Shown here: one piece after another, positions 1 to 64,000 of the stretch | How the letters are laid out: each line of letters begins with the position of its first letter | Numbering within the stretch: the stretch's first letter is position 1 | Source: an alpha proteobacterium HIMB114 | GTDB taxonomy: Bacteria > Pseudomonadota > Alphaproteobacteria > Pelagibacterales > Pelagibacteraceae | Direction of reading: 5' to 3' | Assembly: GCA_000163555.2 (NCBI GenBank) | Contig: ADAC02000001.1 | Span: forward strand, 372,001 to 436,000 | Length of the DNA: 64,000 nt | Made by a program: the position numbers and the translations under genes | The notes under the pieces: generated by a model | Databases searched by the model: none | Told to the model about the DNA's origin: nothing | The model's input: the letters and a program-made list of their open reading frames with translations, nothing else

Positions 1-612
1 AGTATTGATGGTAAAAATGTTGGTTCTTTAGAGGCTTCGGATAAAGTTTTTAAAGTTAAACCAAGAAAAGATATTATTCAGCAAGTGATTGACTGGCAAC
101 AAAATAGAATGTTTAAAAAAACTGGTCACACTAAGAGCAGAGGTGAAGTTAAAGGTTCAAGAAAAAAAATAGTACAACAAAAAGGATCGGGTGGTGCAAG
201 ACATGGTAATATTACTGCACCTGTATTTGTAGGTGGTGGTATTGCTCACGGACCAAGACATAGAGGTAATTACGCAGTGAAAAAATTAAATAAAAAAGTT
301 AGAAAATTAGGATTAGTCCATGCTCTTTCGGTAAAGGCGAAGTCAGATCAAATTGCAATATTTAACGAACCAAAAATATCAGGTTTAAAAACTAAAAATT
401 TTAAAGATTTTTTAAAAAATATTAAGTCAAAAAGTGCACTATTTATTCACCATAAAGACGCTCCAAAAGAATTTGTTAGAAGTATTAAAAATATTCCAAA
501 CTCAAAAAAGTTAGAAGATGTGGGAACGAATGTTTACGATTTAATTAAATATGAAAAAGTTCTTTTCACAAAAGAATCTTTTAAAGCAATTGAAGAAAGA
601 TTAAATAAATAA
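1..612 (+). CDS. rplD: 50S ribosomal protein L4, 5' end outside window
   Basis: L4 binds 23S rRNA and lines part of the exit tunnel. The frame is open from base 1, so the gene enters from the left edge; a GTG at 85 is internal and should not be taken as the start. The visible 203 residues include the basic, Gly-rich loop typical of L4 (GSGGARHGNITAPVFVGGG), followed by the conserved HGP motif. The stop codon overlaps the ATG of the L23 gene by one base (TAATG), as expected in an S10-type operon. Identification is firm from sequence and context; the missing N-terminus is only an edge effect. Confidence 0.97.
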   Translation, partial: SIDGKNVGSLEASDKVFKVKPRKDIIQQVIDWQQNRMFKKTGHTKSRGEVKGSRKKIVQQKGSGGARHGNITAPVFVGGGIAHGPRHRGNYAVKKLNKKVRKLGLVHALSVKAKSDQIAIFNEPKISGLKTKNFKDFLKNIKSKSALFIHHKDAPKEFVRSIKNIPNSKKLEDVGTNVYDLIKYEKVLFTKESFKAIEERLNK

Positions 613-908
613 TGAAAAACGAAAACGCAGCATTTGATATTATTTTATCTCCAGTCATTACCGAGAAATCTACAAATTTAAATGCATTAAACAAATTAAC
701 CTTTAAAGTTGCGAAAGATGCAAATAAATCTTCAATTAAAAAAAGCATTGAGAAACTTTACAAAGTAGAAGTAATCAAAGTGAATACGATTTTATCAAAG
801 CCAAGAGTTAAAATGGTGAGAGGTAAAGTTGGCAGTAAAACAGGATATAAGAAAGCAATTGTCACTTTAAAAGAAGGTCAGACGATTGATATGACAGCAG
901 GAGTTTAA
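612..908 (+). CDS. rplW: 50S ribosomal protein L23
   Basis: L23 lies at the tunnel exit, where trigger factor and SRP dock. The 98-residue product has the family opening with SPVITEKST near residue 13 and the basic central loop around the KVGSKTGYKKAIVTL stretch. Length matches bacterial L23. It starts on the last base of the L4 stop and is followed three bases later by L2, so it is translationally linked to both. Confidence 0.97.
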   Translation: MKNENAAFDIILSPVITEKSTNLNALNKLTFKVAKDANKSSIKKSIEKLYKVEVIKVNTILSKPRVKMVRGKVGSKTGYKKAIVTLKEGQTIDMTAGV

Positions 909-911
909 TAA

Positions 912-1742
912 ATGGCATTAAAAAGTTTTAAACCTTATACAAAATCAACAAGATCAACAATATTGGTTGATAGAAGTGATTTGTGGAAAGGAAAACCTGA
1001 AAAAAGTCTAACAAAGTTTAAAAAAAGAGCTGTTGGAAGAAATAACCAAGGTCGTATTACAACGAGACACAAAATGATGGGTCATAAAAAAAGATACCGT
1101 TTAATTGATTTTAAAAGATCTAAGAATGATATTCCAGCTGAAGTTAAACGTTTTGAATATGACCCGTTTAGAAGTGCAAATATAATGCTTATAGAATATC
1201 AAGACAAAGTTTTAAGTTATGTTTTGGGTGTCGAAGGACTTAAAATTGGCGATAAAGTAGTTTCTGGTGACAAAACAGAGGTTCAAAAAGGAAATTCAAT
1301 GATGTTAAAAAACATCCCAGCAGGCACATCAGTTCATAATATTGAATTAACTCCTGGAAAGGGTGGAATATTGGCAAGATCTGCAGGATCTTCGGCAACA
1401 GTTATGGGTCAAGATGATGATTATACTCTAATCAAACTAGGATCCGGTGAAACAAGAAAAATTTTATCAAAGTGCAAAGCTACAATCGGGCAAGTTTCTA
1501 ACGTAGATAATAAAAACAAAAAAATTGGTAAAGCAGGAAGAAATAGATGGTTAGGTAAAAGACCTACTGTAAGAGGTGTAGTTATGAACCCTGTAGATCA
1601 CCCACATGGTGGTGGTGAAGGTAAAACATCAGGCGGAAGAAACCCAGTCACTCCTTGGGGACAAGGAACTAGAGGATTAAAAACAAGAAATAATAAAAAA
1701 ACAGATCAATTTATTATTTCTAGAAAGAAAAAGAGAAGATAA
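912..1742 (+). CDS. rplB: 50S ribosomal protein L2
   Basis: L2 is a primary 23S rRNA binder near the peptidyl transferase centre and helps subunit joining. The protein has 276 residues, the normal size. The conserved GRNNQGRITTRHKMMGHKK region is at about residues 42-60. The HPHGGGEG motif, whose His is conserved in the family, is at residues 230-237, followed by GGRNPVTPWG. The basic C-terminus is typical. Gene order L23-L2-S19 is the standard S10 order. Confidence 0.98.
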   Translation: MALKSFKPYTKSTRSTILVDRSDLWKGKPEKSLTKFKKRAVGRNNQGRITTRHKMMGHKKRYRLIDFKRSKNDIPAEVKRFEYDPFRSANIMLIEYQDKVLSYVLGVEGLKIGDKVVSGDKTEVQKGNSMMLKNIPAGTSVHNIELTPGKGGILARSAGSSATVMGQDDDYTLIKLGSGETRKILSKCKATIGQVSNVDNKNKKIGKAGRNRWLGKRPTVRGVVMNPVDHPHGGGEGKTSGGRNPVTPWGQGTRGLKTRNNKKTDQFIISRKKKRR

Positions 1743-1745
1743 TTT

Positions 1746-2048
1746 ATGGCTAGATCAGTTTGGAAAGGACCATTCGTTCACCCAAGTCTATTAAAGAAAG
1801 TAGAAAAAGGTGGTGATGCTTTAAAAAAACCAATCAAGACATGGTCACGTAGTTCTACTATTGTCCCTGAATTTGTTGGTTTGAAATTTGAAATACATAA
1901 CGGAAAAAAGTTTATCCCAATTACTATTTCTGATGAAATGGTTGGTCATAAATTAGGTGAGTTCGCTCCTACTAGACAATTCTTAGGACATACTCCAGCT
2001 GATAAAAAAGCAGGCGCGGCTGCTGCACCAAAAAAGGATGCTAAATAA
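1746..2048 (+). CDS. rpsS: 30S ribosomal protein S19
   Basis: S19 contacts 16S rRNA in the subunit head. The product opens with [10 protein letters not shown] and has the family block [16 protein letters not shown] near residues 67-82. After that core it carries a short Ala/Lys-rich tail ([14 protein letters not shown]), making it 100 residues, a little longer than the usual 90 or so. The stop overlaps the L22 start by one base. Confidence 0.97.
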
Positions 2049-2437
2049 TGCCTAAAAACATAAAGCCTACAAAAGACTTATCTACTGTAAAAGCGGTCTA
2101 CAGAAATTTAAGATCAAGCCCTAGGAAAATTAATGACATTTTAAGATCTATCAGAGGAAAAAAAGCTGATATCGCTTTAAGAAATTTACAATTTTCAGAA
2201 AAAAGAGTTTCAAAAGAAATTTCAAAAACAATTAAATCAGCAGTGGCAAACGCTGAAAATAATAATCAATTAGATATTGATAATTTATTTATCAAAGAAG
2301 CTTATGTTGGAAAAGGAATGGTAATGAAGAGATATAGACCTAGAGCTAGAGGAAGAGCTGGTGAAATAAAAAAACCATTTTCTAACTTAACAATTATTGT
2401 AAGTGAAAAAAAAGAAACTGAAGGAAAAAGAGCTTAA
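2048..2437 (+). CDS. rplV: 50S ribosomal protein L22
   Basis: L22 has a globular body and a long beta hairpin that reaches into the exit tunnel. The core starts near residue 16 with [14 protein letters not shown], and the hairpin tip is the basic stretch [17 protein letters not shown]. At 129 residues it is longer than the common 110, with extra residues at both the N-terminus and the charged C-terminus. It lies between S19 and S3, the standard place. Confidence 0.96.
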
Positions 2438-2439
2438 TT

Positions 2440-3117
2440 ATGGGACAAAAAGTTAATCCAATTGGAATTAGGTTAAAAATTAATAGAACTTGGGATTCTG
2501 TGTGGTTTGCTAAAAAGCAGAATTATGGGACGTATTTAATAGAAGATTTTAAAATCAGAAAATACATTAATAAAACAATTAAAAATTCTGGTGTTTCTAA
2601 AATTTTAATAGAAAGACCTTCAAAAAAATGTGTTGTAACAATTTATACATCAAGACCAGGTTTTGTGATTGGAAAAAAAGGCTCTGATATTGAAAAGATA
2701 AAAAATAATATATCAAAAATTACTATTGATGAAGTAAGTGTGAATATTAAAGAAATTAGAAAACCTGAGCTTGATTCATACTTAGTTGCTGAAAATATTG
2801 CTCAACAATTAGAGAAAAGAGTTGCTTATAGAAAAGCAATGAAAAGAGCTATGTCTTCAGCTTTAAGACTTGGGGCAAAAGGAATTAAAGTTACTGTAAG
2901 TGGTCGTTTAGGTGGAAATGAAATTGCAAGAACTGAATGGTTAAGAGAAGGCAGTATACCGCTTCATACATTAAGAGCAGACGTAGATTATGCCGAAGCT
3001 GAAGCTTCTACTACTTATGGAATTATAGGTGTAAAAGTTTGGATATACAAAGGTGTTGTTTTCCAAAAGGATTTACAAAAGAAAATTGAAGCTGAAAAAA
3101 AAGAGGAAGCTAATTAA
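2440..3117 (+). CDS. rpsC: 30S ribosomal protein S3
   Basis: S3 forms part of the mRNA entry channel. The N-terminus [12 protein letters not shown] is diagnostic. A KH domain with the GKKG loop ([17 protein letters not shown]) is centred near residues 73-90, and the C-terminal domain has the [14 protein letters not shown] block. The 225-residue length is normal, with a Lys/Glu-rich tail. The stop overlaps the L16 start by one base. A minus-strand frame over the following gene is a shadow. Confidence 0.97.
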
Positions 3118-3533
3118 TGTTGCAACCATCAAGAACAAAATTTAGAAAAGCACACAAGGGTAGAATTAAAGGAAAAGCTACAAGAGGTGCAGCTTTGAAT
3201 TTCGGGTCACATGGCCTACAGGCCTTAGAACCTGAAAGAGTAACTTCTAGACAAATAGAGGCAGCCAGAGTTGCTTTAACAAGACACATGCAAAGAAAAG
3301 GACGTGTTTGGTTGAGAATTTTTCCTAATATTCCTGTTTCAAAAAAACCAATAGAAGTTAGGATGGGTAAAGGAAAAGGTTCACCCGAATATTGGGTATA
3401 TAGAGTAAAACCTGGTCGAGTAATTTTCGAAATAGATGGAGTTAGTGATACGGTAGCAAAAGAATCTTTTGATAGAGCAGCTTCTAAACTGCCTATCAAA
3501 ACAAAAATTATCAAAAGGAATTTAAATTTATAG
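3117..3533 (+). CDS. rplP: 50S ribosomal protein L16
   Basis: L16 sits near the A site of the large subunit. The opening [16 protein letters not shown] and the later [19 protein letters not shown] and [13 protein letters not shown] blocks are family signatures. The 138-residue length is standard. A 134-residue frame runs antiparallel at 3110-3514 but has no domain, so this strand is the coding one. Confidence 0.98.
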
Positions 3534-3535
3534 AA

Positions 3536-3730
3536 ATGAAAACCTCAGAAATTAAAAAATTAACAGTAGCTCAACTACAAAAAGAGTTGACGAATTTTAA
3601 AAAGGAGCAATTCAATTTAAGATTTCAAAAAGTTAATTCTCAAGTTCAAAATACTGCTAGAGTTAGAACTGTGAGAAGATCTATTGCAAAAATTTTAACT
3701 TTTCTAAACCAAAAGAAGAAAGATAACTAA
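3536..3730 (+). CDS. rpmC: 50S ribosomal protein L29
   Basis: L29 is a small helical hairpin protein beside L23 at the tunnel exit. The 64-residue product has the typical layout: an N-terminal helix (SEIKKLTVAQLQKEL), the FNLRFQ block, and an Arg-rich second helix ending in IAKILTFLNQK. It lies between L16 and S17, the usual order, and its stop overlaps the S17 start. Confidence 0.95.
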   Translation: MKTSEIKKLTVAQLQKELTNFKKEQFNLRFQKVNSQVQNTARVRTVRRSIAKILTFLNQKKKDN

Positions 3731-3960
3731 TGCCAAAAAGAGTTTTAACAGGAAAAATTGTAAGTGCTAAAAATCAAAATACTGTAGTAATTCAGGTAGA
3801 AAGAAAATTTAGACACCCAGTATTAAAGAAAGTTTTAAAAAGATCTAAAAAGTATCATGCTCATTATGATACAGGTGAATTTAAAGTTGGAGATGAAATT
3901 AAAATTATTGAATCTAAACCAATTTCTAAATTAAAAAAATGGAGAGTTTTGGAGAATTAA
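3730..3960 (+). CDS. rpsQ: 30S ribosomal protein S17
   Basis: S17 is an OB-fold protein that binds 16S rRNA in the body of the small subunit. The 76-residue product begins [20 protein letters not shown] and contains the conserved [11 protein letters not shown] and [19 protein letters not shown] blocks. Length and position between L29 and L14 are normal. Confidence 0.96.
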
Positions 3961-3961
3961 T

Positions 3962-4330
3962 ATGATTCAAGTTCAAACAGAAATGGAAGTTGCTGATAAT
4001 ACTGGTGCAAAAAGGATTGAATGCATCAAAGTTCTTGGTGGCTCTAAAAGAAGATACGCTAGTATTGGTGACATCGTAGTGGTTAGTATCAAAGATGCTA
4101 TGCCAAAAGGTAAAGTTAAAAAAGGTGATGTTCACAAAGCCGTGATCGTAAGAACAAAAAAACAAATTCAAAGAAATGATGGTTCGGCTATTAAATTTGA
4201 TAAAAATGCTGCTGTTTTAATAGCTGCAAATGGAGAGCCTATTGGGACAAGAATATTTGGCCCTGTAACTAGAGAACTTAGAGATAAAAAACATATGAAA
4301 ATTATATCTCTAGCACCAGAGGTTTTATAA
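3962..4330 (+). CDS. rplN: 50S ribosomal protein L14
   Basis: L14 is a universally conserved protein at the subunit interface. The start [19 protein letters not shown] and the later [17 protein letters not shown] block are diagnostic, and 122 residues is the standard length. It begins one base after the S17 stop; this gene opens the spc-type part of the cluster. Confidence 0.98.
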
Positions 4331-4332
4331 AA

Positions 4333-4701
4333 ATGAAAACAAAACTTAAAAAAGGACAAACAGTTCAATTAACTACAGGTGCTGACAAAGGTAAGTCAGG
4401 TGAAATAATTAAGCTGTTTCCAAAAAATTACAGCGCTCTTATAAAAGGGGTAAATGTGAAGAAAAAACATCAAAAACCAACTAAAGAACAAAAAGGTGGA
4501 ATAGTTAGTATTGAAAAACCTGTTCATTTATCAAACTTGAAAATTATTGATGGTAAAAAAAGCCAAGAGAAATCAAAAAAACAAGACACAAAAAAAACTG
4601 AAACAAAAGCAAAAAAAACTGAAACAAAAGCAAAAAAAACTGAAACAAAAGCAAAAAAAACTGAAACAAAAACAAAAAAAACTGCAGTGAAAAAAAGGTA
4701 G
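4333..4701 (+). CDS. rplX: 50S ribosomal protein L24 with repeat-rich tail
   Basis: L24 starts assembly of the large subunit. The KOW-type core occupies roughly residues 1-75 (KKGQTVQLTTGADKGKSGEI, then KKKHQKPTKEQKGGIVSIE). From about residue 76 the protein turns into a Lys/Thr/Glu tail that includes four copies of a seven-residue unit, KKTETKA (the last one KKTETKT). At 122 residues it is longer than the usual 100 or so because of that tail. The core is intact, so the protein should be functional; the tail is probably disordered. Confidence 0.95.
   Translation: MKTKLKKGQTVQLTTGADKGKSGEIIKLFPKNYSALIKGVNVKKKHQKPTKEQKGGIVSIEKPVHLSNLKIIDGKKSQEKSKKQDTKKTETKAKKTETKAKKTETKAKKTETKTKKTAVKKR
4591..4674 (+). 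repeat. Four 21-bp tandem repeats inside rplX
   Basis: Four in-frame 21-bp copies each contain an eight-A run followed by CTGAAACAAAAGC; the last copy differs slightly. They encode residues 87-114 of L24. The near-identity of the copies points to recent expansion by slippage or unequal recombination, and copy number may vary between strains. Confidence 0.9.
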
Positions 4702-4710
4702 CAAAATAAA

Positions 4711-5265
4711 ATGGAACCAAGATTAAAATCTATCTACAAATCAGAAATTCTTCCTCAATTAAAAGATAGCCTGGGAGTAAAAAATGTTATGCAAGTTCCA
4801 AGACTTGAAAAGATTGTAATTAATATGGGTCTTGGTTTAGATGCAAATGATAACAAGGTTTTAAAAACAATTGAAACTGACCTTGCTAATATAGCAGGGC
4901 AAAAACCTGTTGTAACGAAATCAAAAAAAGCAATCTCTAACTTTAAAACAAGAGCAAAGATACCCTTGGGATTAAAGGTGACTTTAAGAAAAAATAATAT
5001 GTACTTTTTCCTCGATAGATTGATTAATATTGCTTTACCAAGAATTAAAGATTTTAGAGGATTAAACCCAAAAAGTTTTGATGATAATGCAAATTATAGC
5101 TTTGGTGTTAAAGAGCATGTAATTTTCCCTGAAGTAAATTTTGACAAAGTCGACAAAGTTCGAGGAATGGATATTACAGTAGTAACCTCAACAACTGATA
5201 AAAACCAATCAAAAGCATTATTAGATAAATTCAATTTTCCATTTGTAAAGAAAGGAGCTAACTAA
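4711..5265 (+). CDS. rplE: 50S ribosomal protein L5
   Basis: L5 binds 5S rRNA in the central protuberance. The 184-residue product has the family motifs [14 protein letters not shown] near residue 29, [19 protein letters not shown] near residue 68, and RDFRG-type and [17 protein letters not shown] blocks in the second half. Length is normal. It lies between L24 and S14, and its stop overlaps the S14 ATG. Confidence 0.98.
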
Positions 5266-5570
5266 TGGCAAAAGTATCAGCTGTAGAAAAAAATAAAAAA
5301 AGAATAAAGTTAGCAAAGAAATATGAAGCTAAGAGAAAGAAGTTAAAAAAAATAGTTATGGATAAGAAAGTAAATTTAAACGAAAGATTTGAAGCAGCAT
5401 TGAAGCTTGCAAAGTTACCAAAGAATTCTGCAAAAAATAGAATAAGAAATAGATGTGAAATAACAGGTAGACCACATGGTTATTACCGTAAACTTAAAAT
5501 GTCTAGAATAGCCCTTCGAGAACTTGCTTCTATGGGTAAAATTCCAGGCATGACAAAATCAAGTTGGTAG
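5265..5570 (+). CDS. rpsN: 30S ribosomal protein S14
   Basis: S14 is in the head of the small subunit. The product has 101 residues and is the long, zinc-free form: the region [15 protein letters not shown] has one Cys rather than the paired CxxC of the short zinc form. The C-terminal [21 protein letters not shown] is diagnostic. Confidence 0.97.
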
Positions 5571-5580
5571 GAGATAGATT

Positions 5581-5982
5581 ATGACAATAAGCGATCCAGT
5601 AGGAGATATGTTTGCAAGAATTAGAAATGCACAACAAAGAAACCATCCACATGTAATGGTTCCGTCTTCTAAGTTTAAAAAATTTGTTTTGGATGCGATG
5701 GAAAGAGAAGGATTTATCGCAGGCTATGAAACAGTTAAGAATGAGGATACTTCATATGATCATTTAAAGGTTAATTTAAAATATGTTCATGGTAACCCAG
5801 TAATTAATGAAATTAGTAGAGTCTCTAAACCTGGAAGAAGAATTTATACAAGATTTGATAGTTTGCCCAGAGTTCAAAACGGTCTGGGTGTTGCAATTAT
5901 TTCAACATCTTATGGAATTTTAACTGACAATGAAGCTAGAGAAAAAAAAGTTGGAGGAGAAATAATCTGTAATATTTCTTAA
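5581..5982 (+). CDS. rpsH: 30S ribosomal protein S8
   Basis: S8 binds the central domain of 16S rRNA and in many bacteria also represses the spc operon. The 133-residue product starts MTISDPVGDMFARIRNA and has the RVSKPGRRIY and GLGVAIISTSYGILTDNEAR blocks. An AGGAG ribosome-binding site at 5569-5573 precedes the ATG, stronger than at most genes here. Whether S8 autoregulation operates cannot be seen. Confidence 0.98.
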   Translation: MTISDPVGDMFARIRNAQQRNHPHVMVPSSKFKKFVLDAMEREGFIAGYETVKNEDTSYDHLKVNLKYVHGNPVINEISRVSKPGRRIYTRFDSLPRVQNGLGVAIISTSYGILTDNEAREKKVGGEIICNIS

Positions 5983-5986
5983 TAAT

Positions 5987-6523
5987 ATGTCTAAAATAGG
6001 AAAAAAACATATACCAGTACCAAGTGATGTAAAAGTTCAAATCAATGGTAATAAGATTAATTTAGAGGGACCAAAAGGTAAGAAGTCTCTTGATATTAAT
6101 ATTGAGCTTTTAAATATTACTTTTGAAGAAGGTAAAATCATTGTTGCTCCAAAAGATCCAAAAAAACAAAATAAAATTATTTGGGGTTTGCAAAGAAGTT
6201 TGATTAATAACGCGGTTATTGGAGTTGGAAAAGGTTATGAAGAGACTTTAAAATTAAATGGCGTAGGTTTTAGAGCAAATTTAAAAGGTAAACAATTACA
6301 GCTTCAACTAGGATTTAGCCACGACATTATGTACGATATACCTGAGGGAATTACCTTAAAAGTTGATAAACAAACTACGATTATTATCAGTGGTGTAGAT
6401 AAAGAATTGGTTGGAAAAACTGTTGCTGATATTAAATTTTATAAACCAGTAGAACCTTATAAGCAAAAAGGAATAACTTCAGAGGGGCAATTTATTTTGA
6501 AAAAAGAAGGTAAAAAGAAATAA
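5987..6523 (+). CDS. rplF: 50S ribosomal protein L6
   Basis: L6 lies near the factor-binding site of the large subunit. The 178-residue product has two repeated domains, the start MSKIGKKHIPVPSDV, the LNGVGFRANLKGK block near residue 90, and the C-terminal VEPYKQKGI signature. The stop overlaps the L18 start by one base. Confidence 0.97.
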   Translation: MSKIGKKHIPVPSDVKVQINGNKINLEGPKGKKSLDINIELLNITFEEGKIIVAPKDPKKQNKIIWGLQRSLINNAVIGVGKGYEETLKLNGVGFRANLKGKQLQLQLGFSHDIMYDIPEGITLKVDKQTTIIISGVDKELVGKTVADIKFYKPVEPYKQKGITSEGQFILKKEGKKK

Positions 6524-6864
6524 TGATAAGCAAAAGTAACAAACGAAAAAATAGAGTAAGATTTAAAATTAAAAAAGTAAACAAAGATAAGCCACGTCTT
6601 ACTATTTTTAGATCTGCAAAAAATATTTACGCTCAAGTTATAGATGATAATAAAAAAGTAACTCTAGCAAGCGCTTCTTCAGTAGAAAAAAATATTGAAA
6701 AAAAACCTAAAAAGGATCTTTCTGAGATAGTAGGAAAGTTAATTGCTGAGAGGTGTTTGGAAAAAGGATGTAAAGAAGTTTATTTTGACAGAGGTAAATA
6801 CAAGTATCATGGTAGAGTCAAACAACTGGCAGAAAGTGCAAAAACTGGAGGATTAAAATTTTAA
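6523..6864 (+). CDS. rplR: 50S ribosomal protein L18
   Basis: L18 binds 5S rRNA together with L5. The 113-residue product has the RLTIFRSAKNIYAQVID block near residues 25-41 and the C-terminal DRGKYKYHGRVKQLAE signature. Length matches the family, and the gene order L6-L18-S5 is standard. Confidence 0.97.
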   Translation: MISKSNKRKNRVRFKIKKVNKDKPRLTIFRSAKNIYAQVIDDNKKVTLASASSVEKNIEKKPKKDLSEIVGKLIAERCLEKGCKEVYFDRGKYKYHGRVKQLAESAKTGGLKF

Positions 6865-6867
6865 AGT

Positions 6868-7365
6868 ATGAGTCAAACAAGTGAATTTAAAGAAAAATTA
6901 GTTGCAATTAATAGAATTACAAAAGTTGTAAAAGGCGGAAGAAGATTTGGATTTGCAGCGCTTGTGGTAACTGGAAATCAAAAAGGACAGGTAGGATTTG
7001 GTCAAGGTAAAGCCAAACAAGTTCCGGACGCAATAAAAAAAGCTTCTGAAGCTGCAAGAAAATCTTTAGTAAAAGTTGCGTTAAGAGAAGGAAGAACACT
7101 TCATCACGATGTAAGGGGAAGAAATGGCGCAGGTAAAGTTTTATTAAGAAGCGCACCAGCTGGTACAGGAATTATTGCGGGTGGTCCTGTTCGTGCAATT
7201 TGCGAAATGTCAGGAATTCAAGACGTGGTTGGAAAATCTATTGGATCTTCTAATCCTTACAACTTAGTTAGAGCTTCTTTTGATGCATTAACTAAGCAAA
7301 AATCACCTAAAGAAATATCTTTAATTAGAGGTAAAAAAATTAAGGAAATAGTTTCAAGGAGATAA
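6868..7365 (+). CDS. rpsE: 30S ribosomal protein S5
   Basis: S5 helps maintain decoding accuracy and the mRNA entry channel. The 165-residue product has the [19 protein letters not shown] and [14 protein letters not shown] blocks in its double-stranded-RNA-binding-like N-terminal domain, and [16 protein letters not shown] in the C-terminal domain. L15 follows after only three bases, so the rpmD (L30) gene normally found here is absent. Confidence 0.98.
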
Positions 7366-7368
7366 AGA

Positions 7369-7821
7369 ATGCAACTTAATACTTTAAACAAAAAAATTCA
7401 TAAAGCTAAAAAAAGAGTTGGAAGAGGCATTGGCTCTGGTCTAGGGAAAACATCAGGAAGAGGTGTAAAAGGTCAAAAATCAAGATCTGGAGTTGCGATC
7501 AAAGCTTATGAGGGTGGACAAATGCCCTTGTACAGAAGATTACCGAAAAGAGGTTTTAACTCTATTTATAAAAAAGAAAAAAATATTGCTATAAATTTAG
7601 ATAAAATTTCTAAATTAATAGAATCTAAAAAATTAGATTCATCAAAATCTATTGATTTAAGAAAATTTTTATTAAGTTCAAAAGCTCCTAAAAAGTTGAA
7701 AGTAAAAGTTCTGGGTACAGGAGATTTAAAAGTGAAAGTAAGTATTCTTGCTGATCAATTTAGTAAATCTGCGCAAGCTAAAATTGAAAAAGCTGGCGGA
7801 TCTATAGAATTAGTCAAATAA
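7369..7821 (+). CDS. rplO: 50S ribosomal protein L15
   Basis: L15 is a late-assembly large-subunit protein. The N-terminus has the extended, Gly/Arg-rich stretch [19 protein letters not shown] and the later [15 protein letters not shown] block, both diagnostic. Length is 150 residues, close to the usual 145. It directly precedes secY, as in most bacteria. Confidence 0.97.
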
Positions 7822-7826
7822 TATAA

Positions 7827-9143
7827 ATGTCTGGTTTTGCTCAAAATGCAGAAAGTGGCTTAGGGGCCTTTTCAAAAGCTGACGATTTAAAAAAAAGAAT
7901 ATTATATACTTTATTAATTCTTATAATTTATCGGTTTGGGACTTATGTTCCTTTGCCTGGTATTGATCCAACATCATTAAAAGAAATTGTAGGCGGTAAT
8001 CAGAGAAGCCTTCTTGGTATGTTCAATGTATTTGCGGGTGGTGCTGTACAAAGAATGGCAATATTTGCGCTTGGTATTATGCCATATATTTCAGCATCAA
8101 TTATAATTCAATTGCTTACTGGAGTAACAGAGTACTTTAAAAATTTAAAGGCTCAAGGTGAAGTTGGAAGACAAAAAATTACTCAATATACAAGATATGG
8201 AACTGTGATTTTAGCTTTAATACAAGGTTATGGAGTTGCGATTAGTTTAGAAAATTCTCAAGGCATTGTACAAGACCCTGGACTTTATTTTAGATTCGTA
8301 ACTACTGTTACACTATTAACTGGAACAGTATTTTTAATGTGGTTAGGTGAACAAATTACGGCTAGAGGTATAGGAAATGGAATCTCGTTAATAATCTTCT
8401 CTGGAATAGTTGCAGAGATCCCTGGTGCTCTTGCTTCTACTTTTGAATTAGGAAGAACTGGGGCAATATCTAGTGGAATAATAATTTTAATTTTATTGCT
8501 TTTATTAATAGCGATCTATTTTATTGTTTTTGTTGAAAGAGCTCAAAGAAGAGTTTTGATTCAATACCCAAAAAGACAGCAAGGTAATAAAATGTACGGT
8601 GGTGAATCTTCATATTTACCGTTAAAAGTAAATACTGCTGGAGTAATACCTGCAATTTTTGCATCAGCATTATTATTATTACCAATAACTCTTTCTAATT
8701 TTTCATCATCTTCAGAAAATTCTATTTTAATCTCAATAACTTCAATGTTGGGTCAAGGAAAACCTCTTTACATGATATTTTTTGCAGCTGGTATAGTTTT
8801 CTTTTCATTTTTTTATACATCAATTGTTTTTAATCCAACTGAAACAGCAGATAATTTAAAAAAATATGGTGGATTTGTTCCTGGTATTAGACCAGGTGAG
8901 CGTACAGCCTTATTTATTGAAAATCTTTTAACTAAATTAACAGTTATTGGGTCTGCCTATTTGGTAATTATATGTTTATTACCTGAAGTTTTGATAGCAA
9001 ACTATCCTGTGCCATTTTATTTAGGTGGAACATCATTATTAATCGTTGTTGTAGTTGGCATGGATACAATCACGCAAATACAAACAAGATTAATGAGTGT
9101 TCAATATGAATCATTAATTAAAAAAACTAAATTTAATAGATAA
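7827..9143 (+). CDS. secY: Protein translocase channel SecY
   Basis: SecY forms the conducting pore for protein export and membrane insertion, with SecE and SecG. The 438-residue protein is polytopic with about ten membrane segments. Recognisable blocks include YRFGTYVPLPGID near residue 31, NVFAGGAVQRMAIFALGIMP near residue 67, GEQITARGIGNGISLIIFSG in the middle, and FVPGIRPGERT near residue 350, in a cytosolic loop. A start at 7827 gives a normal length. The usual rpmJ is not found after it. Confidence 0.98.
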   Translation: MSGFAQNAESGLGAFSKADDLKKRILYTLLILIIYRFGTYVPLPGIDPTSLKEIVGGNQRSLLGMFNVFAGGAVQRMAIFALGIMPYISASIIIQLLTGVTEYFKNLKAQGEVGRQKITQYTRYGTVILALIQGYGVAISLENSQGIVQDPGLYFRFVTTVTLLTGTVFLMWLGEQITARGIGNGISLIIFSGIVAEIPGALASTFELGRTGAISSGIIILILLLLLIAIYFIVFVERAQRRVLIQYPKRQQGNKMYGGESSYLPLKVNTAGVIPAIFASALLLLPITLSNFSSSSENSILISITSMLGQGKPLYMIFFAAGIVFFSFFYTSIVFNPTETADNLKKYGGFVPGIRPGERTALFIENLLTKLTVIGSAYLVIICLLPEVLIANYPVPFYLGGTSLLIVVVVGMDTITQIQTRLMSVQYESLIKKTKFNR

Positions 9144-9146
9144 AAT

Positions 9147-9803
9147 ATGAACTTAATATTATTTGGACCACCTGGCGCTGGCAAAGGAACTCAATCTTCT
9201 TTTTTAGTCGAGAGTGAAAATATGTTTCAACTATCAACAGGAGACCTTTTAAGAGCAGAACTAAAAAGTGGCTCAGATTTATCAAAACAATTGAAAGAAA
9301 TCATGGATGCTGGAAAATTAGTCTCAGATGATATAATCAATAATTTAATAGAGAAAAAAATTTCAGGCCCGAGTGTAAAAAATAATATAATTTTTGACGG
9401 TTTTCCTAGAAACTTAGAACAGGCAAAGTCATTAGATGATATGCTTGACAAATATAATCAAAAAATATCAGCAATTATAAATCTAAAAGTAGATTATTCT
9501 GTACTTGTGAAAAGAATTTCTGGCAGGGTTTCATGTTCAATTTGCAAAAAACCATTTAATGAGTTTTTCGACCCACCTGTAGAACCAAATAACTGTTCAA
9601 ATAACAAATGTGATTCTAGAGAATTAATTAAAAGATCTGATGATAATGAAAGTACTGTGACAAATCGTTTAAAAACTTATGATGACCAAACGCTACCTAT
9701 ACTTGATTATTACAGAAAAAAAGGAATCGTGAAAGATGTAGATGCTATGAAAGCAATTAATGAAGTTACAGGCGAAATAAAGTCTATTATCAGTAACTTA
9801 TAA
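9147..9803 (+). CDS. adk: Adenylate kinase, zinc-type LID domain
   Basis: Adenylate kinase interconverts ATP + AMP with two ADP in the cytosol. The P-loop GPPGAGKGT is at residues 7-15, and the NMP-binding region (STGDLLR, then DGFPRN) follows. The LID holds four Cys arranged CxxC and Cx4C (CSICKKPF and CSNNKC), the pattern of zinc-stabilised LIDs. The 218-residue length is that of the long form. Placement after secY is common in bacteria. Confidence 0.97.
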   Translation: MNLILFGPPGAGKGTQSSFLVESENMFQLSTGDLLRAELKSGSDLSKQLKEIMDAGKLVSDDIINNLIEKKISGPSVKNNIIFDGFPRNLEQAKSLDDMLDKYNQKISAIINLKVDYSVLVKRISGRVSCSICKKPFNEFFDPPVEPNNCSNNKCDSRELIKRSDDNESTVTNRLKTYDDQTLPILDYYRKKGIVKDVDAMKAINEVTGEIKSIISNL

Positions 9804-9805
9804 CG

Positions 9806-9833
9806 TTGACTTTAATAGTTCGATTACTATAAT
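9806..9833 (+). promoter_or_regulatory. Sigma-70-type promoter for rpsM-rpsK-rpoA-rplQ
   Basis: A TTGACT -35 box at 9806-9811 and a perfect TATAAT -10 box at 9828-9833 are separated by 16 bp. It lies in the 62-bp gap after adk, so the alpha-type operon can be transcribed separately from the large upstream ribosomal cluster. Transcription would start near 9840, leaving a leader of about 25 bases before rpsM. Confidence 0.75.
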
Positions 9834-9865
9834 CCAGCGATTTTAAAAATAAGGCAATCTAAACT

Positions 9866-10249
9866 ATGGCTCGTATATCAGGTGTAAACCTACCGTTAAA
9901 TAAACAAGTGCATATCGCTTTACAGTATATTTATGGGATTGGTGATCACTATGCAGATAAGATTTGCAAAGAATTAAATATTGAAAAATCAAAACGAGTA
10001 AATAATTTAACTGATGACGAAGTTTTAAAAATTAGAGAACTTATTGACGAAAAATTTACTGTCGAAGGTGATTTAAGAAGAGAGATTTCACTAAATATAA
10101 AAAGATTAAGAGACCTGGGTACTTATAGAGGTACAAGGCATAGAAAAAAACTTCCTGTAAGAGGACAAAGAACATCATCTAACGCAAGAACAAGAAAAGG
10201 AAAAGCAATTGCAATCGCAGGTAAAAAATTAACAATGGCTAAAAAATAA
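9866..10249 (+). CDS. rpsM: 30S ribosomal protein S13
   Basis: S13 lies in the small-subunit head and contacts the P-site tRNA. The 127-residue product begins [19 protein letters not shown], contains the [13 protein letters not shown] helix-hairpin-like block, and has the C-terminal [17 protein letters not shown] signature. It is the first gene after a good promoter, and its stop overlaps the S11 start by one base. Confidence 0.98.
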
Positions 10250-10656
10250 TGAGTAAAGAAGAAGTTAAAAAGAAAAGCAAATTCAAAGGTAAGAAAAAAG
10301 AAAAAAAAATTGTAACGTCGGGTAAAGCTTTCGTGTATGCTACATTTAATAATACTATTATTTCAATAACAGACAAAAGTGGAAATGTTTTATCTTGGTC
10401 ATCTGCGGGATCAAAAGGTTTTAAAGGATCAAGAAAATCTACCCCATACGCTGCTCAAGTAGCTGCTGATGATGCTGCTGCTAAAGCATCAGAGTATGGT
10501 TTAAAAACTCTAGACGTTGAAGTCAAAGGTCCCGGATCAGGGAGAGAAACTGCTTTAAGAGCTTTGCAAGCAAGAGGTTTTAAAATTGTCTCTATTAAAG
10601 ATACGAGTCCAATTCCACACAATGGATGCAGACCACCAAAGAAAAGAAGAGTTTAA
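10249..10656 (+). CDS. rpsK: 30S ribosomal protein S11
   Basis: S11 lies on the platform of the small subunit. The conserved core begins near residue 24 ([18 protein letters not shown]) and runs through [18 protein letters not shown] and [18 protein letters not shown] at the end. Before the core is a very Lys-rich N-terminal extension ([14 protein letters not shown]). Length 135 is slightly above typical. The rpsD gene seen after rpsK in some bacteria is absent, as is common in alphaproteobacteria. Confidence 0.98.
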
Positions 10657-10679
10657 TTAAAAATTAAAAGGAGAATAAA

Positions 10680-11696
10680 TTGATAGAAAAAAATTGGAAA
10701 GAACTAGTAAAGCCATCTAAATTAGATGTTCAAACTAATGATGATAAAAGTTATGCAAAGATAACTATTGAGCCTTTAGAAAAAGGCTTTGCCTTAACTC
10801 TTGGAAATGCTCTTAGAAGAATTCTTCTTTCCTCTATTCAAGGAACAGCAGTAACTGCGATTCAAATTGATGGTGTAGTGCATGAATTTTCTTCTATTAA
10901 CGGGGTTAGAGAAGACGTTACAGATATTGTTTTAAATATTAAAGCTTTATCATTAAAGCTAAAAAATCCAGGACCAAAAAAACTAGTATTAGATGCTCAA
11001 GGACCAGGTGAAATTAAAGCTAAAGATTTAAAAGAAAGTGCAGATATTGAAATATTAAATCCAGAACAAGTTATCTGTAACCTTGATGATAATACAAAAA
11101 TTTATATGGAATTAACAGTCAACACTGGAAAAGGTTATGTATCTGCTGAAAAAAATAGAGAAAAAGATTCTCCATTAGGTCTAATACCTGTAGATTCAGT
11201 ATACAGTCCAGTTAAAAGAGTTTCTTACAATGTATCAGAAACAAGAGAAGGTTTATCAATTGATTATGATAAACTTACAATGGAAGTTGAAACTAATGGC
11301 TCAGTAGAAGCGGAAGATTGTGTAGCTTATGCGGCCAGAATACTTCAAGATCAGCTTGGCATGTTTATAAATTTTGAAGAACCAAAAGAGGCAGTTGCTC
11401 AACAGACAAAATCTGAGCCAGAATTTAATAAAAATTTATTAAGAAGAGTAGATGAGTTAGAGCTTTCAGTGAGATCTATGAATTGTTTAAAGAACGACAA
11501 CATTATTTACATTGGAGATCTAGTTCAAAAAACTGAAGGTGAAATGCTAAGAACTCCTAATTTTGGAAGAAAATCTCTAAATGAAATAAAAGAAGTTTTA
11601 TCTGGAATGTCTTTATATCTAGGTATTGAAATTCCAAATTGGCCACCAGAAAATATAGCTGAACTATCTAAAAAATTAGAGGAAGAATATAAATAG
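10680..11696 (+). CDS. rpoA: RNA polymerase alpha subunit
   Basis: Alpha dimerises to nucleate RNA polymerase, and its C-terminal domain contacts UP elements and activators. The N-terminal domain shows [19 protein letters not shown] near residue 38; the C-terminal domain from about residue 245 has the [11 protein letters not shown] and [16 protein letters not shown] helix-hairpin-helix blocks. Length 338 is normal. The start is TTG, supported by an AAGGAG site at 10668-10673 six bases upstream and by the family N-terminus ([11 protein letters not shown]). Confidence 0.98.
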
Positions 11697-12146
11697 ATGA
11701 GACATAAAATTGCTCATAGAAAACTTAATAGGACTGCTGAACATAGAAAAGCTCTTATTAAAAACATGCTAAACGCATTAATTAAACATGAGCAAATTGA
11801 AACAACTTTACCTAAAGCAAAAGAATTAAAAGTAGCGATAGATAAAATTATTACATTAGGAAAAAAGAATACTCTTGCTTCTAAAAGAATACTTATTTCT
11901 AAACTTCAAGACCAAAGTATTGTTAAAAAGATAACTACAACACTTTTAAAGAGATATGAAAAAAGAAATGGCGGTTATTCAAGAGTTGTAAGATCTGGTT
12001 ACAGATACGGAGATAACGCACCTAAAGCTTTTATTGAACTAGTTGATAAAGATTTTAATGCAAAAGGACAAGATTCTGGTCCATCACAAAAAAAAGTTGA
12101 AAACAAAGATCCAGAAAAAGCAGAAGTAAAAAAAGATAAAAAATAA
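11697..12146 (+). CDS. rplQ: 50S ribosomal protein L17
   Basis: L17 lies near the tunnel exit. The start MRHKIAHRKLNRTAEHRKAL and the block YSRVVRSGYRYGDNAPKAFIEL define the family. After about residue 122 comes a charged, Lys/Glu-rich tail, giving 149 residues against a usual 115-140. It starts directly after the rpoA stop and its own stop overlaps crcB. Confidence 0.97.
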   Translation: MRHKIAHRKLNRTAEHRKALIKNMLNALIKHEQIETTLPKAKELKVAIDKIITLGKKNTLASKRILISKLQDQSIVKKITTTLLKRYEKRNGGYSRVVRSGYRYGDNAPKAFIELVDKDFNAKGQDSGPSQKKVENKDPEKAEVKKDKK

Positions 12147-12520
12147 TGAGCAACTTATTTCTTGTTGCTTTATTTGGAGCAATAGGAAGTTTATCTAGAT
12201 TTGTTTTAATTCAAGCAACGCCAAAATTAATATATCTAAATTTTCCCATAGGTACAATTCTTGTTAACATAATTGGTTCTTTTTTTATTGGAATTGTAGC
12301 TTCACTTTTTGAAAAACAAATTTTAAGTAATGAATTTAGATCAGTAATTGTTTTTGGATTTTTAGGTGGGTTTACAACTTTTTCAGCTTTTACGTACGAA
12401 GTGTTTAATTTTTTAAAAACTGGAGATTATTTAAATCTTTTTATTTACTTATTTTTATCAATTATAGTTAGTTTAATTTTATTTTATGTCGGTTATAAAT
12501 TAATTAAAATTTTGATATGA
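12146..12520 (+). CDS. crcB: Fluoride exporter CrcB/FluC
   Basis: CrcB/FluC proteins are small dimeric channels that expel fluoride. The 124-residue protein has four predicted membrane segments and the family motifs GSLSRF near the N-terminus, GTILVNIIGSFFIG in the second segment, and GFLGGFTTFSAF in the third, which holds the channel Phe residues. It overlaps the L17 stop by one base and the next gene by four, so it rides on the ribosomal transcript. No fluoride riboswitch is visible, and there is no room for one. Confidence 0.93.
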   Translation: MSNLFLVALFGAIGSLSRFVLIQATPKLIYLNFPIGTILVNIIGSFFIGIVASLFEKQILSNEFRSVIVFGFLGGFTTFSAFTYEVFNFLKTGDYLNLFIYLFLSIIVSLILFYVGYKLIKILI

Positions 12521-13383
12521 AAAAACCATTAAAATCTTTTGTTATCAATAAAGATTTTGAAGGTTCTAGAGTAGACAGATTTCTTAAAAAACAATTTCCA
12601 AATATTCCTCAATCTTTATTTGAAAAAAATCTTAGAAAAAAAAATATTACAGTAAATAATAAAAAAGTTAAAAATTTATTCAAACTTGAAATAAACGATA
12701 TTGTAAATATTTTTACTGAACTGAAAATTGAAAATAAAATTAATAAAAAAAAACAAATTTTTAATATTAATGATTACAATGAATTAAAAAAAAATTTTGT
12801 CTTTGAGTGTGAAGATTATTGTGTGTTAAATAAACCTTATGGATATGCTTCTCAAGATGGCTCAAAAGTTAAACTGAGTGTAATAGATATATTGAATTCA
12901 ACTAAAAAAAATTACTATATAGTTCACAGATTAGATAAAGACACCTCGGGTTTGATGCTCCTAGCTAAAAATAGATTTTACGCTAAAAAATTTTCTGAAA
13001 TGTTTAAATCAAGAGAGGTGAAAAAAAAATATCTTGTGATTATAAATGGAAAAATTAAAAAAAATAAAGGCGAAATTCATTCAAAAGAAAAGGTAAATGG
13101 AAAAGAAATTGAGTCTAAGCTTTATTTTGAAGTAATATCAAAAAAAAATAACTTTTCTTATCTGGAAATTGATTTGATAACTGGTAGAAAACATCAAATA
13201 AGAAAGCAATTTTCGGATATTGGCCATCCTGTAGTTGGTGATTTAAAGTATGGAGATAAAAAAAATAACACTCAACTATGTTTATTGAGTTATGAAATAG
13301 AGTTTGAATATAATAATAAGATCAAAAAATATAAGGCAACTATTCCAGATAATTTCAAAACATGTTTGGAAAAGTTTTTTTAA
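12517..13383 (+). CDS. RluC/RluD-type 23S rRNA pseudouridine synthase
   Basis: This enzyme isomerises specific uridines of 23S rRNA. An S4-like RNA-binding domain occupies about residues 15-70 (SRVDRFLKKQFP onward). The catalytic domain has the signature HRLDKDTSGLMLLAKN with the active-site Asp, then LITGRKHQIRKQF and GHPVVGDLKYG. Motif layout fits RluC or RluD; sequence alone does not decide which, though the GDLKYG ending leans to RluC. It overlaps crcB by four bases and runs 29 bases into the convergent lipB gene. Confidence 0.9.
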   Translation: MKKPLKSFVINKDFEGSRVDRFLKKQFPNIPQSLFEKNLRKKNITVNNKKVKNLFKLEINDIVNIFTELKIENKINKKKQIFNINDYNELKKNFVFECEDYCVLNKPYGYASQDGSKVKLSVIDILNSTKKNYYIVHRLDKDTSGLMLLAKNRFYAKKFSEMFKSREVKKKYLVIINGKIKKNKGEIHSKEKVNGKEIESKLYFEVISKKNNFSYLEIDLITGRKHQIRKQFSDIGHPVVGDLKYGDKKNNTQLCLLSYEIEFEYNNKIKKYKATIPDNFKTCLEKFF

Positions 13384-13984
13384 ATTCTGAAATTATTATA
13401 TCATTTAAATCATTGATTTCTGAAAAATCTATAAAATCTGTCATGTTAGCAATTCCTTTATCCCTGATGCCACATGGAACAATTCCATTATAGTCTTTCT
13501 TATTAACATTTACATTTAGTGAAAAACCATGAAATGCTACCCATTTTTTAACTCTGATACCAATAGCTGCAATTTTTTCAGAATTATTTTTATTTTTAAC
13601 CCAAATGCCAATATTATTTTGGTCACTAAAAGATTTGATTTGATAATTATCTAAGATCCTGATTATTACAGTCTCAATATTTCTTACAAAATTTTTAATG
13701 TTTTTTTCTGTATTTAAATCAATTGCAAAATATATTACTTTTTGTCCATCACCATGAAACGTCCATTGTCCGCCTCTATTTGATTTGTAAATTGGAAATT
13801 TATTTTTGTTCAATAAGTCTTTATTTTTTGCAGAAGTTCCAGCACTATATAAATTTGGATGTTCTAGAATCCATAAAAGATTATTTGATTCTTTATTTTG
13901 TATTTTTTTCACTCGTTCTTCTAATAATTCAATTGCATCCTGATATTCCACAGGTTTTTGGCTTATTTTTATTTCGAGTTTCAT
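13355..13984 (-). CDS. lipB: Lipoyl(octanoyl) transferase
   Basis: LipB moves octanoyl groups from acyl carrier protein to the E2 and H proteins of 2-oxoacid dehydrogenases and glycine cleavage. The RGGQWTFHGDGQ block matches the family RGGxxTxHGPGQ, although its Pro is Asp here. The catalytic Lys lies in SEKIAAIGIRVKKW and the catalytic Cys in GIVPCGI. Length 209 is normal. The C-terminal end overlaps the convergent pseudouridine synthase gene, and only 29 bp separate its start from mgtE. Confidence 0.94.
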   Translation of the reverse strand: MKLEIKISQKPVEYQDAIELLEERVKKIQNKESNNLLWILEHPNLYSAGTSAKNKDLLNKNKFPIYKSNRGGQWTFHGDGQKVIYFAIDLNTEKNIKNFVRNIETVIIRILDNYQIKSFSDQNNIGIWVKNKNNSEKIAAIGIRVKKWVAFHGFSLNVNVNKKDYNGIVPCGIRDKGIANMTDFIDFSEINDLNDIIISEFKKTFPNMF

Positions 13985-14013
13985 AAAAAGATTTGTTAAA
14001 AGTATTTATTATT

Positions 14014-15390
14014 ATGTCAAACGAAGAAACTATAGAAAAAAAGACTTTTGAAGTCACTAAAGAACTTATTGATAATTTAGTTAGCCTGATTAATGAAAAA
14101 AGGGTAGTCGAGATCAATAATTCTTTGCATGCATTACACCCCTCAGATGCCGCAGAAGTCTTATCAAATCTTCCAGAAAAAGCTCGCTTCAATTTATTGT
14201 TGCTTGAAGCGTTAGACTTAAGACCTGATACTGTAAAAGAGTTAAATAACACTCTTCAAAAAGATATTTTAAATCAATTGCCTTCAGATAATGTGGCAGA
14301 AATTGTTAATCAATTAGAGTCAGACGATGCTTTGCAAATTGTTTCAAATTTAGATGAGGAAAAAAAGATTGATGTATATGAAAAAATTCCATTACAAGAC
14401 AAAAAACTTTTAGAAGAAGTATTAAAAGCTTATCCCGAAGACTCTGCTGCTAGAATAATGCAAACCGAGTATTGTTCTGTCTCGCCAGAATGGACAGTTG
14501 GGGAAACAATAGATTACTTAAGAGAAACCGATGATTTACCTAAAGAATTTTTACAAATATTTATTGTTGATGATAAAAAACGACCATTAGGCTCAGTTCC
14601 CTCATCAAGAGTTTTAAGAAATCCAAGGTCTACAAAGATGAGGGATATTATGGATGAAACTCAAATGCTTATTTATGGAGACTGGGATAAAGAGCAAGTT
14701 GGTTACTTATTTGAGCAATATAATTTAATTTCAGCTGGTGTAGTTGATAAAAATAATAAACTTATTGGTATGATTACTGCCGATGATATTTTAACAGTAT
14801 TAAAAGAAGAAGCCGAAGAAGATGCCTTAAAGTTAGCAGGTGTACAAGATGAAGCTATTACTGACAATGCAGTAAAAATTACGAAAAAAAGATTTGTATG
14901 GTTATTAATAAATTTATTTACTGCTGTAATCGCATCATACGTCATTGGTTTATTTGATGGCAATATTCAAAAAGTAGTCGCCTTAGCTGTTTTGATGCCA
15001 ATCGTAGCATCCATGGGAGGTAATGCTGCAACTCAAACATTAACTGTAACTGTAAGATTAATAGCAACAAAAGAACTTACCGCAGAAAACTTATTTAAAA
15101 TAATTGGAAAAGAATTTAGCGTAGGTTTTTTAAATGGTATTTTGTTTTCTTTAATTTCAGGTTTATTTGTCTATTTTTGGTTTTACGAAATTAAACTTTC
15201 AATTTTAATTGCTGTTTCAATGGTAATTAATATGGCTTGTGCTGGATTATCTGGAATAGCGATCCCTGTCATATTAGATAAGTCTAAAATTGATCCTGCA
15301 ATTGCATCAACAGTTTTTGTTACGACTGTTACCGATGTTGTTGGATTTGTATCTTTTTTAGGGTTGGCTGGGATAATACTTGGTATTTAA
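14014..15390 (+). CDS. mgtE: Magnesium transporter MgtE
   Basis: MgtE is a dimeric, Mg-gated channel of the inner membrane. The N-terminal superhelical domain (LHPSDAAEVLSNLP), two CBS domains (about residues 125-250) and five C-terminal membrane segments from about residue 290 are all present; GNAATQTLTVTVRLIA is the pore-region signature. The ATG at 14014 is chosen over an in-frame TTG at 13993, which adds seven residues not typical of the family. Its stop TAA lies in a TTAA shared with the convergent panC stop. Confidence 0.95.
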   Translation: MSNEETIEKKTFEVTKELIDNLVSLINEKRVVEINNSLHALHPSDAAEVLSNLPEKARFNLLLLEALDLRPDTVKELNNTLQKDILNQLPSDNVAEIVNQLESDDALQIVSNLDEEKKIDVYEKIPLQDKKLLEEVLKAYPEDSAARIMQTEYCSVSPEWTVGETIDYLRETDDLPKEFLQIFIVDDKKRPLGSVPSSRVLRNPRSTKMRDIMDETQMLIYGDWDKEQVGYLFEQYNLISAGVVDKNNKLIGMITADDILTVLKEEAEEDALKLAGVQDEAITDNAVKITKKRFVWLLINLFTAVIASYVIGLFDGNIQKVVALAVLMPIVASMGGNAATQTLTVTVRLIATKELTAENLFKIIGKEFSVGFLNGILFSLISGLFVYFWFYEIKLSILIAVSMVINMACAGLSGIAIPVILDKSKIDPAIASTVFVTTVTDVVGFVSFLGLAGIILGI

Positions 15391-16190
15391 ATATTATCTA
15401 TCAACCTCACCTTTCCTAAATAGAATGCAACAAATAATCTTGATTGATTATTAATTTTATCAGTAATTCTAAATGTCTTTAAATTAATATTTTCAATATA
15501 ATCATACTTAATTTTATTTTTTTTAAAATTTTCTTTTATATCTTTTAAAATATTATTTTGTTTACTTTTCTTTTTTTTAATTTTTTTTACAAAATTAATA
15601 ATTAATGCAGCCCTTTTTTTATTTGCTTTACTAAGTAATTGATTTCTAGATGATAAAGCTAACCCATTACTATCTCTTATAGTTTTGCAGTTAATTATTT
15701 TAGTTTTGATTTTATTAAGAAATATAAAATCTTTTATAATTTTTAATTGTTGAAAATCCTTCTCTCCTAAATACATTTTTGAAGAAGGTACAATATCAGT
15801 AAGCTTTTCAATAACTTTCAAAACACCTTTAAAATGTCCTTTTCTATATTTGTGTTCCATAATTTTATTTATTTTTGGATATTTTCTTTTTTTTGACTTC
15901 CAGGAGTAAATTTCATTAAAAGATGGAATGAATAAGTAGTTTACCTTAAGCTTTTTACAAATACGGATGTCATCATTAATTTTTTTTGGATATTTTTTGA
16001 AATCATTCTTATTATTAAATTGTTTTGGATTTAAAAAAATACTCACAACTGTTATCTTGTTTTCTGTGATAGATTTTTTTATTAAATACTCATGTCCTTT
16101 GTGCAAAGACCCCATTGTAGGAACAAAACCAGATTTCTTGATATTCTTAAAAAGTAAATTGATTTCTTTGGATTTTTTTATAATTTTCAT
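15387..16190 (-). CDS. panC: Pantothenate synthetase
   Basis: PanC joins pantoate and beta-alanine with ATP to make pantothenate, the coenzyme A precursor. The signature VPTMGSLHKGHEYLI near residue 20 is the HxGH-type ATP site, and YLGEKDFQQL and LALSSRNQLLS follow in order. Length 267 is slightly short. No panB is in view. It ends on a TTAA shared with mgtE, and its ATG is only 14 bp from that of the divergent galU. Confidence 0.95.
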   Translation of the reverse strand: MKIIKKSKEINLLFKNIKKSGFVPTMGSLHKGHEYLIKKSITENKITVVSIFLNPKQFNNKNDFKKYPKKINDDIRICKKLKVNYLFIPSFNEIYSWKSKKRKYPKINKIMEHKYRKGHFKGVLKVIEKLTDIVPSSKMYLGEKDFQQLKIIKDFIFLNKIKTKIINCKTIRDSNGLALSSRNQLLSKANKKRAALIINFVKKIKKKKSKQNNILKDIKENFKKNKIKYDYIENINLKTFRITDKINNQSRLFVAFYLGKVRLIDNI

Positions 16191-16204
16191 TTAAACTTTT
16201 AGTA

Positions 16205-17002
16205 ATGGTTAAACAAGCAATTATACCACTTGCCGGTTTAGGTACAAGGATGCTGCCCTTGACCAAAGCTTTTCCAAAAGAGCTTTGGCCGCTAGGGAAT
16301 AAGTCAATTCTTGAAAACATTTTAGACGAGTGTTTTGATGCAGGTATAAAGGAAGTCATTTTAGTGATTTCAAAAAAAAAAAAATCAATAAAAGACTACT
16401 TTAAAAAAGATATCATTCTTGAAAAAAAAGTTAAAAATAAACCTGAGCTTTTAAAGTCTTTAAAAAATTTAAATAAAATATCTTCAAAAATTAAATTTGT
16501 TTACCAGGACAAACCCAAAGGATTAGGTCATGCTGTTTTATGTGCAAAAAAATTAATTAAATCAAAGCATTTTTTACTATTACTTCCGGATGACATTATA
16601 AATGGTAAGAATTCTTCCAAAGAACTTATTTCCATAAATAAAAAAACAAACTCTTCAGTTATTGCAATAAGAAAAGTGATTAAAAAGAATGTTAAGCGAT
16701 ACGGTATAGTAGGGTTTGATGAGTTTAAAAATTTAAAGATTAATAAAATGGTAGAAAAGCCTTCAGTAAAAAACTCACCATCTCAGTTTGCAATTATAGG
16801 AAGGTATATATTGAATAAATCTATTTTTAATTATCTAGGTAAACAAAAAAGTGGTAAATTAGGAGAAATTCAAATTACAGACGCAATGAACGCAATGCTT
16901 TTTCATGAAAATTTTTATGGATGCAAATTTAAAGGTAAATATTTAGACTGCGGAACTATAAGTGGGTATATAAATTCATTTATAGAAATAAATAAAAAAT
17001 GA
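16205..17002 (+). CDS. galU: UTP-glucose-1-phosphate uridylyltransferase
   Basis: GalU makes UDP-glucose from UTP and glucose-1-phosphate. The N-terminus has the nucleotidyltransferase loop PLAGLGTRMLPLTKAFPKE, and the QDKPKGLGHAVLCAK and LLLPDDII blocks follow in GalU order. Length 265 is short against the usual 290-300. The stop overlaps the start of the UDP-glucose dehydrogenase gene by four bases, so UDP-glucose is probably passed on to UDP-glucuronate for polysaccharide synthesis. Confidence 0.94.
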   Translation: MVKQAIIPLAGLGTRMLPLTKAFPKELWPLGNKSILENILDECFDAGIKEVILVISKKKKSIKDYFKKDIILEKKVKNKPELLKSLKNLNKISSKIKFVYQDKPKGLGHAVLCAKKLIKSKHFLLLLPDDIINGKNSSKELISINKKTNSSVIAIRKVIKKNVKRYGIVGFDEFKNLKINKMVEKPSVKNSPSQFAIIGRYILNKSIFNYLGKQKSGKLGEIQITDAMNAMLFHENFYGCKFKGKYLDCGTISGYINSFIEINKK

Positions 17003-18306
17003 AAATTTGTTTTATAGGTACTGGTTATGTCGGCCTTGTTTCTGGTGTGCTTTTCTCTGATTTTGGTAACAAAGTAATATGTGTGGATAATGACCAAAAA
17101 AAAATAGATAATTTGAAAAAAGGAATTATTCCAATTTTTGAACCTGGTCTTGATGAACTGGTAATAAGAAATTATAAATCAAAAAGATTATCTTTTACAA
17201 CTAACATAGCTAGAGCAATTAAAGACTCAGATATAATATTCATTGCAGTGGGAACACCTACAGCCAAAGACGGAGTCTCCGCAGATTTAAAAAATGTTTA
17301 TGCAGTAGCAAATGTTATTTCTAAGAATATAAATAAGTACAAAATAATTATCACAAAATCTACCGTCCCGGTTTGTACTGGAGATGAAGTTGAAAAAATT
17401 ATAAAAAAAAATAATTCATCTTCAAAATTTGATGTAGTTTCTAATCCAGAGTTTTTACGTGAAGGTGAGGCTATTCGAGACTTTAGATATGCTGATCGAG
17501 TTGTCATTGGATCAAATAATTTGTCAAAAACAAAACCAATATTGGAAAAACTTTATGAGCCAATTATTAAAAAAGGTGCAAAATTTATAGCAACAACTAG
17601 AAGAAGTTCAGAATTAATTAAATATGCAGCCAATGCATTCCTGGCTACTAAGATTACATTCATTAATGAAATAGCAAATCTTTGTGAACAGGTTGGCTCT
17701 AATGTTGAAGATATTGCCATTGGTATTGGAACAGACGCAAGGATAGGGTCTAGGTTTTTAAGGGCTGGCCCTGCTTATGGCGGTTCTTGTTTTCCAAAAG
17801 ATACTAAAGCCCTTACTAAAATTGGAGACAAACTTAAAACGGATATGTCAGTTGTTAAATCTGTAATAAAAAGTAATGAAAAAAGAAAATCAAAACTTGC
17901 TGATAAAATATTAAAAATATTAGGTAATCCCAAAGGAAAAAAAGTTGGTTTTTTAGGTGTTACTTTTAAAGCAAATACAGATGACATGAGAGATACTCAA
18001 TGTTTAAAAATTTTTCCTAAACTTTTAAATAAAGGTGTTATAATTTCGTATTATGATCCAACTGGTGAAAAAAAAGAATTAAAAAAAATAAAATTTTTAA
18101 AAAGTTCTGAAGAAATTTTAAATCAAAATGACTTAATAGTAATACATACTGAGTGGGATGAATTTAGATCGTTAAATTTTAAAAAAGCAAAGTCTAAAAA
18201 GATTAAAATTTTTGACATGAGAAATTTATATCAGCCAGATAGTTTTTCAAATAAAAAAATTACTTATTATTCAATCGGCAGACCTGTGAATGAAAAAAAA
18301 GCTTGA
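16999..18306 (+). CDS. UDP-glucose 6-dehydrogenase
   Basis: This enzyme oxidises UDP-glucose to UDP-glucuronate with two NAD. The Rossmann start GTGYVGLVSGVLFSDFG is at residues 7-23. The catalytic Cys lies in GGSCFPKDTKAL, and NPEFLREGEAI and VGFLGVTFKANTDDMRDT mark the middle and C-terminal domains. Length 435 is normal. It is paired with galU and overlaps clpS by 17 bases. Names ugd, udg and tuaD are used for this family. Confidence 0.95.
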   Translation: MKICFIGTGYVGLVSGVLFSDFGNKVICVDNDQKKIDNLKKGIIPIFEPGLDELVIRNYKSKRLSFTTNIARAIKDSDIIFIAVGTPTAKDGVSADLKNVYAVANVISKNINKYKIIITKSTVPVCTGDEVEKIIKKNNSSSKFDVVSNPEFLREGEAIRDFRYADRVVIGSNNLSKTKPILEKLYEPIIKKGAKFIATTRRSSELIKYAANAFLATKITFINEIANLCEQVGSNVEDIAIGIGTDARIGSRFLRAGPAYGGSCFPKDTKALTKIGDKLKTDMSVVKSVIKSNEKRKSKLADKILKILGNPKGKKVGFLGVTFKANTDDMRDTQCLKIFPKLLNKGVIISYYDPTGEKKELKKIKFLKSSEEILNQNDLIVIHTEWDEFRSLNFKKAKSKKIKIFDMRNLYQPDSFSNKKITYYSIGRPVNEKKA

Positions 18307-18592
18307 TAAACTTAGTCAACTTGAATTTAGAGAACAAACCAAGAAACCTAAATTTTTCAAATTAATTCTTCTAAACGATGATTTTACAACAATGGATTTT
18401 GTTGTTAAGATTTTGGTAATGTTTTTAAATAAATCAAATCATGAAGCAAATTTTTTAATGCTTAAAATTCATAATGAAGGATCTGCAATCTGCGGTGTTT
18501 TCCCAAAAGATGTTGCGGTTACGATTCAAAATAAGATTCATAACTTTTCAAAAATAAATAAACAACCTTTGAAATGCATTGTTAAAGAATAA
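18290..18592 (+). CDS. clpS: ClpS adaptor for ClpAP protease
   Basis: ClpS delivers N-degron substrates to ClpA. The 100-residue protein has the core block YK-like FKLILLNDDFTTMDFVV, followed by LNKSNHEANFLMLKIHNEGSAICGVF, as in ClpS. The start lies inside the end of the preceding gene, and the stop overlaps clpA by one base, so ClpS and ClpA are coupled. Confidence 0.95.
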   Translation: MKKKLDKLSQLEFREQTKKPKFFKLILLNDDFTTMDFVVKILVMFLNKSNHEANFLMLKIHNEGSAICGVFPKDVAVTIQNKIHNFSKINKQPLKCIVKE

Positions 18593-20883
18593 TGGCAACT
18601 TTTACAAAATCTTTAGAAAAATCAATTTCAAACGCATTTGCCTTAGCTACTGAAAAAAATCATCAGTATGTAACATTGGAGCATCTTTTGTTTTCATTAA
18701 TGGATGAAGAAGATGCTCAAAATGTAATGAAAGCTTGCAGCGTTGATATAGGTTTATTAAGAGAAAATTTGGAACATTATATTGATCATGAATTAGATAA
18801 TATAGTTAACTCTGAAAAAATTTCAGACCCTCAACCCACCGCTGGTTTTCAAAGAGTTATTCAAAGATCGATAGTACACGTTCAATCTTCAGGTAAATCT
18901 GAAGTAACAGGAGCAAACATTTTAGTTTCTTTATTTGCTGAAAGAGAAAGTCACGCAACTTATTTTTTACAAGAGCAAGAAGTTACCAGATACGATGTCG
19001 TTAATTTTATATCTCATGGAATTACCAAAATAGAGAATTTTTCATATACGGAAAATTTAGAGACAGATCAAAAAATTGGACAAAGGACAAATGAACGAAC
19101 TGCACTAGATAATTTTTGCGTAAATTTAAATCTAAAGGCTTCAGCCAATAAAATTGATACTTTGATCGGTAGAGATGAGGAAGTGAGTCGTATGGCTCAA
19201 ATCTTATGCAGAAGAACCAAGAATAACCCATTATTAGTTGGCGATCCTGGTGTTGGCAAAACAGCAATCGTTGAAGGTTTAGCTAAAAGAATTTTTAATA
19301 AAAATGTTCCAGAACCATTAAAAGATTCTGTGATATTTTCACTTGATCTTGGATCATTACTAGCAGGAACGAGATATAGGGGTGATTTTGAAGAGCGCCT
19401 AAAAACAATTATTAATGAAATTGAAAAAAATGATAATTACATTCTTTTTATAGACGAGATTCATACACTTGTAGGAGCTGGTACAACAACCGGTAACTCA
19501 ATGGATGCAGCAAATATGCTTAAGCCAGCTTTACAATCCGGAAAAATTAAATGTATTGGCTCAACTACTTTTACGGAATATCGGTCAAATTTTGAAAAAG
19601 ATAGAGCTCTACAAAGAAGATTTCAAAAAATTGATGTTTCTGAACCAACTATTGACGAAGCCTATAAAATTATGTTTGGTTTAAGAGATAAATACGAGGA
19701 ATATCACAAAGTAAAATACAGTGATGATGCTATCAAAGCTTCTGTTGATTTATCAGCTAAATATATTGGAAACAAAAGACTTCCCGATAAATCAATTGAT
19801 ATTTTAGATGAACTGGGCGCATTTGAAAATTTAAAAGAAAACAAAGATAGAAAAGAAATTTTAGACGAAAGTGATGTGGAGCAAGTTGTTGCCAAAATAA
19901 CAAAAATACCAGAAAAAAGTATTACCGCTAATGATAGGTATTATCTTAAAGATTTAGATAAAAATTTAAAAAGATTAATATATGGACAAGATCATGCAGT
20001 TGATGCACTTTGTTCATCAATTAAACTATCTAGATCTGGCTTAAGAAATCCAGAAAAAACTATAGGGAATTATTTGTTTAATGGTCCAACAGGTGTTGGT
20101 AAAACAGAATTGGCAAAACAATTATCAAAAACTTTAGGGGTCGAACTTGTTAGATTTGATATGTCTGAATTTAGTGAGAAGCATACCATTTCTAAATTAA
20201 TAGGTTCACCTCCTGGTTATGTTGGCTTTGATCAAGGCGGGCAACTTTCAGAGTCTATAGAAAAAAATCCATATTGTGTACTTTTGATTGATGAAATTGA
20301 AAAGGCACATCCTGATATTTTTAATATTCTTTTACAAATTATGGATTACGGAAAATTAAAAGATCAAAATGGAAAAAATGTTGATTTTAGAAATGTTATA
20401 TTAATTTTAACTAGCAACATTGGTGCCGCAGAGTTAGAAAAAGATCAAATTGGTTTTTCAACTAAAAAAAATAATGAAATCGATCAACAGACAATAAATA
20501 AAGTTTTTAGTCCTGAATTTAGAAATAGATTAGACTCAATAATTAGTTTTAACAGACTTGATAAATCTATAATTAAGCAAATTGTCAGCAAGTTTATTCT
20601 TGAGCTCGAGACTCAATTAAATGCTAGAGATGTTGTGATTGAACTATCTAACACTGCAAATGATTTAATATGTGAAAAAGGCTATTCACAAACAATGGGC
20701 GCGCGACCAATATCGAGGTATATAGATGAGCATATTAAAAAAACTTTAGCTGATGAAATTATACATGGAAAATTAGTAGATGGAGGACATGTTAAAGTTG
20801 ATGTTAAAGATGAAAAAATTATTTTTAATTATAAAAAATTCTCAAAATCTGAAAAGCCAGAAAAAGTTCTAGGTAAAAATTAA
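18592..20883 (+). CDS. clpA: ATP-dependent Clp protease ATPase subunit ClpA
   Basis: ClpA unfolds substrates and feeds them to ClpP. A double Clp-N domain occupies about residues 1-150, followed by two AAA+ modules with Walker A motifs GDPGVGKT (near residue 217) and GPTGVGKT (near residue 499), Walker B DEIHTL and LIDEIEKAHPD. The length, 763, and the lack of a long middle coiled coil separate it from ClpB. Its partner clpS is directly upstream; clpP is not in the window. The stop is in a TTAA shared with the convergent RidA-family gene. Confidence 0.96.
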   Translation: MATFTKSLEKSISNAFALATEKNHQYVTLEHLLFSLMDEEDAQNVMKACSVDIGLLRENLEHYIDHELDNIVNSEKISDPQPTAGFQRVIQRSIVHVQSSGKSEVTGANILVSLFAERESHATYFLQEQEVTRYDVVNFISHGITKIENFSYTENLETDQKIGQRTNERTALDNFCVNLNLKASANKIDTLIGRDEEVSRMAQILCRRTKNNPLLVGDPGVGKTAIVEGLAKRIFNKNVPEPLKDSVIFSLDLGSLLAGTRYRGDFEERLKTIINEIEKNDNYILFIDEIHTLVGAGTTTGNSMDAANMLKPALQSGKIKCIGSTTFTEYRSNFEKDRALQRRFQKIDVSEPTIDEAYKIMFGLRDKYEEYHKVKYSDDAIKASVDLSAKYIGNKRLPDKSIDILDELGAFENLKENKDRKEILDESDVEQVVAKITKIPEKSITANDRYYLKDLDKNLKRLIYGQDHAVDALCSSIKLSRSGLRNPEKTIGNYLFNGPTGVGKTELAKQLSKTLGVELVRFDMSEFSEKHTISKLIGSPPGYVGFDQGGQLSESIEKNPYCVLLIDEIEKAHPDIFNILLQIMDYGKLKDQNGKNVDFRNVILILTSNIGAAELEKDQIGFSTKKNNEIDQQTINKVFSPEFRNRLDSIISFNRLDKSIIKQIVSKFILELETQLNARDVVIELSNTANDLICEKGYSQTMGARPISRYIDEHIKKTLADEIIHGKLVDGGHVKVDVKDEKIIFNYKKFSKSEKPEKVLGKN

Positions 20884-21335
20884 ACTTCAAATATAGTTTC
20901 TAACTCAACTGCTGCATCCAAGGGTAGGGTATTTGCACCAATTACAGCTCTTGCATGTTTACCTTTATCTCCAAAAATGTTTACTATTAAATCAGATGCA
21001 ATATTTAAAAGTTTTGCATGCTCTTTAAATTCAGCAGAGCAATTATAGTAGCCTGTAATTTTAACACACCTTTTTACTAGATTTAAATCATTGGTTGCTT
21101 TTTTTAATTGTCCTAAAGCATTGAGAATAGCTATTCTAGTTGCTTGTTCACCTTCTTCGATTGTTAAATCTTTACTAATTTTTCCCTTAATTATACTTCC
21201 GTCTGGAAGTATAGGTAACTGTCCAGAGATAAAAATTAAATTATTTGATTTTATAAAAGCTGAATAATTCCCAACAGGGTCAGGTGGATTTGGTATTTCG
21301 ATATTTAGATTATTAAGTTTATCCTCAATAGACAT
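20880..21335 (-). CDS. RidA/YjgF-family protein
   Basis: Members of this family include 2-iminobutanoate/2-iminopropanoate deaminase, which removes reactive enamines made by PLP enzymes. The 151-residue protein has the family GQLP-type block (LIFISGQLPILPDG) and the active-site Arg in KHARAVIGANTLPLDAAVELE. It is the longer subgroup, not the classical 128-residue RidA, so exact substrate is uncertain. The start overlaps the topA stop by one base on the minus strand. Confidence 0.85.
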   Translation of the reverse strand: MSIEDKLNNLNIEIPNPPDPVGNYSAFIKSNNLIFISGQLPILPDGSIIKGKISKDLTIEEGEQATRIAILNALGQLKKATNDLNLVKRCVKITGYYNCSAEFKEHAKLLNIASDLIVNIFGDKGKHARAVIGANTLPLDAAVELETIFEV

Positions 21336-23890
21336 TATTTTTTTTTTTTAGTTTTCTTTGTTTTTTTGAGGGTTTTACCTTTTTTTTGAGCGTCATACTC
21401 TAAACGTTTATCAATATAAACTAATGCCTCTTCCATGGTAATATCATTTGGATCTTTATCATCAGGTATGGTTGCATTTATTGTTTTGTATTTAATATAC
21501 GGACCAAATTGACCTTTCATTACTTTTACTGGTTTTTTATCTTCGGGATGTTCACCGAGGTTTTTAATTTCGTTTGAAGACCTTCTTCCTGGTTTTGCTT
21601 CAGCAATTAAAGTAATTGCTTTATTGATTCCAATTGAAAAAATATCTTCAGGAGATTCTAAGGTAGCCGACTTGTTGGCGCACTTTACGTAAGGACCAAA
21701 CCTACCGTTATTTAAAGTAATATCCTCATTATTTTCAGGATACTTTCCTAAAACTTTTGGTAATCCTGATAAAAATTTTGCTTTTTCAATATCAACATCA
21801 TTAGGCGATATTCCTTTTGGAATTGAAAAATTTTTCATTTCTTTTTCATCATTGCCAACTTGAAGGTATGGCCCAAATCTACCTTTTTTAAGCATAATTT
21901 TTTTGCCTTCATCAGTTTCTCCAATTTCCTTTGGCTCTGACATAAAATCTTCTTGAGCAGCTTTTATTCTTGATAAAGGTCTTGTAAATTTACATTCAGG
22001 ATAATTAGAGCATCCAATAAAAGCACCAAATCGTCCAACTTTTAAACTTAAATCGCCACCGCACTGGCATTTTCTTAAAACTTTTCCCTCTCCATCTTTA
22101 TCAAAAATTATATCTGCTAAACTTTCATTAAGCATATCAAGAATAGTTCTTGTTCTTAACTCTTTGACTTCATTTACATTTGAATTAAACTTTTCCCAAA
22201 ATTGACTTAAGACATTGATCCATTTGATTTTACCAGATGTTATTTCATCTAAGCTATCTTCTAAATTTGCAGTAAAGTTATAATCAACATATCTATTAAA
22301 TAATTTATCTAAAAAAGCTGTGATTAATTTTCCTCGGTCTGTTGGGGTAAATTTTTTATTAATTAATTCTACATAATTTCTAGTTGATAAAACTGAAATA
22401 ATACTTGCATAAGTTGATGGTCTGCCAATTCCTAGTTCTTCAAGTTTTTTAACTAAACTTGCCTCAGAATATCTTGGAGGAGGATTTGTAAAATGTTGTT
22501 CATCTATAATTTTATCTAATTTTAGCTCATCACCTTCATTAACATTAGGTAAAATATTTTCATCATCATCATTATCGTCTTTTTTTTCATCTTCTTCTTT
22601 TGTTTCTTGATAAAGTTTTAAAAAACCATCAAATTTTTGAATGGAACCATTTGCTCTAAATCCTATAGTTTTGTCACTATTATAAATATCAACTGAAGTT
22701 CTCTCAAACTCAGCAGATTGCATTTGAGATGATACAGTTCTATTCCAAATCAGTTCGTATAACCTCATTTGATCTCTATCTAATATTGATTTTAAGGATG
22801 CTGGGTCTCTGTTAATATCAGTTGGTCTAATTGCTTCGTGGGCCTCTTGTGCATTTTTTGCTTTTTTCCCACTGTAGTTCCTTGCTTGCTCTGGTAAATA
22901 TTCTTTTCCAATTTTATTTTCAATAAAAGTTCTGCAAGTCTGTAGTGCTTCATTGGATATTTGTGTTCCATCAGTTCGCATATAAGTAATTAGTCCAACT
23001 GTTTCTCCATCAATTTCAAATCCTTGATATAATCTTTGAGCCACTTGCATTGTTCTTGAAGCTCCAAAGCCTAACTTTTTAGAAGCTTCTTGCTGCATTG
23101 TTGAAGTCGTAAAAGGTGCATATGGATTTCTTTTATATGGTTTTTTTTCTATTTGAGTGATTTTAAAATTGTGTTTTTTTATTTCTTCTACCGCTGATTT
23201 AGTTTGTTCTTCATTTTTAAAGAAAAATTTATTTGTTTTTTCTGATTTAAATAAGGTAATTTTTGAATTTAAGTCTTTATTTTCTTTATTTTTAAATAAA
23301 GATTGAATACTCCAATATTCTTCTGGTTTAAAAAGTTCTATTTCATTCTCTCTTTGAACAATTAATTTTAAGGCAACAGATTGCACTCTACCTGCAGATT
23401 TAGATCCAGGTAGTTTTGTCCAAAGTATTGGCGATATATTAAAGCCAACCAAGTAATCCAAAGCTCTTCTTGCCATATAAGCGTCAACTAGCTCAGTGTT
23501 AATTGATCTAGGATTATCTATTCCATTTTTTACTGCTTTTTTTGTGATTTCATTAAACACAACTCTTTCAACTTGTTTGTCTTTTAATAATTTTTTATCA
23601 TCAAGAATATTTTTAACATGCCAAGCTATTGCTTCACCTTCTCGATCGGGGTCAGTTGCAAGGATAATTTTTTTAGCATCTTTAGCCGCATCATAAATTT
23701 CTTTTAAAGGTTTTTTAGAACCAGGATCAATTTCCCAAGTCATATTAAAATTATTTTCAGTATCAACCGATCCATTTTTTGAAGGTAAATCTCTTACATG
23801 ACCATAACTTGCTAACACGATATAATCTTCACCAAGATATTTGTTAATCGTCTTTGCTTTTGCAGGACTTTCCACAATTACTAAATTCAT
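21335..23890 (-). CDS. topA: DNA topoisomerase I
   Basis: TopA relaxes negative supercoils through a 5'-phosphotyrosine link. The Toprim domain is at the N-terminus (NLVIVESPAKAKTINKYLG, then LATDPDREGEAIAWH). The catalytic Tyr lies in GLITYMRTDGTQIS. One four-Cys zinc ribbon (CQCG...CSNYPEC) and several GRFGPY repeats follow, ending in a Lys/Thr tail. The ATG at 23890 is chosen because it matches the family start; an upstream TTG at 23908 adds six atypical residues. Confidence 0.97.
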   Translation of the reverse strand: MNLVIVESPAKAKTINKYLGEDYIVLASYGHVRDLPSKNGSVDTENNFNMTWEIDPGSKKPLKEIYDAAKDAKKIILATDPDREGEAIAWHVKNILDDKKLLKDKQVERVVFNEITKKAVKNGIDNPRSINTELVDAYMARRALDYLVGFNISPILWTKLPGSKSAGRVQSVALKLIVQRENEIELFKPEEYWSIQSLFKNKENKDLNSKITLFKSEKTNKFFFKNEEQTKSAVEEIKKHNFKITQIEKKPYKRNPYAPFTTSTMQQEASKKLGFGASRTMQVAQRLYQGFEIDGETVGLITYMRTDGTQISNEALQTCRTFIENKIGKEYLPEQARNYSGKKAKNAQEAHEAIRPTDINRDPASLKSILDRDQMRLYELIWNRTVSSQMQSAEFERTSVDIYNSDKTIGFRANGSIQKFDGFLKLYQETKEEDEKKDDNDDDENILPNVNEGDELKLDKIIDEQHFTNPPPRYSEASLVKKLEELGIGRPSTYASIISVLSTRNYVELINKKFTPTDRGKLITAFLDKLFNRYVDYNFTANLEDSLDEITSGKIKWINVLSQFWEKFNSNVNEVKELRTRTILDMLNESLADIIFDKDGEGKVLRKCQCGGDLSLKVGRFGAFIGCSNYPECKFTRPLSRIKAAQEDFMSEPKEIGETDEGKKIMLKKGRFGPYLQVGNDEKEMKNFSIPKGISPNDVDIEKAKFLSGLPKVLGKYPENNEDITLNNGRFGPYVKCANKSATLESPEDIFSIGINKAITLIAEAKPGRRSSNEIKNLGEHPEDKKPVKVMKGQFGPYIKYKTINATIPDDKDPNDITMEEALVYIDKRLEYDAQKKGKTLKKTKKTKKKK

Positions 23891-23961
23891 AGCAAAATCT
23901 AGTCTCAAATATTTTAATAATTGTCAATTTAATGTTGTTTGAAAGCAATAAAATGGTGCTT

Positions 23962-24540
23962 TTATTTAGTTTTTATTTTACTTTCGTCGCCAGAAATAAT
24001 TCTCTTGATGTTATCTCTATGGGTGTAGATACTAAAAACTGTAAAGAAAAACATTAGTAAAGTTAAATTAAAATCATAAAAAACAAATGTTATAACTAGA
24101 GTAACAATAAAAGCTATGATTGCTGACAATGAAGATATTTTAAAAATTTTGGCAATCAATCCCCATGTAATTAAAAAAACTAATCCTAAAATGTAATTTG
24201 TTATTAATATTCCACCAATAAAAGTTGCTACACCTTTTCCACCTTTAAACTTTAGCCAAACAGGAAAAATATGACCAAGGTATACAATTAAAAAAGATAA
24301 AAGACTGTACTCACTAAAAAATTTATTTGTAATTAATACTGCAATACTGCCTTTTGCAATATCTGATAACAAAGTATATGCCGCAACCTGCTTATTGCCC
24401 GTTCTAAGAACATTAGTTGCACCAATATTTCCTGATCCTATATTTCTAATATCACCTAATCCTGCAATTTTTGCATAAATTAATCCAAAGGGAATGCTGC
24501 CCATTAAATACGAATATAAAATAACTAAAGTTATATCCAT
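23962..24540 (-). CDS. plsY: Acyl-phosphate:glycerol-3-phosphate acyltransferase
   Basis: PlsY transfers acyl groups from acyl-phosphate to glycerol-3-phosphate in the inner membrane, starting phospholipid synthesis. The 192-residue polytopic protein has the motifs GSIPFGLI, GSGNIGATNVLRTG and GGKGVATFIG, the three conserved loops of the family. It lies four bases-linked after the pyrC-like gene on the minus strand. A 71-bp gap separates it from topA, with a TTGACA-like hexamer on the minus strand (23922-23927). Confidence 0.95.
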   Translation of the reverse strand: MDITLVILYSYLMGSIPFGLIYAKIAGLGDIRNIGSGNIGATNVLRTGNKQVAAYTLLSDIAKGSIAVLITNKFFSEYSLLSFLIVYLGHIFPVWLKFKGGKGVATFIGGILITNYILGLVFLITWGLIAKIFKISSLSAIIAFIVTLVITFVFYDFNLTLLMFFFTVFSIYTHRDNIKRIISGDESKIKTK

Positions 24541-25823
24541 TATATCTCAAAGACTAGCTTTCCATTGAGAAAAGTCTTTTCAACCTTGCCTTGTAGTTTT
24601 TTATCTTCAATTGCTGTATTTTTTGATTTTGATTGCATTTGATCTCTTTTTACTACCCAGGGTTTTTCAAGATCTATAACCGCTATATCAGCGGGCATTC
24701 CTTTTTCTAAGGAACCGGCATTGATCCCAAAAATTTTTGCAGGATTTTCAGTAATTGCTTTAACTATAGTTTTAAGTTCGAGATTCCCGTTATGATACTG
24801 CTCCAAGGCTAGAGATAAAAATGTTTCTATTCCAGAAGAGCCTGTAGCACACTTTTGAAAAGTTAATCTTTTAGACTCTTCATCTTCTGGCTTGTGGTCA
24901 GACACAATAATATCAATTGTTCCATTTTTAACACCTCTAATTAAATCAAGTCTATCTTGCTCAGTTCTTAAAGGTGGTGATAATTTTAAAAAAGTTCTAA
25001 ATTCACCAATATCATTTTCATTAAGTGACAAATGATTAATAGAAACACCAGTTGTAAAATCTATATTTTTTGATTTCCACTCATTTATAATCTCTAATGA
25101 TTTTCCTGATGATAGTAGAGCAATATGATATTTAGATTTATACTGACTAAGTAATCTTAAATCTCTCTCAATTAAGACATGCTCAGCGTAATCGGGAATA
25201 CCTTTTAAACCTAGCTTAGTTGCAATTAGTCCTTCATTAATTACACCATTTTTGGATAATTCGTTATCCTGAGGCATTTGAACAATTAAAGCATTTTGGT
25301 TTTTTGCATAATTAAAAATCTTGTCCATTACATTGTTGCATTGAACACACTTAATACCGTCAGTAAAACCTACGGCCCCACTAAGTTTTAATAGTCCAAA
25401 CTCGGTAATTTCATTTCCATCTAAGTTTTTTGTTAGAGAAGCTAAAGAATGAATTTTAATTAAAGATTTATCTCGAGCTCTTCTTTTAATAAAATCAAAT
25501 GTAGACACATCATCAATAACGGGGTCAGTATTTGGCATAGTAACAACAGAGGTTACACCACCAGAAATAGCTGCTTGGCTTAAGGTTCTATAATTTTCTT
25601 TATACTCAAAACCTGGTTCCCCAGCAAAAACTCTACCATCGATTACACCGGGTATTGCAATTTTATTTGCACAGTCGTAAATTTTTACATCACCAACATT
25701 ATTTTTAGTAACTTCTTTTCCAATAGCCTCAACAAAACCTTTTTCATCTATTAATATTCCACCAATTTCATCTATATCATTCTTTGTATCTATTATTCTT
25801 GCATTGATAATTGCTGATTTCAT
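24540..25823 (-). CDS. Dihydroorotase-like protein lacking metal ligands (PyrC'-type)
   Basis: The 427-residue protein belongs to the dihydroorotase branch of the amidohydrolases, with ends typical of the family ([13 protein letters not shown] near the C-terminus). The metal motif after PGVID should read DxHxH, but here residues 62-66 are D-G-R-V-F, so both His are gone; the second His region reads IVQMPQD and the third HIALLSS. It is therefore very probably inactive. The ATG at 25823 overlaps the pyrB stop (ATGA) and has GGAG upstream. By analogy with PyrC' of Pseudomonas, it may be a structural partner of PyrB. Confidence 0.85.
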
Positions 25824-26773
25824 ATTTGGTTCTCCATAAGAATTTTTAGACACGCCATTCTAACTGCAACACCCATTTCAACTTGCTGAACAATAATACT
25901 TCTATTAATGTCATCAGCTAATGACGCATCAATTTCAATCCCTCTATTCATAGGACCTGGATGCATAATCAGTGCATCTTCTTTGGCGTGCTTAATTTTT
26001 TTATAATCTAGAGCAAAAAATTCATAATATTCTCTTGTAGATGGGATATAAGATCCATCCATTCGTTCTAGCTGCATCCTTAACATCATAATAATATCTA
26101 CATCTTTAAGCCCATCTTCCATGTTGGTATAAACTTTCACACCGAACTGATGAATTTCCTTTGGCATTAAAGTACTGGGAGCAATAACCCTTACTTCTGC
26201 ACCCATCATTGTTAATAGATATATGTTAGACCTTGCAACACGTGAGTGCATAATGTCTCCACAAATTGCTATTTTCAATCCTTCAATTTTTCCAATTTTC
26301 ATTTTGATTGTCATTGCATCTAGAAGAGCTTGAGTAGGGTGCTCTCTCCAACCATCACCAGCATTAATTACTGCACAATTTACTTTTCTCGATAATAAAT
26401 TTGCCGCTCCAGAGTCTCCGTGTCTTATGACCAAAATATCTGGATGCATTGCATTTAAAGTCATTGCTGTATCTATAAGTGTTTCACCTTTTTTAATTGC
26501 AGAGTTTGAAACATTCATGTTCATGACATCTGCACCAAGTCTTTTCCCCGCAAGCTCAAAAGATGAAAGAGTTCTTGTAGAACTTTCAAAAAATAAATTA
26601 ATTTGAGTTTTTCCTTTTAATAAGCTTAATTTCTTATTTTCTTTTCTATTTAGCTCAACAAAGGATTGGCTTTCGTTTAGTATATGAACAATTTCTGGAA
26701 TAGATAAATCTTGAATACCTAGAAGGTGCTTCTTTTCATATTTAACAGCTTGTTTAGTTTTGAATAAAGCCAT
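25820..26773 (-). CDS. pyrB: Aspartate carbamoyltransferase catalytic chain
   Basis: PyrB condenses aspartate with carbamoyl phosphate, the committed step of pyrimidine synthesis. The carbamoyl-phosphate loop [20 protein letters not shown] is near residue 60, [16 protein letters not shown] in the middle, and [11 protein letters not shown] near residue 270. Length 317 fits the type whose activity needs PyrC or PyrC'. No pyrI regulatory gene is nearby. It overlaps the pyrC-like gene and lies 40 bp after ruvX. Confidence 0.96.
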
Positions 26774-26775
26774 TA

Positions 26776-26794
26776 AAGCCAGTCCTATAGGCTT
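26776..26794 (-). other. Small hairpin just ahead of pyrB
   Basis: On the minus strand a five-base AAGCC arm and its GGCTT partner enclose nine bases, with a CCTATAGG palindrome inside. The structure ends two bases before the pyrB ATG and its loop contains AGGAC, the only candidate ribosome-binding site. It could affect pyrB translation, but the stem is short and weak. Confidence 0.35.
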
Positions 26795-26813
26795 ATTTCA
26801 TTAATTAGGCAAG

Positions 26814-27284
26814 TTATTTATTAAGAAAGTCAAGATAACCTTGAAGGATAAAAGCTGCCGCATGTTGATCTAGATTTTTTGATTTTTTAGAAGAGTTAAT
26901 GTCCAAATCACCCATTAGATTAAACGCTCCTTCACTTGATAATCGCTCATCCCACAAAGTTATAGGTAATTTCGTATTTTTTGAAATATTTTGTGCAAAG
27001 TCTCTAGCTGATTGCGATCTTGGTCCTGAGGTCCCGTCCATATTAATTGGATTACCAATTACTATACCTTTGATTTCATATTCTCTAATTATATTATTTA
27101 GTTCTTCTAAAAACTGTTTAAATTTTTTCATTACAATAATTTTAAACGGCGTTGCTATTTTTTGATTAGGATCACTAACTGATAATCCTATGTTTTTTTT
27201 TCCAGGGTCTATTCCGAGTATTCTAGAATTTTTTCCAACTTTAATAAGAAAGTCTTTATTATCGCAAAGGTTGATAGTTTCCAT
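26814..27284 (-). CDS. ruvX: RuvX/YqgF-family putative resolvase
   Basis: The family has an RNase H fold and acts in pre-16S rRNA processing or Holliday-junction resolution. The block LGIDPGKKNIGLSVSD near residue 24 carries the first catalytic Asp; VIGNPINMDGTSGPRS and WDERLSS follow, and a final Asp lies in LDQHAAAFILQGYL. Length 156 is normal. It is first in a minus-strand run with pyrB, and 37 bp separate it from the divergent gatC. Confidence 0.92.
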   Translation of the reverse strand: METINLCDNKDFLIKVGKNSRILGIDPGKKNIGLSVSDPNQKIATPFKIIVMKKFKQFLEELNNIIREYEIKGIVIGNPINMDGTSGPRSQSARDFAQNISKNTKLPITLWDERLSSEGAFNLMGDLDINSSKKSKNLDQHAAAFILQGYLDFLNK

Positions 27285-27321
27285 TAAAGTGTTATTTTAC
27301 CGCAAATTTTATCAAAGTCTA

Positions 27322-27609
27322 ATGACAATTACCAAAGATACAGTAAAGAAGATTTCTAAACTTTCCAGGATTGCTTCAAACGAAAAGTTTGAAGAAAATA
27401 TGATTAAAGATTTAAATGCAATTTTAAAATTCGTTGACCAACTTAATGAAGTAAAAATTGAAAATATAGAACCACTTGCTTCGACTGTTGAACAAGAATT
27501 AATCAAAAGAGATGATGAAGTAAAAAAAATGAATGAAAAGAAAGATATTCTTATTAATTCTCCAGAAGAAAATGACGATTTTTATGTTGTTCCAAAGGTT
27601 ATTGAGTAA
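27322..27609 (+). CDS. gatC: Asp/Glu-tRNA amidotransferase subunit C
   Basis: GatC stabilises GatA in the GatCAB complex that amidates Asp-tRNA(Asn) or Glu-tRNA(Gln). The start at 27322 gives 95 residues and the family N-terminus ([17 protein letters not shown]); the longer open frame from 27190 only shadows ruv[10 protein letters not shown] in the second half is the typical GatC block. The stop overlaps gatA. Confidence 0.95.
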
Positions 27610-29069
27610 TGACTGAAATTTATCAACTTACACTTTATGATTTAATAGAAAAAATAAAATCAAAAGAAATTTCTTGCGAGGAAGCAACAAAGTCATACGT
27701 CGATAGAGCTAAAAAATCACAAAAACTTAATTGTTTTATCGAAGAAACATTTGATCAAGCCTTAGATAAGGCAAAAAATCAGTCAGGCAAAATAGATACT
27801 AGTAAAAAATTATTTGGCGCACCATTTGCAGTAAAAGATTTATTTTGTACTAAAGGTATTCAAACAACAGCTTCTAGTAAGATGCTTGAAGGATTTAAAC
27901 CTGAATATGAGTCAACTGTTACTTCTAAACTATGGGATGAGGGGGCTAATCTTTTGGGTAAATTAAATTGTGATGAGTATGCGATGGGCTCATCAAACGA
28001 AACTAGTTATTTTGGAAATGTAATAAACCCATACAGAAATGATAAGGATTTAGTACCTGGTGGATCATCAGGAGGATCAGCGTCTGCGGTTGCAGCCCAT
28101 CTTACATCGGCTACTGTTGGGACAGATACGGGTGGATCAATTAGACAACCAGCATCATTTACTGGAACTGTTGGTTTAAAACCAACTTATGGAAGATGTT
28201 CGAGATGGGGAATAGTTGCTTTTGCCTCTTCATTGGATCAAGCAGGGCCAATGACAAAAGATGTTAGAGATGCTTCTTTATTAATGGAAGTTATTTCAGG
28301 ACATGACAACAAAGATTCAACGTCTGCACAAATAAAACAAGAAGTTTTTAGTCAAAAGTTAACCAAAGATATTAAAGGTTTAAAAATTGGAATACCAAAA
28401 GAATATAAAATCGACGGTATGTCAAAAGAAATAATAGATCTTTGGGATAAAGGAATTGAAATAGTAAAATCTTCAGGATGTGAAATTAAAGAAATATCAC
28501 TTCCACATACAAAGTATGCTCTTCCAGCTTATTATATAATTGCTCCAGCAGAAGCTTCTTCTAATTTGGCAAGATATGATGGGGTAAGATATGGTTTTAG
28601 AGCTGAAGGTAAAGATTTAATAGAAATGTATGAAAACACTCGATCTTTGGGATTTGGTGATGAGGTAAAAAGAAGAATTTTAATTGGCACTTATGTTTTA
28701 TCATCAGGTTATTATGATGCCTATTATTTAAAAGCTCAAAAAGTTAGAAGGTTAATTAAAAATGACTTTGATCAAGCCTTTAAAAGTGTAGATACTATTC
28801 TAACACCTACAACACCATCAGCAGCATTCGCGATTGGTGAGAATGTTGATGATCCAATTTCTATGTATTTAAATGATGTGCTTACTGTACCTGTAAATCT
28901 TGCGGGGTTACCAGCCATATCTATTCCTGCTGGATATGATCAAAACAATCTTCCTTTAGGCCTACAATTAATTGGAAAATCTTTTGATGAGCAAACAGTT
29001 TTAAATAATGCATATGCAATTGAACAGTCGATTAATTTTAAACCAAATTTCAAAGATTGGTGGATGTAA
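27609..29069 (+). CDS. gatA: Asp/Glu-tRNA amidotransferase subunit A
   Basis: GatA releases ammonia from glutamine for transfer to the misacylated tRNA. The amidase signature is present: catalytic Lys in [10 protein letters not shown] near residue 78, the [14 protein letters not shown] Ser-rich loop near residue 155, and the nucleophile Ser in [13 protein letters not shown]. Length 486 is normal. The last base of its TAA is the first base of the gatB ATG. Confidence 0.97.
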
Positions 29070-30535
29070 TGTCAGAAAAAGAATTTGATTATTATTTAAA
29101 AGGTGAAAAAGGTGAGTATGAGGTTGTAATTGGCTTAGAGGTACATGCACAAGTTTTGTCAGATGCTAAATTATTTTCCTCGTCTGCCACAAAATTTGGC
29201 TCAGAGCCAAATTCTCAAGTAAGTTTGGTTGATGCTGCGATGCCTGGAATGTTACCTGTTATAAATAAATTTTGTGTAGAACAAGCTGTAAAAACAGGTT
29301 TAGGTCTCAATGCAAAGATAAATACCTTTTCTAAATTTGATAGAAAAAACTATTTTTACGCAGATCTTCCGCAAGGGTATCAAATTTCTCAATTTAAACA
29401 TCCAATAGTGGGTGAGGGAAAAGTGATATTAGACATGCCTTACGGTACAAAAGAGGTTGGAATTGAAAGATTGCACCTTGAGCAGGATGCAGGAAAAAGC
29501 ATACACGATCAAGACCCAAAAAATTCTTTTGTAGATTTAAATCGATCTGGAATAGCATTAATGGAAATCGTAAGTAAACCTGACTTAAGATCACCTGGTG
29601 AAGTTGGAGAATACATAAAAAAATTAAGATCAATTATGAGATATTTAAATACCTGTGATGGTAATATGGAACAAGGTTCATTGAGAGCTGATGTGAATGT
29701 TTCTGTGAGAAAAAAAGGATCAAAAGAATTTGGCACACGTTGTGAAATTAAAAATGTTAACTCAATTAAATTTATGCAGCAAGCCATTGACTATGAGGCC
29801 AGAAGACAAATCGAATTAATTGAAGAGGGCAATGAAGTTGATCAAGAAACGAGACTTTTTGATACAAAAAAACAAGAAACTAGATCCATGCGTAGCAAAG
29901 AAGACGCTCATGATTACAGATATTTTCCGGATCCGGATTTATTACCATTAAGACTGGAAGATTCTTATATCGAAGACTTAAAAAAAGGTTTGCCAGAATT
30001 ACCAGATCATAAAAAACAAAGATTGATATCAGAGTTTAAACTTTCAAATTATGAAGCAAGTGTAATTATATCCGATCAAGCAGTTTCGACATATTATGAA
30101 GAGGTAGCTAAAAATTCAGATTATAAACTTGCTTCAACGTGGTTAATGGGTGAATTGTTTGCAACTTTAAACAAAGAAGGCAAAGATATTACCGAAAGTC
30201 CAGTGAGTGCGGTTAATTTAGCTAAGATGATTAACTTAATTAAAGACGGAACAATTTCTGGAAAAATTGCCAAAACAGTTTTTGAAGAAATGATTAAAAA
30301 CGATGTAGATCCATCAAAAATTGTTGAGGACAAAGGATTAAAACAAACTTCTGATCCAAAAGAAATTGAAAACATCGTTGATAAAGTTTTAGAAACAAAT
30401 CAAGATAAAGTAGAACAATACAAGTCGGGTAAAGATAAACTTTTTGGTTTTTTTGTTGGTCAAGTAATGAAGGAAATGAAGGGAAAAGGAAACCCTCAGA
30501 TGATCAACGATATTTTAAAAAATAAATTAAAATAA
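29069..30535 (+). CDS. gatB: Asp/Glu-tRNA amidotransferase subunit B
   Basis: GatB binds the misacylated tRNA and activates its acyl group with ATP. The [12 protein letters not shown] block near residue 17 and the [24 protein letters not shown] and DVNVSVR blocks are diagnostic, with the helical tRNA-binding tail at the C-terminus. The ATG at 29069 overlaps the gatA stop; an upstream GTG in the same frame adds only four residues. Length 488. Confidence 0.97.
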
Positions 30536-30543
30536 TAATAAAA

Positions 30544-31194
30544 ATGTCTGGAAATTTTTTACTCAATGAAAAACTTGAGAAATATATTTATGAAAATGGA
30601 GTTAATGAAACAAAAATAGAAAAAGAACTTAGAGAATATAATAACATAGAACACTCTAAATCAGCTCATTTGCAAATATCACCTGAGCAATCTGAGTTCC
30701 TTAAATTAATAATTAATATTGGTGGTTACAAAAACATATTAGAAATAGGCACTTATCTTGGTTATAGCGCTCTATCGATGGCACTGGTCACTGAAGGTAG
30801 AGTAACCACAATTGATAAGGATGAAAAAACCAATGAAATTGCTCTTAAATTTTGGAAAAAAGCAGGAGTTGATCATAAAATAAAGTTAATAGCTGGTCTG
30901 GCATCGGAAGAGTTAGATAAATTAAACGAAAAATATGATTTTATTTTTGTTGATGCCGATAAAACAAATAATGCTGAATATTATGAAAAATGCAAAAATC
31001 TTTTGAGTGAAGGAGGCGTTATGGCCTTTGATAACGTGCTTTGGAAAGGCAAGGTGTCAGAAGACGCAAATGATCCAAAGGTTGAAAAAATAAAAGCGTT
31101 TAACAGCTATGTTAAACATGATAATTATTTTGAAATTTCATTAATCTCCATAGGCGATGGAATAATGTTATGCAAAAAGAGAAATTCGATATAG
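30544..31194 (+). CDS. SAM-dependent O-methyltransferase, caffeoyl-CoA type
   Basis: The 216-residue protein has the class I methyltransferase fold of the cation-dependent O-methyltransferase family. The SAM-binding motif ILEIGTYLGYSALSMAL is near residue 61, the acidic loop TTIDKDEK follows, and FIFVDADKTNNAEYY carries the metal-site Asp. The substrate cannot be inferred. It sits eight bases after gatB and overlaps trhO by 25 bases. Confidence 0.85.
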   Translation: MSGNFLLNEKLEKYIYENGVNETKIEKELREYNNIEHSKSAHLQISPEQSEFLKLIINIGGYKNILEIGTYLGYSALSMALVTEGRVTTIDKDEKTNEIALKFWKKAGVDHKIKLIAGLASEELDKLNEKYDFIFVDADKTNNAEYYEKCKNLLSEGGVMAFDNVLWKGKVSEDANDPKVEKIKAFNSYVKHDNYFEISLISIGDGIMLCKKRNSI

Positions 31195-32054
31195 TTAGTT
31201 TTTACAAATTCTGTCCTATTGCAGTTAATGAGGATTTAAGAGTTAAGTTTAAAAAGAATTTAATTGATTGTTCTTTGAAAGGAACCATAATTCTGTCACC
31301 CGAAGGAATTAACGGAACAATTTCTGGTTTATCAGGTTTTTTTTTAAATTTTGAAAATTTCGTCAAATCAACTTTAAAAATTGATAAATTTGATATTACA
31401 AATTCTTCATCATCAGATTTTATTCCATTCAATAAACCTAAAGTTAAAATTAAAAAAGAAGTTGTCCCAATTGAAATTAAAACAAGTGAAAGACTGGGAA
31501 ATCATTTAACTCCAAGAGAATGGGATAAATTTATAATCCAAGATGACGTGTTACTAATAGATATAAGAAAAAATTTTGAGTATGAAATGGGAACTTTCAG
31601 AGAAGCGATTAACCCCAAAGTAAATAGTTTTAGAGAATTTAAAAAATATTTTTCTGAAGATTTTGCTAGAAAAAATAATAAAAAGCTTGCAATATTTTGC
31701 ACAGGAGGAATTCGATGCGAAAAGGCAGCTGACCATCTTAAAACTCTAGGAGTGAATGAAGTATATCAATTAGAAGGTGGCATTATAAATTATTTAAATA
31801 ATACAGAAGAAAAGAAATCAAGCTGGGACGGAGAATGTTATGTCTTTGATGAAAGAGTATCTGTGTTACATGCATCAAAGCCTGGAACTTATTCTATGTG
31901 TTATGGATGTAAGATACCCGTTAGTAATGAAGATAAAAAATCTGATAAATATATTGAAGGAGTAAGTTGTCCAAAATGCCATGATAAATTAACAGTTGAT
32001 CAGAAAAAAAGATTTGCAATGAGACAATTTAATATTAAACATAATAACAAATGA
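31170..32054 (+). CDS. trhO: tRNA uridine(34) hydroxylase, rhodanese domain
   Basis: TrhO (UPF0176) makes 5-hydroxyuridine at tRNA position 34 using oxygen. The N-terminal part has the SPEGINGTISG motif near residue 43, and a rhodanese domain (about residues 115-215) has the active Cys in FCTGGIRCEKA (C177, with C183 close by). The C-terminal part contains extra Cys pairs (CYGC and CPKC) resembling a zinc site. Length 294 is within range. Confidence 0.9.
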   Translation: MQKEKFDIVSFYKFCPIAVNEDLRVKFKKNLIDCSLKGTIILSPEGINGTISGLSGFFLNFENFVKSTLKIDKFDITNSSSSDFIPFNKPKVKIKKEVVPIEIKTSERLGNHLTPREWDKFIIQDDVLLIDIRKNFEYEMGTFREAINPKVNSFREFKKYFSEDFARKNNKKLAIFCTGGIRCEKAADHLKTLGVNEVYQLEGGIINYLNNTEEKKSSWDGECYVFDERVSVLHASKPGTYSMCYGCKIPVSNEDKKSDKYIEGVSCPKCHDKLTVDQKKRFAMRQFNIKHNNK

Positions 32055-32530
32055 CACAAAAAATACCAAATTCAAAAATTGTAATCAGAGAAGATGGCAA
32101 GTTTATAAAAAAAGATATTTATGATTATTTTGTGGAAAAAAAAATTGTAGCTTTTGCTTTACCTGGTGCATTTACTCCAACTTGTTCTAATTACCATGTT
32201 CCTGCTTATGAAGAAGAATATGAAAATATAACAGCTTTAGGTGTTGATGAAATTTATTGCATAAGTATGAACGATCCTTTTGTTATTGAAAAATGGAAGG
32301 AAATTTCTGGAGCAAAAAAAATTAAATTTATTCCTGATGGAAATGGTGTTTTTACTAACGATATGAAAATGATTTCAGATCGAAGTGCTTCAGGTATGGG
32401 GCCGCGTTCCTTTAGGTACTCAATGTATGTTGAAGATGGGAATATAATAAAGTTATTTAAAGACGAAGATGGAAAATTTGATATAAGCGATCCAAAAACA
32501 ATGATAAATTTTCTTAAAGAAAATAAATAG
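32051..32530 (+). CDS. Peroxiredoxin, Prx5 type
   Basis: A thiol peroxidase that reduces hydrogen peroxide or organic peroxides. The peroxidatic Cys is C45 in LPGAFTPTCSNYHVP, the Prx5-type motif. MGPRSFRYSM near residue 117 carries the conserved active-site Arg. Length 159 is typical. It overlaps trhO by four bases and is 1 kb upstream of katG, though separated from it by a promoter. Confidence 0.92.
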   Translation: MTQKIPNSKIVIREDGKFIKKDIYDYFVEKKIVAFALPGAFTPTCSNYHVPAYEEEYENITALGVDEIYCISMNDPFVIEKWKEISGAKKIKFIPDGNGVFTNDMKMISDRSASGMGPRSFRYSMYVEDGNIIKLFKDEDGKFDISDPKTMINFLKENK

Positions 32531-32832
32531 TGGTAACACGAAAATCTTTTACCAGACCAGTAACAAAAACATCTAACCCTCAACCAAAAAACAAAAAATC
32601 TAAAGACTGGATTATTTGGGCTGCATGGGCAGATAGAGTAACTTTTGAAGACATAAAAAGAGAAACAGGCAGAACAGAGTCTGAGGTAATTAAAATCATG
32701 AGATCTACGTTAAAACCATCATCCTTTAGGCTTTGGAGGAAAAGAGTTCATACTAAATCTATTAAAAACCTTAAAAAATTTAGAGAAGATAGACAGAAAA
32801 TAAGAAATAAATCTTATAAAAACTACCTATAG
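32530..32832 (+). CDS. TIGR03643/DUF2805-type small basic protein
   Basis: A 100-residue, Lys/Arg-rich protein of unknown function that resembles the family TIGR03643. The visible core is WIIWAAWADRVTFEDIKRET, then a helical block EVIKIMRSTLKP and SSFRLWRKRVH. The GTG start overlaps the peroxiredoxin stop by one base. The layout suggests a nucleic-acid-binding helix pair, but that is inference only. Confidence 0.7.
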   Translation: MVTRKSFTRPVTKTSNPQPKNKKSKDWIIWAAWADRVTFEDIKRETGRTESEVIKIMRSTLKPSSFRLWRKRVHTKSIKNLKKFREDRQKIRNKSYKNYL

Positions 32833-32873
32833 TTGTAATATTTGAGCGAATCTGCTACATGTTGACTTGTAAC

Positions 32874-32916
32874 TAAGAATTATTCTTAACAGTGTTGACA
32901 TTGAGAATCATTCTCA
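32874..32916 (+). promoter_or_regulatory. Two Fur-type palindromic operators
   Basis: Two perfect 15-bp palindromes with a one-base centre lie 28 bp apart (centre to centre): TAAGAATTATTCTTA at 32874-32888 and TGAGAATCATTCTCA at 32902-32916. The second matches the classical 7-1-7 Fur box form TGATAATnATTATCA at all but two positions, and the first is a close variant. They precede an iron permease gene. Binding by Fur, Mur or Irr cannot be told apart by eye; Fur is the best guess. Confidence 0.8.
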
Positions 32917-32923
32917 TTATTAA
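32895..32923 (+). promoter_or_regulatory. Promoter for the FTR1 gene, overlapped by an operator
   Basis: A perfect TTGACA -35 box at 32895-32900 and a TATTAA -10 box at 32918-32923 have 17-bp spacing. The second Fur-type palindrome (32902-32916) fills that spacer exactly, so a bound repressor would block RNA polymerase. A second TTGACT at 32862-32867 precedes the other palindrome, but no good -10 follows it. Confidence 0.7.
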
Positions 32924-32960
32924 ACTTAAGAAATTAAAAACGGAGAAATTAGATAGTTAA

Positions 32961-33608
32961 ATGACTGAGTTAGCCACACCTTTTATGAGTTCATTCTTCA
33001 TAATCCTTAGAGAAGGATTTGAAGCGATGTTAATTGCAATGCTAGTATTTATGTTCTTGGATAAGATGAATGCTAGACACCAAAGACCAGCTGTCTTTTG
33101 GGGAATGGGCGCAGGAGTTTTAGTATCTTTATTATTAGCAGTAGGCTTTAGAAAAATTCACGGCATGACAGGTGCTCATGAGGAGATTTTTGAAGGCTGT
33201 GTCATGTTAATTGCATCAGGAATGTTAGCTTATTGCGCATTATTTTGTCATAATGCAAAAGAACACGTTGAAGGCAAAGTAGATAAAGCCATAGACTCAG
33301 GAAAAACTTGGTTGTTGTCTTTTACAGTATTTTTAGCAATCGTTAGAGAAGGTTTTGAGGTTGTTTTATTTTATGCTGCTTTATTCTCAACGGGGGTTCA
33401 AAGTATTAACGCCGTTGTTTTTGGTGCGGTAATTGGATTAGCTGCTCTAGTTGCATCGTACTATGGTTTAAGTCGTTTAACAAAAATCATACCAATCGGC
33501 ATGTTCTTTAGAGCTTCAGCAGTATTTTTACTGATTATGTCTGCATACTTTGGTTATGAAGGTGTGCACGAATTAGTTGAAGGTTTTGAAGATCTTAAAG
33601 TTTTATAA
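32961..33608 (+). CDS. FTR1-family iron permease
   Basis: FTR1-type permeases import iron through a polytopic membrane channel. Two copies of the REGFE iron-relay motif occur at residues 17-21 and 129-133, with an acidic EEIFEG site at residues 74-79. It has about six membrane segments in 215 residues, shorter than EfeU-type permeases of roughly 275. No efeO or efeB partners are adjacent. A stop lies directly upstream of the ATG, fixing the start. The ribosome-binding site is weak: GGAG at 32942-32945 is far from the ATG. Confidence 0.9.
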   Translation: MTELATPFMSSFFIILREGFEAMLIAMLVFMFLDKMNARHQRPAVFWGMGAGVLVSLLLAVGFRKIHGMTGAHEEIFEGCVMLIASGMLAYCALFCHNAKEHVEGKVDKAIDSGKTWLLSFTVFLAIVREGFEVVLFYAALFSTGVQSINAVVFGAVIGLAALVASYYGLSRLTKIIPIGMFFRASAVFLLIMSAYFGYEGVHELVEGFEDLKVL

Positions 33609-33628
33609 AAATTTAACTTTAAATTTAC

Positions 33629-33642
33629 TTAATTATAATTAA
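33629..33642 (+). promoter_or_regulatory. AT-only palindrome in the katG leader
   Basis: TTAATTATAATTAA is a perfect 14-bp palindrome in the 84-bp gap between the FTR1 gene and katG. The gap is almost pure A/T, so chance is likely, but it is the only symmetric element there. No recognisable OxyR-type or Fur-type site is visible. Confidence 0.25.
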
Positions 33643-33677
33643 ATAAATTTTAATTATATTTTAAGAATTTATTTTAA

Positions 33678-35870
<2,193 letters not shown>

Positions 35871-35888
35871 TATAAATCGATAGTTTAC

Positions 35889-35920
35889 ATACCGTTATAC
35901 TTTAATTAGTATAACGGTAT
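35889..35920 (+). promoter_or_regulatory. Perfect 12-bp inverted repeat overlapping the pilin start codon
   Basis: Arms ATACCGTTATAC (35889-35900) and GTATAACGGTAT (35909-35920) enclose TTTAATTA. The right arm ends inside the ATG of the pilin gene (35919-35921). The left arm contains TATACT, a good -10 sequence. No T-run follows, so a simple terminator for katG is unlikely; an operator or translation-blocking hairpin fits better. Confidence 0.65.
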
Positions 35921-36620
35921 GAACAAAGGTTTCTCTCTCGTAGAACTTTTGGTTGTTGTTGCGATTATCGGAGTGTTAGCGGGCGTGGGTATCGTTGGTT
36001 ATGATAGATACGTTGAAAATGCTAAACAAAAAGTTTTTGAACAAAATGTTCAAACGATAACAAGGGCAATTGATTTTGAATATACTGTTATTTCAAATTC
36101 ATTATCCTCTGCATTAGATGAGGTTGATGGCAGCGGAAATAAAACAGGTAATAAAATTAGCTCAGACTCTACATGTGAAGAATTTGTTAGAGCTACAAAA
36201 GAACATTTCGCACATTTTAAAAACCCGTGGTTTCCAACCAAAAGAATGGTAACAATTAATTCCAAAGGTCACTCAAATCAAAAAAAGGGGATGGTTCAGG
36301 TTATCTGTAATAGATCAGGTAATTTATTGTCTGGTTGGAACTGTAAAGTTGAACAATCACTTTTTTACATATTAGCGATGAATGAAGATTACGTTGTAGG
36401 CTCAACTCATTCAGATACTTTGGAAGGAGGCAAAGCAACTTCAGGAGGAGTTGTTAATTCAAGATGGTATTATAGAGGTTTAACAAAACCACCTGTAGCG
36501 CATCGAAACGCAAACCATCTTCCTTATATAACCCAATCTATTGCTCAAACTCAGTACTGTTCTGATGGTAGTTTTATTAGATCTTCTGCTATTGAAATAG
36601 AGTCAAACGTTAATTATTAA
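35919..36620 (+). CDS. Type IV pilin-like protein
   Basis: The N-terminus is a classic prepilin: short leader MNKG, cleavage before Phe, then the hydrophobic helix FSLVELLVVVAIIGVLAG with Glu at position 5 of the mature protein. The rest, about 190 residues, is unrecognised and holds four Cys that could form two disulfides. No other pilus assembly gene is nearby. Start codon overlaps the inverted repeat and no ribosome-binding site is visible. It may be a minor pilin or pseudopilin; function is open. Confidence 0.85.
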   Translation: MNKGFSLVELLVVVAIIGVLAGVGIVGYDRYVENAKQKVFEQNVQTITRAIDFEYTVISNSLSSALDEVDGSGNKTGNKISSDSTCEEFVRATKEHFAHFKNPWFPTKRMVTINSKGHSNQKKGMVQVICNRSGNLLSGWNCKVEQSLFYILAMNEDYVVGSTHSDTLEGGKATSGGVVNSRWYYRGLTKPPVAHRNANHLPYITQSIAQTQYCSDGSFIRSSAIEIESNVNY

Positions 36621-36621
36621 A

Positions 36622-37893
36622 TTATTTTTTAAGCTGAATATTTGACGAAATAAGCTGTTCATGTTTTGGCATGAACTTTATCCAAGCTTGTGTTATTGCG
36701 TTAACAAATTTTTTAATATCTTCTTTGGAGTGACTTGGGGTAGGAGTAATTCTTATCCTTTCAGTTCCTTTTGGCACTGTTGGAAAATTAATTGGTTGTA
36801 CATAAACTTGATGTTCCTCTAATAAATAATCACTTATTTTTCTACAAAGTTTACTTTCACCAATAATTACAGGGATGATATGAGATCCAGAGTCCAAAAA
36901 TGGTATTCCAGCTTTTTCAAGTTCGGATTTAACTAATTTCACATTTTCAAAAAATCTCGATCTAATTTCAGGATTATCTTGAACAGTTTCAACACTTTTT
37001 AATGTCCCCGCTGCAACTGCTGGACACATGGATGTAGTAAATATAAATCCTTTAGAAAAGCTTCTTACAAAATCAATAATAGAGTTTGATGAAGCAATAT
37101 AACCTCCGGCTAGACCAAAAGCTTTTGCTAAAGTTCCATTAATAATATCTATCTGATCTGCAACACCTTCTTGTTCTGCAATACCAGCTGCATTCTCACC
37201 GTATAGCCCAACCGCATGCACCTCATCCAAATAAATTAAAGCACCATGTTCATGAGCAACTTCAACAATTTCTTTTAATGGAGCAAAATCTGCCTCCATA
37301 GAATATACAGACTCCAGTACTATCATCTTGGGTCTGTTAAAAGGAATGCCTTTAAGAACAGCTTTTAAATGTTCTACATCATTATGTTTATAAATAACTT
37401 TCTCTCTTTTACTTGCTCTAATACCTTCGATTAACGAGGCATGATTTAATTCATCACTTAGGACTAAGCAGTTATCAATTGCTGATAAAATAGAAGTAAG
37501 AGCAGAGTCATTTGCACTATAGCCAGAGTTAAAAGCAAGAGCCCTTTCTTTTCCATGCAATTTTGCAATTTTTTCTTCCAATTCTACATGAAATCGAGTT
37601 GTGCCTGATATATTTCTTGTACCACCTGATCCAGCACCTAATTGATCAACTGCATTTTTCATTGCAGACATCACTTCATCGTTTTGGCTCATGCTCAAAT
37701 AATCGTTCGAACACCAAACATCAATTTCTTTAGTTTTTCCGTTTTTGTGGTGTAGGGCCTTTGGGTATTGACCTGCTTTTCTCTCAATTTCATTGAAGTA
37801 TCTATAGTGACCCTCGTTTTTTATTTCCTGTAATTTTTGATCGAATATCGAATTGTATGATGATTTCCAATTGTGAGCTTTGTTACCTGACAT
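36622..37893 (-). CDS. hemA: 5-Aminolevulinate synthase
   Basis: ALAS condenses glycine and succinyl-CoA, the C4 entry into heme synthesis used by alphaproteobacteria. The PLP Lys is K257 in INGTLAKAFGLAGG; GAGSGGTRNISGT near residue 87 and YLDEVHAVGLYG near residue 221 are family blocks. Length 423 is normal. It is divergent from hemC across 87 bp. FTTSMCPAVAAG carries a Cys-Pro pair (C290-P291), the dipeptide of heme-regulatory motifs. The gene name hemA here means ALAS, not glutamyl-tRNA reductase. Confidence 0.96.
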   Translation of the reverse strand: MSGNKAHNWKSSYNSIFDQKLQEIKNEGHYRYFNEIERKAGQYPKALHHKNGKTKEIDVWCSNDYLSMSQNDEVMSAMKNAVDQLGAGSGGTRNISGTTRFHVELEEKIAKLHGKERALAFNSGYSANDSALTSILSAIDNCLVLSDELNHASLIEGIRASKREKVIYKHNDVEHLKAVLKGIPFNRPKMIVLESVYSMEADFAPLKEIVEVAHEHGALIYLDEVHAVGLYGENAAGIAEQEGVADQIDIINGTLAKAFGLAGGYIASSNSIIDFVRSFSKGFIFTTSMCPAVAAGTLKSVETVQDNPEIRSRFFENVKLVKSELEKAGIPFLDSGSHIIPVIIGESKLCRKISDYLLEEHQVYVQPINFPTVPKGTERIRITPTPSHSKEDIKKFVNAITQAWIKFMPKHEQLISSNIQLKK

Positions 37894-37901
37894 GATGAAT
37901 G

Positions 37902-37907
37902 TTTATA
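37902..37907 (-). promoter_or_regulatory. Likely -10 box for hemA
   Basis: TATAAA on the minus strand ends eight bases before the hemA ATG. A transcript starting the usual 6-8 bases downstream would have almost no leader. The -35 region is poor. Confidence 0.4.
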
Positions 37908-37968
37908 GCTATTCGATTATCTATTAAAATATCTAAATAGACGCACTTATCATATGATTTAAGAACGG

Positions 37969-37974
37969 TATAAT
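37969..37974 (+). promoter_or_regulatory. Likely -10 box for hemC
   Basis: A perfect TATAAT ends six bases before the hemC ATG at 37981, so the transcript would begin at or next to the A of the start codon. No ribosome-binding site can fit between. The -35 sequence is weak. Confidence 0.5.
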
Positions 37975-37980
37975 TAGACA

Positions 37981-39459
37981 ATGTCATTATCTTTAATAAT
38001 AGGATCCAGAGCTAGTTTTTTGGCCAAAATACAAACTTTTATCGTAAAACAAGAATTAAAGAAAAAAATTAAAAATATCAAAATTACAACCAAATATCAT
38101 TCAACTAAAGGTGACAAGAATCAAGGGCATATGCCTTGGAAAAATTTAGGATATGGAATTTTTACAACTTCATTAACTAATGAGCTTATAAATAAAAATT
38201 TTAATTGTGTCGTTCATTCTTACAAGGACTTACCAGTTTTAAAATCAAAAACAGATTATTATGTAATTACAAGAGATGATCCCAGAGACGTACTTTTAGT
38301 TAAAAAAAAATGTTTAAATAAGAAAAAATTTATTGTTGGAACATCATCACCTAGAAGAAAATCATCCGTTAAAGATTTAAAAGATTTAACAGGAATAAAA
38401 GATATCAAAACAAAAACTATACGAGGAAATGTTACTACTCGATTATTAAAAGTAATATCAAAAAATCAATATGATGCAGTGTTTATGGCTAAAGCTGCAA
38501 TTGACAGAATTTTTAAGTACGGAAACAAAGTAGATAAGGTGGAGACAAAAAAATTTTTAAATCTTTTTAAAAAATTTAAACCATTTATTCTACCTTTGTC
38601 AATTTTTCCTACTGCTGCTAGCCAAGGAGCGATAGCAGTTGAATATTTAAAAAATGATAAAAAAACTAAATCTACTTTAAATAAAATTAACTGTAAAAAA
38701 ACATTATCTATTTGTAATCAAGAAAGAAGTCTTTTAAAAAAATATGGTGGTGGTTGTGGTCTTGATATTGGAATAACTATAGAGGAAATAAAAAATAATA
38801 ATTTTTTATTCAGTAAAGGTGTTGATGCTAGAAATAAGAAAGAATTTCATATTAATAAGATTTTAAATAAAAGAAGTATAAAAAAAACGAAATCTATTTT
38901 TCCTCAAAATATCAAAGATTATCAAATGTTTTCAAGAATTGAGTTAAAACTTCCTAAAATAAAAAATTCAACGGTCATTCTAACAAGACCAGATTTTTCA
39001 ATTAAAGAACTAAATAATAATAATTTTTTTATTACAAGCGGTATACAAACATGGAAAAGAGCAGCCAAAGAAAATAAAATCCCACAATGTAGTTTTGATG
39101 GTTTGGGAGAAGATTATCGCCTGCCGGAAATTTATTATCGAAATTATAAAAATATAAAAAAAATTACCTATAAAAAAAGCATGTCGATTTATAAGACCAA
39201 GCAAATTAATGGTTACGAGCTTATTCCTCAAATTAATTCTAAAACCATAAATAATTTATTTAATGCTAAAGTATTTTATTGGATGAGCTATTCAGCCTTT
39301 AAATTAGCAAAAGCTATTAAGCCAGATATTACAAAATATCAGCATTGCAGCGGCCCAGGTTCAACATTTGAGCAATTAAAAAAAGAAATTCCTAAAAAAA
39401 GGTTAAAATTATTTTTTAATTATAAAGACTTTAAAGAGAGTGTATATCAAGCCAGATGA
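37981..39459 (+). CDS. hemC: Hydroxymethylbilane synthase with C-terminal extension
   Basis: HemC polymerises four porphobilinogens. The catalytic Asp is D83 in HSYKDLP, TSSPRR is at residues 121-126, and the cofactor-binding Cys is C259 in YGGGCGLDIG. The family normally ends near residue 310; this protein has 492. The extra part from about residue 325 begins VILTRPDFSIKEL and includes VFYWMSYSAFKLAKA and CSGPGSTFEQLKK, loosely like uroporphyrinogen-III synthase (HemD) motifs. That resemblance is tentative and the domain is short for HemD. Four-base overlap with hemB. Confidence 0.92.
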   Translation: MSLSLIIGSRASFLAKIQTFIVKQELKKKIKNIKITTKYHSTKGDKNQGHMPWKNLGYGIFTTSLTNELINKNFNCVVHSYKDLPVLKSKTDYYVITRDDPRDVLLVKKKCLNKKKFIVGTSSPRRKSSVKDLKDLTGIKDIKTKTIRGNVTTRLLKVISKNQYDAVFMAKAAIDRIFKYGNKVDKVETKKFLNLFKKFKPFILPLSIFPTAASQGAIAVEYLKNDKKTKSTLNKINCKKTLSICNQERSLLKKYGGGCGLDIGITIEEIKNNNFLFSKGVDARNKKEFHINKILNKRSIKKTKSIFPQNIKDYQMFSRIELKLPKIKNSTVILTRPDFSIKELNNNNFFITSGIQTWKRAAKENKIPQCSFDGLGEDYRLPEIYYRNYKNIKKITYKKSMSIYKTKQINGYELIPQINSKTINNLFNAKVFYWMSYSAFKLAKAIKPDITKYQHCSGPGSTFEQLKKEIPKKRLKLFFNYKDFKESVYQAR

Positions 39460-40364
39460 AAAATTTTTTTAATTCTAATAAGCTTAAAGCAAGCAATTTA
39501 ATACAACCTATATTTATCGAAGAGGGTTTGAAATCAAAAAAAGTTATCAAAGGTTTGGGGGATAATTATAGCCATACAATCCAGAGCGCCAAAAAAACTA
39601 TTTCATCTGATATTAAAAAAGGTGTTAAAAATTTTATTTTTTTTATTGTTCCAAAGAATAAGCAAAAAAAACCAGAGGATTTTAATTTTCATTATCAATC
39701 ATTATCTCAAATAAAAAAAACATTTGGAAAACGAATAATTATGATCGTTGATACATGTTTATGCTCAGTTACAACTGATGGACATTGTGGCATTACTCAT
39801 AAAAATAAAATAAACTTAAAAGAAACTCATAAATCACTAGGAATCGCAGCTGATACTTTTATTCAAGCAGGAGCTGATATCATAGCCCCTAGTGATATGA
39901 TGAAAGGTACAACAAAATATTTAAGATCATTATTTAAAAAGAAAAAATTCAAAACTCCAATTATGAGTTATTCATCAAAATTTTTTAGTAGTTTTTATGG
40001 CCCTTTTAGAAATGCTGCAAAATCTTCTCCAAAAAAATTTGATCGATCTTCTTATCAATTACCAGTTAATGACCGCAAAAAAGCAATACAGAGTTCTTTA
40101 ACGAATGCAAAGCAAGGAGCCTCTTTCTTAATGGTAAAACCCGGTATCACATCTATTGATTTGATCAGAGAAATAAAAAATAAAACTAAATTACCTACGG
40201 GAGCGTATCAAGTAAGTGGTGAATATGCCTCTTTACAATATTTAGCAAAAAATAAGCTTGGTGATTTTAGTAAACTTTATAAAGAAAGTTTACTAGCTAT
40301 TTATAGGGCTGGTGCTGATTATATTATAACTTATGGAGCTAGAGACATTGCCAAAAATCTATAA
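39456..40364 (+). CDS. hemB: Delta-aminolevulinic acid dehydratase
   Basis: HemB joins two aminolevulinates into porphobilinogen. The metal-site Cys are C101, C103 and C111 in DTCLCSVTTDGHCGIT, indicating a zinc-type active site; the two catalytic Lys are K175 and K228 (SYSSKFFSSFYGPFR and FLMVKPG). Length 302 is short of the usual 320-335, mostly at the N-terminus. It overlaps hemC by four bases and hemE by 32. Confidence 0.95.
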   Translation: MKNFFNSNKLKASNLIQPIFIEEGLKSKKVIKGLGDNYSHTIQSAKKTISSDIKKGVKNFIFFIVPKNKQKKPEDFNFHYQSLSQIKKTFGKRIIMIVDTCLCSVTTDGHCGITHKNKINLKETHKSLGIAADTFIQAGADIIAPSDMMKGTTKYLRSLFKKKKFKTPIMSYSSKFFSSFYGPFRNAAKSSPKKFDRSSYQLPVNDRKKAIQSSLTNAKQGASFLMVKPGITSIDLIREIKNKTKLPTGAYQVSGEYASLQYLAKNKLGDFSKLYKESLLAIYRAGADYIITYGARDIAKNL

Positions 40365-41346
40365 TCAAAAATTTTATAATGCATTACATCGCATTGAACA
40401 GAAAGTTCCTCCTATTTGGTTGATGAGGCAAGCGGGTCGTTATCATTCGCATTATCAAAATTTAAAAACAAAATATACTTTTGAAGAATTATGTAAGATA
40501 CCAGAGCTTATTTGTGAGACAACCATGGGTCCGATTCAAGATTTTGATTTTGATGCAGCAATTCTCTTTAGTGATATTTTGTTTCCACTAGATTATCTTG
40601 GGATGGGCTTGGCTTTTAATCCAGGACCAGAGTTTGCTAATCCTTTAACTGAACAAATCCTAAATAAAGAAAAAGAACAAAGTTTTTCTGATTACATTAA
40701 ATTTCAAATAGATGGTTTGACTTTAATTAGAGATACTTTGCCTAATAATAAGTCCTTAATCGGTTTTGTAGGTGCTCCATATACTTTATTTAAATTTGCA
40801 CAAAGACATCCTCAATCAAACTCAAATTTATTAAATAATTTTTTACCTGTCATAGAAAAAATTCTCGAAGAGAATATTGATTTACAATTTAGTGTAGATT
40901 TAGATATATTAATGATCTTTGATACTGAAGCTCAACATTTAAATCTTGATGAATTTAATAAAAACGTAAAACCGTTTATTGAGAAAATTGCACATAAGTA
41001 TCCTGGTAAAATTGGATATTTTACAAAAGATATTGATGATGAAAAATACGAAAGTCTAAAGTCTATAAAAGATTTAAAATTGACTGTTGTAGGTTTTAAT
41101 CAAGATATTTTTTCTAAATTATCAAATACAGATCTATCTCTTCAAGGTAATTTTCCCAATCAATACCTTGCTATTGAAGATATTGACGAATTTAAAAAGC
41201 ATTTAGATAATTTTATCAAATATATAAAAGATCAAGATCTAGCCAAAAGAGCAGGCTGGATTTGCAGTTTAGATCATGGTGTTTTAAAAACTACACCAGA
41301 ACATAATGTTAAACTATTTATAGATAAAATTAGAACAGAATTATAA
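40333..41346 (+). CDS. hemE: Uroporphyrinogen decarboxylase
   Basis: HemE removes four carboxyl groups from uroporphyrinogen III to give coproporphyrinogen III. The N-terminal signature PPIWLMRQAGRY is near residue 26 and GFVGAPYTLFKF in the middle. Length 337 is normal. The ATG at 40333 overlaps hemB by 32 bases; a TTG at 40348 is an alternative start five residues later. The next gene, hemH, starts on its last base. Confidence 0.95.
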   Translation: MELETLPKIYNQKFYNALHRIEQKVPPIWLMRQAGRYHSHYQNLKTKYTFEELCKIPELICETTMGPIQDFDFDAAILFSDILFPLDYLGMGLAFNPGPEFANPLTEQILNKEKEQSFSDYIKFQIDGLTLIRDTLPNNKSLIGFVGAPYTLFKFAQRHPQSNSNLLNNFLPVIEKILEENIDLQFSVDLDILMIFDTEAQHLNLDEFNKNVKPFIEKIAHKYPGKIGYFTKDIDDEKYESLKSIKDLKLTVVGFNQDIFSKLSNTDLSLQGNFPNQYLAIEDIDEFKKHLDNFIKYIKDQDLAKRAGWICSLDHGVLKTTPEHNVKLFIDKIRTEL

Positions 41347-42368
41347 TGGCAAAATTTATTGGAAATCCTGATTTTAAACACGGTACTAAATTGAAAATTG
41401 GTATTTTATTATCTAACCTTGGAACACCTGATAAACCTCAACGCAAAGAATTGAGAGTTTATTTAAAAGAATTTTTATCTGATCCCAGGGTAATTGAAAC
41501 ACCAAAGTTAATTTGGCAAATAATATTAAATGGTATTATCTTGAATACCAGACCTCAAAAATCTGCAAAAAATTATCAAAAAGTTTGGACAGATGAAGGT
41601 TCTCCACTTTTAGTGATTTTAAATAAGCAAAAAAACCTTGCACAAGATTTATTAAAAAAAGAAAACCTAGAGTTAGAGTTTGCCATAGGTATGCGCTATG
41701 GAAATCCTAGCATAGAAAAAGGCTTAGAAGAATTAAGAGAAAAACATTGTAATAAAATTATTATATTACCGATGTACCCGCATTACTGTGCAGCTACTAC
41801 TGGTTCAACTTTTGATGCCGTATCAAATGCAATGCAAAAATGGAGATGGGTACCGTCATTGAGGTTTATATCAACTTATCACGATCACCCTAATTACATA
41901 AAGGCATTAGCAAATAGTATTCAAAAGCATTGGGATGAGCATGGCAAACCAGATAAAATTTTATTCAGTTACCACGGTATTCCAAAGAAGTATTTTACTA
42001 AAGGTGACCCTTATCACTGTCTTTGCAGTAAAACGTCAAGATTGGTGAGAGAAGAAATGGGTCTATCAGAAGAATTTGCCATGACAACTTTTCAATCTCG
42101 TTTTGGACCTGAAGAATGGTTGCAACCCTACACTGATAAGACTGTAGAAAAATTAGCCAAAGATAAAGTAGAACACCTTCAAATTATTGCACCAGGATTT
42201 TCTGCAGATTGTTTGGAAACAATTGAAGAGCTAGATGGTGAAAATAGAGAAATTTTCGAAGAACATGGTGGAAAAAAGTTTAGCTATATTCCTTGTTTAA
42301 ATGATCAGCCTGATCACATAAACCTTATTGGAGCCTTAATTAAAAATGAACTCCAGGGTTGGGTATGA
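41346..42368 (+). CDS. hemH: Ferrochelatase
   Basis: Ferrochelatase inserts ferrous iron into protoporphyrin IX. The N-terminal block LLSNLGTPDKP, the ILPMYPHYCAATTGST block, and the active-site His in FSYHGIPKKY match the family, and CLETIEEL is near the C-terminus. Length 340 is normal. Its stop and the hemF start form an ATGA. Confidence 0.96.
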   Translation: MAKFIGNPDFKHGTKLKIGILLSNLGTPDKPQRKELRVYLKEFLSDPRVIETPKLIWQIILNGIILNTRPQKSAKNYQKVWTDEGSPLLVILNKQKNLAQDLLKKENLELEFAIGMRYGNPSIEKGLEELREKHCNKIIILPMYPHYCAATTGSTFDAVSNAMQKWRWVPSLRFISTYHDHPNYIKALANSIQKHWDEHGKPDKILFSYHGIPKKYFTKGDPYHCLCSKTSRLVREEMGLSEEFAMTTFQSRFGPEEWLQPYTDKTVEKLAKDKVEHLQIIAPGFSADCLETIEELDGENREIFEEHGGKKFSYIPCLNDQPDHINLIGALIKNELQGWV

Positions 42369-43180
42369 GCAAAAATATAGAAGATAAAAAAAAATTAACC
42401 TCAAATTGGTTTCAAGATTTACAAAATCAAATGATTGTTTCATTTGAGTCTTTAGATACAAAAAAATTTGAAAAAAAAACATGGGATAGACCAGGTGGAG
42501 GTGGAGGCACTATGGCTGTTATGAAGGGTGAAGTGTTTGAAAAAGTTGGAGTCAATATTTCTGTTGTGCACGGTAAGTTTAGTGAAGAATTTAGAAAAAA
42601 AATACCTGGCACTGAAAACAATCCAAATTTTTGGGCTGCTGGAATTTCAATAGTTGCGCATATGAAAAACCCAAAAATAGCTGCTGCTCATTTTAATACC
42701 AGGTTTATTGCAACAGAAAAATCTTGGTTTGGCGGAGGCTGTGATTTGACACCTGCTGTACCAGAAAATGAAGAAACTAAATCTTTTCACACTGGTTTAG
42801 AAAATTTGTGCAAAAAGAACTCATATGATTATCCTAAATGGAAAAAAGAATGCGATGAATATTTTTATTTAAAACATAGAAAAGAACCCAGGGGTGTAGG
42901 AGGTATTTTCTTTGATTATTTAAATGAAGATAATTTTGAAAACGAATTTGATTTTATTAAAAATTTAGGGGTTTATTTTAAAGATTTTGTTCATAACAAT
43001 GCTGAAAGAAAAAAAGATTTATCTTATAATGAAGAAGATATGAAAAAATTAATGCACAAAAGATCTAGATATGTTGAATTTAATTTATTGTATGACAGAG
43101 GTACTTTGTTTGGCTTAAAAACAGATGGAAATGTTGAGGCTATTTTAATGTCAATGCCTCCAAAAGCGGAGTGGAATTGA
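42365..43180 (+). CDS. hemF: Oxygen-dependent coproporphyrinogen III oxidase
   Basis: HemF oxidatively decarboxylates coproporphyrinogen III to protoporphyrinogen IX with molecular oxygen. The blocks RPGGGGGTMAVMKG, WFGGGCDLTP and FNLLYDRGTLFGL near the C-terminus are diagnostic. Length is 271 residues from the ATG at 42365, which overlaps the hemH stop; an in-frame TTG two codons earlier is less likely. Only the oxygen-dependent enzyme is present here; no hemN is seen. Confidence 0.96.
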   Translation: MSKNIEDKKKLTSNWFQDLQNQMIVSFESLDTKKFEKKTWDRPGGGGGTMAVMKGEVFEKVGVNISVVHGKFSEEFRKKIPGTENNPNFWAAGISIVAHMKNPKIAAAHFNTRFIATEKSWFGGGCDLTPAVPENEETKSFHTGLENLCKKNSYDYPKWKKECDEYFYLKHRKEPRGVGGIFFDYLNEDNFENEFDFIKNLGVYFKDFVHNNAERKKDLSYNEEDMKKLMHKRSRYVEFNLLYDRGTLFGLKTDGNVEAILMSMPPKAEWN

Positions 43181-43596
43181 TGTACGAGTGGATTAAAGTT
43201 TTACATATTATTTCTTTTGTAGCTTGGTTTGCAGGACTATTTTATCTACCAAGATTATTTGTTTATCATACAGAAAATGCAGATCACGATCATACAAGAA
43301 AAACATTAGAAACAATGGAATATAAGTTGCTTAAATATATCATGAACCCAGCGATGATAGCGACTTGGGTTTTTGGAATTGGATTAATCCATTATGTTGG
43401 TTCAGCGGGGTGGTTGCATGCTAAAATTACCTTAGTTGTAATTTTGTCTGCATTTCATATGTATTTAGGAGTTATTAGAAAGAAATTAATCCACGAACCA
43501 TCAAAATATTCTTCTAAATATTTTAGATATATTAATGAAGTTCCAACTGTACTTTTAATTTTAATTGTAATTTTAGTAGTGGTTAAACCATTCTAA
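43180..43596 (+). CDS. hemJ: Protoporphyrinogen IX oxidase HemJ
   Basis: HemJ (UPF0093) oxidises protoporphyrinogen IX and replaces HemG or HemY in many alphaproteobacteria. The 138-residue membrane protein starts MYEWIKVLHIISFVAWFAGL, with a conserved His in the first segment and FYLPRLFVYH after it, and has about four segments in all. The ATG overlaps the hemF stop (TGATG). Position at the end of the hem genes supports the role. Confidence 0.93.
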   Translation: MYEWIKVLHIISFVAWFAGLFYLPRLFVYHTENADHDHTRKTLETMEYKLLKYIMNPAMIATWVFGIGLIHYVGSAGWLHAKITLVVILSAFHMYLGVIRKKLIHEPSKYSSKYFRYINEVPTVLLILIVILVVVKPF

Positions 43597-43601
43597 ACTT
43601 G

Positions 43602-44021
43602 ATGAAAAAATATTTAATTCTTTTACTTATATTTTGCACATCTGCAAATGCAGCCAAATATCAAATTGGTATATTTAATTGCAAGGGTTCAAAAGACGCT
43701 CAAGGGCACTTTTTTTTTCCTCCCAGTGGAACTCAAATTCAAATAGCAAAAGAAAATAACAAAACTTTAATTAATATATCACCTTTTTTGGTTACGATGA
43801 GAAAACTTAATTCAGTAGAATTAGAAGGAAATCATAATTTCAGAGGTACTAAGGTTTATGTAAAATTTAATAACAAAAAATATTCTGGAATATTCAAAAT
43901 TCATGACCCTGGCCAAAAAGAGTTAAACTTTGAATTTAGTTGTGACTTTTTACACATGCATCCTTCAGAAATTACTTTGACAGAATTAAACAAAAGAGAG
44001 CAAAGTCTTTTAAGAAAATAA
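43602..44021 (+). CDS. Small exported protein of unknown function
   Basis: The 139-residue product has a clear signal peptide, MKKYLILLLIFCTSANA, with cleavage predicted after ANA. The mature part is beta-rich in appearance and has Cys in FNCKG and FSCDFLH, which could form one disulfide. I do not recognise the family. It follows hemJ by five bases, so it is probably on the heme transcript. The ATG at 43602 is preferred to a TTG one codon earlier. Confidence 0.7.
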   Translation: MKKYLILLLIFCTSANAAKYQIGIFNCKGSKDAQGHFFFPPSGTQIQIAKENNKTLINISPFLVTMRKLNSVELEGNHNFRGTKVYVKFNNKKYSGIFKIHDPGQKELNFEFSCDFLHMHPSEITLTELNKREQSLLRK

Positions 44022-44073
44022 AAACTTAAAATTCTTGCAATTAACCGCATTAAACAATAATAGTAATCGAACA

Positions 44074-44165
44074 GGACAGGTGGGTGAGTGGTTGAAACCA
44101 GCTGGTTGCTAACTAGCCTTACGAGTAACATCGTAACGAGGGTTCGAATCCCTCCCTGTCCGCCA
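44074..44165 (+). tRNA. tRNA-Ser (anticodon GCU), CCA encoded
   Basis: The acceptor stem pairs GGACAGG (44074-44080) with CCTGTCC (44155-44161); discriminator G and CCA follow. The anticodon stem is GCTGG/CTAGC with one G-U, and the loop TTGCTAA holds GCT at 44108-44110, reading AGC and AGU. A long variable arm (TTACGA paired with TCGTAA) marks a type II tRNA. The T arm is GAGGG, TTCGAAT, CCCTC. Confidence 0.96.
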
Positions 44166-44170
44166 CAAAT

Positions 44171-44905
44171 ATGAAAAAAGATATCTCGATTGGAAAAACG
44201 TTAGCTAATTCTTTTCAATTTTTAATTACAAATTTTGACAAAAGATTAAAAGAAGGCTTACCTGCAGTGATTTTCATTACCATAGCCTTTAATATATTAA
44301 ATTATTTAATCTCTAATGAGATTGCTACTAATTTTACTATTTTTTTTTTCTTTATTTTTACAATGATAATTTCAAGTGCAATAGGTGTTTGCGTTCATGA
44401 AGAAATACTGAATAAGTCTAAGATAGTATTTTTAAAAGAATTTTTATCACCAAGGAGCATTAAGTATTTTTTTAATTTTTTAGCTTTAACAATTATAGCC
44501 TTATCACCATTATTGATACATTTTGTTTTGAAAAACATTTTAACTATTAGAAGTGACCATGCTTCTGGTCTTCTAATATTATGGATTTTTACAACTATTT
44601 TATCTTTAAAATTAATATTTATTTTACCAAAATTAGTCCTTGGTATTAATTTTAAGTATGATTTTAAAGAACTAAATTCAATTGGGTCAAAATTATTTTT
44701 ATTATTAACTATTGTAACAATAATTTTTTTAGTACCTTCAATGATTTACTTGACGCTACAACTATCATTTATGACAAGCTACAAAGACCTATACCAAATT
44801 ATCAAACCTTTATTTGATGTTGGGTCTTTTTACATATCTTATTTAAATTATATTACTATTTTTGCGGTAATTTCTTACGCCTTTAAGGATTATTTTTCAA
44901 AATAG
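44171..44905 (+). CDS. Polytopic membrane protein of unknown function
   Basis: The 244-residue product has about six hydrophobic segments (near residues 30-48, 55-75, 97-120, 130-150, 175-200 and 220-240) and no domain I can name. An N-terminal amphipathic stretch MKKDISIGKTLANSFQFL precedes the first segment; this layout resembles glycerophosphoryl-diester-phosphodiesterase-type or DUF-type membrane proteins only loosely. It begins five bases after the tRNA CCA and overlaps the convergent transglycosylase gene by nine. Confidence 0.6.
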   Translation: MKKDISIGKTLANSFQFLITNFDKRLKEGLPAVIFITIAFNILNYLISNEIATNFTIFFFFIFTMIISSAIGVCVHEEILNKSKIVFLKEFLSPRSIKYFFNFLALTIIALSPLLIHFVLKNILTIRSDHASGLLILWIFTTILSLKLIFILPKLVLGINFKYDFKELNSIGSKLFLLLTIVTIIFLVPSMIYLTLQLSFMTSYKDLYQIIKPLFDVGSFYISYLNYITIFAVISYAFKDYFSK

Positions 44906-47182
44906 AATTTTTTCAATATCGTTAGTTACTGTTTTTTTATTAATTACGTATTTGTAAACTTGAATATTTTCTATAACTCTTTGCACATAGTTTCTTGTTT
45001 CTGAGAAGGGTATCAATTCAATCCAATCTATTGGGCTAACTTTTCCTTTTCTTGGATCACCAAATCTTTGTATCCATCTTTTTACTCTATGTGGACCGGC
45101 ATTGTATGCTGCAAATGCCATATACAAAGCTCCATCTAAATTTGATGTTAAATTAGAAATATAAAATGATCCAATTTGTAAATTAAAATATTCATCTTCA
45201 ATAAGTTTAGATCTTGAGTAACCCAAACCTGCTTGCTTAGCCACCAATCTTCCCGTTGCAGGCATAATTTGCATTAATCCTTTTGCACCAACCCAGCTAT
45301 TAGCTCTTCCATCAAATTCACTTTCTTGTCTGATAAGTGCTAAAATTATTGATTGATCTAGTATATTTTTTTTAGCAACAACTTTGGGTGTTTCGATAAT
45401 AGGGTAATTTAATTCTAAAAGATTTTTGTTTTCATAAGATGCTTGTTTTGCGATTTGAATAGCAAAGTCTAATCTATTTATTTCTTGTGACAACAAACCA
45501 GCATAAACTTGCTCTTTGATAGTTTTTTCCTCAGAACCAAGATGTCGAATTATATCTTTAGCTTTTTGAGATTCATCTAACTCATCTAGAAGGATCACAA
45601 CTTTTGGAAGCTCTTGTTTTAAAAATTTATTAAATTCATCTTTTTGAAATGTGAAACTGTTTTTTACTTTAAATTTTTCTTTTTCAATTTTTGTTGCCGC
45701 TAGTTGTCCATAAAATGTTGTATTAAATTTAGATGCTGATGCATACCATTGTTTTGCCTTTTGATTTTCTCCAAGTTTTTCATATGCTTCTCCTAACCAG
45801 TAAGCCCCTCTAGATTTACTTATTGGGTAGTTAACACCATCATGCATTATTTTAAAATGTTCAACTGCAGCTTTAGGATTATTTAAAAATCTTAGAGCTA
45901 ACCAACCCGCATGCCACTCTGCTTCAGCTAACAGGCTACTTTCTAAAACTCCATGATTAATTAATAAATCATAAGCTTCTTGATATTTTTTTTTATCTAT
46001 ATGTCTTCTGGCTATAATAAATTTTTCCTTAAACCACAGATCAGGCTTGACTAAACGTTTTGGGTCATTGGGTAGAGAGTTTATGATTTCTAATGCACTG
46101 TTGTATCTTCCTCTTTTCCTCCTCCATTTTGCTCTGTCGTATTGTAAGCCAATATTACTTTTAAATTGAGGCGGAACTTTTGCAATTGCACTATCAACAC
46201 CATACGATCTTGTCATTAGCGCAAATCTTGCAAAATAAAGTTCTTTGTATCCTGGGGGTAAATATCTTAATGTTCTTCTTAATTCATAAAAATCTTGTTC
46301 CCAAGCTAAATATTCAGCTCTAATAATGTAATCATTTTTAGTTAATAAATTCCTAAATTTTTTATTAAGATACCTATGATCGTCCCTGCTTAAATTTGCA
46401 CTTTTAAAACCCTCAGCAATAAGTTGATGGGCTTTATTTGTCTCTCCTTGTATTAAGAAAGCTTCACCTAATTTTATCTTTCCAAAACCACTTAATGGTT
46501 CCTGGTCAGCAAAAAATTTTATTACTTCTTTAGCTTTAGTTTCTTTGAAGTTAATTTTATGTTCTGCCAAATACCTCAATCTATTAATTCTTGGCCAATC
46601 AGGATTATTTTTTATAAAATCAGAATAATCTTGAAATGTTGCGCGATTTATTGGCTCCTTTAAATACATCCAATTCACCAATTTTTTTAAAAGTAGATTT
46701 TTTGATTTTGAAACTTGTTTTTTTGCAGAGTTCCATCTTTTTCTTTTAATTTGAGCGAATGTTTTTTGAGCTATCAAAAAATCTTTTTGAGATAGTATTT
46801 TAGAATCTTTTTTGTTCACACCTAGATCATCAGGTTTTTTTAAAGGTAGGATATTATTAGTTACACTAAAGTTTTCCTCCATGTCTTTTTTAATCTCATT
46901 TTTATTTATTTTAGGAGGTTGTTTTTTATTAGTTTTTTTTGAAATTGTTTTCTCTATTTTTTTAGGAACAATTTTTTTTGGAGTTACTTTTTTTTCAAAA
47001 ATATTTCTAACTTCTTTTTTCTTATTTGTTTCTCTTATTTCATTTTTAGTTTTTAAAGTATGAGTTTTAAATTCATTAGGTTTTGGTTCAGGTTTAATTA
47101 ATCTTGCAAATGAATTATTTTGAATAAAAAAAAATATAGATAAGCAAAGTACTATTTTTAGTATAGTTTTTCTTTTAATCAT
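44897..47182 (-). CDS. Soluble lytic murein transglycosylase
   Basis: Slt-type enzymes cleave peptidoglycan glycan strands in the periplasm. A signal peptide (about residues 1-26) is followed by a Lys/Pro-rich linker (to about residue 115), a helical superhelix of TPR-like repeats, and the C-terminal SLT domain. The catalytic Glu lies in LALIRQESEFDGRA, then SWVGAKGLMQIMPATG and AAYNAGPHRVKRWI. Length 761 is slightly long because of the linker. It is divergent from dapA across 38 bp. Confidence 0.94.
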   Translation of the reverse strand: MIKRKTILKIVLCLSIFFFIQNNSFARLIKPEPKPNEFKTHTLKTKNEIRETNKKKEVRNIFEKKVTPKKIVPKKIEKTISKKTNKKQPPKINKNEIKKDMEENFSVTNNILPLKKPDDLGVNKKDSKILSQKDFLIAQKTFAQIKRKRWNSAKKQVSKSKNLLLKKLVNWMYLKEPINRATFQDYSDFIKNNPDWPRINRLRYLAEHKINFKETKAKEVIKFFADQEPLSGFGKIKLGEAFLIQGETNKAHQLIAEGFKSANLSRDDHRYLNKKFRNLLTKNDYIIRAEYLAWEQDFYELRRTLRYLPPGYKELYFARFALMTRSYGVDSAIAKVPPQFKSNIGLQYDRAKWRRKRGRYNSALEIINSLPNDPKRLVKPDLWFKEKFIIARRHIDKKKYQEAYDLLINHGVLESSLLAEAEWHAGWLALRFLNNPKAAVEHFKIMHDGVNYPISKSRGAYWLGEAYEKLGENQKAKQWYASASKFNTTFYGQLAATKIEKEKFKVKNSFTFQKDEFNKFLKQELPKVVILLDELDESQKAKDIIRHLGSEEKTIKEQVYAGLLSQEINRLDFAIQIAKQASYENKNLLELNYPIIETPKVVAKKNILDQSIILALIRQESEFDGRANSWVGAKGLMQIMPATGRLVAKQAGLGYSRSKLIEDEYFNLQIGSFYISNLTSNLDGALYMAFAAYNAGPHRVKRWIQRFGDPRKGKVSPIDWIELIPFSETRNYVQRVIENIQVYKYVINKKTVTNDIEKILF

Positions 47183-47220
47183 GTAATAAATCTATATATA
47201 AATTTTTATATTTTATAACT

Positions 47221-48093
47221 ATGTTTAAAGGATCTATAACAGCTTTAGTTACCCCATTTAAAGGTGATAAATTAGACGAAAATGCTTACGAAAAGTTTAT
47301 TAATTTTCAAATTTCCAATGGAACTAATGGTATAGTACCATGTGGTACCACTGGTGAGTCGCCAACAATCAGTCATGACGAACATAGACGCTTAATAGAA
47401 ATAGCAGTTAAGTCCTCTGGTGGCAAAATACCAGTGATTGCAGGAACTGGTTCTAACTCTACTGAAGAAGCTGTAGAAATGACTAAGTTTGCTGAGCAAG
47501 CAAAGGCAAATGCAGCACTAATAGTTACACCTTACTACAATAAACCTACTCAAGAGGGTTTGTATCAACATTATAAAAAAATTAATGATAGCTGTGGCAT
47601 TCCAATAATTATTTATAATATTCCCGGAAGGTCTGTAGTTGATATGAGTGTTGATACAATGGCTCGACTTTATGAATTAAAAAATATTGTTGGTGTGAAA
47701 GATGCAACAGGTGATCTAGATAGAGTTACTCAACAAAAAAATAAAATGGGTGACGAGTTTATTATGCTATCAGGAAATGATGAAAATACACTTGAATTTA
47801 ATAAACTTGGCGGCGTCGGATGTATCTCAGTATCGGCAAATGTAGCTCCAAAAATGTGTTCAGATTTTCACAAATTATGTAACGCAGGTAATTTTGGCGA
47901 AGCAAAAACTTTATTTGAAAAATTGCTACCTATGCATGATGTAATGTTTGTTGAAAGTAATCCTGTGCCCGCAAAATATAGTCTGAGTTTAATGGGCATG
48001 ATGTCAGAAGATGTTAGATTGCCTCTTGTCACTGCTGAAAATTCTTCCAAAGAAAAAATTAAAGCAGTTTTAAAAAAACTAGCTTTAATTTAA
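47221..48093 (+). CDS. dapA: 4-Hydroxy-tetrahydrodipicolinate synthase
   Basis: DapA condenses pyruvate with aspartate semialdehyde in lysine and diaminopimelate synthesis. The block [14 protein letters not shown] near residue 42, catalytic Tyr in [14 protein letters not shown] and [11 protein letters not shown], and Schiff-base Lys in VGVKDATGD are all present. Length 290 is normal. A TATATT hexamer (47207-47212) ends eight bases before the ATG, suggesting a very short leader. smpB starts on its last base. Confidence 0.96.
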
Positions 48094-48563
48094 TGAGTAA
48101 AAAAAACGCATCTAGCAACATTGTTGCTCAGAATCGTAAAGCAAGTTTTAATTATTTTTTTGAGGATACATTAGAAGCAGGTATTGAATTACTAGGCTCA
48201 GAAGTAAAATCATTAAGAGCAGGAAAAGGAAGTATAGCTGACGCATATGCTTTGGATAGTGAGGGTGAAATTTATTTGCACAATACTTACATACCTGAAT
48301 ACAAACAAAGTAGTTATAATAACCACGACCCAAGAAGATTGAGAAAACTTTTATTAAATAAAAAAGAGATTAATAAAATTATTGGAAAAATTAACAGAGA
48401 TGGTTTTACTGTGGTACCAACAAAAATTTATTTTAATTCCAAAGGTATTGCCAAAGTTAACATTGCAATTGCAAAAGGTAAAAAATTGCACGACAAAAGA
48501 CAGACAAAAAAACAAAGAGATTGGAATAGAGAAAAATCAAGAGTTTTTAGAAAATCAAGTTAA
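48093..48563 (+). CDS. smpB: SsrA-binding protein SmpB
   Basis: SmpB binds tmRNA to rescue stalled ribosomes. The N-terminal [20 protein letters not shown] block and [18 protein letters not shown], then the C-terminal [15 protein letters not shown] helix, are diagnostic. Length 156 is normal. tmRNA itself is not seen in the window. The stop overlaps the folK start. Confidence 0.97.
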
Positions 48564-49057
48564 TGAAAATTTTAGCCTTTGGATCAAATCTTCCCTTTGA
48601 AAATAACTCTACGAAAGAAAATATTGAGTCTGCCTACAAAGCGCTAAGTCAATTCAATATTAATATTTTAAAAAAATCTTTTTTTTATCAATCAGAAGCT
48701 TACCCAAATAAATCTGATCCATTGTTTTGTAATTCAGCAGTTTCCATTGATACTAATCTTTCACCCCATGATTTATTATTGAATATTTTAAAGATTGAGA
48801 AAAGATTTGGCAGAGAAAGAAAAGAAAAAAACTCTCCAAGAACATTAGATATAGATATTATATGTTTTGACGATTTAATTATTAATGATGACAATTTAAT
48901 TATTCCTCATCCAAATTTACATAAAAGACCTTTTGTTTTTTTGCCCCTTAGAGATCTTGACAAAAGTTGGAAACATCCTGTTTTTTTAAAAACTATTGAT
49001 GAATTTGTTAAAGAATTTGATCCAAATGAATTAAAATCTGTTAAAAAAGTTTTATAA
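48563..49057 (+). CDS. folK: 6-Hydroxymethyl-7,8-dihydropterin pyrophosphokinase
   Basis: HPPK passes pyrophosphate from ATP to the pterin in folate synthesis. The 164-residue protein has FGSNLP near the N-terminus, the ERRFG-like block IEKRFGRERKEKNSPRTLDI with the metal-site DIDI-type Asp pair (LDIDII), and PHPNLHKRPFVFLPL. It is a stand-alone enzyme; no folB or folP is adjacent. It is less conserved in the first 20 residues than usual. Confidence 0.92.
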   Translation: MKILAFGSNLPFENNSTKENIESAYKALSQFNINILKKSFFYQSEAYPNKSDPLFCNSAVSIDTNLSPHDLLLNILKIEKRFGRERKEKNSPRTLDIDIICFDDLIINDDNLIIPHPNLHKRPFVFLPLRDLDKSWKHPVFLKTIDEFVKEFDPNELKSVKKVL

Positions 49058-49062
49058 ATTGT

Positions 49063-49068
49063 TATAAT
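49063..49068 (+). promoter_or_regulatory. -10-like TATAAT directly ahead of rel
   Basis: A perfect TATAAT ends six bases before the rel ATG at 49075, so a transcript from it would start at or next to the ATG. The 17-bp gap after folK has no ribosome-binding site. The -35 region lies in the folK coding end and is weak. Confidence 0.45.
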
Positions 49069-49074
49069 TTTATT

Positions 49075-50775
49075 ATGTCAGATGAGCTTCAATTAATTAA
49101 AAAGATCAAGTCTTATAATAATTACGTTGATGAAAATGTTATTATTAATGCTTATAAATATGCATCAGAATTACACAGGACACAAAAAAGACATTCTGGC
49201 GATCCTTATATTAGTCACCCAGTAGCAGTTGCCAATATTTTAGCAGAACTAAAGCTAGATGGTCCCACTATTACTACTGCTTTATTGCATGATACAATTG
49301 AAGACACAAAGGCAACTTATGATGAGGTCAAAAATAATTTTGGTGAAGAGATTGCTGATCTTGTAGATGGTGTAACAAAAATTTCAAAACTTGAAGTTGA
49401 AAAAAAAACTTTAACGGCTGGTGAAAATTTTAGAAAATTAATTTTAGCTACATCCAAAGACATTAGAGTTTTATTAGTTAAACTTGCTGACAGGTTACAT
49501 AACATTAGAACAATTACTTCAATCGATAAAAAAGAAAAAAGAGAAAGAATTGCAAAAGAGACAATGGAAATTTATGCGCCATTGGCCGAAAGAATGGGTA
49601 TGCATAAAGTTAGGGATGAGCTTGAAGATAGATCATTTGCAATATTAAATGATGAAGCAAGATCATTAATCGTAAATAGAGTCAAAGAAATATCTCCAGG
49701 CAGAAAAAAAATATTTAACGAGGTTTTAAAGGAAATTGAACAAATTTTAGAACAAAACAATATTGATGCTGAAGTAATTGGCAGAGAAAAAACTCCTTTT
49801 TCAATATGGAGAAAAGTAAACGAAAAAAGAATTTCTCTTGAGCAGATAACAGATTTAATTGGTTTTAGGATTATAACTAAAAATAATGCAGATTGTTATA
49901 GTTGTTTAGGTATATTTCATAGTAAATGGAGTGCAGTTCCAGGTAGGTTTAAAGATTATATTTCAACACCAAAATCTAATAGATACCAGTCGATACACAC
50001 AACTATTATTGGGCCAAGAAAACAAAGAGTTGAAATTCAAATACGGACACAGCAAATGAATGATTATGCCGAAAGAGGTGTCGCCGCTCATTGGCTTTAT
50101 AAAAAAAATGAAAATATAGATAAAAAAAATAGCTATGAATACTCTTGGTTAAGTGATCTTGTTGAATTTTTAGAGTCAGGCGAAAATCCTGAGCATTATT
50201 ACGAATATACCAAGTTGCAATTATATGCTGACCAAGTTTTTTGTTTTACCCCTAATGGTGCAGTAATTAGATTGCCTAAAAGAGCAACACCTATAGATTT
50301 TGCGTATGCTGTTCATACTGATCTAGGTGACACTTGTACTGGATGTAAGATAAATGGAAAACATTCGCCACTTCAAACACATTTAAGAAATGGTGACTTA
50401 GTTGAAATTTTAAGTTCAACAAAAAAATCACCCTCATATCATTGGCTATCATATGCAAAAACAGGGAAGGCCAGAAGTGCGATCAGAAGATATTGGCATG
50501 ATAAACTGCCAGTACAAAATGAAAGCAAAATTCATAAATCAAGTATTTGGGTTCTATTAAGTCATAAAGCTGGAACGTTAGGAGAGATATGCACTTTAAT
50601 AGGTAAACATAAATGCAATATTTTTAATGTAGAATTAGTTGACAAAAAAGAGGATTTCCTGAGTTTTATATTTGATATTGAAATTAAAAATTTAAAAGAT
50701 TTTACAAATTTAATATCTGAATTAAAAGTCAGATCAATTAATTTTAAAATAATTAGACATAGAAAATCAGATTAA
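49075..50775 (+). CDS. Bifunctional (p)ppGpp synthetase/hydrolase, shortened
   Basis: RelA/SpoT homologue of the stringent response. The HD hydrolase domain has LLHDTIEDT (H72-D73) and DRLHNIRT; the synthetase domain has FSIWRKV, LIGFRIIT and RYQSIHTT (residues 242-310); the TGS domain is at about 385-447 and an ACT domain at about 489-566. It has 566 residues against about 700-750, because only some 40 residues separate TGS from ACT, so the usual helical and zinc-finger or RIS region is lost. Motifs for both activities are intact. Confidence 0.93.
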   Translation: MSDELQLIKKIKSYNNYVDENVIINAYKYASELHRTQKRHSGDPYISHPVAVANILAELKLDGPTITTALLHDTIEDTKATYDEVKNNFGEEIADLVDGVTKISKLEVEKKTLTAGENFRKLILATSKDIRVLLVKLADRLHNIRTITSIDKKEKRERIAKETMEIYAPLAERMGMHKVRDELEDRSFAILNDEARSLIVNRVKEISPGRKKIFNEVLKEIEQILEQNNIDAEVIGREKTPFSIWRKVNEKRISLEQITDLIGFRIITKNNADCYSCLGIFHSKWSAVPGRFKDYISTPKSNRYQSIHTTIIGPRKQRVEIQIRTQQMNDYAERGVAAHWLYKKNENIDKKNSYEYSWLSDLVEFLESGENPEHYYEYTKLQLYADQVFCFTPNGAVIRLPKRATPIDFAYAVHTDLGDTCTGCKINGKHSPLQTHLRNGDLVEILSSTKKSPSYHWLSYAKTGKARSAIRRYWHDKLPVQNESKIHKSSIWVLLSHKAGTLGEICTLIGKHKCNIFNVELVDKKEDFLSFIFDIEIKNLKDFTNLISELKVRSINFKIIRHRKSD

Positions 50776-51350
50776 TGCTAAATGAAGAACAAACTATTGA
50801 TATTTTAAAAAAAACAAATTCATTATTAGAAGGTCATTTCATTTTATCATCAGGTTTAAGGAGTGAAAAATATTTACAATGCGCTCAATTAATGATGCAT
50901 GCAGATTTAGCCGAGAAAGTATGCGAGTCTTTAGCAGAAAAAATTAAGACTGAAAAAATTGATTTTGATCTAGTAGCATCACCAGCAATTGGCGGAATAT
51001 TAGTTGGTTATCAAGTATCAAAGTATTTAAATGTTCCTAATATCTTTGTAGAGAGAGTAGATAATATATTTAATTTAAGAAGGGGTTTTGATTGCAAAAA
51101 TAAAAAAATTTTAATTCTGGAAGACGTCATTACTACTGGCAAATCAAGTTTAGAATGCGCCAAATGTCTTAAAAACTTAGGCTCAAAAATTGTTGGATAT
51201 GCCTGTATCGTAGATCGATCTGGTGGCAATTCTGAAATTAATAAAATTATTTCACAAATTAGTTTTAATATACCAACTTACTCTAAAGATAATTTACCAG
51301 AACATTTAAAAAAAATTGAAGCCGTAAAACCAGGTAGTAGAAAAATTTAG
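50775..51350 (+). CDS. pyrE: Orotate phosphoribosyltransferase
   Basis: PyrE adds ribose phosphate from PRPP to orotate. The PRPP-binding motif ILILEDVITTGKSS is near residue 112, and LVASPAIGGILVGYQVSK near residue 70 matches the family. Length 191 is normal. It starts on the last base of rel and is followed by pdxJ after four bases. It is the second pyrimidine gene in the window besides pyrB. Confidence 0.95.
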   Translation: MLNEEQTIDILKKTNSLLEGHFILSSGLRSEKYLQCAQLMMHADLAEKVCESLAEKIKTEKIDFDLVASPAIGGILVGYQVSKYLNVPNIFVERVDNIFNLRRGFDCKNKKILILEDVITTGKSSLECAKCLKNLGSKIVGYACIVDRSGGNSEINKIISQISFNIPTYSKDNLPEHLKKIEAVKPGSRKI

Positions 51351-51354
51351 TAAT

Positions 51355-52077
51355 ATGAGAGCTAAATTAGGTGTAAATATTGATCATGTTGCTACTTTAA
51401 GAAATGCAAGAGGCGAGGGTCATCCAAATATTGTAAGTGCAGCCAAAAAGGTAATTAAAAATGGGGCAGATTCAATCACAATACATGTGAGAGAAGATCA
51501 AAGACATATTAAGAGAACAGATGCTTTAATTTTAAAAAAAAAAATAAATAAACCAATTAATTTAGAAATGGCTCCAACCGAAGATATGTTGCGCTTCGCG
51601 TTAAAATTAAAACCAAAATATGTTTGTATAGTTCCTGAAAAAAGACAAGAAATAACAACAGAGGGCGGTTTAAATCTAAAACAAAAAAACTTAAAAAATA
51701 TAATTCAAAAACTTAAGAATAAAAAAATTGAAGTATCATTATTTATTAATCCTAATTTAAAAGACGTAAAAAGATCACACATTTTAGGAGCGAATGCTGT
51801 TGAAATTCACACTGGTACTTTTGCATCTTCTTTAAAAAATAAAAATAAAAATAAAGCTAATATTGAATTCAAAAAAATAAAAGAATGTCAAATTGAATGC
51901 CAAAATACACACATGAAATTTAATGTTGGTCATGGTTTAACTTATGACTCAGCTGCTTATTTAAAAAAAATTAAAAATATTAACGAATTTAATATTGGTC
52001 ATTTTATTATTGGTGAGAGTTTATTTGATGGTTTTTCAAAAGTTGTAAAAAAATTTAAAAAAATATTAGTTAAATAA
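51355..52077 (+). CDS. pdxJ: Pyridoxine 5'-phosphate synthase
   Basis: PdxJ closes the pyridoxine ring from aminoacetone phosphate and deoxyxylulose phosphate. The N-terminal LGVNIDHVATLRNARG is diagnostic, and the blocks ITIHVREDQRHI, VPEKRQEITTEGGL and FNVGHGLTYD follow, ending GHFIIGESLF. Length 240. It is linked to acpS (one-base overlap), as in many proteobacteria. Confidence 0.97.
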   Translation: MRAKLGVNIDHVATLRNARGEGHPNIVSAAKKVIKNGADSITIHVREDQRHIKRTDALILKKKINKPINLEMAPTEDMLRFALKLKPKYVCIVPEKRQEITTEGGLNLKQKNLKNIIQKLKNKKIEVSLFINPNLKDVKRSHILGANAVEIHTGTFASSLKNKNKNKANIEFKKIKECQIECQNTHMKFNVGHGLTYDSAAYLKKIKNINEFNIGHFIIGESLFDGFSKVVKKFKKILVK

Positions 52078-52457
52078 TGACTTTATTAGGCTTGGGTACT
52101 GATATCGTAAACATCAAAAGAATAGAAAAAATCTTGTCAAAAGATAAGAAAAAATTCATAGATAAAATTCTTCATTGCGAGGAAAAAAAACAAAAAAATA
52201 TAACAGCTAATTTTTTATCTAAAAAATTTGCAGCAAAAGAAGCGTTTTCCAAAGCATTAGGTACTGGTATTGGCGGTATAATAAATTTTAATGAAATTAT
52301 AATTTGCAATAAATCTAGCGGGGCACCTGACATTAAAATAGATAAAAAGGCTCAAAAAAGAGTCTTAAGAAAATTAAAAGTAAGTAAAGCTAAATTTTTT
52401 ATATCTATTTCTGATGATTATCCTTTTGCTTTGGCTACAGTTATTATATCGAAATAA
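52077..52457 (+). CDS. acpS: Holo-[acyl-carrier-protein] synthase
   Basis: AcpS moves phosphopantetheine from coenzyme A to acyl carrier protein. The 126-residue protein has GLGTDIVNIKRIE near the N-terminus and the metal-site block FLSKKFAAKEAFSKALGTGI. It fits the pdxJ-acpS-lepB-rnc-era order common in proteobacteria. Confidence 0.96.
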   Translation: MTLLGLGTDIVNIKRIEKILSKDKKKFIDKILHCEEKKQKNITANFLSKKFAAKEAFSKALGTGIGGIINFNEIIICNKSSGAPDIKIDKKAQKRVLRKLKVSKAKFFISISDDYPFALATVIISK

Positions 52458-52464
52458 ATAACTC

Positions 52465-53190
52465 ATGAAAAAGAAAATTATAGAAAATGTTAAAACATTA
52501 ATAATTGCATTGATATTGGCTATAATAATAAGGTCCCTTTTAATTCAACCATTTTTTATTCCATCTTCATCTATGGAGAATACTTTATTAATAGGTGATC
52601 GTTTATTTGTAACAAAATATTCTTATGGTTATAGCAGACACTCATTTCCATTTAGCATAAAACTTTTATCTGAAAGAGTTTTATATACCGAGCCTGAGAG
52701 GGGTGATGTCATTGTTTTCAAAACCCCCGCTGACAATAGAACAGACTATATTAAAAGACTAATTGGCAAACCAGGTGATATTATTCAATTTGTTAATGGT
52801 GACCTTTATTTAAATAAAAAAAAAATAGAGAAAGAATTTGTTAAAAGAGATACAGTTTTATGCGGTCAAGAAAAGATTGAAGTAAATATATATAAAGAAA
52901 AAATTAATGAAAAAAGTGAATATCAAATTGCGTATTTTGCAAATGACTCTATGACAGACACTGATACTTATACGGTACCCAAGGATCACTTTTTCTTTTT
53001 GGGAGACAATAGAGACTGCTCAAAAGATAGTAGATTTTTAATGAGTGTCGGGTATGTAAATAAAGAAAATTTAGTTGGTAAAGCGAGATTTTTATTTTTT
53101 TCAAATGATCAAAGTATTGGAAATTTTTTTACATTTTGGAGATGGCATAACTCAATACGCTTTAACAGAATATTAAAAAAAATAATTTAA
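52465..53190 (+). CDS. lepB: Signal peptidase I
   Basis: LepB cleaves signal peptides at the outer face of the inner membrane. One N-terminal membrane segment (about residues 10-27) precedes the catalytic domain. The Ser nucleophile is S36 in IPSSSMENTL and the general-base Lys is K97 in DYIKRLIGKPGD. GDNRDCSKDSR is present later. Length 241. It leads rnc, era and recO. Confidence 0.97.
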   Translation: MKKKIIENVKTLIIALILAIIIRSLLIQPFFIPSSSMENTLLIGDRLFVTKYSYGYSRHSFPFSIKLLSERVLYTEPERGDVIVFKTPADNRTDYIKRLIGKPGDIIQFVNGDLYLNKKKIEKEFVKRDTVLCGQEKIEVNIYKEKINEKSEYQIAYFANDSMTDTDTYTVPKDHFFFLGDNRDCSKDSRFLMSVGYVNKENLVGKARFLFFSNDQSIGNFFTFWRWHNSIRFNRILKKII

Positions 53191-53867
53191 TGAAAAAAAA
53201 TGACCTTGCGCAAGTAGAGAAAATTTTAGAAATAAAATTTAATAACAAATCTTTAATTGAACAAGCTTTTACCCATAAAAGTAAATCAGTTAATATAAAT
53301 AATAATAATGAAAGACTTGAATTTTTAGGGGATAGAGTTTTAGGTCTTGTTATAGCAAGTTATTTAAATGATAATTATCCCAAAGACTCTGAAGGTGTGT
53401 TAGATAAAAAATTAGCATCATTAGTAAATAAAGAAACTTGTTCCAAAATTATTTCCTCTTTAGAAATCGATAGATTTTTAAGTCTCAGTGAGGCTCAAAA
53501 ACAAAACAAAGCAGGTAACAAAAAAATATTAGGTGATTTGTGCGAATCTATTATTGGTGCTGTTTTTATGGATAAAGGATTTGAGCAAACAAAAAAATTC
53601 ATATTAAAAATATGGAAAGAAAATTTAAAAAATACTACTCAAGTTTTTATTGATCCAAAAACTAAACTTCAAGAGTATTCTTTGAAACTTTACAAGAAAC
53701 TTCCTGTATACAAATATATTTCTAATTCAGGCCCTTCTCACAAACCAAATTTTAGAGTGTCTGTTTCTATCGAGCAATCAAAGAGTTTTGTAGCAACTGG
53801 AACATCTAAAAAAAATGCTGAAACAAATGCTGCAAAGAAACTTATTGAGTATTTAAAAATCAAATAA
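53190..53867 (+). CDS. rnc: Ribonuclease III
   Basis: RNase III cuts double-stranded RNA, including rRNA precursors. The signature NERLEFLGDRVLGLVIA is near residue 39; the second metal-site Glu lies in GDLCESIIGAVFMD. A double-stranded-RNA-binding domain makes up the C-terminal third (DPKTKLQEYSLK to the end). Length 225. Confidence 0.97.
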   Translation: MKKNDLAQVEKILEIKFNNKSLIEQAFTHKSKSVNINNNNERLEFLGDRVLGLVIASYLNDNYPKDSEGVLDKKLASLVNKETCSKIISSLEIDRFLSLSEAQKQNKAGNKKILGDLCESIIGAVFMDKGFEQTKKFILKIWKENLKNTTQVFIDPKTKLQEYSLKLYKKLPVYKYISNSGPSHKPNFRVSVSIEQSKSFVATGTSKKNAETNAAKKLIEYLKIK

Positions 53868-54676
53868 TGAAAACTTCTTACATTGCTTTGTCAGGTCCTA
53901 CTAATTCAGGTAAATCAACATTATTAAACTGTTTTGCCAATAAAAAAGTTTCAATTGTCTCAAAAAAAATACAAACGACCAACTTTAATATTGAGTTTTC
54001 GATTAACTTTAAAAATACACAAATGATTTTTATTGATACTCCTGGTTTCTACAAAGATAACATTAATGATAATTATTTAAGAGAAGCAATCCAAGGTTTG
54101 GAAAGAGCTGATATAGTCATATTTATACTAGATATTAATAATAAATTTAGACATCTTGATAAAATAAAAAATAATTTAGAAAAAATTAAAAATAAAATTT
54201 TAGTTTTTAATAAAATAGATAAAGTTGATAACGATGAAATTTTAGAGAAAATAAAAACTTTAGATTTTATTAATAAGTTTGATGAAATTTTTTATATTTC
54301 TGCATTAAAAAAAAAGAATACTGAAAAAATACTTAATTATATAGAAAAGAAATCATTAAAAGAAACAACAAAATTTACAAAGCGCATTTCAAAGGAAAAG
54401 TTTTTTTCAGAGATCACAAGAGAAGCGCTTTTATTTTATATTCACAAGGAAATTCCATACAAATCTTTAATTGTCACTGATAGTATTAAAAAGGGAAAAT
54501 ATTTAACTGTGAATCAAACTATAATAGTAAAAACAGAAGCACATAAAAAAATTATTTTAGGAAAAAATGGTCAAATGATTAAAAAAATTGGTATTTACTC
54601 AAGGTCTCAACTTGAAAAAATTTTGAAAAAAAAAGTAAACCTTTTTTTAAAATTAAAATTGTCAAAAGTTAAATAA
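53867..54676 (+). CDS. era: GTPase Era
   Basis: Era is a GTPase that acts in 16S rRNA maturation and 30S assembly. The G1 motif GPTNSGKS is at residues 10-17, G3 DTPG near residue 58 and G4 FNKID near residue 116; a KH domain with GKNGQMIKKIG is at the C-terminus. At 269 residues it is shorter than the usual 300. The stop is directly followed by the recO ATG. Confidence 0.96.
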   Translation: MKTSYIALSGPTNSGKSTLLNCFANKKVSIVSKKIQTTNFNIEFSINFKNTQMIFIDTPGFYKDNINDNYLREAIQGLERADIVIFILDINNKFRHLDKIKNNLEKIKNKILVFNKIDKVDNDEILEKIKTLDFINKFDEIFYISALKKKNTEKILNYIEKKSLKETTKFTKRISKEKFFSEITREALLFYIHKEIPYKSLIVTDSIKKGKYLTVNQTIIVKTEAHKKIILGKNGQMIKKIGIYSRSQLEKILKKKVNLFLKLKLSKVK

Positions 54677-55303
54677 ATGCGATGGAGTGATATTGGATAT
54701 TTGCTTTCAGTATCCGCAACTAAAGAAAATTCTTCTTTAGTCAAGGTTTTCTCAAGAGAGCACGGTTGCGTTACTGGTGTTGTGTACGGCAGTTCATCTA
54801 AAAAGAAAAAGCCAGATTTGCAAATTGGTAATAAAATAAAATTAAATTTTAATTCCAAAAATGAAGATGCTCTAGGTTATTTCTCTATAGAGTTGATGGA
54901 AAATATATCAATAAAATTTTTTAATGATTTAAAAAAACTAAATTTATTAATCATTTCAATTGAGGTTATTTCAAAAATTATGCCAGAGCAGCAAAAATAT
55001 ACTGAATGCTTTGATGAGTATGATCAATTAATTAAATCTTTGGAGGGTGATAGTTTAAAGTCATATTTAATATGGGAGTTTAATTTCTTAAAAAACATTG
55101 GTTATGGAGTAGATTTAAATGAAGAAGGCTTTAACCCTGTAATAAAAAGTATTTTAAATGGTAGTAGTATAGACTTTACTATTGAGGATTTAAAAGCAAT
55201 TTTTAATTTAAATAGTGAAACAATATCTAATAGATTAGTTGATGTAATTAATATAACAAATTTTAAAAATAGACCAAAGATTCTAAATTATTTAAATGAG
55301 TAA
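54677..55303 (+). CDS. recO: DNA repair protein RecO
   Basis: RecO helps load RecA at gaps together with RecR. The N-terminal OB-fold domain includes [20 protein letters not shown] and the helical C-terminal domain includes [18 protein letters not shown]. The zinc-binding Cys set seen in some RecO proteins is absent. Length 208 is short of the usual 230-250. It overlaps parC by eight bases. Confidence 0.88.
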
Positions 55304-57536
55304 AAATATTGTAAAAGATGAATTGCAAAATCAATTTGCTAAAAAATATCTTGCGTATGCATTATCTACAATTACGCAACGTGCATTGCCCGATGTTAGA
55401 GATGGTTTGAAGCCAGTACATAGGAGATTAATATATGCAATGTATTTGCTGAACTTAAGTCCAAAATCTCAATTTAAAAAGTCCGCAAGAGTAGTGGGTG
55501 ATGTGATTGGTAAATTTCACCCCCATGGAGACCAATCTGTCTACGATGCTTTAGTTAGATTGGCCCAAGATTTTTCTACACATTATCCATTAGTAAATGG
55601 TCAAGGTAATTTTGGAAATGTTGATGGTGATAATGCAGCTGCCATGAGATATACGGAAACTAAATTAACTAAAACTTCAGAATATTTACTCGCGGATATT
55701 GAAGAGGAGACTGTCAATTTTAAGAAAACATATGATGGAGAACTAGATGAACCTGAGATATTACCATCACAATTTCCAAATATTTTAGCAAACGGATCCT
55801 CAGGTATTGCCGTAGGAATGGCAACGTCAATACCACCACATAATGTACAAGAAATATGCGAAGCGTTAATATATTTAAATGATAATCCAAATTGTTCCAT
55901 AAAGGATTTACTAAAATTTATCAAAGGACCTGATTTTCCAACTGGCGGTATATTAAACGAGGATAAAAAAGAAATTTTTAAAGCTTATAAAACTGGCCGT
56001 GGTTTTTTTGAAATAAAATCAAAATATAAAGTAGAAGATCTTGGTAGGGGATTATATCAAATTGCTGTTACTGAAATTCCTTACTCGGTTAATAAATCAA
56101 AATTAATTGAAAAATTAGCTGGGATTATAATTAATAAGAAAAATAAATTGTTAGATCATGTTTCTGATGAATCGGATGAAAAAATAAGAATTGTCTTGAG
56201 GCCCAAGAACAGAAATGTGAATCCTGAAGATTTAATGAATTCCCTTTTTGAACAGTCAGAACTTAAAAACAAAATTTTTTTAAATATGAATGTTCTTAAC
56301 GAAAAAAATGAACCAAAAGTAATGAATTTAAAGGAAATTTTAAAATCATTACTTAAGCATAGATATATTATTTTAAATAATAAAATTAATTTTAAGCTTA
56401 AAAAAATTAAAAGAAGATTAGAAATTTTAAAAGGTTTTATAATCGTATATAAAAACTTAAATCAAATAATCAAAATCATAAGAAACTCTAAAGATCCAAA
56501 GAAAGAATTAATAAAAAAATACAAATTTACTTTAATACAGGTTGACTCAATCCTAGAGATGAGGCTTCGAAATTTAAAAAAAATTGAAGAACTAGATATT
56601 AAAAAAGAGTTTAAAAATCTAGAGTTAGAAAAGAAAAGATTATCTAAAATTTTAAATTCAAAAACACTTCAAAGAAAAGAAATTAACAACGAGTATACAG
56701 AAGTTATAAATGAATTTGGAGATAATTCTACTTATGGACCAAGACGATCTATTCTTGAAAAATTTGTTAAATTTACAGATGATGAATTAGAGTCAAAACT
56801 TGAAGTTATCGAAAATATAAATGTTTCACTTATTAATGAAAAATTTTTAAAATCTAAAAAAGGTACTTATAAAAGAAGTGAAAAAAATAGCGATGACGTT
56901 AGTCTAATTATTAATTGCAAAACTTCAGATCAGATTTGTTTATTATCTAATATTGGCAAATCTTATATTTTAAATTGTTCTAATTTAAAATTTGGGTCAA
57001 CAAAGGGATTTTTAATTTCATCATATTTAAAATTAAAAGACGAAGAAAAAATTGTTGATTTATTTGTTTACAAAGAAAAGCAAGAAATTATTTTGTCATC
57101 GCAAAATGGGTATGGTTTTTTTGTAAAATCAGAAGATTTGTTTACGAATAAAAAATCTGGAAAAAAAATATTTAATATTAAAAAAAATGACCAGTTTTAT
57201 GGATCATGTTTAATAAATAAAGAAAAAGATAAGTTTATAGTATTATTTTTAAAAGATAATTTAAAATATAAATTAATAATATTTGAACTTAAAGAAGTTC
57301 CTTATTTGCAAAAAGGATCTGGAGTTATTTTATTTAAAACAAAGGGTTTCAAATTAAATAATTTTTGCTCTATAGATGATAATCTTTCATTAATTGATAT
57401 TGATTCAAAAAAAATTGAATTAGGTAATTTGAAATCTTTTTTATCAAAAAGAGGAAAATCTGGTAAAGTTATTAAATTAAAAAAAGAAATTTTACTAAAC
57501 AAAGGTTTTGCTGGATATTATAAATTGAATTCTTAA
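55296..57536 (+). CDS. parC: DNA topoisomerase IV subunit A
   Basis: ParC and ParE form topoisomerase IV, which decatenates chromosomes. The breakage-reunion domain has [21 protein letters not shown] and the catalytic Y119 in AAAMRYTE. Length 746 and the weak C-terminal repeat region, without a canonical GyrA box, point to ParC over GyrA. The position after recO, not beside gyrB, fits. parE is not in the window. Confidence 0.9.
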
Positions 57537-57557
57537 AAATAATCTTATTATAAGTAT

Positions 57558-58001
57558 ATGATTAAAAAATTTAAAGCTGCTCTTTCAAAGTACCCAACCG
57601 GTATTGCCTGTGTACTAAGTAAGAATATAAAAAACAATTATAATGGAATTATAATTAATTCATTTTCTTCAGTTTCATTAAAACCTCTCATGGTTTTGTG
57701 GAGTTTGGATATTAAATCAAGTAAGTTTAAAAATTTTAAGAGTTCAAAAAAACAAACTGTAGTACTATTAAGTCAAAATCAAAAGAAATTAGTTAATAAA
57801 ATGGCATTTCAAAATGATGAAATATCAGGTTTGGAATATAAAAAAATTATAGATAATTCTGTTTTTTCTCTTCAATGTAATAAATTCAAAGAAATTAAAG
57901 CTGGTGATCATTTTACCATATTTTTAAAGGTAAAAAAAATATTGGTTAATTCAAAGACAAAACCATTATTATATTACCAAAAAAAAATTCTAACATTTTA
58001 A
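57558..58001 (+). CDS. Flavin reductase-like domain protein
   Basis: The 147-residue protein resembles the flavin reductase (DIM6/NTAB) family that binds FMN. It opens KKFKAALSKYPTGIACVLS, the usual FRxALxxFPTGVxV pattern, with a SFSSVSLKPLMVLWSL block near residue 37. Length is short for the family, so substrate and reductase partner are unknown. The stop lies in the AT palindrome at 57992-58006. Confidence 0.75.
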   Translation: MIKKFKAALSKYPTGIACVLSKNIKNNYNGIIINSFSSVSLKPLMVLWSLDIKSSKFKNFKSSKKQTVVLLSQNQKKLVNKMAFQNDEISGLEYKKIIDNSVFSLQCNKFKEIKAGDHFTIFLKVKKILVNSKTKPLLYYQKKILTF

Positions 58002-58016
58002 ATGTTAATAAGTATT

Positions 58017-58041
58017 TTCTCGTATTGAGAATATTTTTTTT
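58017..58041 (+). terminator. Weak hairpin with T-run before rpiB
   Basis: A five-bp stem (TTCTC, loop GTATT, GAGAA) is followed by a run of T. It is AT-rich and short, but it is the only terminator-like shape in the 60-bp gap before rpiB. An AT palindrome, AACATTTTAAATGTT, lies just upstream at 57992-58006. Confidence 0.35.
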
Positions 58042-58061
58042 ATATATAAATATTAATCACT

Positions 58062-58508
58062 TTGTCTAAAACTTTTATAACTAAAAAAATATTCATATCT
58101 TCTGACCATGCCGGTTATGATCTTAAAAAATATTTAATTAATCAGATTTCAAAGAAAAAAATTAAAATTATAGATTTAGGTCCATTTTCAAAAGATTCAG
58201 TTGATTACCCGGACTTTGCTAAAAAACTATCTAAGAAAATAACCAATATTAATTTTGGAATTCTGGTTTGCGGAACTGGTATTGGAATGTCAATTATGGC
58301 GAATCGTTATAGAAAAGTCAGAGCATCATTGGTCTTTAATTCTAAAACAGCGAAATTAGCAAGAGAACATAACAATGCTAATGTTTTGGTGCTAGGTTCA
58401 AGGGTGACAAATAAAAAAAATGCTTTAAAAATAACGGAAGTTTTCTTTAAAACAAAATTTTTAAAAGGAAGGCACTTAAGAAGGGTAAAGAAATTTAATA
58501 ATGTCTAA
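58062..58508 (+). CDS. rpiB: Ribose-5-phosphate isomerase B
   Basis: RpiB interconverts ribose-5-phosphate and ribulose-5-phosphate. The N-terminal [16 protein letters not shown] and [24 protein letters not shown] with the catalytic Cys are diagnostic. Length 148. The start is TTG at 58062, since no ATG or GTG lies between it and the conserved core. It overlaps glyA by eight bases. Confidence 0.93.
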
Positions 58509-59787
58509 AGAATTAAAAACCGAGATAGATTTTTTTGAAAAATCATTAAAAGATAGTGATCCAGAAGTTTTTTCATCTATAGATGAAGAGTTAAATCGCC
58601 AAAGAAATCATTTAGAATTAATAGCCTCAGAAAACATTGCTTCCAAAGCGGTCATTGAAGCACAAGGAACTGTATTAACGAACAAATATGCCGAAGGATA
58701 TCCAGGTAAAAGATATTATGGTGGTTGCGAATTTGTTGATAAATCTGAAAATTTAGCAATTGAAAGAGCAACAAAATTATTTGATGTTAAATTTGCAAAT
58801 GTTCAACCACATTCAGGAGCACAAGCTAATGGAGCAGTTTTTTTAGCTCTTTTAAAACCAGGCGATACAATTTTAGGCATGGGTATTGATCAAGGTGGAC
58901 ACCTCACTCATGGAGCACCACCTGCGCAATCAGGTAAATGGTTTAACGCTATTGCATATGGTGTAGATAAAAAGACCGGTTTATTAGATTATGATCAGGT
59001 TGAAAAACTAGCTATTGAGCATAATCCCAAATTAATTATTGCAGGCGGTAGTGCTTATTCAAGAATTATAAATTTTAAAAAATTTAGAGAGATAGCTGAT
59101 AAGGTAGGAGCTTATTTATTAGTCGATATGGCTCATTTTTCTGGATTAGTTGCGGGTAAAGCATATCCAAATCCATGTGATCACGCTCACGTAGTTACAT
59201 CTACAACTCATAAAGTTTTAAGAGGTCCAAGAGGTGGAATAATTTTAACAAATGATGAGGATCTAGCAAAAAAATTTAATTCAGCAGTCTTTCCAGGTTT
59301 ACAGGGTGGTCCTTTAATGCATGTTATTGCAGCAAAAGCTGTTTGTTTTAAAGAAGCTTTACAAGACGATTTTAAAATTTATTCCAAAAATGTAATTGAA
59401 AATGCCAAAATTTTATCTGAAACACTTAAAAACCTTGGTTATGAAATTTTCTCTGGTGGTACAGATACACATTTAGTTCTTATCGATCTTAGACCATTAG
59501 GTTTGACAGGTAAAGAAGCTGAAAGATCTTTAGTTAATGCAAACCTAACATGTAACAAAAATGGTATACCTTATGATGAAGCGAAACCTTGGGTCACTTC
59601 TGGTATTAGACTTGGTACACCAGCATGCACAACTAGAGGATTTGGATTGGCTGAATTTAAACAAGTTGCTGAGTTAGTTGATGAAGTTTTAAAAGGCTTA
59701 AAAGATAACAAAGATGATAATTCAAAAGCAGAATTATCTGTTAGAAAAAAAGTAATTGAGCTTTGTAAGAAGTTCCCAATTTACTAA
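58501..59787 (+). CDS. glyA: Serine hydroxymethyltransferase
   Basis: GlyA interconverts serine and glycine with tetrahydrofolate, feeding one-carbon units. The PLP Lys is K238 in [16 protein letters not shown], and [15 protein letters not shown] and [10 protein letters not shown] are present. Length 428 is normal. It sits next to nrdR, and no glycine riboswitch is visible upstream. Confidence 0.97.
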
Positions 59788-59790
59788 ATT

Positions 59791-60252
59791 ATGCTTTGTC
59801 CATTTTGTAAAGAAAAAGATACCTCAGTAATAGATTCTCGATCAACTGAAGACGGGACAGCAATACGTAGAAGGAGATTGTGTGGTTGCGGTAAGCAAAG
59901 ATTCACAACTTTTGAAAGAGTTCAATTTAGAGAGCTAACTGTTATAAAAAAAAACGGTAGAAAATCACCTTTTGACAGAGAAAAACTTACCAAATCTGTC
60001 ATGACAGCTTTAAGAAAAAGACCCATCGATAATGACACAATTGAAAAATTTGTATCTAAAATTTATCGTAATTTAGAAGATCTTGGACAAAACGAAATTA
60101 TGTCTTCAACGATAGGAAAATTTGTGATGGATGGATTAAGAGAATTAGATCACGTAGGGTATGTAAGGTTTGCATCTGTGTATACTGATTTTAAAGAAGC
60201 TAAAGATTTTGAGCAATTTGTAGACAATATTAATGTCCAAGTTAAAAAATAA
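59791..60252 (+). CDS. nrdR: Transcriptional repressor NrdR
   Basis: NrdR represses ribonucleotide reductase genes using a zinc ribbon and an ATP-cone. The zinc ribbon has C3 and C6 (CPFC) and then C31 and C33, where the family has C31 and C34; the sequence reads [18 protein letters not shown]. The ATP-cone follows, from about residue 50 ([16 protein letters not shown]). Length 153 is normal. Placement between glyA and ribD is common in alphaproteobacteria. Confidence 0.94.
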
Positions 60253-61306
60253 TTTACCAAAAAAATATTTAGTTAATTTAACCAATAAACTTTCAGAAAT
60301 TAATCAATTCGAAACATTTCCAAATCCATGCGTTGGCGCTGCAGGTATTGATAAAAATAATCATATACATTTAGCAGTTACAGGAAAGAATGGATCGCCT
60401 CATGCAGAATTTGCTTTATTAAAAAACAAAAAAAAAAATTTTATAAATGAACTTTATACTTCTTTAGAACCTTGCTGCCATATAGGCAAAAACCCTTCTT
60501 GCTCTAACTTAATAATTAAAAAAAAAGTAAAAAAAATTTTTTCATCATCTATAGATTTAGATGAAAGGGTAAAAGGAAAAACAAATAGATTATTAAAAAA
60601 AAAAAATATTTCTTTAAAGTATACTAAGCAGCCCTCAAAACCTTCTATTCTTCACAATTATTGTAATTCAAATCAAAAACCCTATGTAGTGGCAAAAATA
60701 GCATCTAGTAGTGATTTTTATAGTAAGCATAAATTCAAAAGATTATTCACAAGTACATCTGCTTTAAAGTTTGCTCATTTATTAAGATATCAATCTGACT
60801 CAATACTGATTGGAAAAAATACAATTAATCACGACAATCCAAGTTTAAATTGCAGATTAAATGGTATCGAAAAAAAAATTGCGATTTTTATAATAAATAA
60901 AAATCTTTTTTTTAACAAAAAAGTCTTTTTAAATAATAATTTAAAAGGTTCTTATGTTTTTCATTCTGAAAAAAATAAAACAAAAATTAAAAAAGTAGGT
61001 AAATTTTTTAAACTAATATATTTTGATCTAAATCAACCAATTAACGATTTACTTAAAATTGTATATCAACTTGGATATAAAAAACTTCTCATCGAAGGCG
61101 GAGCCAATACACTAAGATATTTCCTCAAGGGCAAATGTATTAACGAATTATATCATGTGAAAAATAAGCTTAATTTTAATAAAAATGGCCTGTTAAGCAT
61201 AAAAAAAATTATAAAAAATAATAAATTACCTTTAAATGAAGTATTAAACCTAGAACAAGATTTGATTTTGAATTACAAATCAAAATATGTTCACTGGAAT
61301 TATTGA
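60233..61306 (+). CDS. ribD: Bifunctional riboflavin deaminase/reductase
   Basis: RibD deaminates and reduces the pyrimidine intermediate of riboflavin synthesis. The zinc deaminase domain has PHAEFALL and [12 protein letters not shown] near residues 55-90. The reductase domain (about 145 to the end) includes [12 protein letters not shown]. Length 357 is normal. It starts inside the last 20 bases of nrdR, and overlaps ribE by 20 bases. Confidence 0.95.
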
Positions 61307-61883
61307 AAGTACCGCAAATTTAAAAAAAATATCAAAGAATAAAAATAATTTTTCTTATATATTTAATTGCAAGATACCGGTAAAAAAAAAAGATATTGGT
61401 ACTTCAATCTCAATTAATGGAGTTTGTTTAACTTTAGTAAAGTTTTGTAAAAATAAAAGAAATCATGATTTATATTTTGATATTTCTCCAGAAACCTTAA
61501 AAATTACCAACCTCATTAACAGTAAAATAGGCGATTTGTTTAATATTGAAAAATCATTAAAATTTGGTGATGAAATTGCTGGTCACTTTGTTCAAGGACA
61601 TGTTGATGATATTGGTAAAATTAAGTCTTTTACAAAAATAAAAAACTCCTGGCAAATTTGGATTCAAATTAAATCTAAATTTAAAAAATTTTTAATTACA
61701 AAAGGTTCTGTTTCTGTGAATGGTATTTCATTAACAATTAATAATATAAAAAATAATATGTTTAGGGTAGATATTATCCCTCATACATTTAACAAAACAA
61801 ATTTAAATAAATTAAAAAAAAATAGTACAGTAAATATAGAGTATGATTTGTTAATTAAATTTTTAAAACAAAATGTTAAATAA
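61287..61883 (+). CDS. ribE: Riboflavin synthase alpha chain
   Basis: RibE joins two lumazines to riboflavin. The N-terminus [12 protein letters not shown] is typical, and the two similar lumazine-binding halves show SINGVCLTLVKF in the first and SVNGISLTINNI in the second. Length 198 is normal. It overlaps ribBA by 11 bases. Also called ribC in some species. Confidence 0.95.
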   Translation: MFTGIIESTANLKKISKNKNNFSYIFNCKIPVKKKDIGTSISINGVCLTLVKFCKNKRNHDLYFDISPETLKITNLINSKIGDLFNIEKSLKFGDEIAGHFVQGHVDDIGKIKSFTKIKNSWQIWIQIKSKFKKFLITKGSVSVNGISLTINNIKNNMFRVDIIPHTFNKTNLNKLKKNSTVNIEYDLLIKFLKQNVK

Positions 61884-62952
61884 ATTCACACCAATAGATA
61901 AATTACTAAAAGCTGCCAAAAGGGGTGAGATTTTTATTTTGGTTGATGATGAAAGAAGAGAAAATGAAGGGGACCTTGTATTTTTAGGAGAAAAATGTTC
62001 GCCAAAAAAAATTAACTTTATGGCAAAGTATGGGAGAGGTTTGATATGTTTGGCATTAGACAAGAAGCAATCATCTAAACTGGGTTTAAAATTAATGCCA
62101 AGTTCAAATTTTTCACGTTTTAGCACTGCATTTACAGTAAGTATTGAGGCAAGAAGAGGTGTTACTACCGGTATATCTGCTTACGATAGATCAAAGACAA
62201 TCTTAACTGCAATTAAAAAAAATTCTTCAAAAAAAGATATTGTTACACCGGGTCATATTTTTCCTCTTGTTTCAAGAGATGGTGGCGTTTTGATTAGAGC
62301 TGGTCACACAGAAGCATCGGTTGATATTGCTAAATTAACTAAAAAAAATCCTTCTGCTGTTATTTGTGAAATTATGAATGAAGATGGGACAATGGCCAAA
62401 AGAGACCAGCTATTTAAATTTGCAAATAAACATAAATTAAAAATTTCTAAGATTGAAGATTTAATAGAATATCGTTTTAAAAAAGAAAATTTTTTAAAAT
62501 TAAAATCTAAAAAAATATTTAAATTTAAAAAAAATATTTTAGATAAACAAATCTTTCAAAATTCAATAGATAAAAACAAACATCTAGTATTTTCAAAAAT
62601 TACTAATAAAACAAACTGCAAAGTTAGAGTTTTATCAATAAAAGAGAAATTATCACAAAATATTTTTAACAATAAAGATGTAAAAAATTCTCTTAGTTAT
62701 TTAAATAAATCAAATAACTTTTCATTAATTGTAATTCAAAGCTCAGTAATGAAGGAGGATAAAAACTTCATTAATTTTTCTGGCAATAAAAGAGAATTTG
62801 AAGCTAATTTGATAAGAAATTATGGTGTTGGTGCTCAAATAATAAAAAAATTAGGTTTAAATGATATAGTATTGGTAACCAAATCAAAAAAAAGAATAGT
62901 TGGATTAGATGGATTTGGTATTAAGATTAAAAAACAAAAGATTTTTAAATGA
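61873..62952 (+). CDS. DHBP synthase fused to a degenerate GTP cyclohydrolase II domain
   Basis: The N-terminal 200 residues are an active-type 3,4-dihydroxy-2-butanone-4-phosphate synthase, with FILVDDERRENEGDL near residue 22, TAFTVSIEARRGVTTGISA and PGHIFPLVSRDGGVLIRAGH. The C-terminal 145 residues align in form with GTP cyclohydrolase II only near the end (NYGVGAQIIKKLG, VGLDGFGI), and the zinc CxxH and Cys motif is missing. Such ribBA-like fusions are frequent in alphaproteobacteria. A separate cyclohydrolase should exist elsewhere. Confidence 0.9.
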   Translation: MLNKFTPIDKLLKAAKRGEIFILVDDERRENEGDLVFLGEKCSPKKINFMAKYGRGLICLALDKKQSSKLGLKLMPSSNFSRFSTAFTVSIEARRGVTTGISAYDRSKTILTAIKKNSSKKDIVTPGHIFPLVSRDGGVLIRAGHTEASVDIAKLTKKNPSAVICEIMNEDGTMAKRDQLFKFANKHKLKISKIEDLIEYRFKKENFLKLKSKKIFKFKKNILDKQIFQNSIDKNKHLVFSKITNKTNCKVRVLSIKEKLSQNIFNNKDVKNSLSYLNKSNNFSLIVIQSSVMKEDKNFINFSGNKREFEANLIRNYGVGAQIIKKLGLNDIVLVTKSKKRIVGLDGFGIKIKKQKIFK

Positions 62953-63359
62953 AAAAATGCCTAGTCGTATATTCTGATTATTATAAATCTATAAGCAAAA
63001 ATCTTTTAAAAGGTTGCATATCGATTTTAAAAAAAAATAAAATTAATCATGATATTTATCTTGTTGATGGATCCTATGAGATTCCACAATTAATTAATAT
63101 AAAAATTAAAACAAAAAAATATAATTCTGCAATTGCATTAGGATGTATAATAAAAGGCAAAACTCCTCATTTTGACTTTATATCCAAAGCAATTACAGAT
63201 GCGATTATGAAATTGTCTTTGAAATATAATTTACCTTTATCAAATGGTGTTTTAACTTGTAATAACCAATCACAAGCAAAATTAAGATCATCTGGTAAAA
63301 AAAATAAGGGTATTGAGGCAGCGAATGCACTTATTTCAGTTTTAAAAAATTTAGATTAA
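62949..63359 (+). CDS. ribH: 6,7-Dimethyl-8-ribityllumazine synthase
   Basis: RibH condenses the DHBP and pyrimidine precursors to lumazine. The 136-residue protein has VDGSYEIPQLI near residue 39, ALGCIIKGKTPHFDFI with the active-site His near residue 70, and PLSNGVLTCNNQSQA. It is at the short end for the family. It starts four bases inside ribBA and its stop overlaps nusB. Confidence 0.95.
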   Translation: MKKCLVVYSDYYKSISKNLLKGCISILKKNKINHDIYLVDGSYEIPQLINIKIKTKKYNSAIALGCIIKGKTPHFDFISKAITDAIMKLSLKYNLPLSNGVLTCNNQSQAKLRSSGKKNKGIEAANALISVLKNLD

Positions 63360-63742
63360 TGAAGTCTGGAACGCGAACCAAACTAGTTCAAAAAATCTAT
63401 GAGAAAACAAAAAATCCAGATGGGGTTATTGATTTTGGAAAAGATCCTTACATCAGGCATATAAAAAAAGTATTTAAAGGATATTTTGAACAAGAGGAAC
63501 AACTTAATGAAATTTTAAGCAGATCTTTATCTGCTGAAATTAAGCAAAAAAATTTAGATAGCTTGTTAAATATCATACTAAAAACTTCAATTTATGAGCT
63601 AAAGTTTTGTGAGAAAATTCCATTTAAAGTAGTTATTAATCAATATTTGGATGTAACAGCCCAATTTTACGGTAATGATCAAAAAAGGCTGGTAAATGGC
63701 GTTTTAGATAACGTGGCAAAATCGTTAAATTCGTCTAATTAA
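63359..63742 (+). CDS. nusB: Transcription antitermination factor NusB
   Basis: NusB binds boxA RNA with S10 to allow antitermination on rRNA operons. The 127-residue all-helical protein has the N-terminal RTKLVQKIYE block and the family C-terminal block PFKVVINQYLDVTAQFYGNDQKRLVNGVLDNV in the last third, ending in a Lys/Ser tail. The ribH-nusB link is widely conserved. Length is slightly short. Confidence 0.93.
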   Translation: MKSGTRTKLVQKIYEKTKNPDGVIDFGKDPYIRHIKKVFKGYFEQEEQLNEILSRSLSAEIKQKNLDSLLNIILKTSIYELKFCEKIPFKVVINQYLDVTAQFYGNDQKRLVNGVLDNVAKSLNSSN

Positions 63743-63809
63743 GTTGATTTATATTGCAATTTTTGGCAATTAGCCTGTTTTTAACAAGAATATATAAAGG
63801 AAATAATAA

Positions 63810-64000
63810 ATGAACCCATCAGATATAATTATTCTAGACTATGTTGTTCTTTGTGGTGTTGCGGCTGTAGCGTATGGCTGGATCGCAAGTAAACAAATTT
63901 TAGAAGCAAGTGCAGGTAATAAAACCATGCAAGATATTGCTGGAGCAATTCAAGAAGGGGCTCAAGCATATTTAAACAGACAATACAAAACGATAGCATT
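63810..64000 (+). CDS. hppA: Membrane pyrophosphatase, 3' end outside window
   Basis: The first 63 codons match the start of H+- or Na+-translocating membrane pyrophosphatase: one membrane segment, then the block [20 protein letters not shown], which is strongly conserved in this family. The window ends within the gene. An AAGGA site at 63797-63801 precedes the ATG. Which ion is moved cannot be told from this fragment. Confidence 0.85.

Follow-up and report, generated by a model that had tools for sequence, protein, structure and literature searches.

The heme genes of the SAR11 bacterium HIMB114 raise the question of how hydroxymethylbilane is converted to uroporphyrinogen III in a genome in which no separate hemD is recognised. 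Hydroxymethylbilane that closes non-enzymatically yields uroporphyrinogen I, a dead end for heme synthesis, so that the uroporphyrinogen-III synthase (UroS, HemD) step is needed wherever the pathway is otherwise complete. A sequence-only reading of the window, the stretch of 64,000 nucleotides that was analysed, had drawn attention to a HemC of 492 residues with a C-terminal extension. It had offered three options for this extension: a minimal uroporphyrinogen-III synthase filling the HemD step, an allosteric remnant, or something new. As checks it had named a structure search and a search for hemD in the rest of the genome. Here, we report the outcome of both and relate the gene, named hemCD (hemC* in the gene orders below; Table 1), to its counterparts in other bacteria. 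The product of the gene is very probably a bifunctional enzyme of the Leptospira type, which combines hydroxymethylbilane synthase with a putative uroporphyrinogen-III synthase (cosynthase) activity in its second half.

Table 1. Heme genes, parts of the fused protein and one emptied site, in window positions
Feature	Positions	Strand	Remarks
hemA (5-aminolevulinate synthase)	36622..37893	-	divergent from hemCD; 75% identity to HIMB59 type, 50% to LD12 HemA
hemCD (hemC*)	37981..39459	+	HMBS fused to probable compact uroporphyrinogen-III synthase; 492 aa; ATG start
HemC (porphobilinogen deaminase) part	37981..38892	+	residues 1-304
UroS-like extension	38893..39456	+	residues 305-492, core fold ~330-490
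hemB	39456..40364	+	4-bp overlap with hemCD; 48% identity to Leptospira, 60-63% to HIMB59 type, <=38% to other Pelagibacterales
hemE	40333..41346	+	42% to Leptospira, 55-57% to HIMB59 type, 29-36% to sister SAR11
hemH (ferrochelatase)	41346..42368	+	65-66% to HIMB59 type, 50-51% to sister SAR11
hemF (coproporphyrinogen III oxidase)	42359..43180	+	63-64% to HIMB59 type
hemJ (UPF0093 protoporphyrinogen oxidase type)	43171..43596	+	69-71% to HIMB59 type, 46-47% to sister SAR11
Empty ancestral hemB site	58002..58061	.	60 bp flanked by a small ORF and an rpiB-like gene (57558-58001, 58062-58508); compared with L169, L171

A long HemC in a genome without a recognisable separate hemD

The coordinates of the open reading frame and the coverage by library models agree with the description of a 492-residue HemC that is extended at its C-terminus. 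PF01379 covered residues 5-230 in the Pfam search and TIGR00212 covered residues 5-292 in the NCBIfam search (180 bits against a cut-off of 164), and the last ~180 residues had no Pfam or NCBIfam match at E<=10. The extension, of about 165-188 residues, contains VILTRPDF, SYSAFKLAKA and CSGPGSTFEQLKK, all of which had been cited for it. In the HemC part, Asp83 (38227-38229) and Cys259 (38755-38757) were invariant in an alignment of 14 proteins; by position, we take the former for the catalytic Asp of HemC and the latter for the Cys that binds dipyrromethane. The length of the gene is not a frameshift artefact, since a protein of 492 residues is conserved in every member of the genus with an intact gene, at 73-93% identity. 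Six of the eight genomes of the genus gave a hemCD match, five of them full length (73-93% identity outside the query's own) and one a frameshifted copy from a single cell. In this single-cell genome, AG-895-L23 (L065, L066, L070), the frameshift falls near codon 117 and both parts are otherwise well conserved; it is possibly a sequencing error. A pattern scan of genome contigs, made with short patterns from the genus-specific extension, matched the same genus only.

The hem block (36622-43596, assigned by Pfam) consists of hemA on the minus strand followed by the tightly packed hemC*, hemB, hemE, hemH, hemF and hemJ on the plus strand (37981-43596). That a stand-alone hemD is missing from it had been noted before and holds genome-wide. 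The HIMB114 genome is a single contig of 1,237,371 bp with only one hemC and one hemB, and a profile search of the whole of it gave no HEM4 (PF02602) match above the cut-off. One match below the cut-off (G000:C1:11877, E=0.03) lies inside folC and was rejected as a chance hit. Another genome of the genus (G001) gave the same PF02602 picture. Among the sampled genomes of the order, HEM4 was found above the cut-off in 176 of 197, and in the sister SAR11 examined hemD adjoins hemC, between tsaD and an mscS-like gene. Nine Pelagibacterales genomes that are 89-97% complete (G042, G111, G119, G128, G137, G148, G162, G165 and G185) had neither a hemC match to the HIMB114 protein nor a HEM4 match, which may reflect assembly gaps or a real loss of heme synthesis.

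Relationship of the extension to uroporphyrinogen-III synthase

The closest described relative of the whole protein was found in Leptospira. Residues 1-460 aligned with the bifunctional porphobilinogen deaminase/uroporphyrinogen synthase of Leptospira interrogans (tblastn against plasmid records, E=3e-27; locus L145), and the extension matched the Leptospira extension with E=3e-15. Searched alone in 7.3 Gb of plasmid records, the extension found Leptospira only, even at E<=10. Leptospira HemC and HemD are reported to be one bifunctional enzyme (PMC11426443), and both activities of the fusion are reported in the passage of Scott et al. 2021 (PMC8698207) that cites Guegan et al. 2003 (PMID 12864856). 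The C-terminal domain of Leptospira is likewise without a Pfam match, and the absence of a PF02602 match thus does not separate active from inactive domains here.

Compared directly with HemD, the extension was matched by none of the Pfam and NCBIfam HemD models, and its sequence gave no meaningful match to PDB chains. A profile of the extension family scored 26.4 against a SAR11 HemD profile, where the maximum among 200 column shuffles was 20.2, and the two profiles aligned colinearly with an hhalign probability of ~11%. Earlier and narrower HMM and profile comparisons with SAR11 HemD had been sub-significant (2 of 300 shuffles were as good); the comparison is clear only with the wider family, and it carries less weight than the structure search. 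Taken by itself, the sequence gives no more than a suggestive similarity between the extension and HemD. The residues of the extension that were invariant in the 14-protein alignment are Gly354, Trp358, Asp373, Gly376, Tyr412, Trp434, Ser436, Phe440 and the Gly-Pro-Gly-x-Thr loop at 458-462. In the weak profile alignment, Tyr412 (39214-39216) falls on the Tyr of the HemD 'vvYrt' strands, which we take to be conserved and near the active site, and the loop (within HCSGPGST, 39343-39366) aligns with the HemD motif 'iGpxT'.

A model of residues 305-492 was made with AlphaFold from 13 family sequences, with no HemD and no Leptospira row in the alignment, and because HemD was absent a structural match to it constitutes an independent test. 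The model had a mean pLDDT of 86.6 and a pTM of 0.76, while a full-length model from five near-identical sequences reached a pLDDT of 35 and was unusable. When the extension model was compared with the PDB by Foldseek, ranks 1-11 were all UroS (probability 0.99-1.00, best E 4.7e-5) and came from five organisms, namely T. thermophilus, Shewanella, human, P. syringae and H. pylori. At rank 12 the probability fell to 0.35, and nothing but UroS was significant. The predicted structure of the extension is, in this respect, HemD-like. TM-scores against UroS were 0.35-0.61 with an rmsd of 5-9 Å, and the best by query length (0.61) was obtained with the H. pylori enzyme of 213 residues. The extension is 40-80 residues shorter than the solved HemDs (213-260 residues among the PDB matches). 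The shorter domain, the moderate TM-scores and the rmsd together indicate that the inter-domain geometry is reduced or different. As read from the DSSP assignment of the model, the first strand appears to be followed by coil where normal HemD has its first helix, and the second domain appears to have fewer elements.

Within the genus, dN/dS was 0.04-0.10 for the extension and 0.10-0.13 for the HemC part, and in no pair was the value of the extension the higher one. The extension is thus under strong purifying selection, and a useless tail would not have been kept. These values bear on the possibility that the extension is what remains of a decayed HemD and now serves in regulation or structure (allosteric), in which case uroporphyrinogen III would come from an unrecognised enzyme elsewhere or external heme would be taken up. 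Such a remnant would fit the loss, in the model secondary structure, of helices found in normal HemD, and divergent HemDs can indeed escape profiles, as shown by two of 14 control genomes that fell below the PF02602 cut-off. We nevertheless regard it as unlikely, since selection on the extension is as strong as on the catalytic core, the invariant residues are kept across alphaproteobacterial families and Leptospira, and the rest of the heme pathway is intact in the same operon. Furthermore, the native hemC-hemD pair is gone from its ancestral site, which leaves the fusion as the only candidate, and the Leptospira homologue is active according to the same passage of PMC8698207. Purifying selection and the homology to the second half of Leptospira HemC/HemD leave both the allosteric remnant and the something new of the sequence-only reading unsupported. 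It is even more improbable that the UroS-like domain merely holds or channels hydroxymethylbilane, lacks cosynthase activity and still needs a partner. Its reduced size, its covalent tether to HemC and an activity that we infer would be compatible with such a module, but no partner hemD was detected in the genome and the Leptospira fusion carries both activities in the account of PMC8698207.

A compact uroporphyrinogen-III synthase domain is the most likely identity of the extension. The option of a minimal enzyme filling the HemD step gains its support from the search of the rest of the genome, which found no hemD, together with the HemD-like predicted structure. In the proposed pathway, the HemC part would convert four porphobilinogen into hydroxymethylbilane, which may be handed over between the tethered HemC and UroS-like domains. 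The C-terminal domain, with its reduced two-domain HemD fold, would then close hydroxymethylbilane with ring D inverted to give uroporphyrinogen III, and the products of hemE, hemF, hemJ and hemH of the same operon would take uroporphyrinogen III to heme.

Distribution of the fusion and origin of the operon

Fused HemCD is not confined to the genus. A search of 385 Alphaproteobacteria genomes with the extension profile returned nine further genomes from five other families, with a HemC of 492-516 residues that adjoins hemB and/or hemE wherever the stretch reaches. Two deep-branching fusions (L165 and L166, of families f116 and f127) have a shorter end and a CGPGKT motif, and the cluster in L166 also harbours hemN- and hemG-like genes, as does Leptospira. 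Viral contigs were checked for a viral origin of the fusion and nothing was found.

In trees of HemB and of the HemC core, the genus grouped with bacteria of the HIMB59 type (100/100), and both fell within a clade (100/99) made up of Leptospira and the alphaproteobacteria that carry the fusion. All sampled SAR11 and the remaining Pseudomonadota lay elsewhere in the trees. Leptospira is the sole sampling outside the Pseudomonadota in these trees, for which the tree program warns of long branches. Judged by sequence and gene order, the hemA/hemCD-hemB-hemE-hemH-hemF-hemJ block is a horizontal replacement from another marine lineage, because it is closer to the HIMB59 type (43-75% identity, same gene order) than to sister SAR11. 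For HemC* the identity to the HIMB59 type was 43-48%, and for HemB the identity to sister SAR11 was 34-38%.

The sites of the native genes are informative in this regard. Between tsaD and the mscS-like gene HIMB114 has 66 bp only, the ancestral hemC-hemD pair being gone from a locus that is otherwise intact. Orthologues of the genes that flank the empty hemB site (Table 1) enclose hemB in IMCC9063 and hemB together with hemA in LD12 (genome G007, presumably that of the LD12 isolate), and in sister SAR11 the native hemE-hemH-hemJ are found at yet another locus. Emptied native sites and an imported operon imply that a scattered native pathway was replaced. The adjacent and overlapping frames of hemC and hemD in sister SAR11 could be fused by a frameshift, and the extension might on those grounds be a SAR11 HemD that was fused in place and shrank within the genus, rather than part of an acquired Leptospira-type protein. 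This scenario was rejected and is, in our judgement, extremely improbable. It is contradicted by the HemC-core and HemB trees, which place the genus with the HIMB59-type, alphaproteobacterial and Leptospira fusions (100/99), by the tsaD-mscS locus that is intact save for the missing pair, and by an operon order identical to that of HIMB59.

An acetyl-CoA synthetase-like protein (L099:1516-3732, minus strand, on G000:C1; also L078 and L076) was noted for its N-terminus, which is long, rich in lysine and built of tandem (KKVSKKKKSVKKAK)-like repeats. The same acetyl-CoA synthetase-like gene has differing lysine-rich tails in other SAR11.

Beyond the acquisition of a Leptospira-type fusion by this genus, the domain might be the founder of a separate family of minimal UroS. 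Such a domain would have lost roughly between a quarter and a third of the canonical fold because it works only when tethered to HemC, from which it receives hydroxymethylbilane directly. Transfers of the operon between streamlined Alphaproteobacteria of the sea would have spread it, and its spread would then explain a share of 'missing hemD' annotations. We put this wider proposal forward tentatively, as possible rather than probable.

Significance and comparison with known systems

In annotated heme pathways the HemD step is often 'missing', and here it appears to be filled by a domain that Pfam and NCBIfam do not see. As this domain is invisible to library models and common to Leptospira and several families of small-genome Alphaproteobacteria, automatic annotation will wrongly score UroS as absent. 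The locus further shows clearly how, within SAR11, a single horizontally acquired operon displaced an essential pathway whose genes had been scattered; at least two of their former sites can be seen to be empty. The compact fold indicates how small a part of HemD may be enough, and it makes it possible to test whether hydroxymethylbilane, which is unstable, is passed on directly. The HemCD kind of fusion is already known from Leptospira. Its presence in SAR11 and several alphaproteobacterial families, the predicted UroS fold of the short domain and the operon replacement are, as far as we have seen, new; the literature that was searched gave no earlier report, which is no proof that none exists.

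Native SAR11 (IMCC9063, LD12 and other Pelagibacterales) carry out the same two reactions with separate proteins, a HemC of ~305-325 residues and a HemD of ~235-250 residues, encoded by adjacent genes between tsaD and the mscS-like gene, the site that is emptied in the HIMB114 genus. Canonical HemD (PF02602; PDB 3d8r, 3mw8, 1jr2, 3re1 and 3p9z) and the HIMB114 extension have the predicted fold in common. In both, a TRP strand, a TSG/TSanav strand, an S-x-S-x-F strand and a GPxT loop occur in colinear order, and the strand with the conserved Tyr may correspond as well. The extension differs by its length, about 165-188 residues against 213-260, and by the missing N-terminal helix and several missing elements of domain 2.

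The Leptospira HemC/HemD (L. interrogans WP_000086821.1, 542 aa) has the same domain order, and its homology to the HIMB114 protein, at 28-33% identity, extends along the chain and takes in the short C-terminal domain. In Leptospira the fusion is followed by hemB and further on by hemE, both of the same type as in HIMB114. Where HIMB114 has hemH-hemF-hemJ downstream and a divergent ALA synthase gene, however, the Leptospira locus carries hemL, hemN and hemG together with a sensor/regulator pair. In the operon of the HIMB59 type, another family of Alphaproteobacteria (G625, 1,410,127 bp; L158), the genes hemC*-hemB-hemE-hemH-hemF-hemJ follow one another exactly as in HIMB114, and hemA likewise lies upstream on the opposite strand. 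This operon differs from that of HIMB114 in that hemA and hemC* are separated by one or two additional genes.
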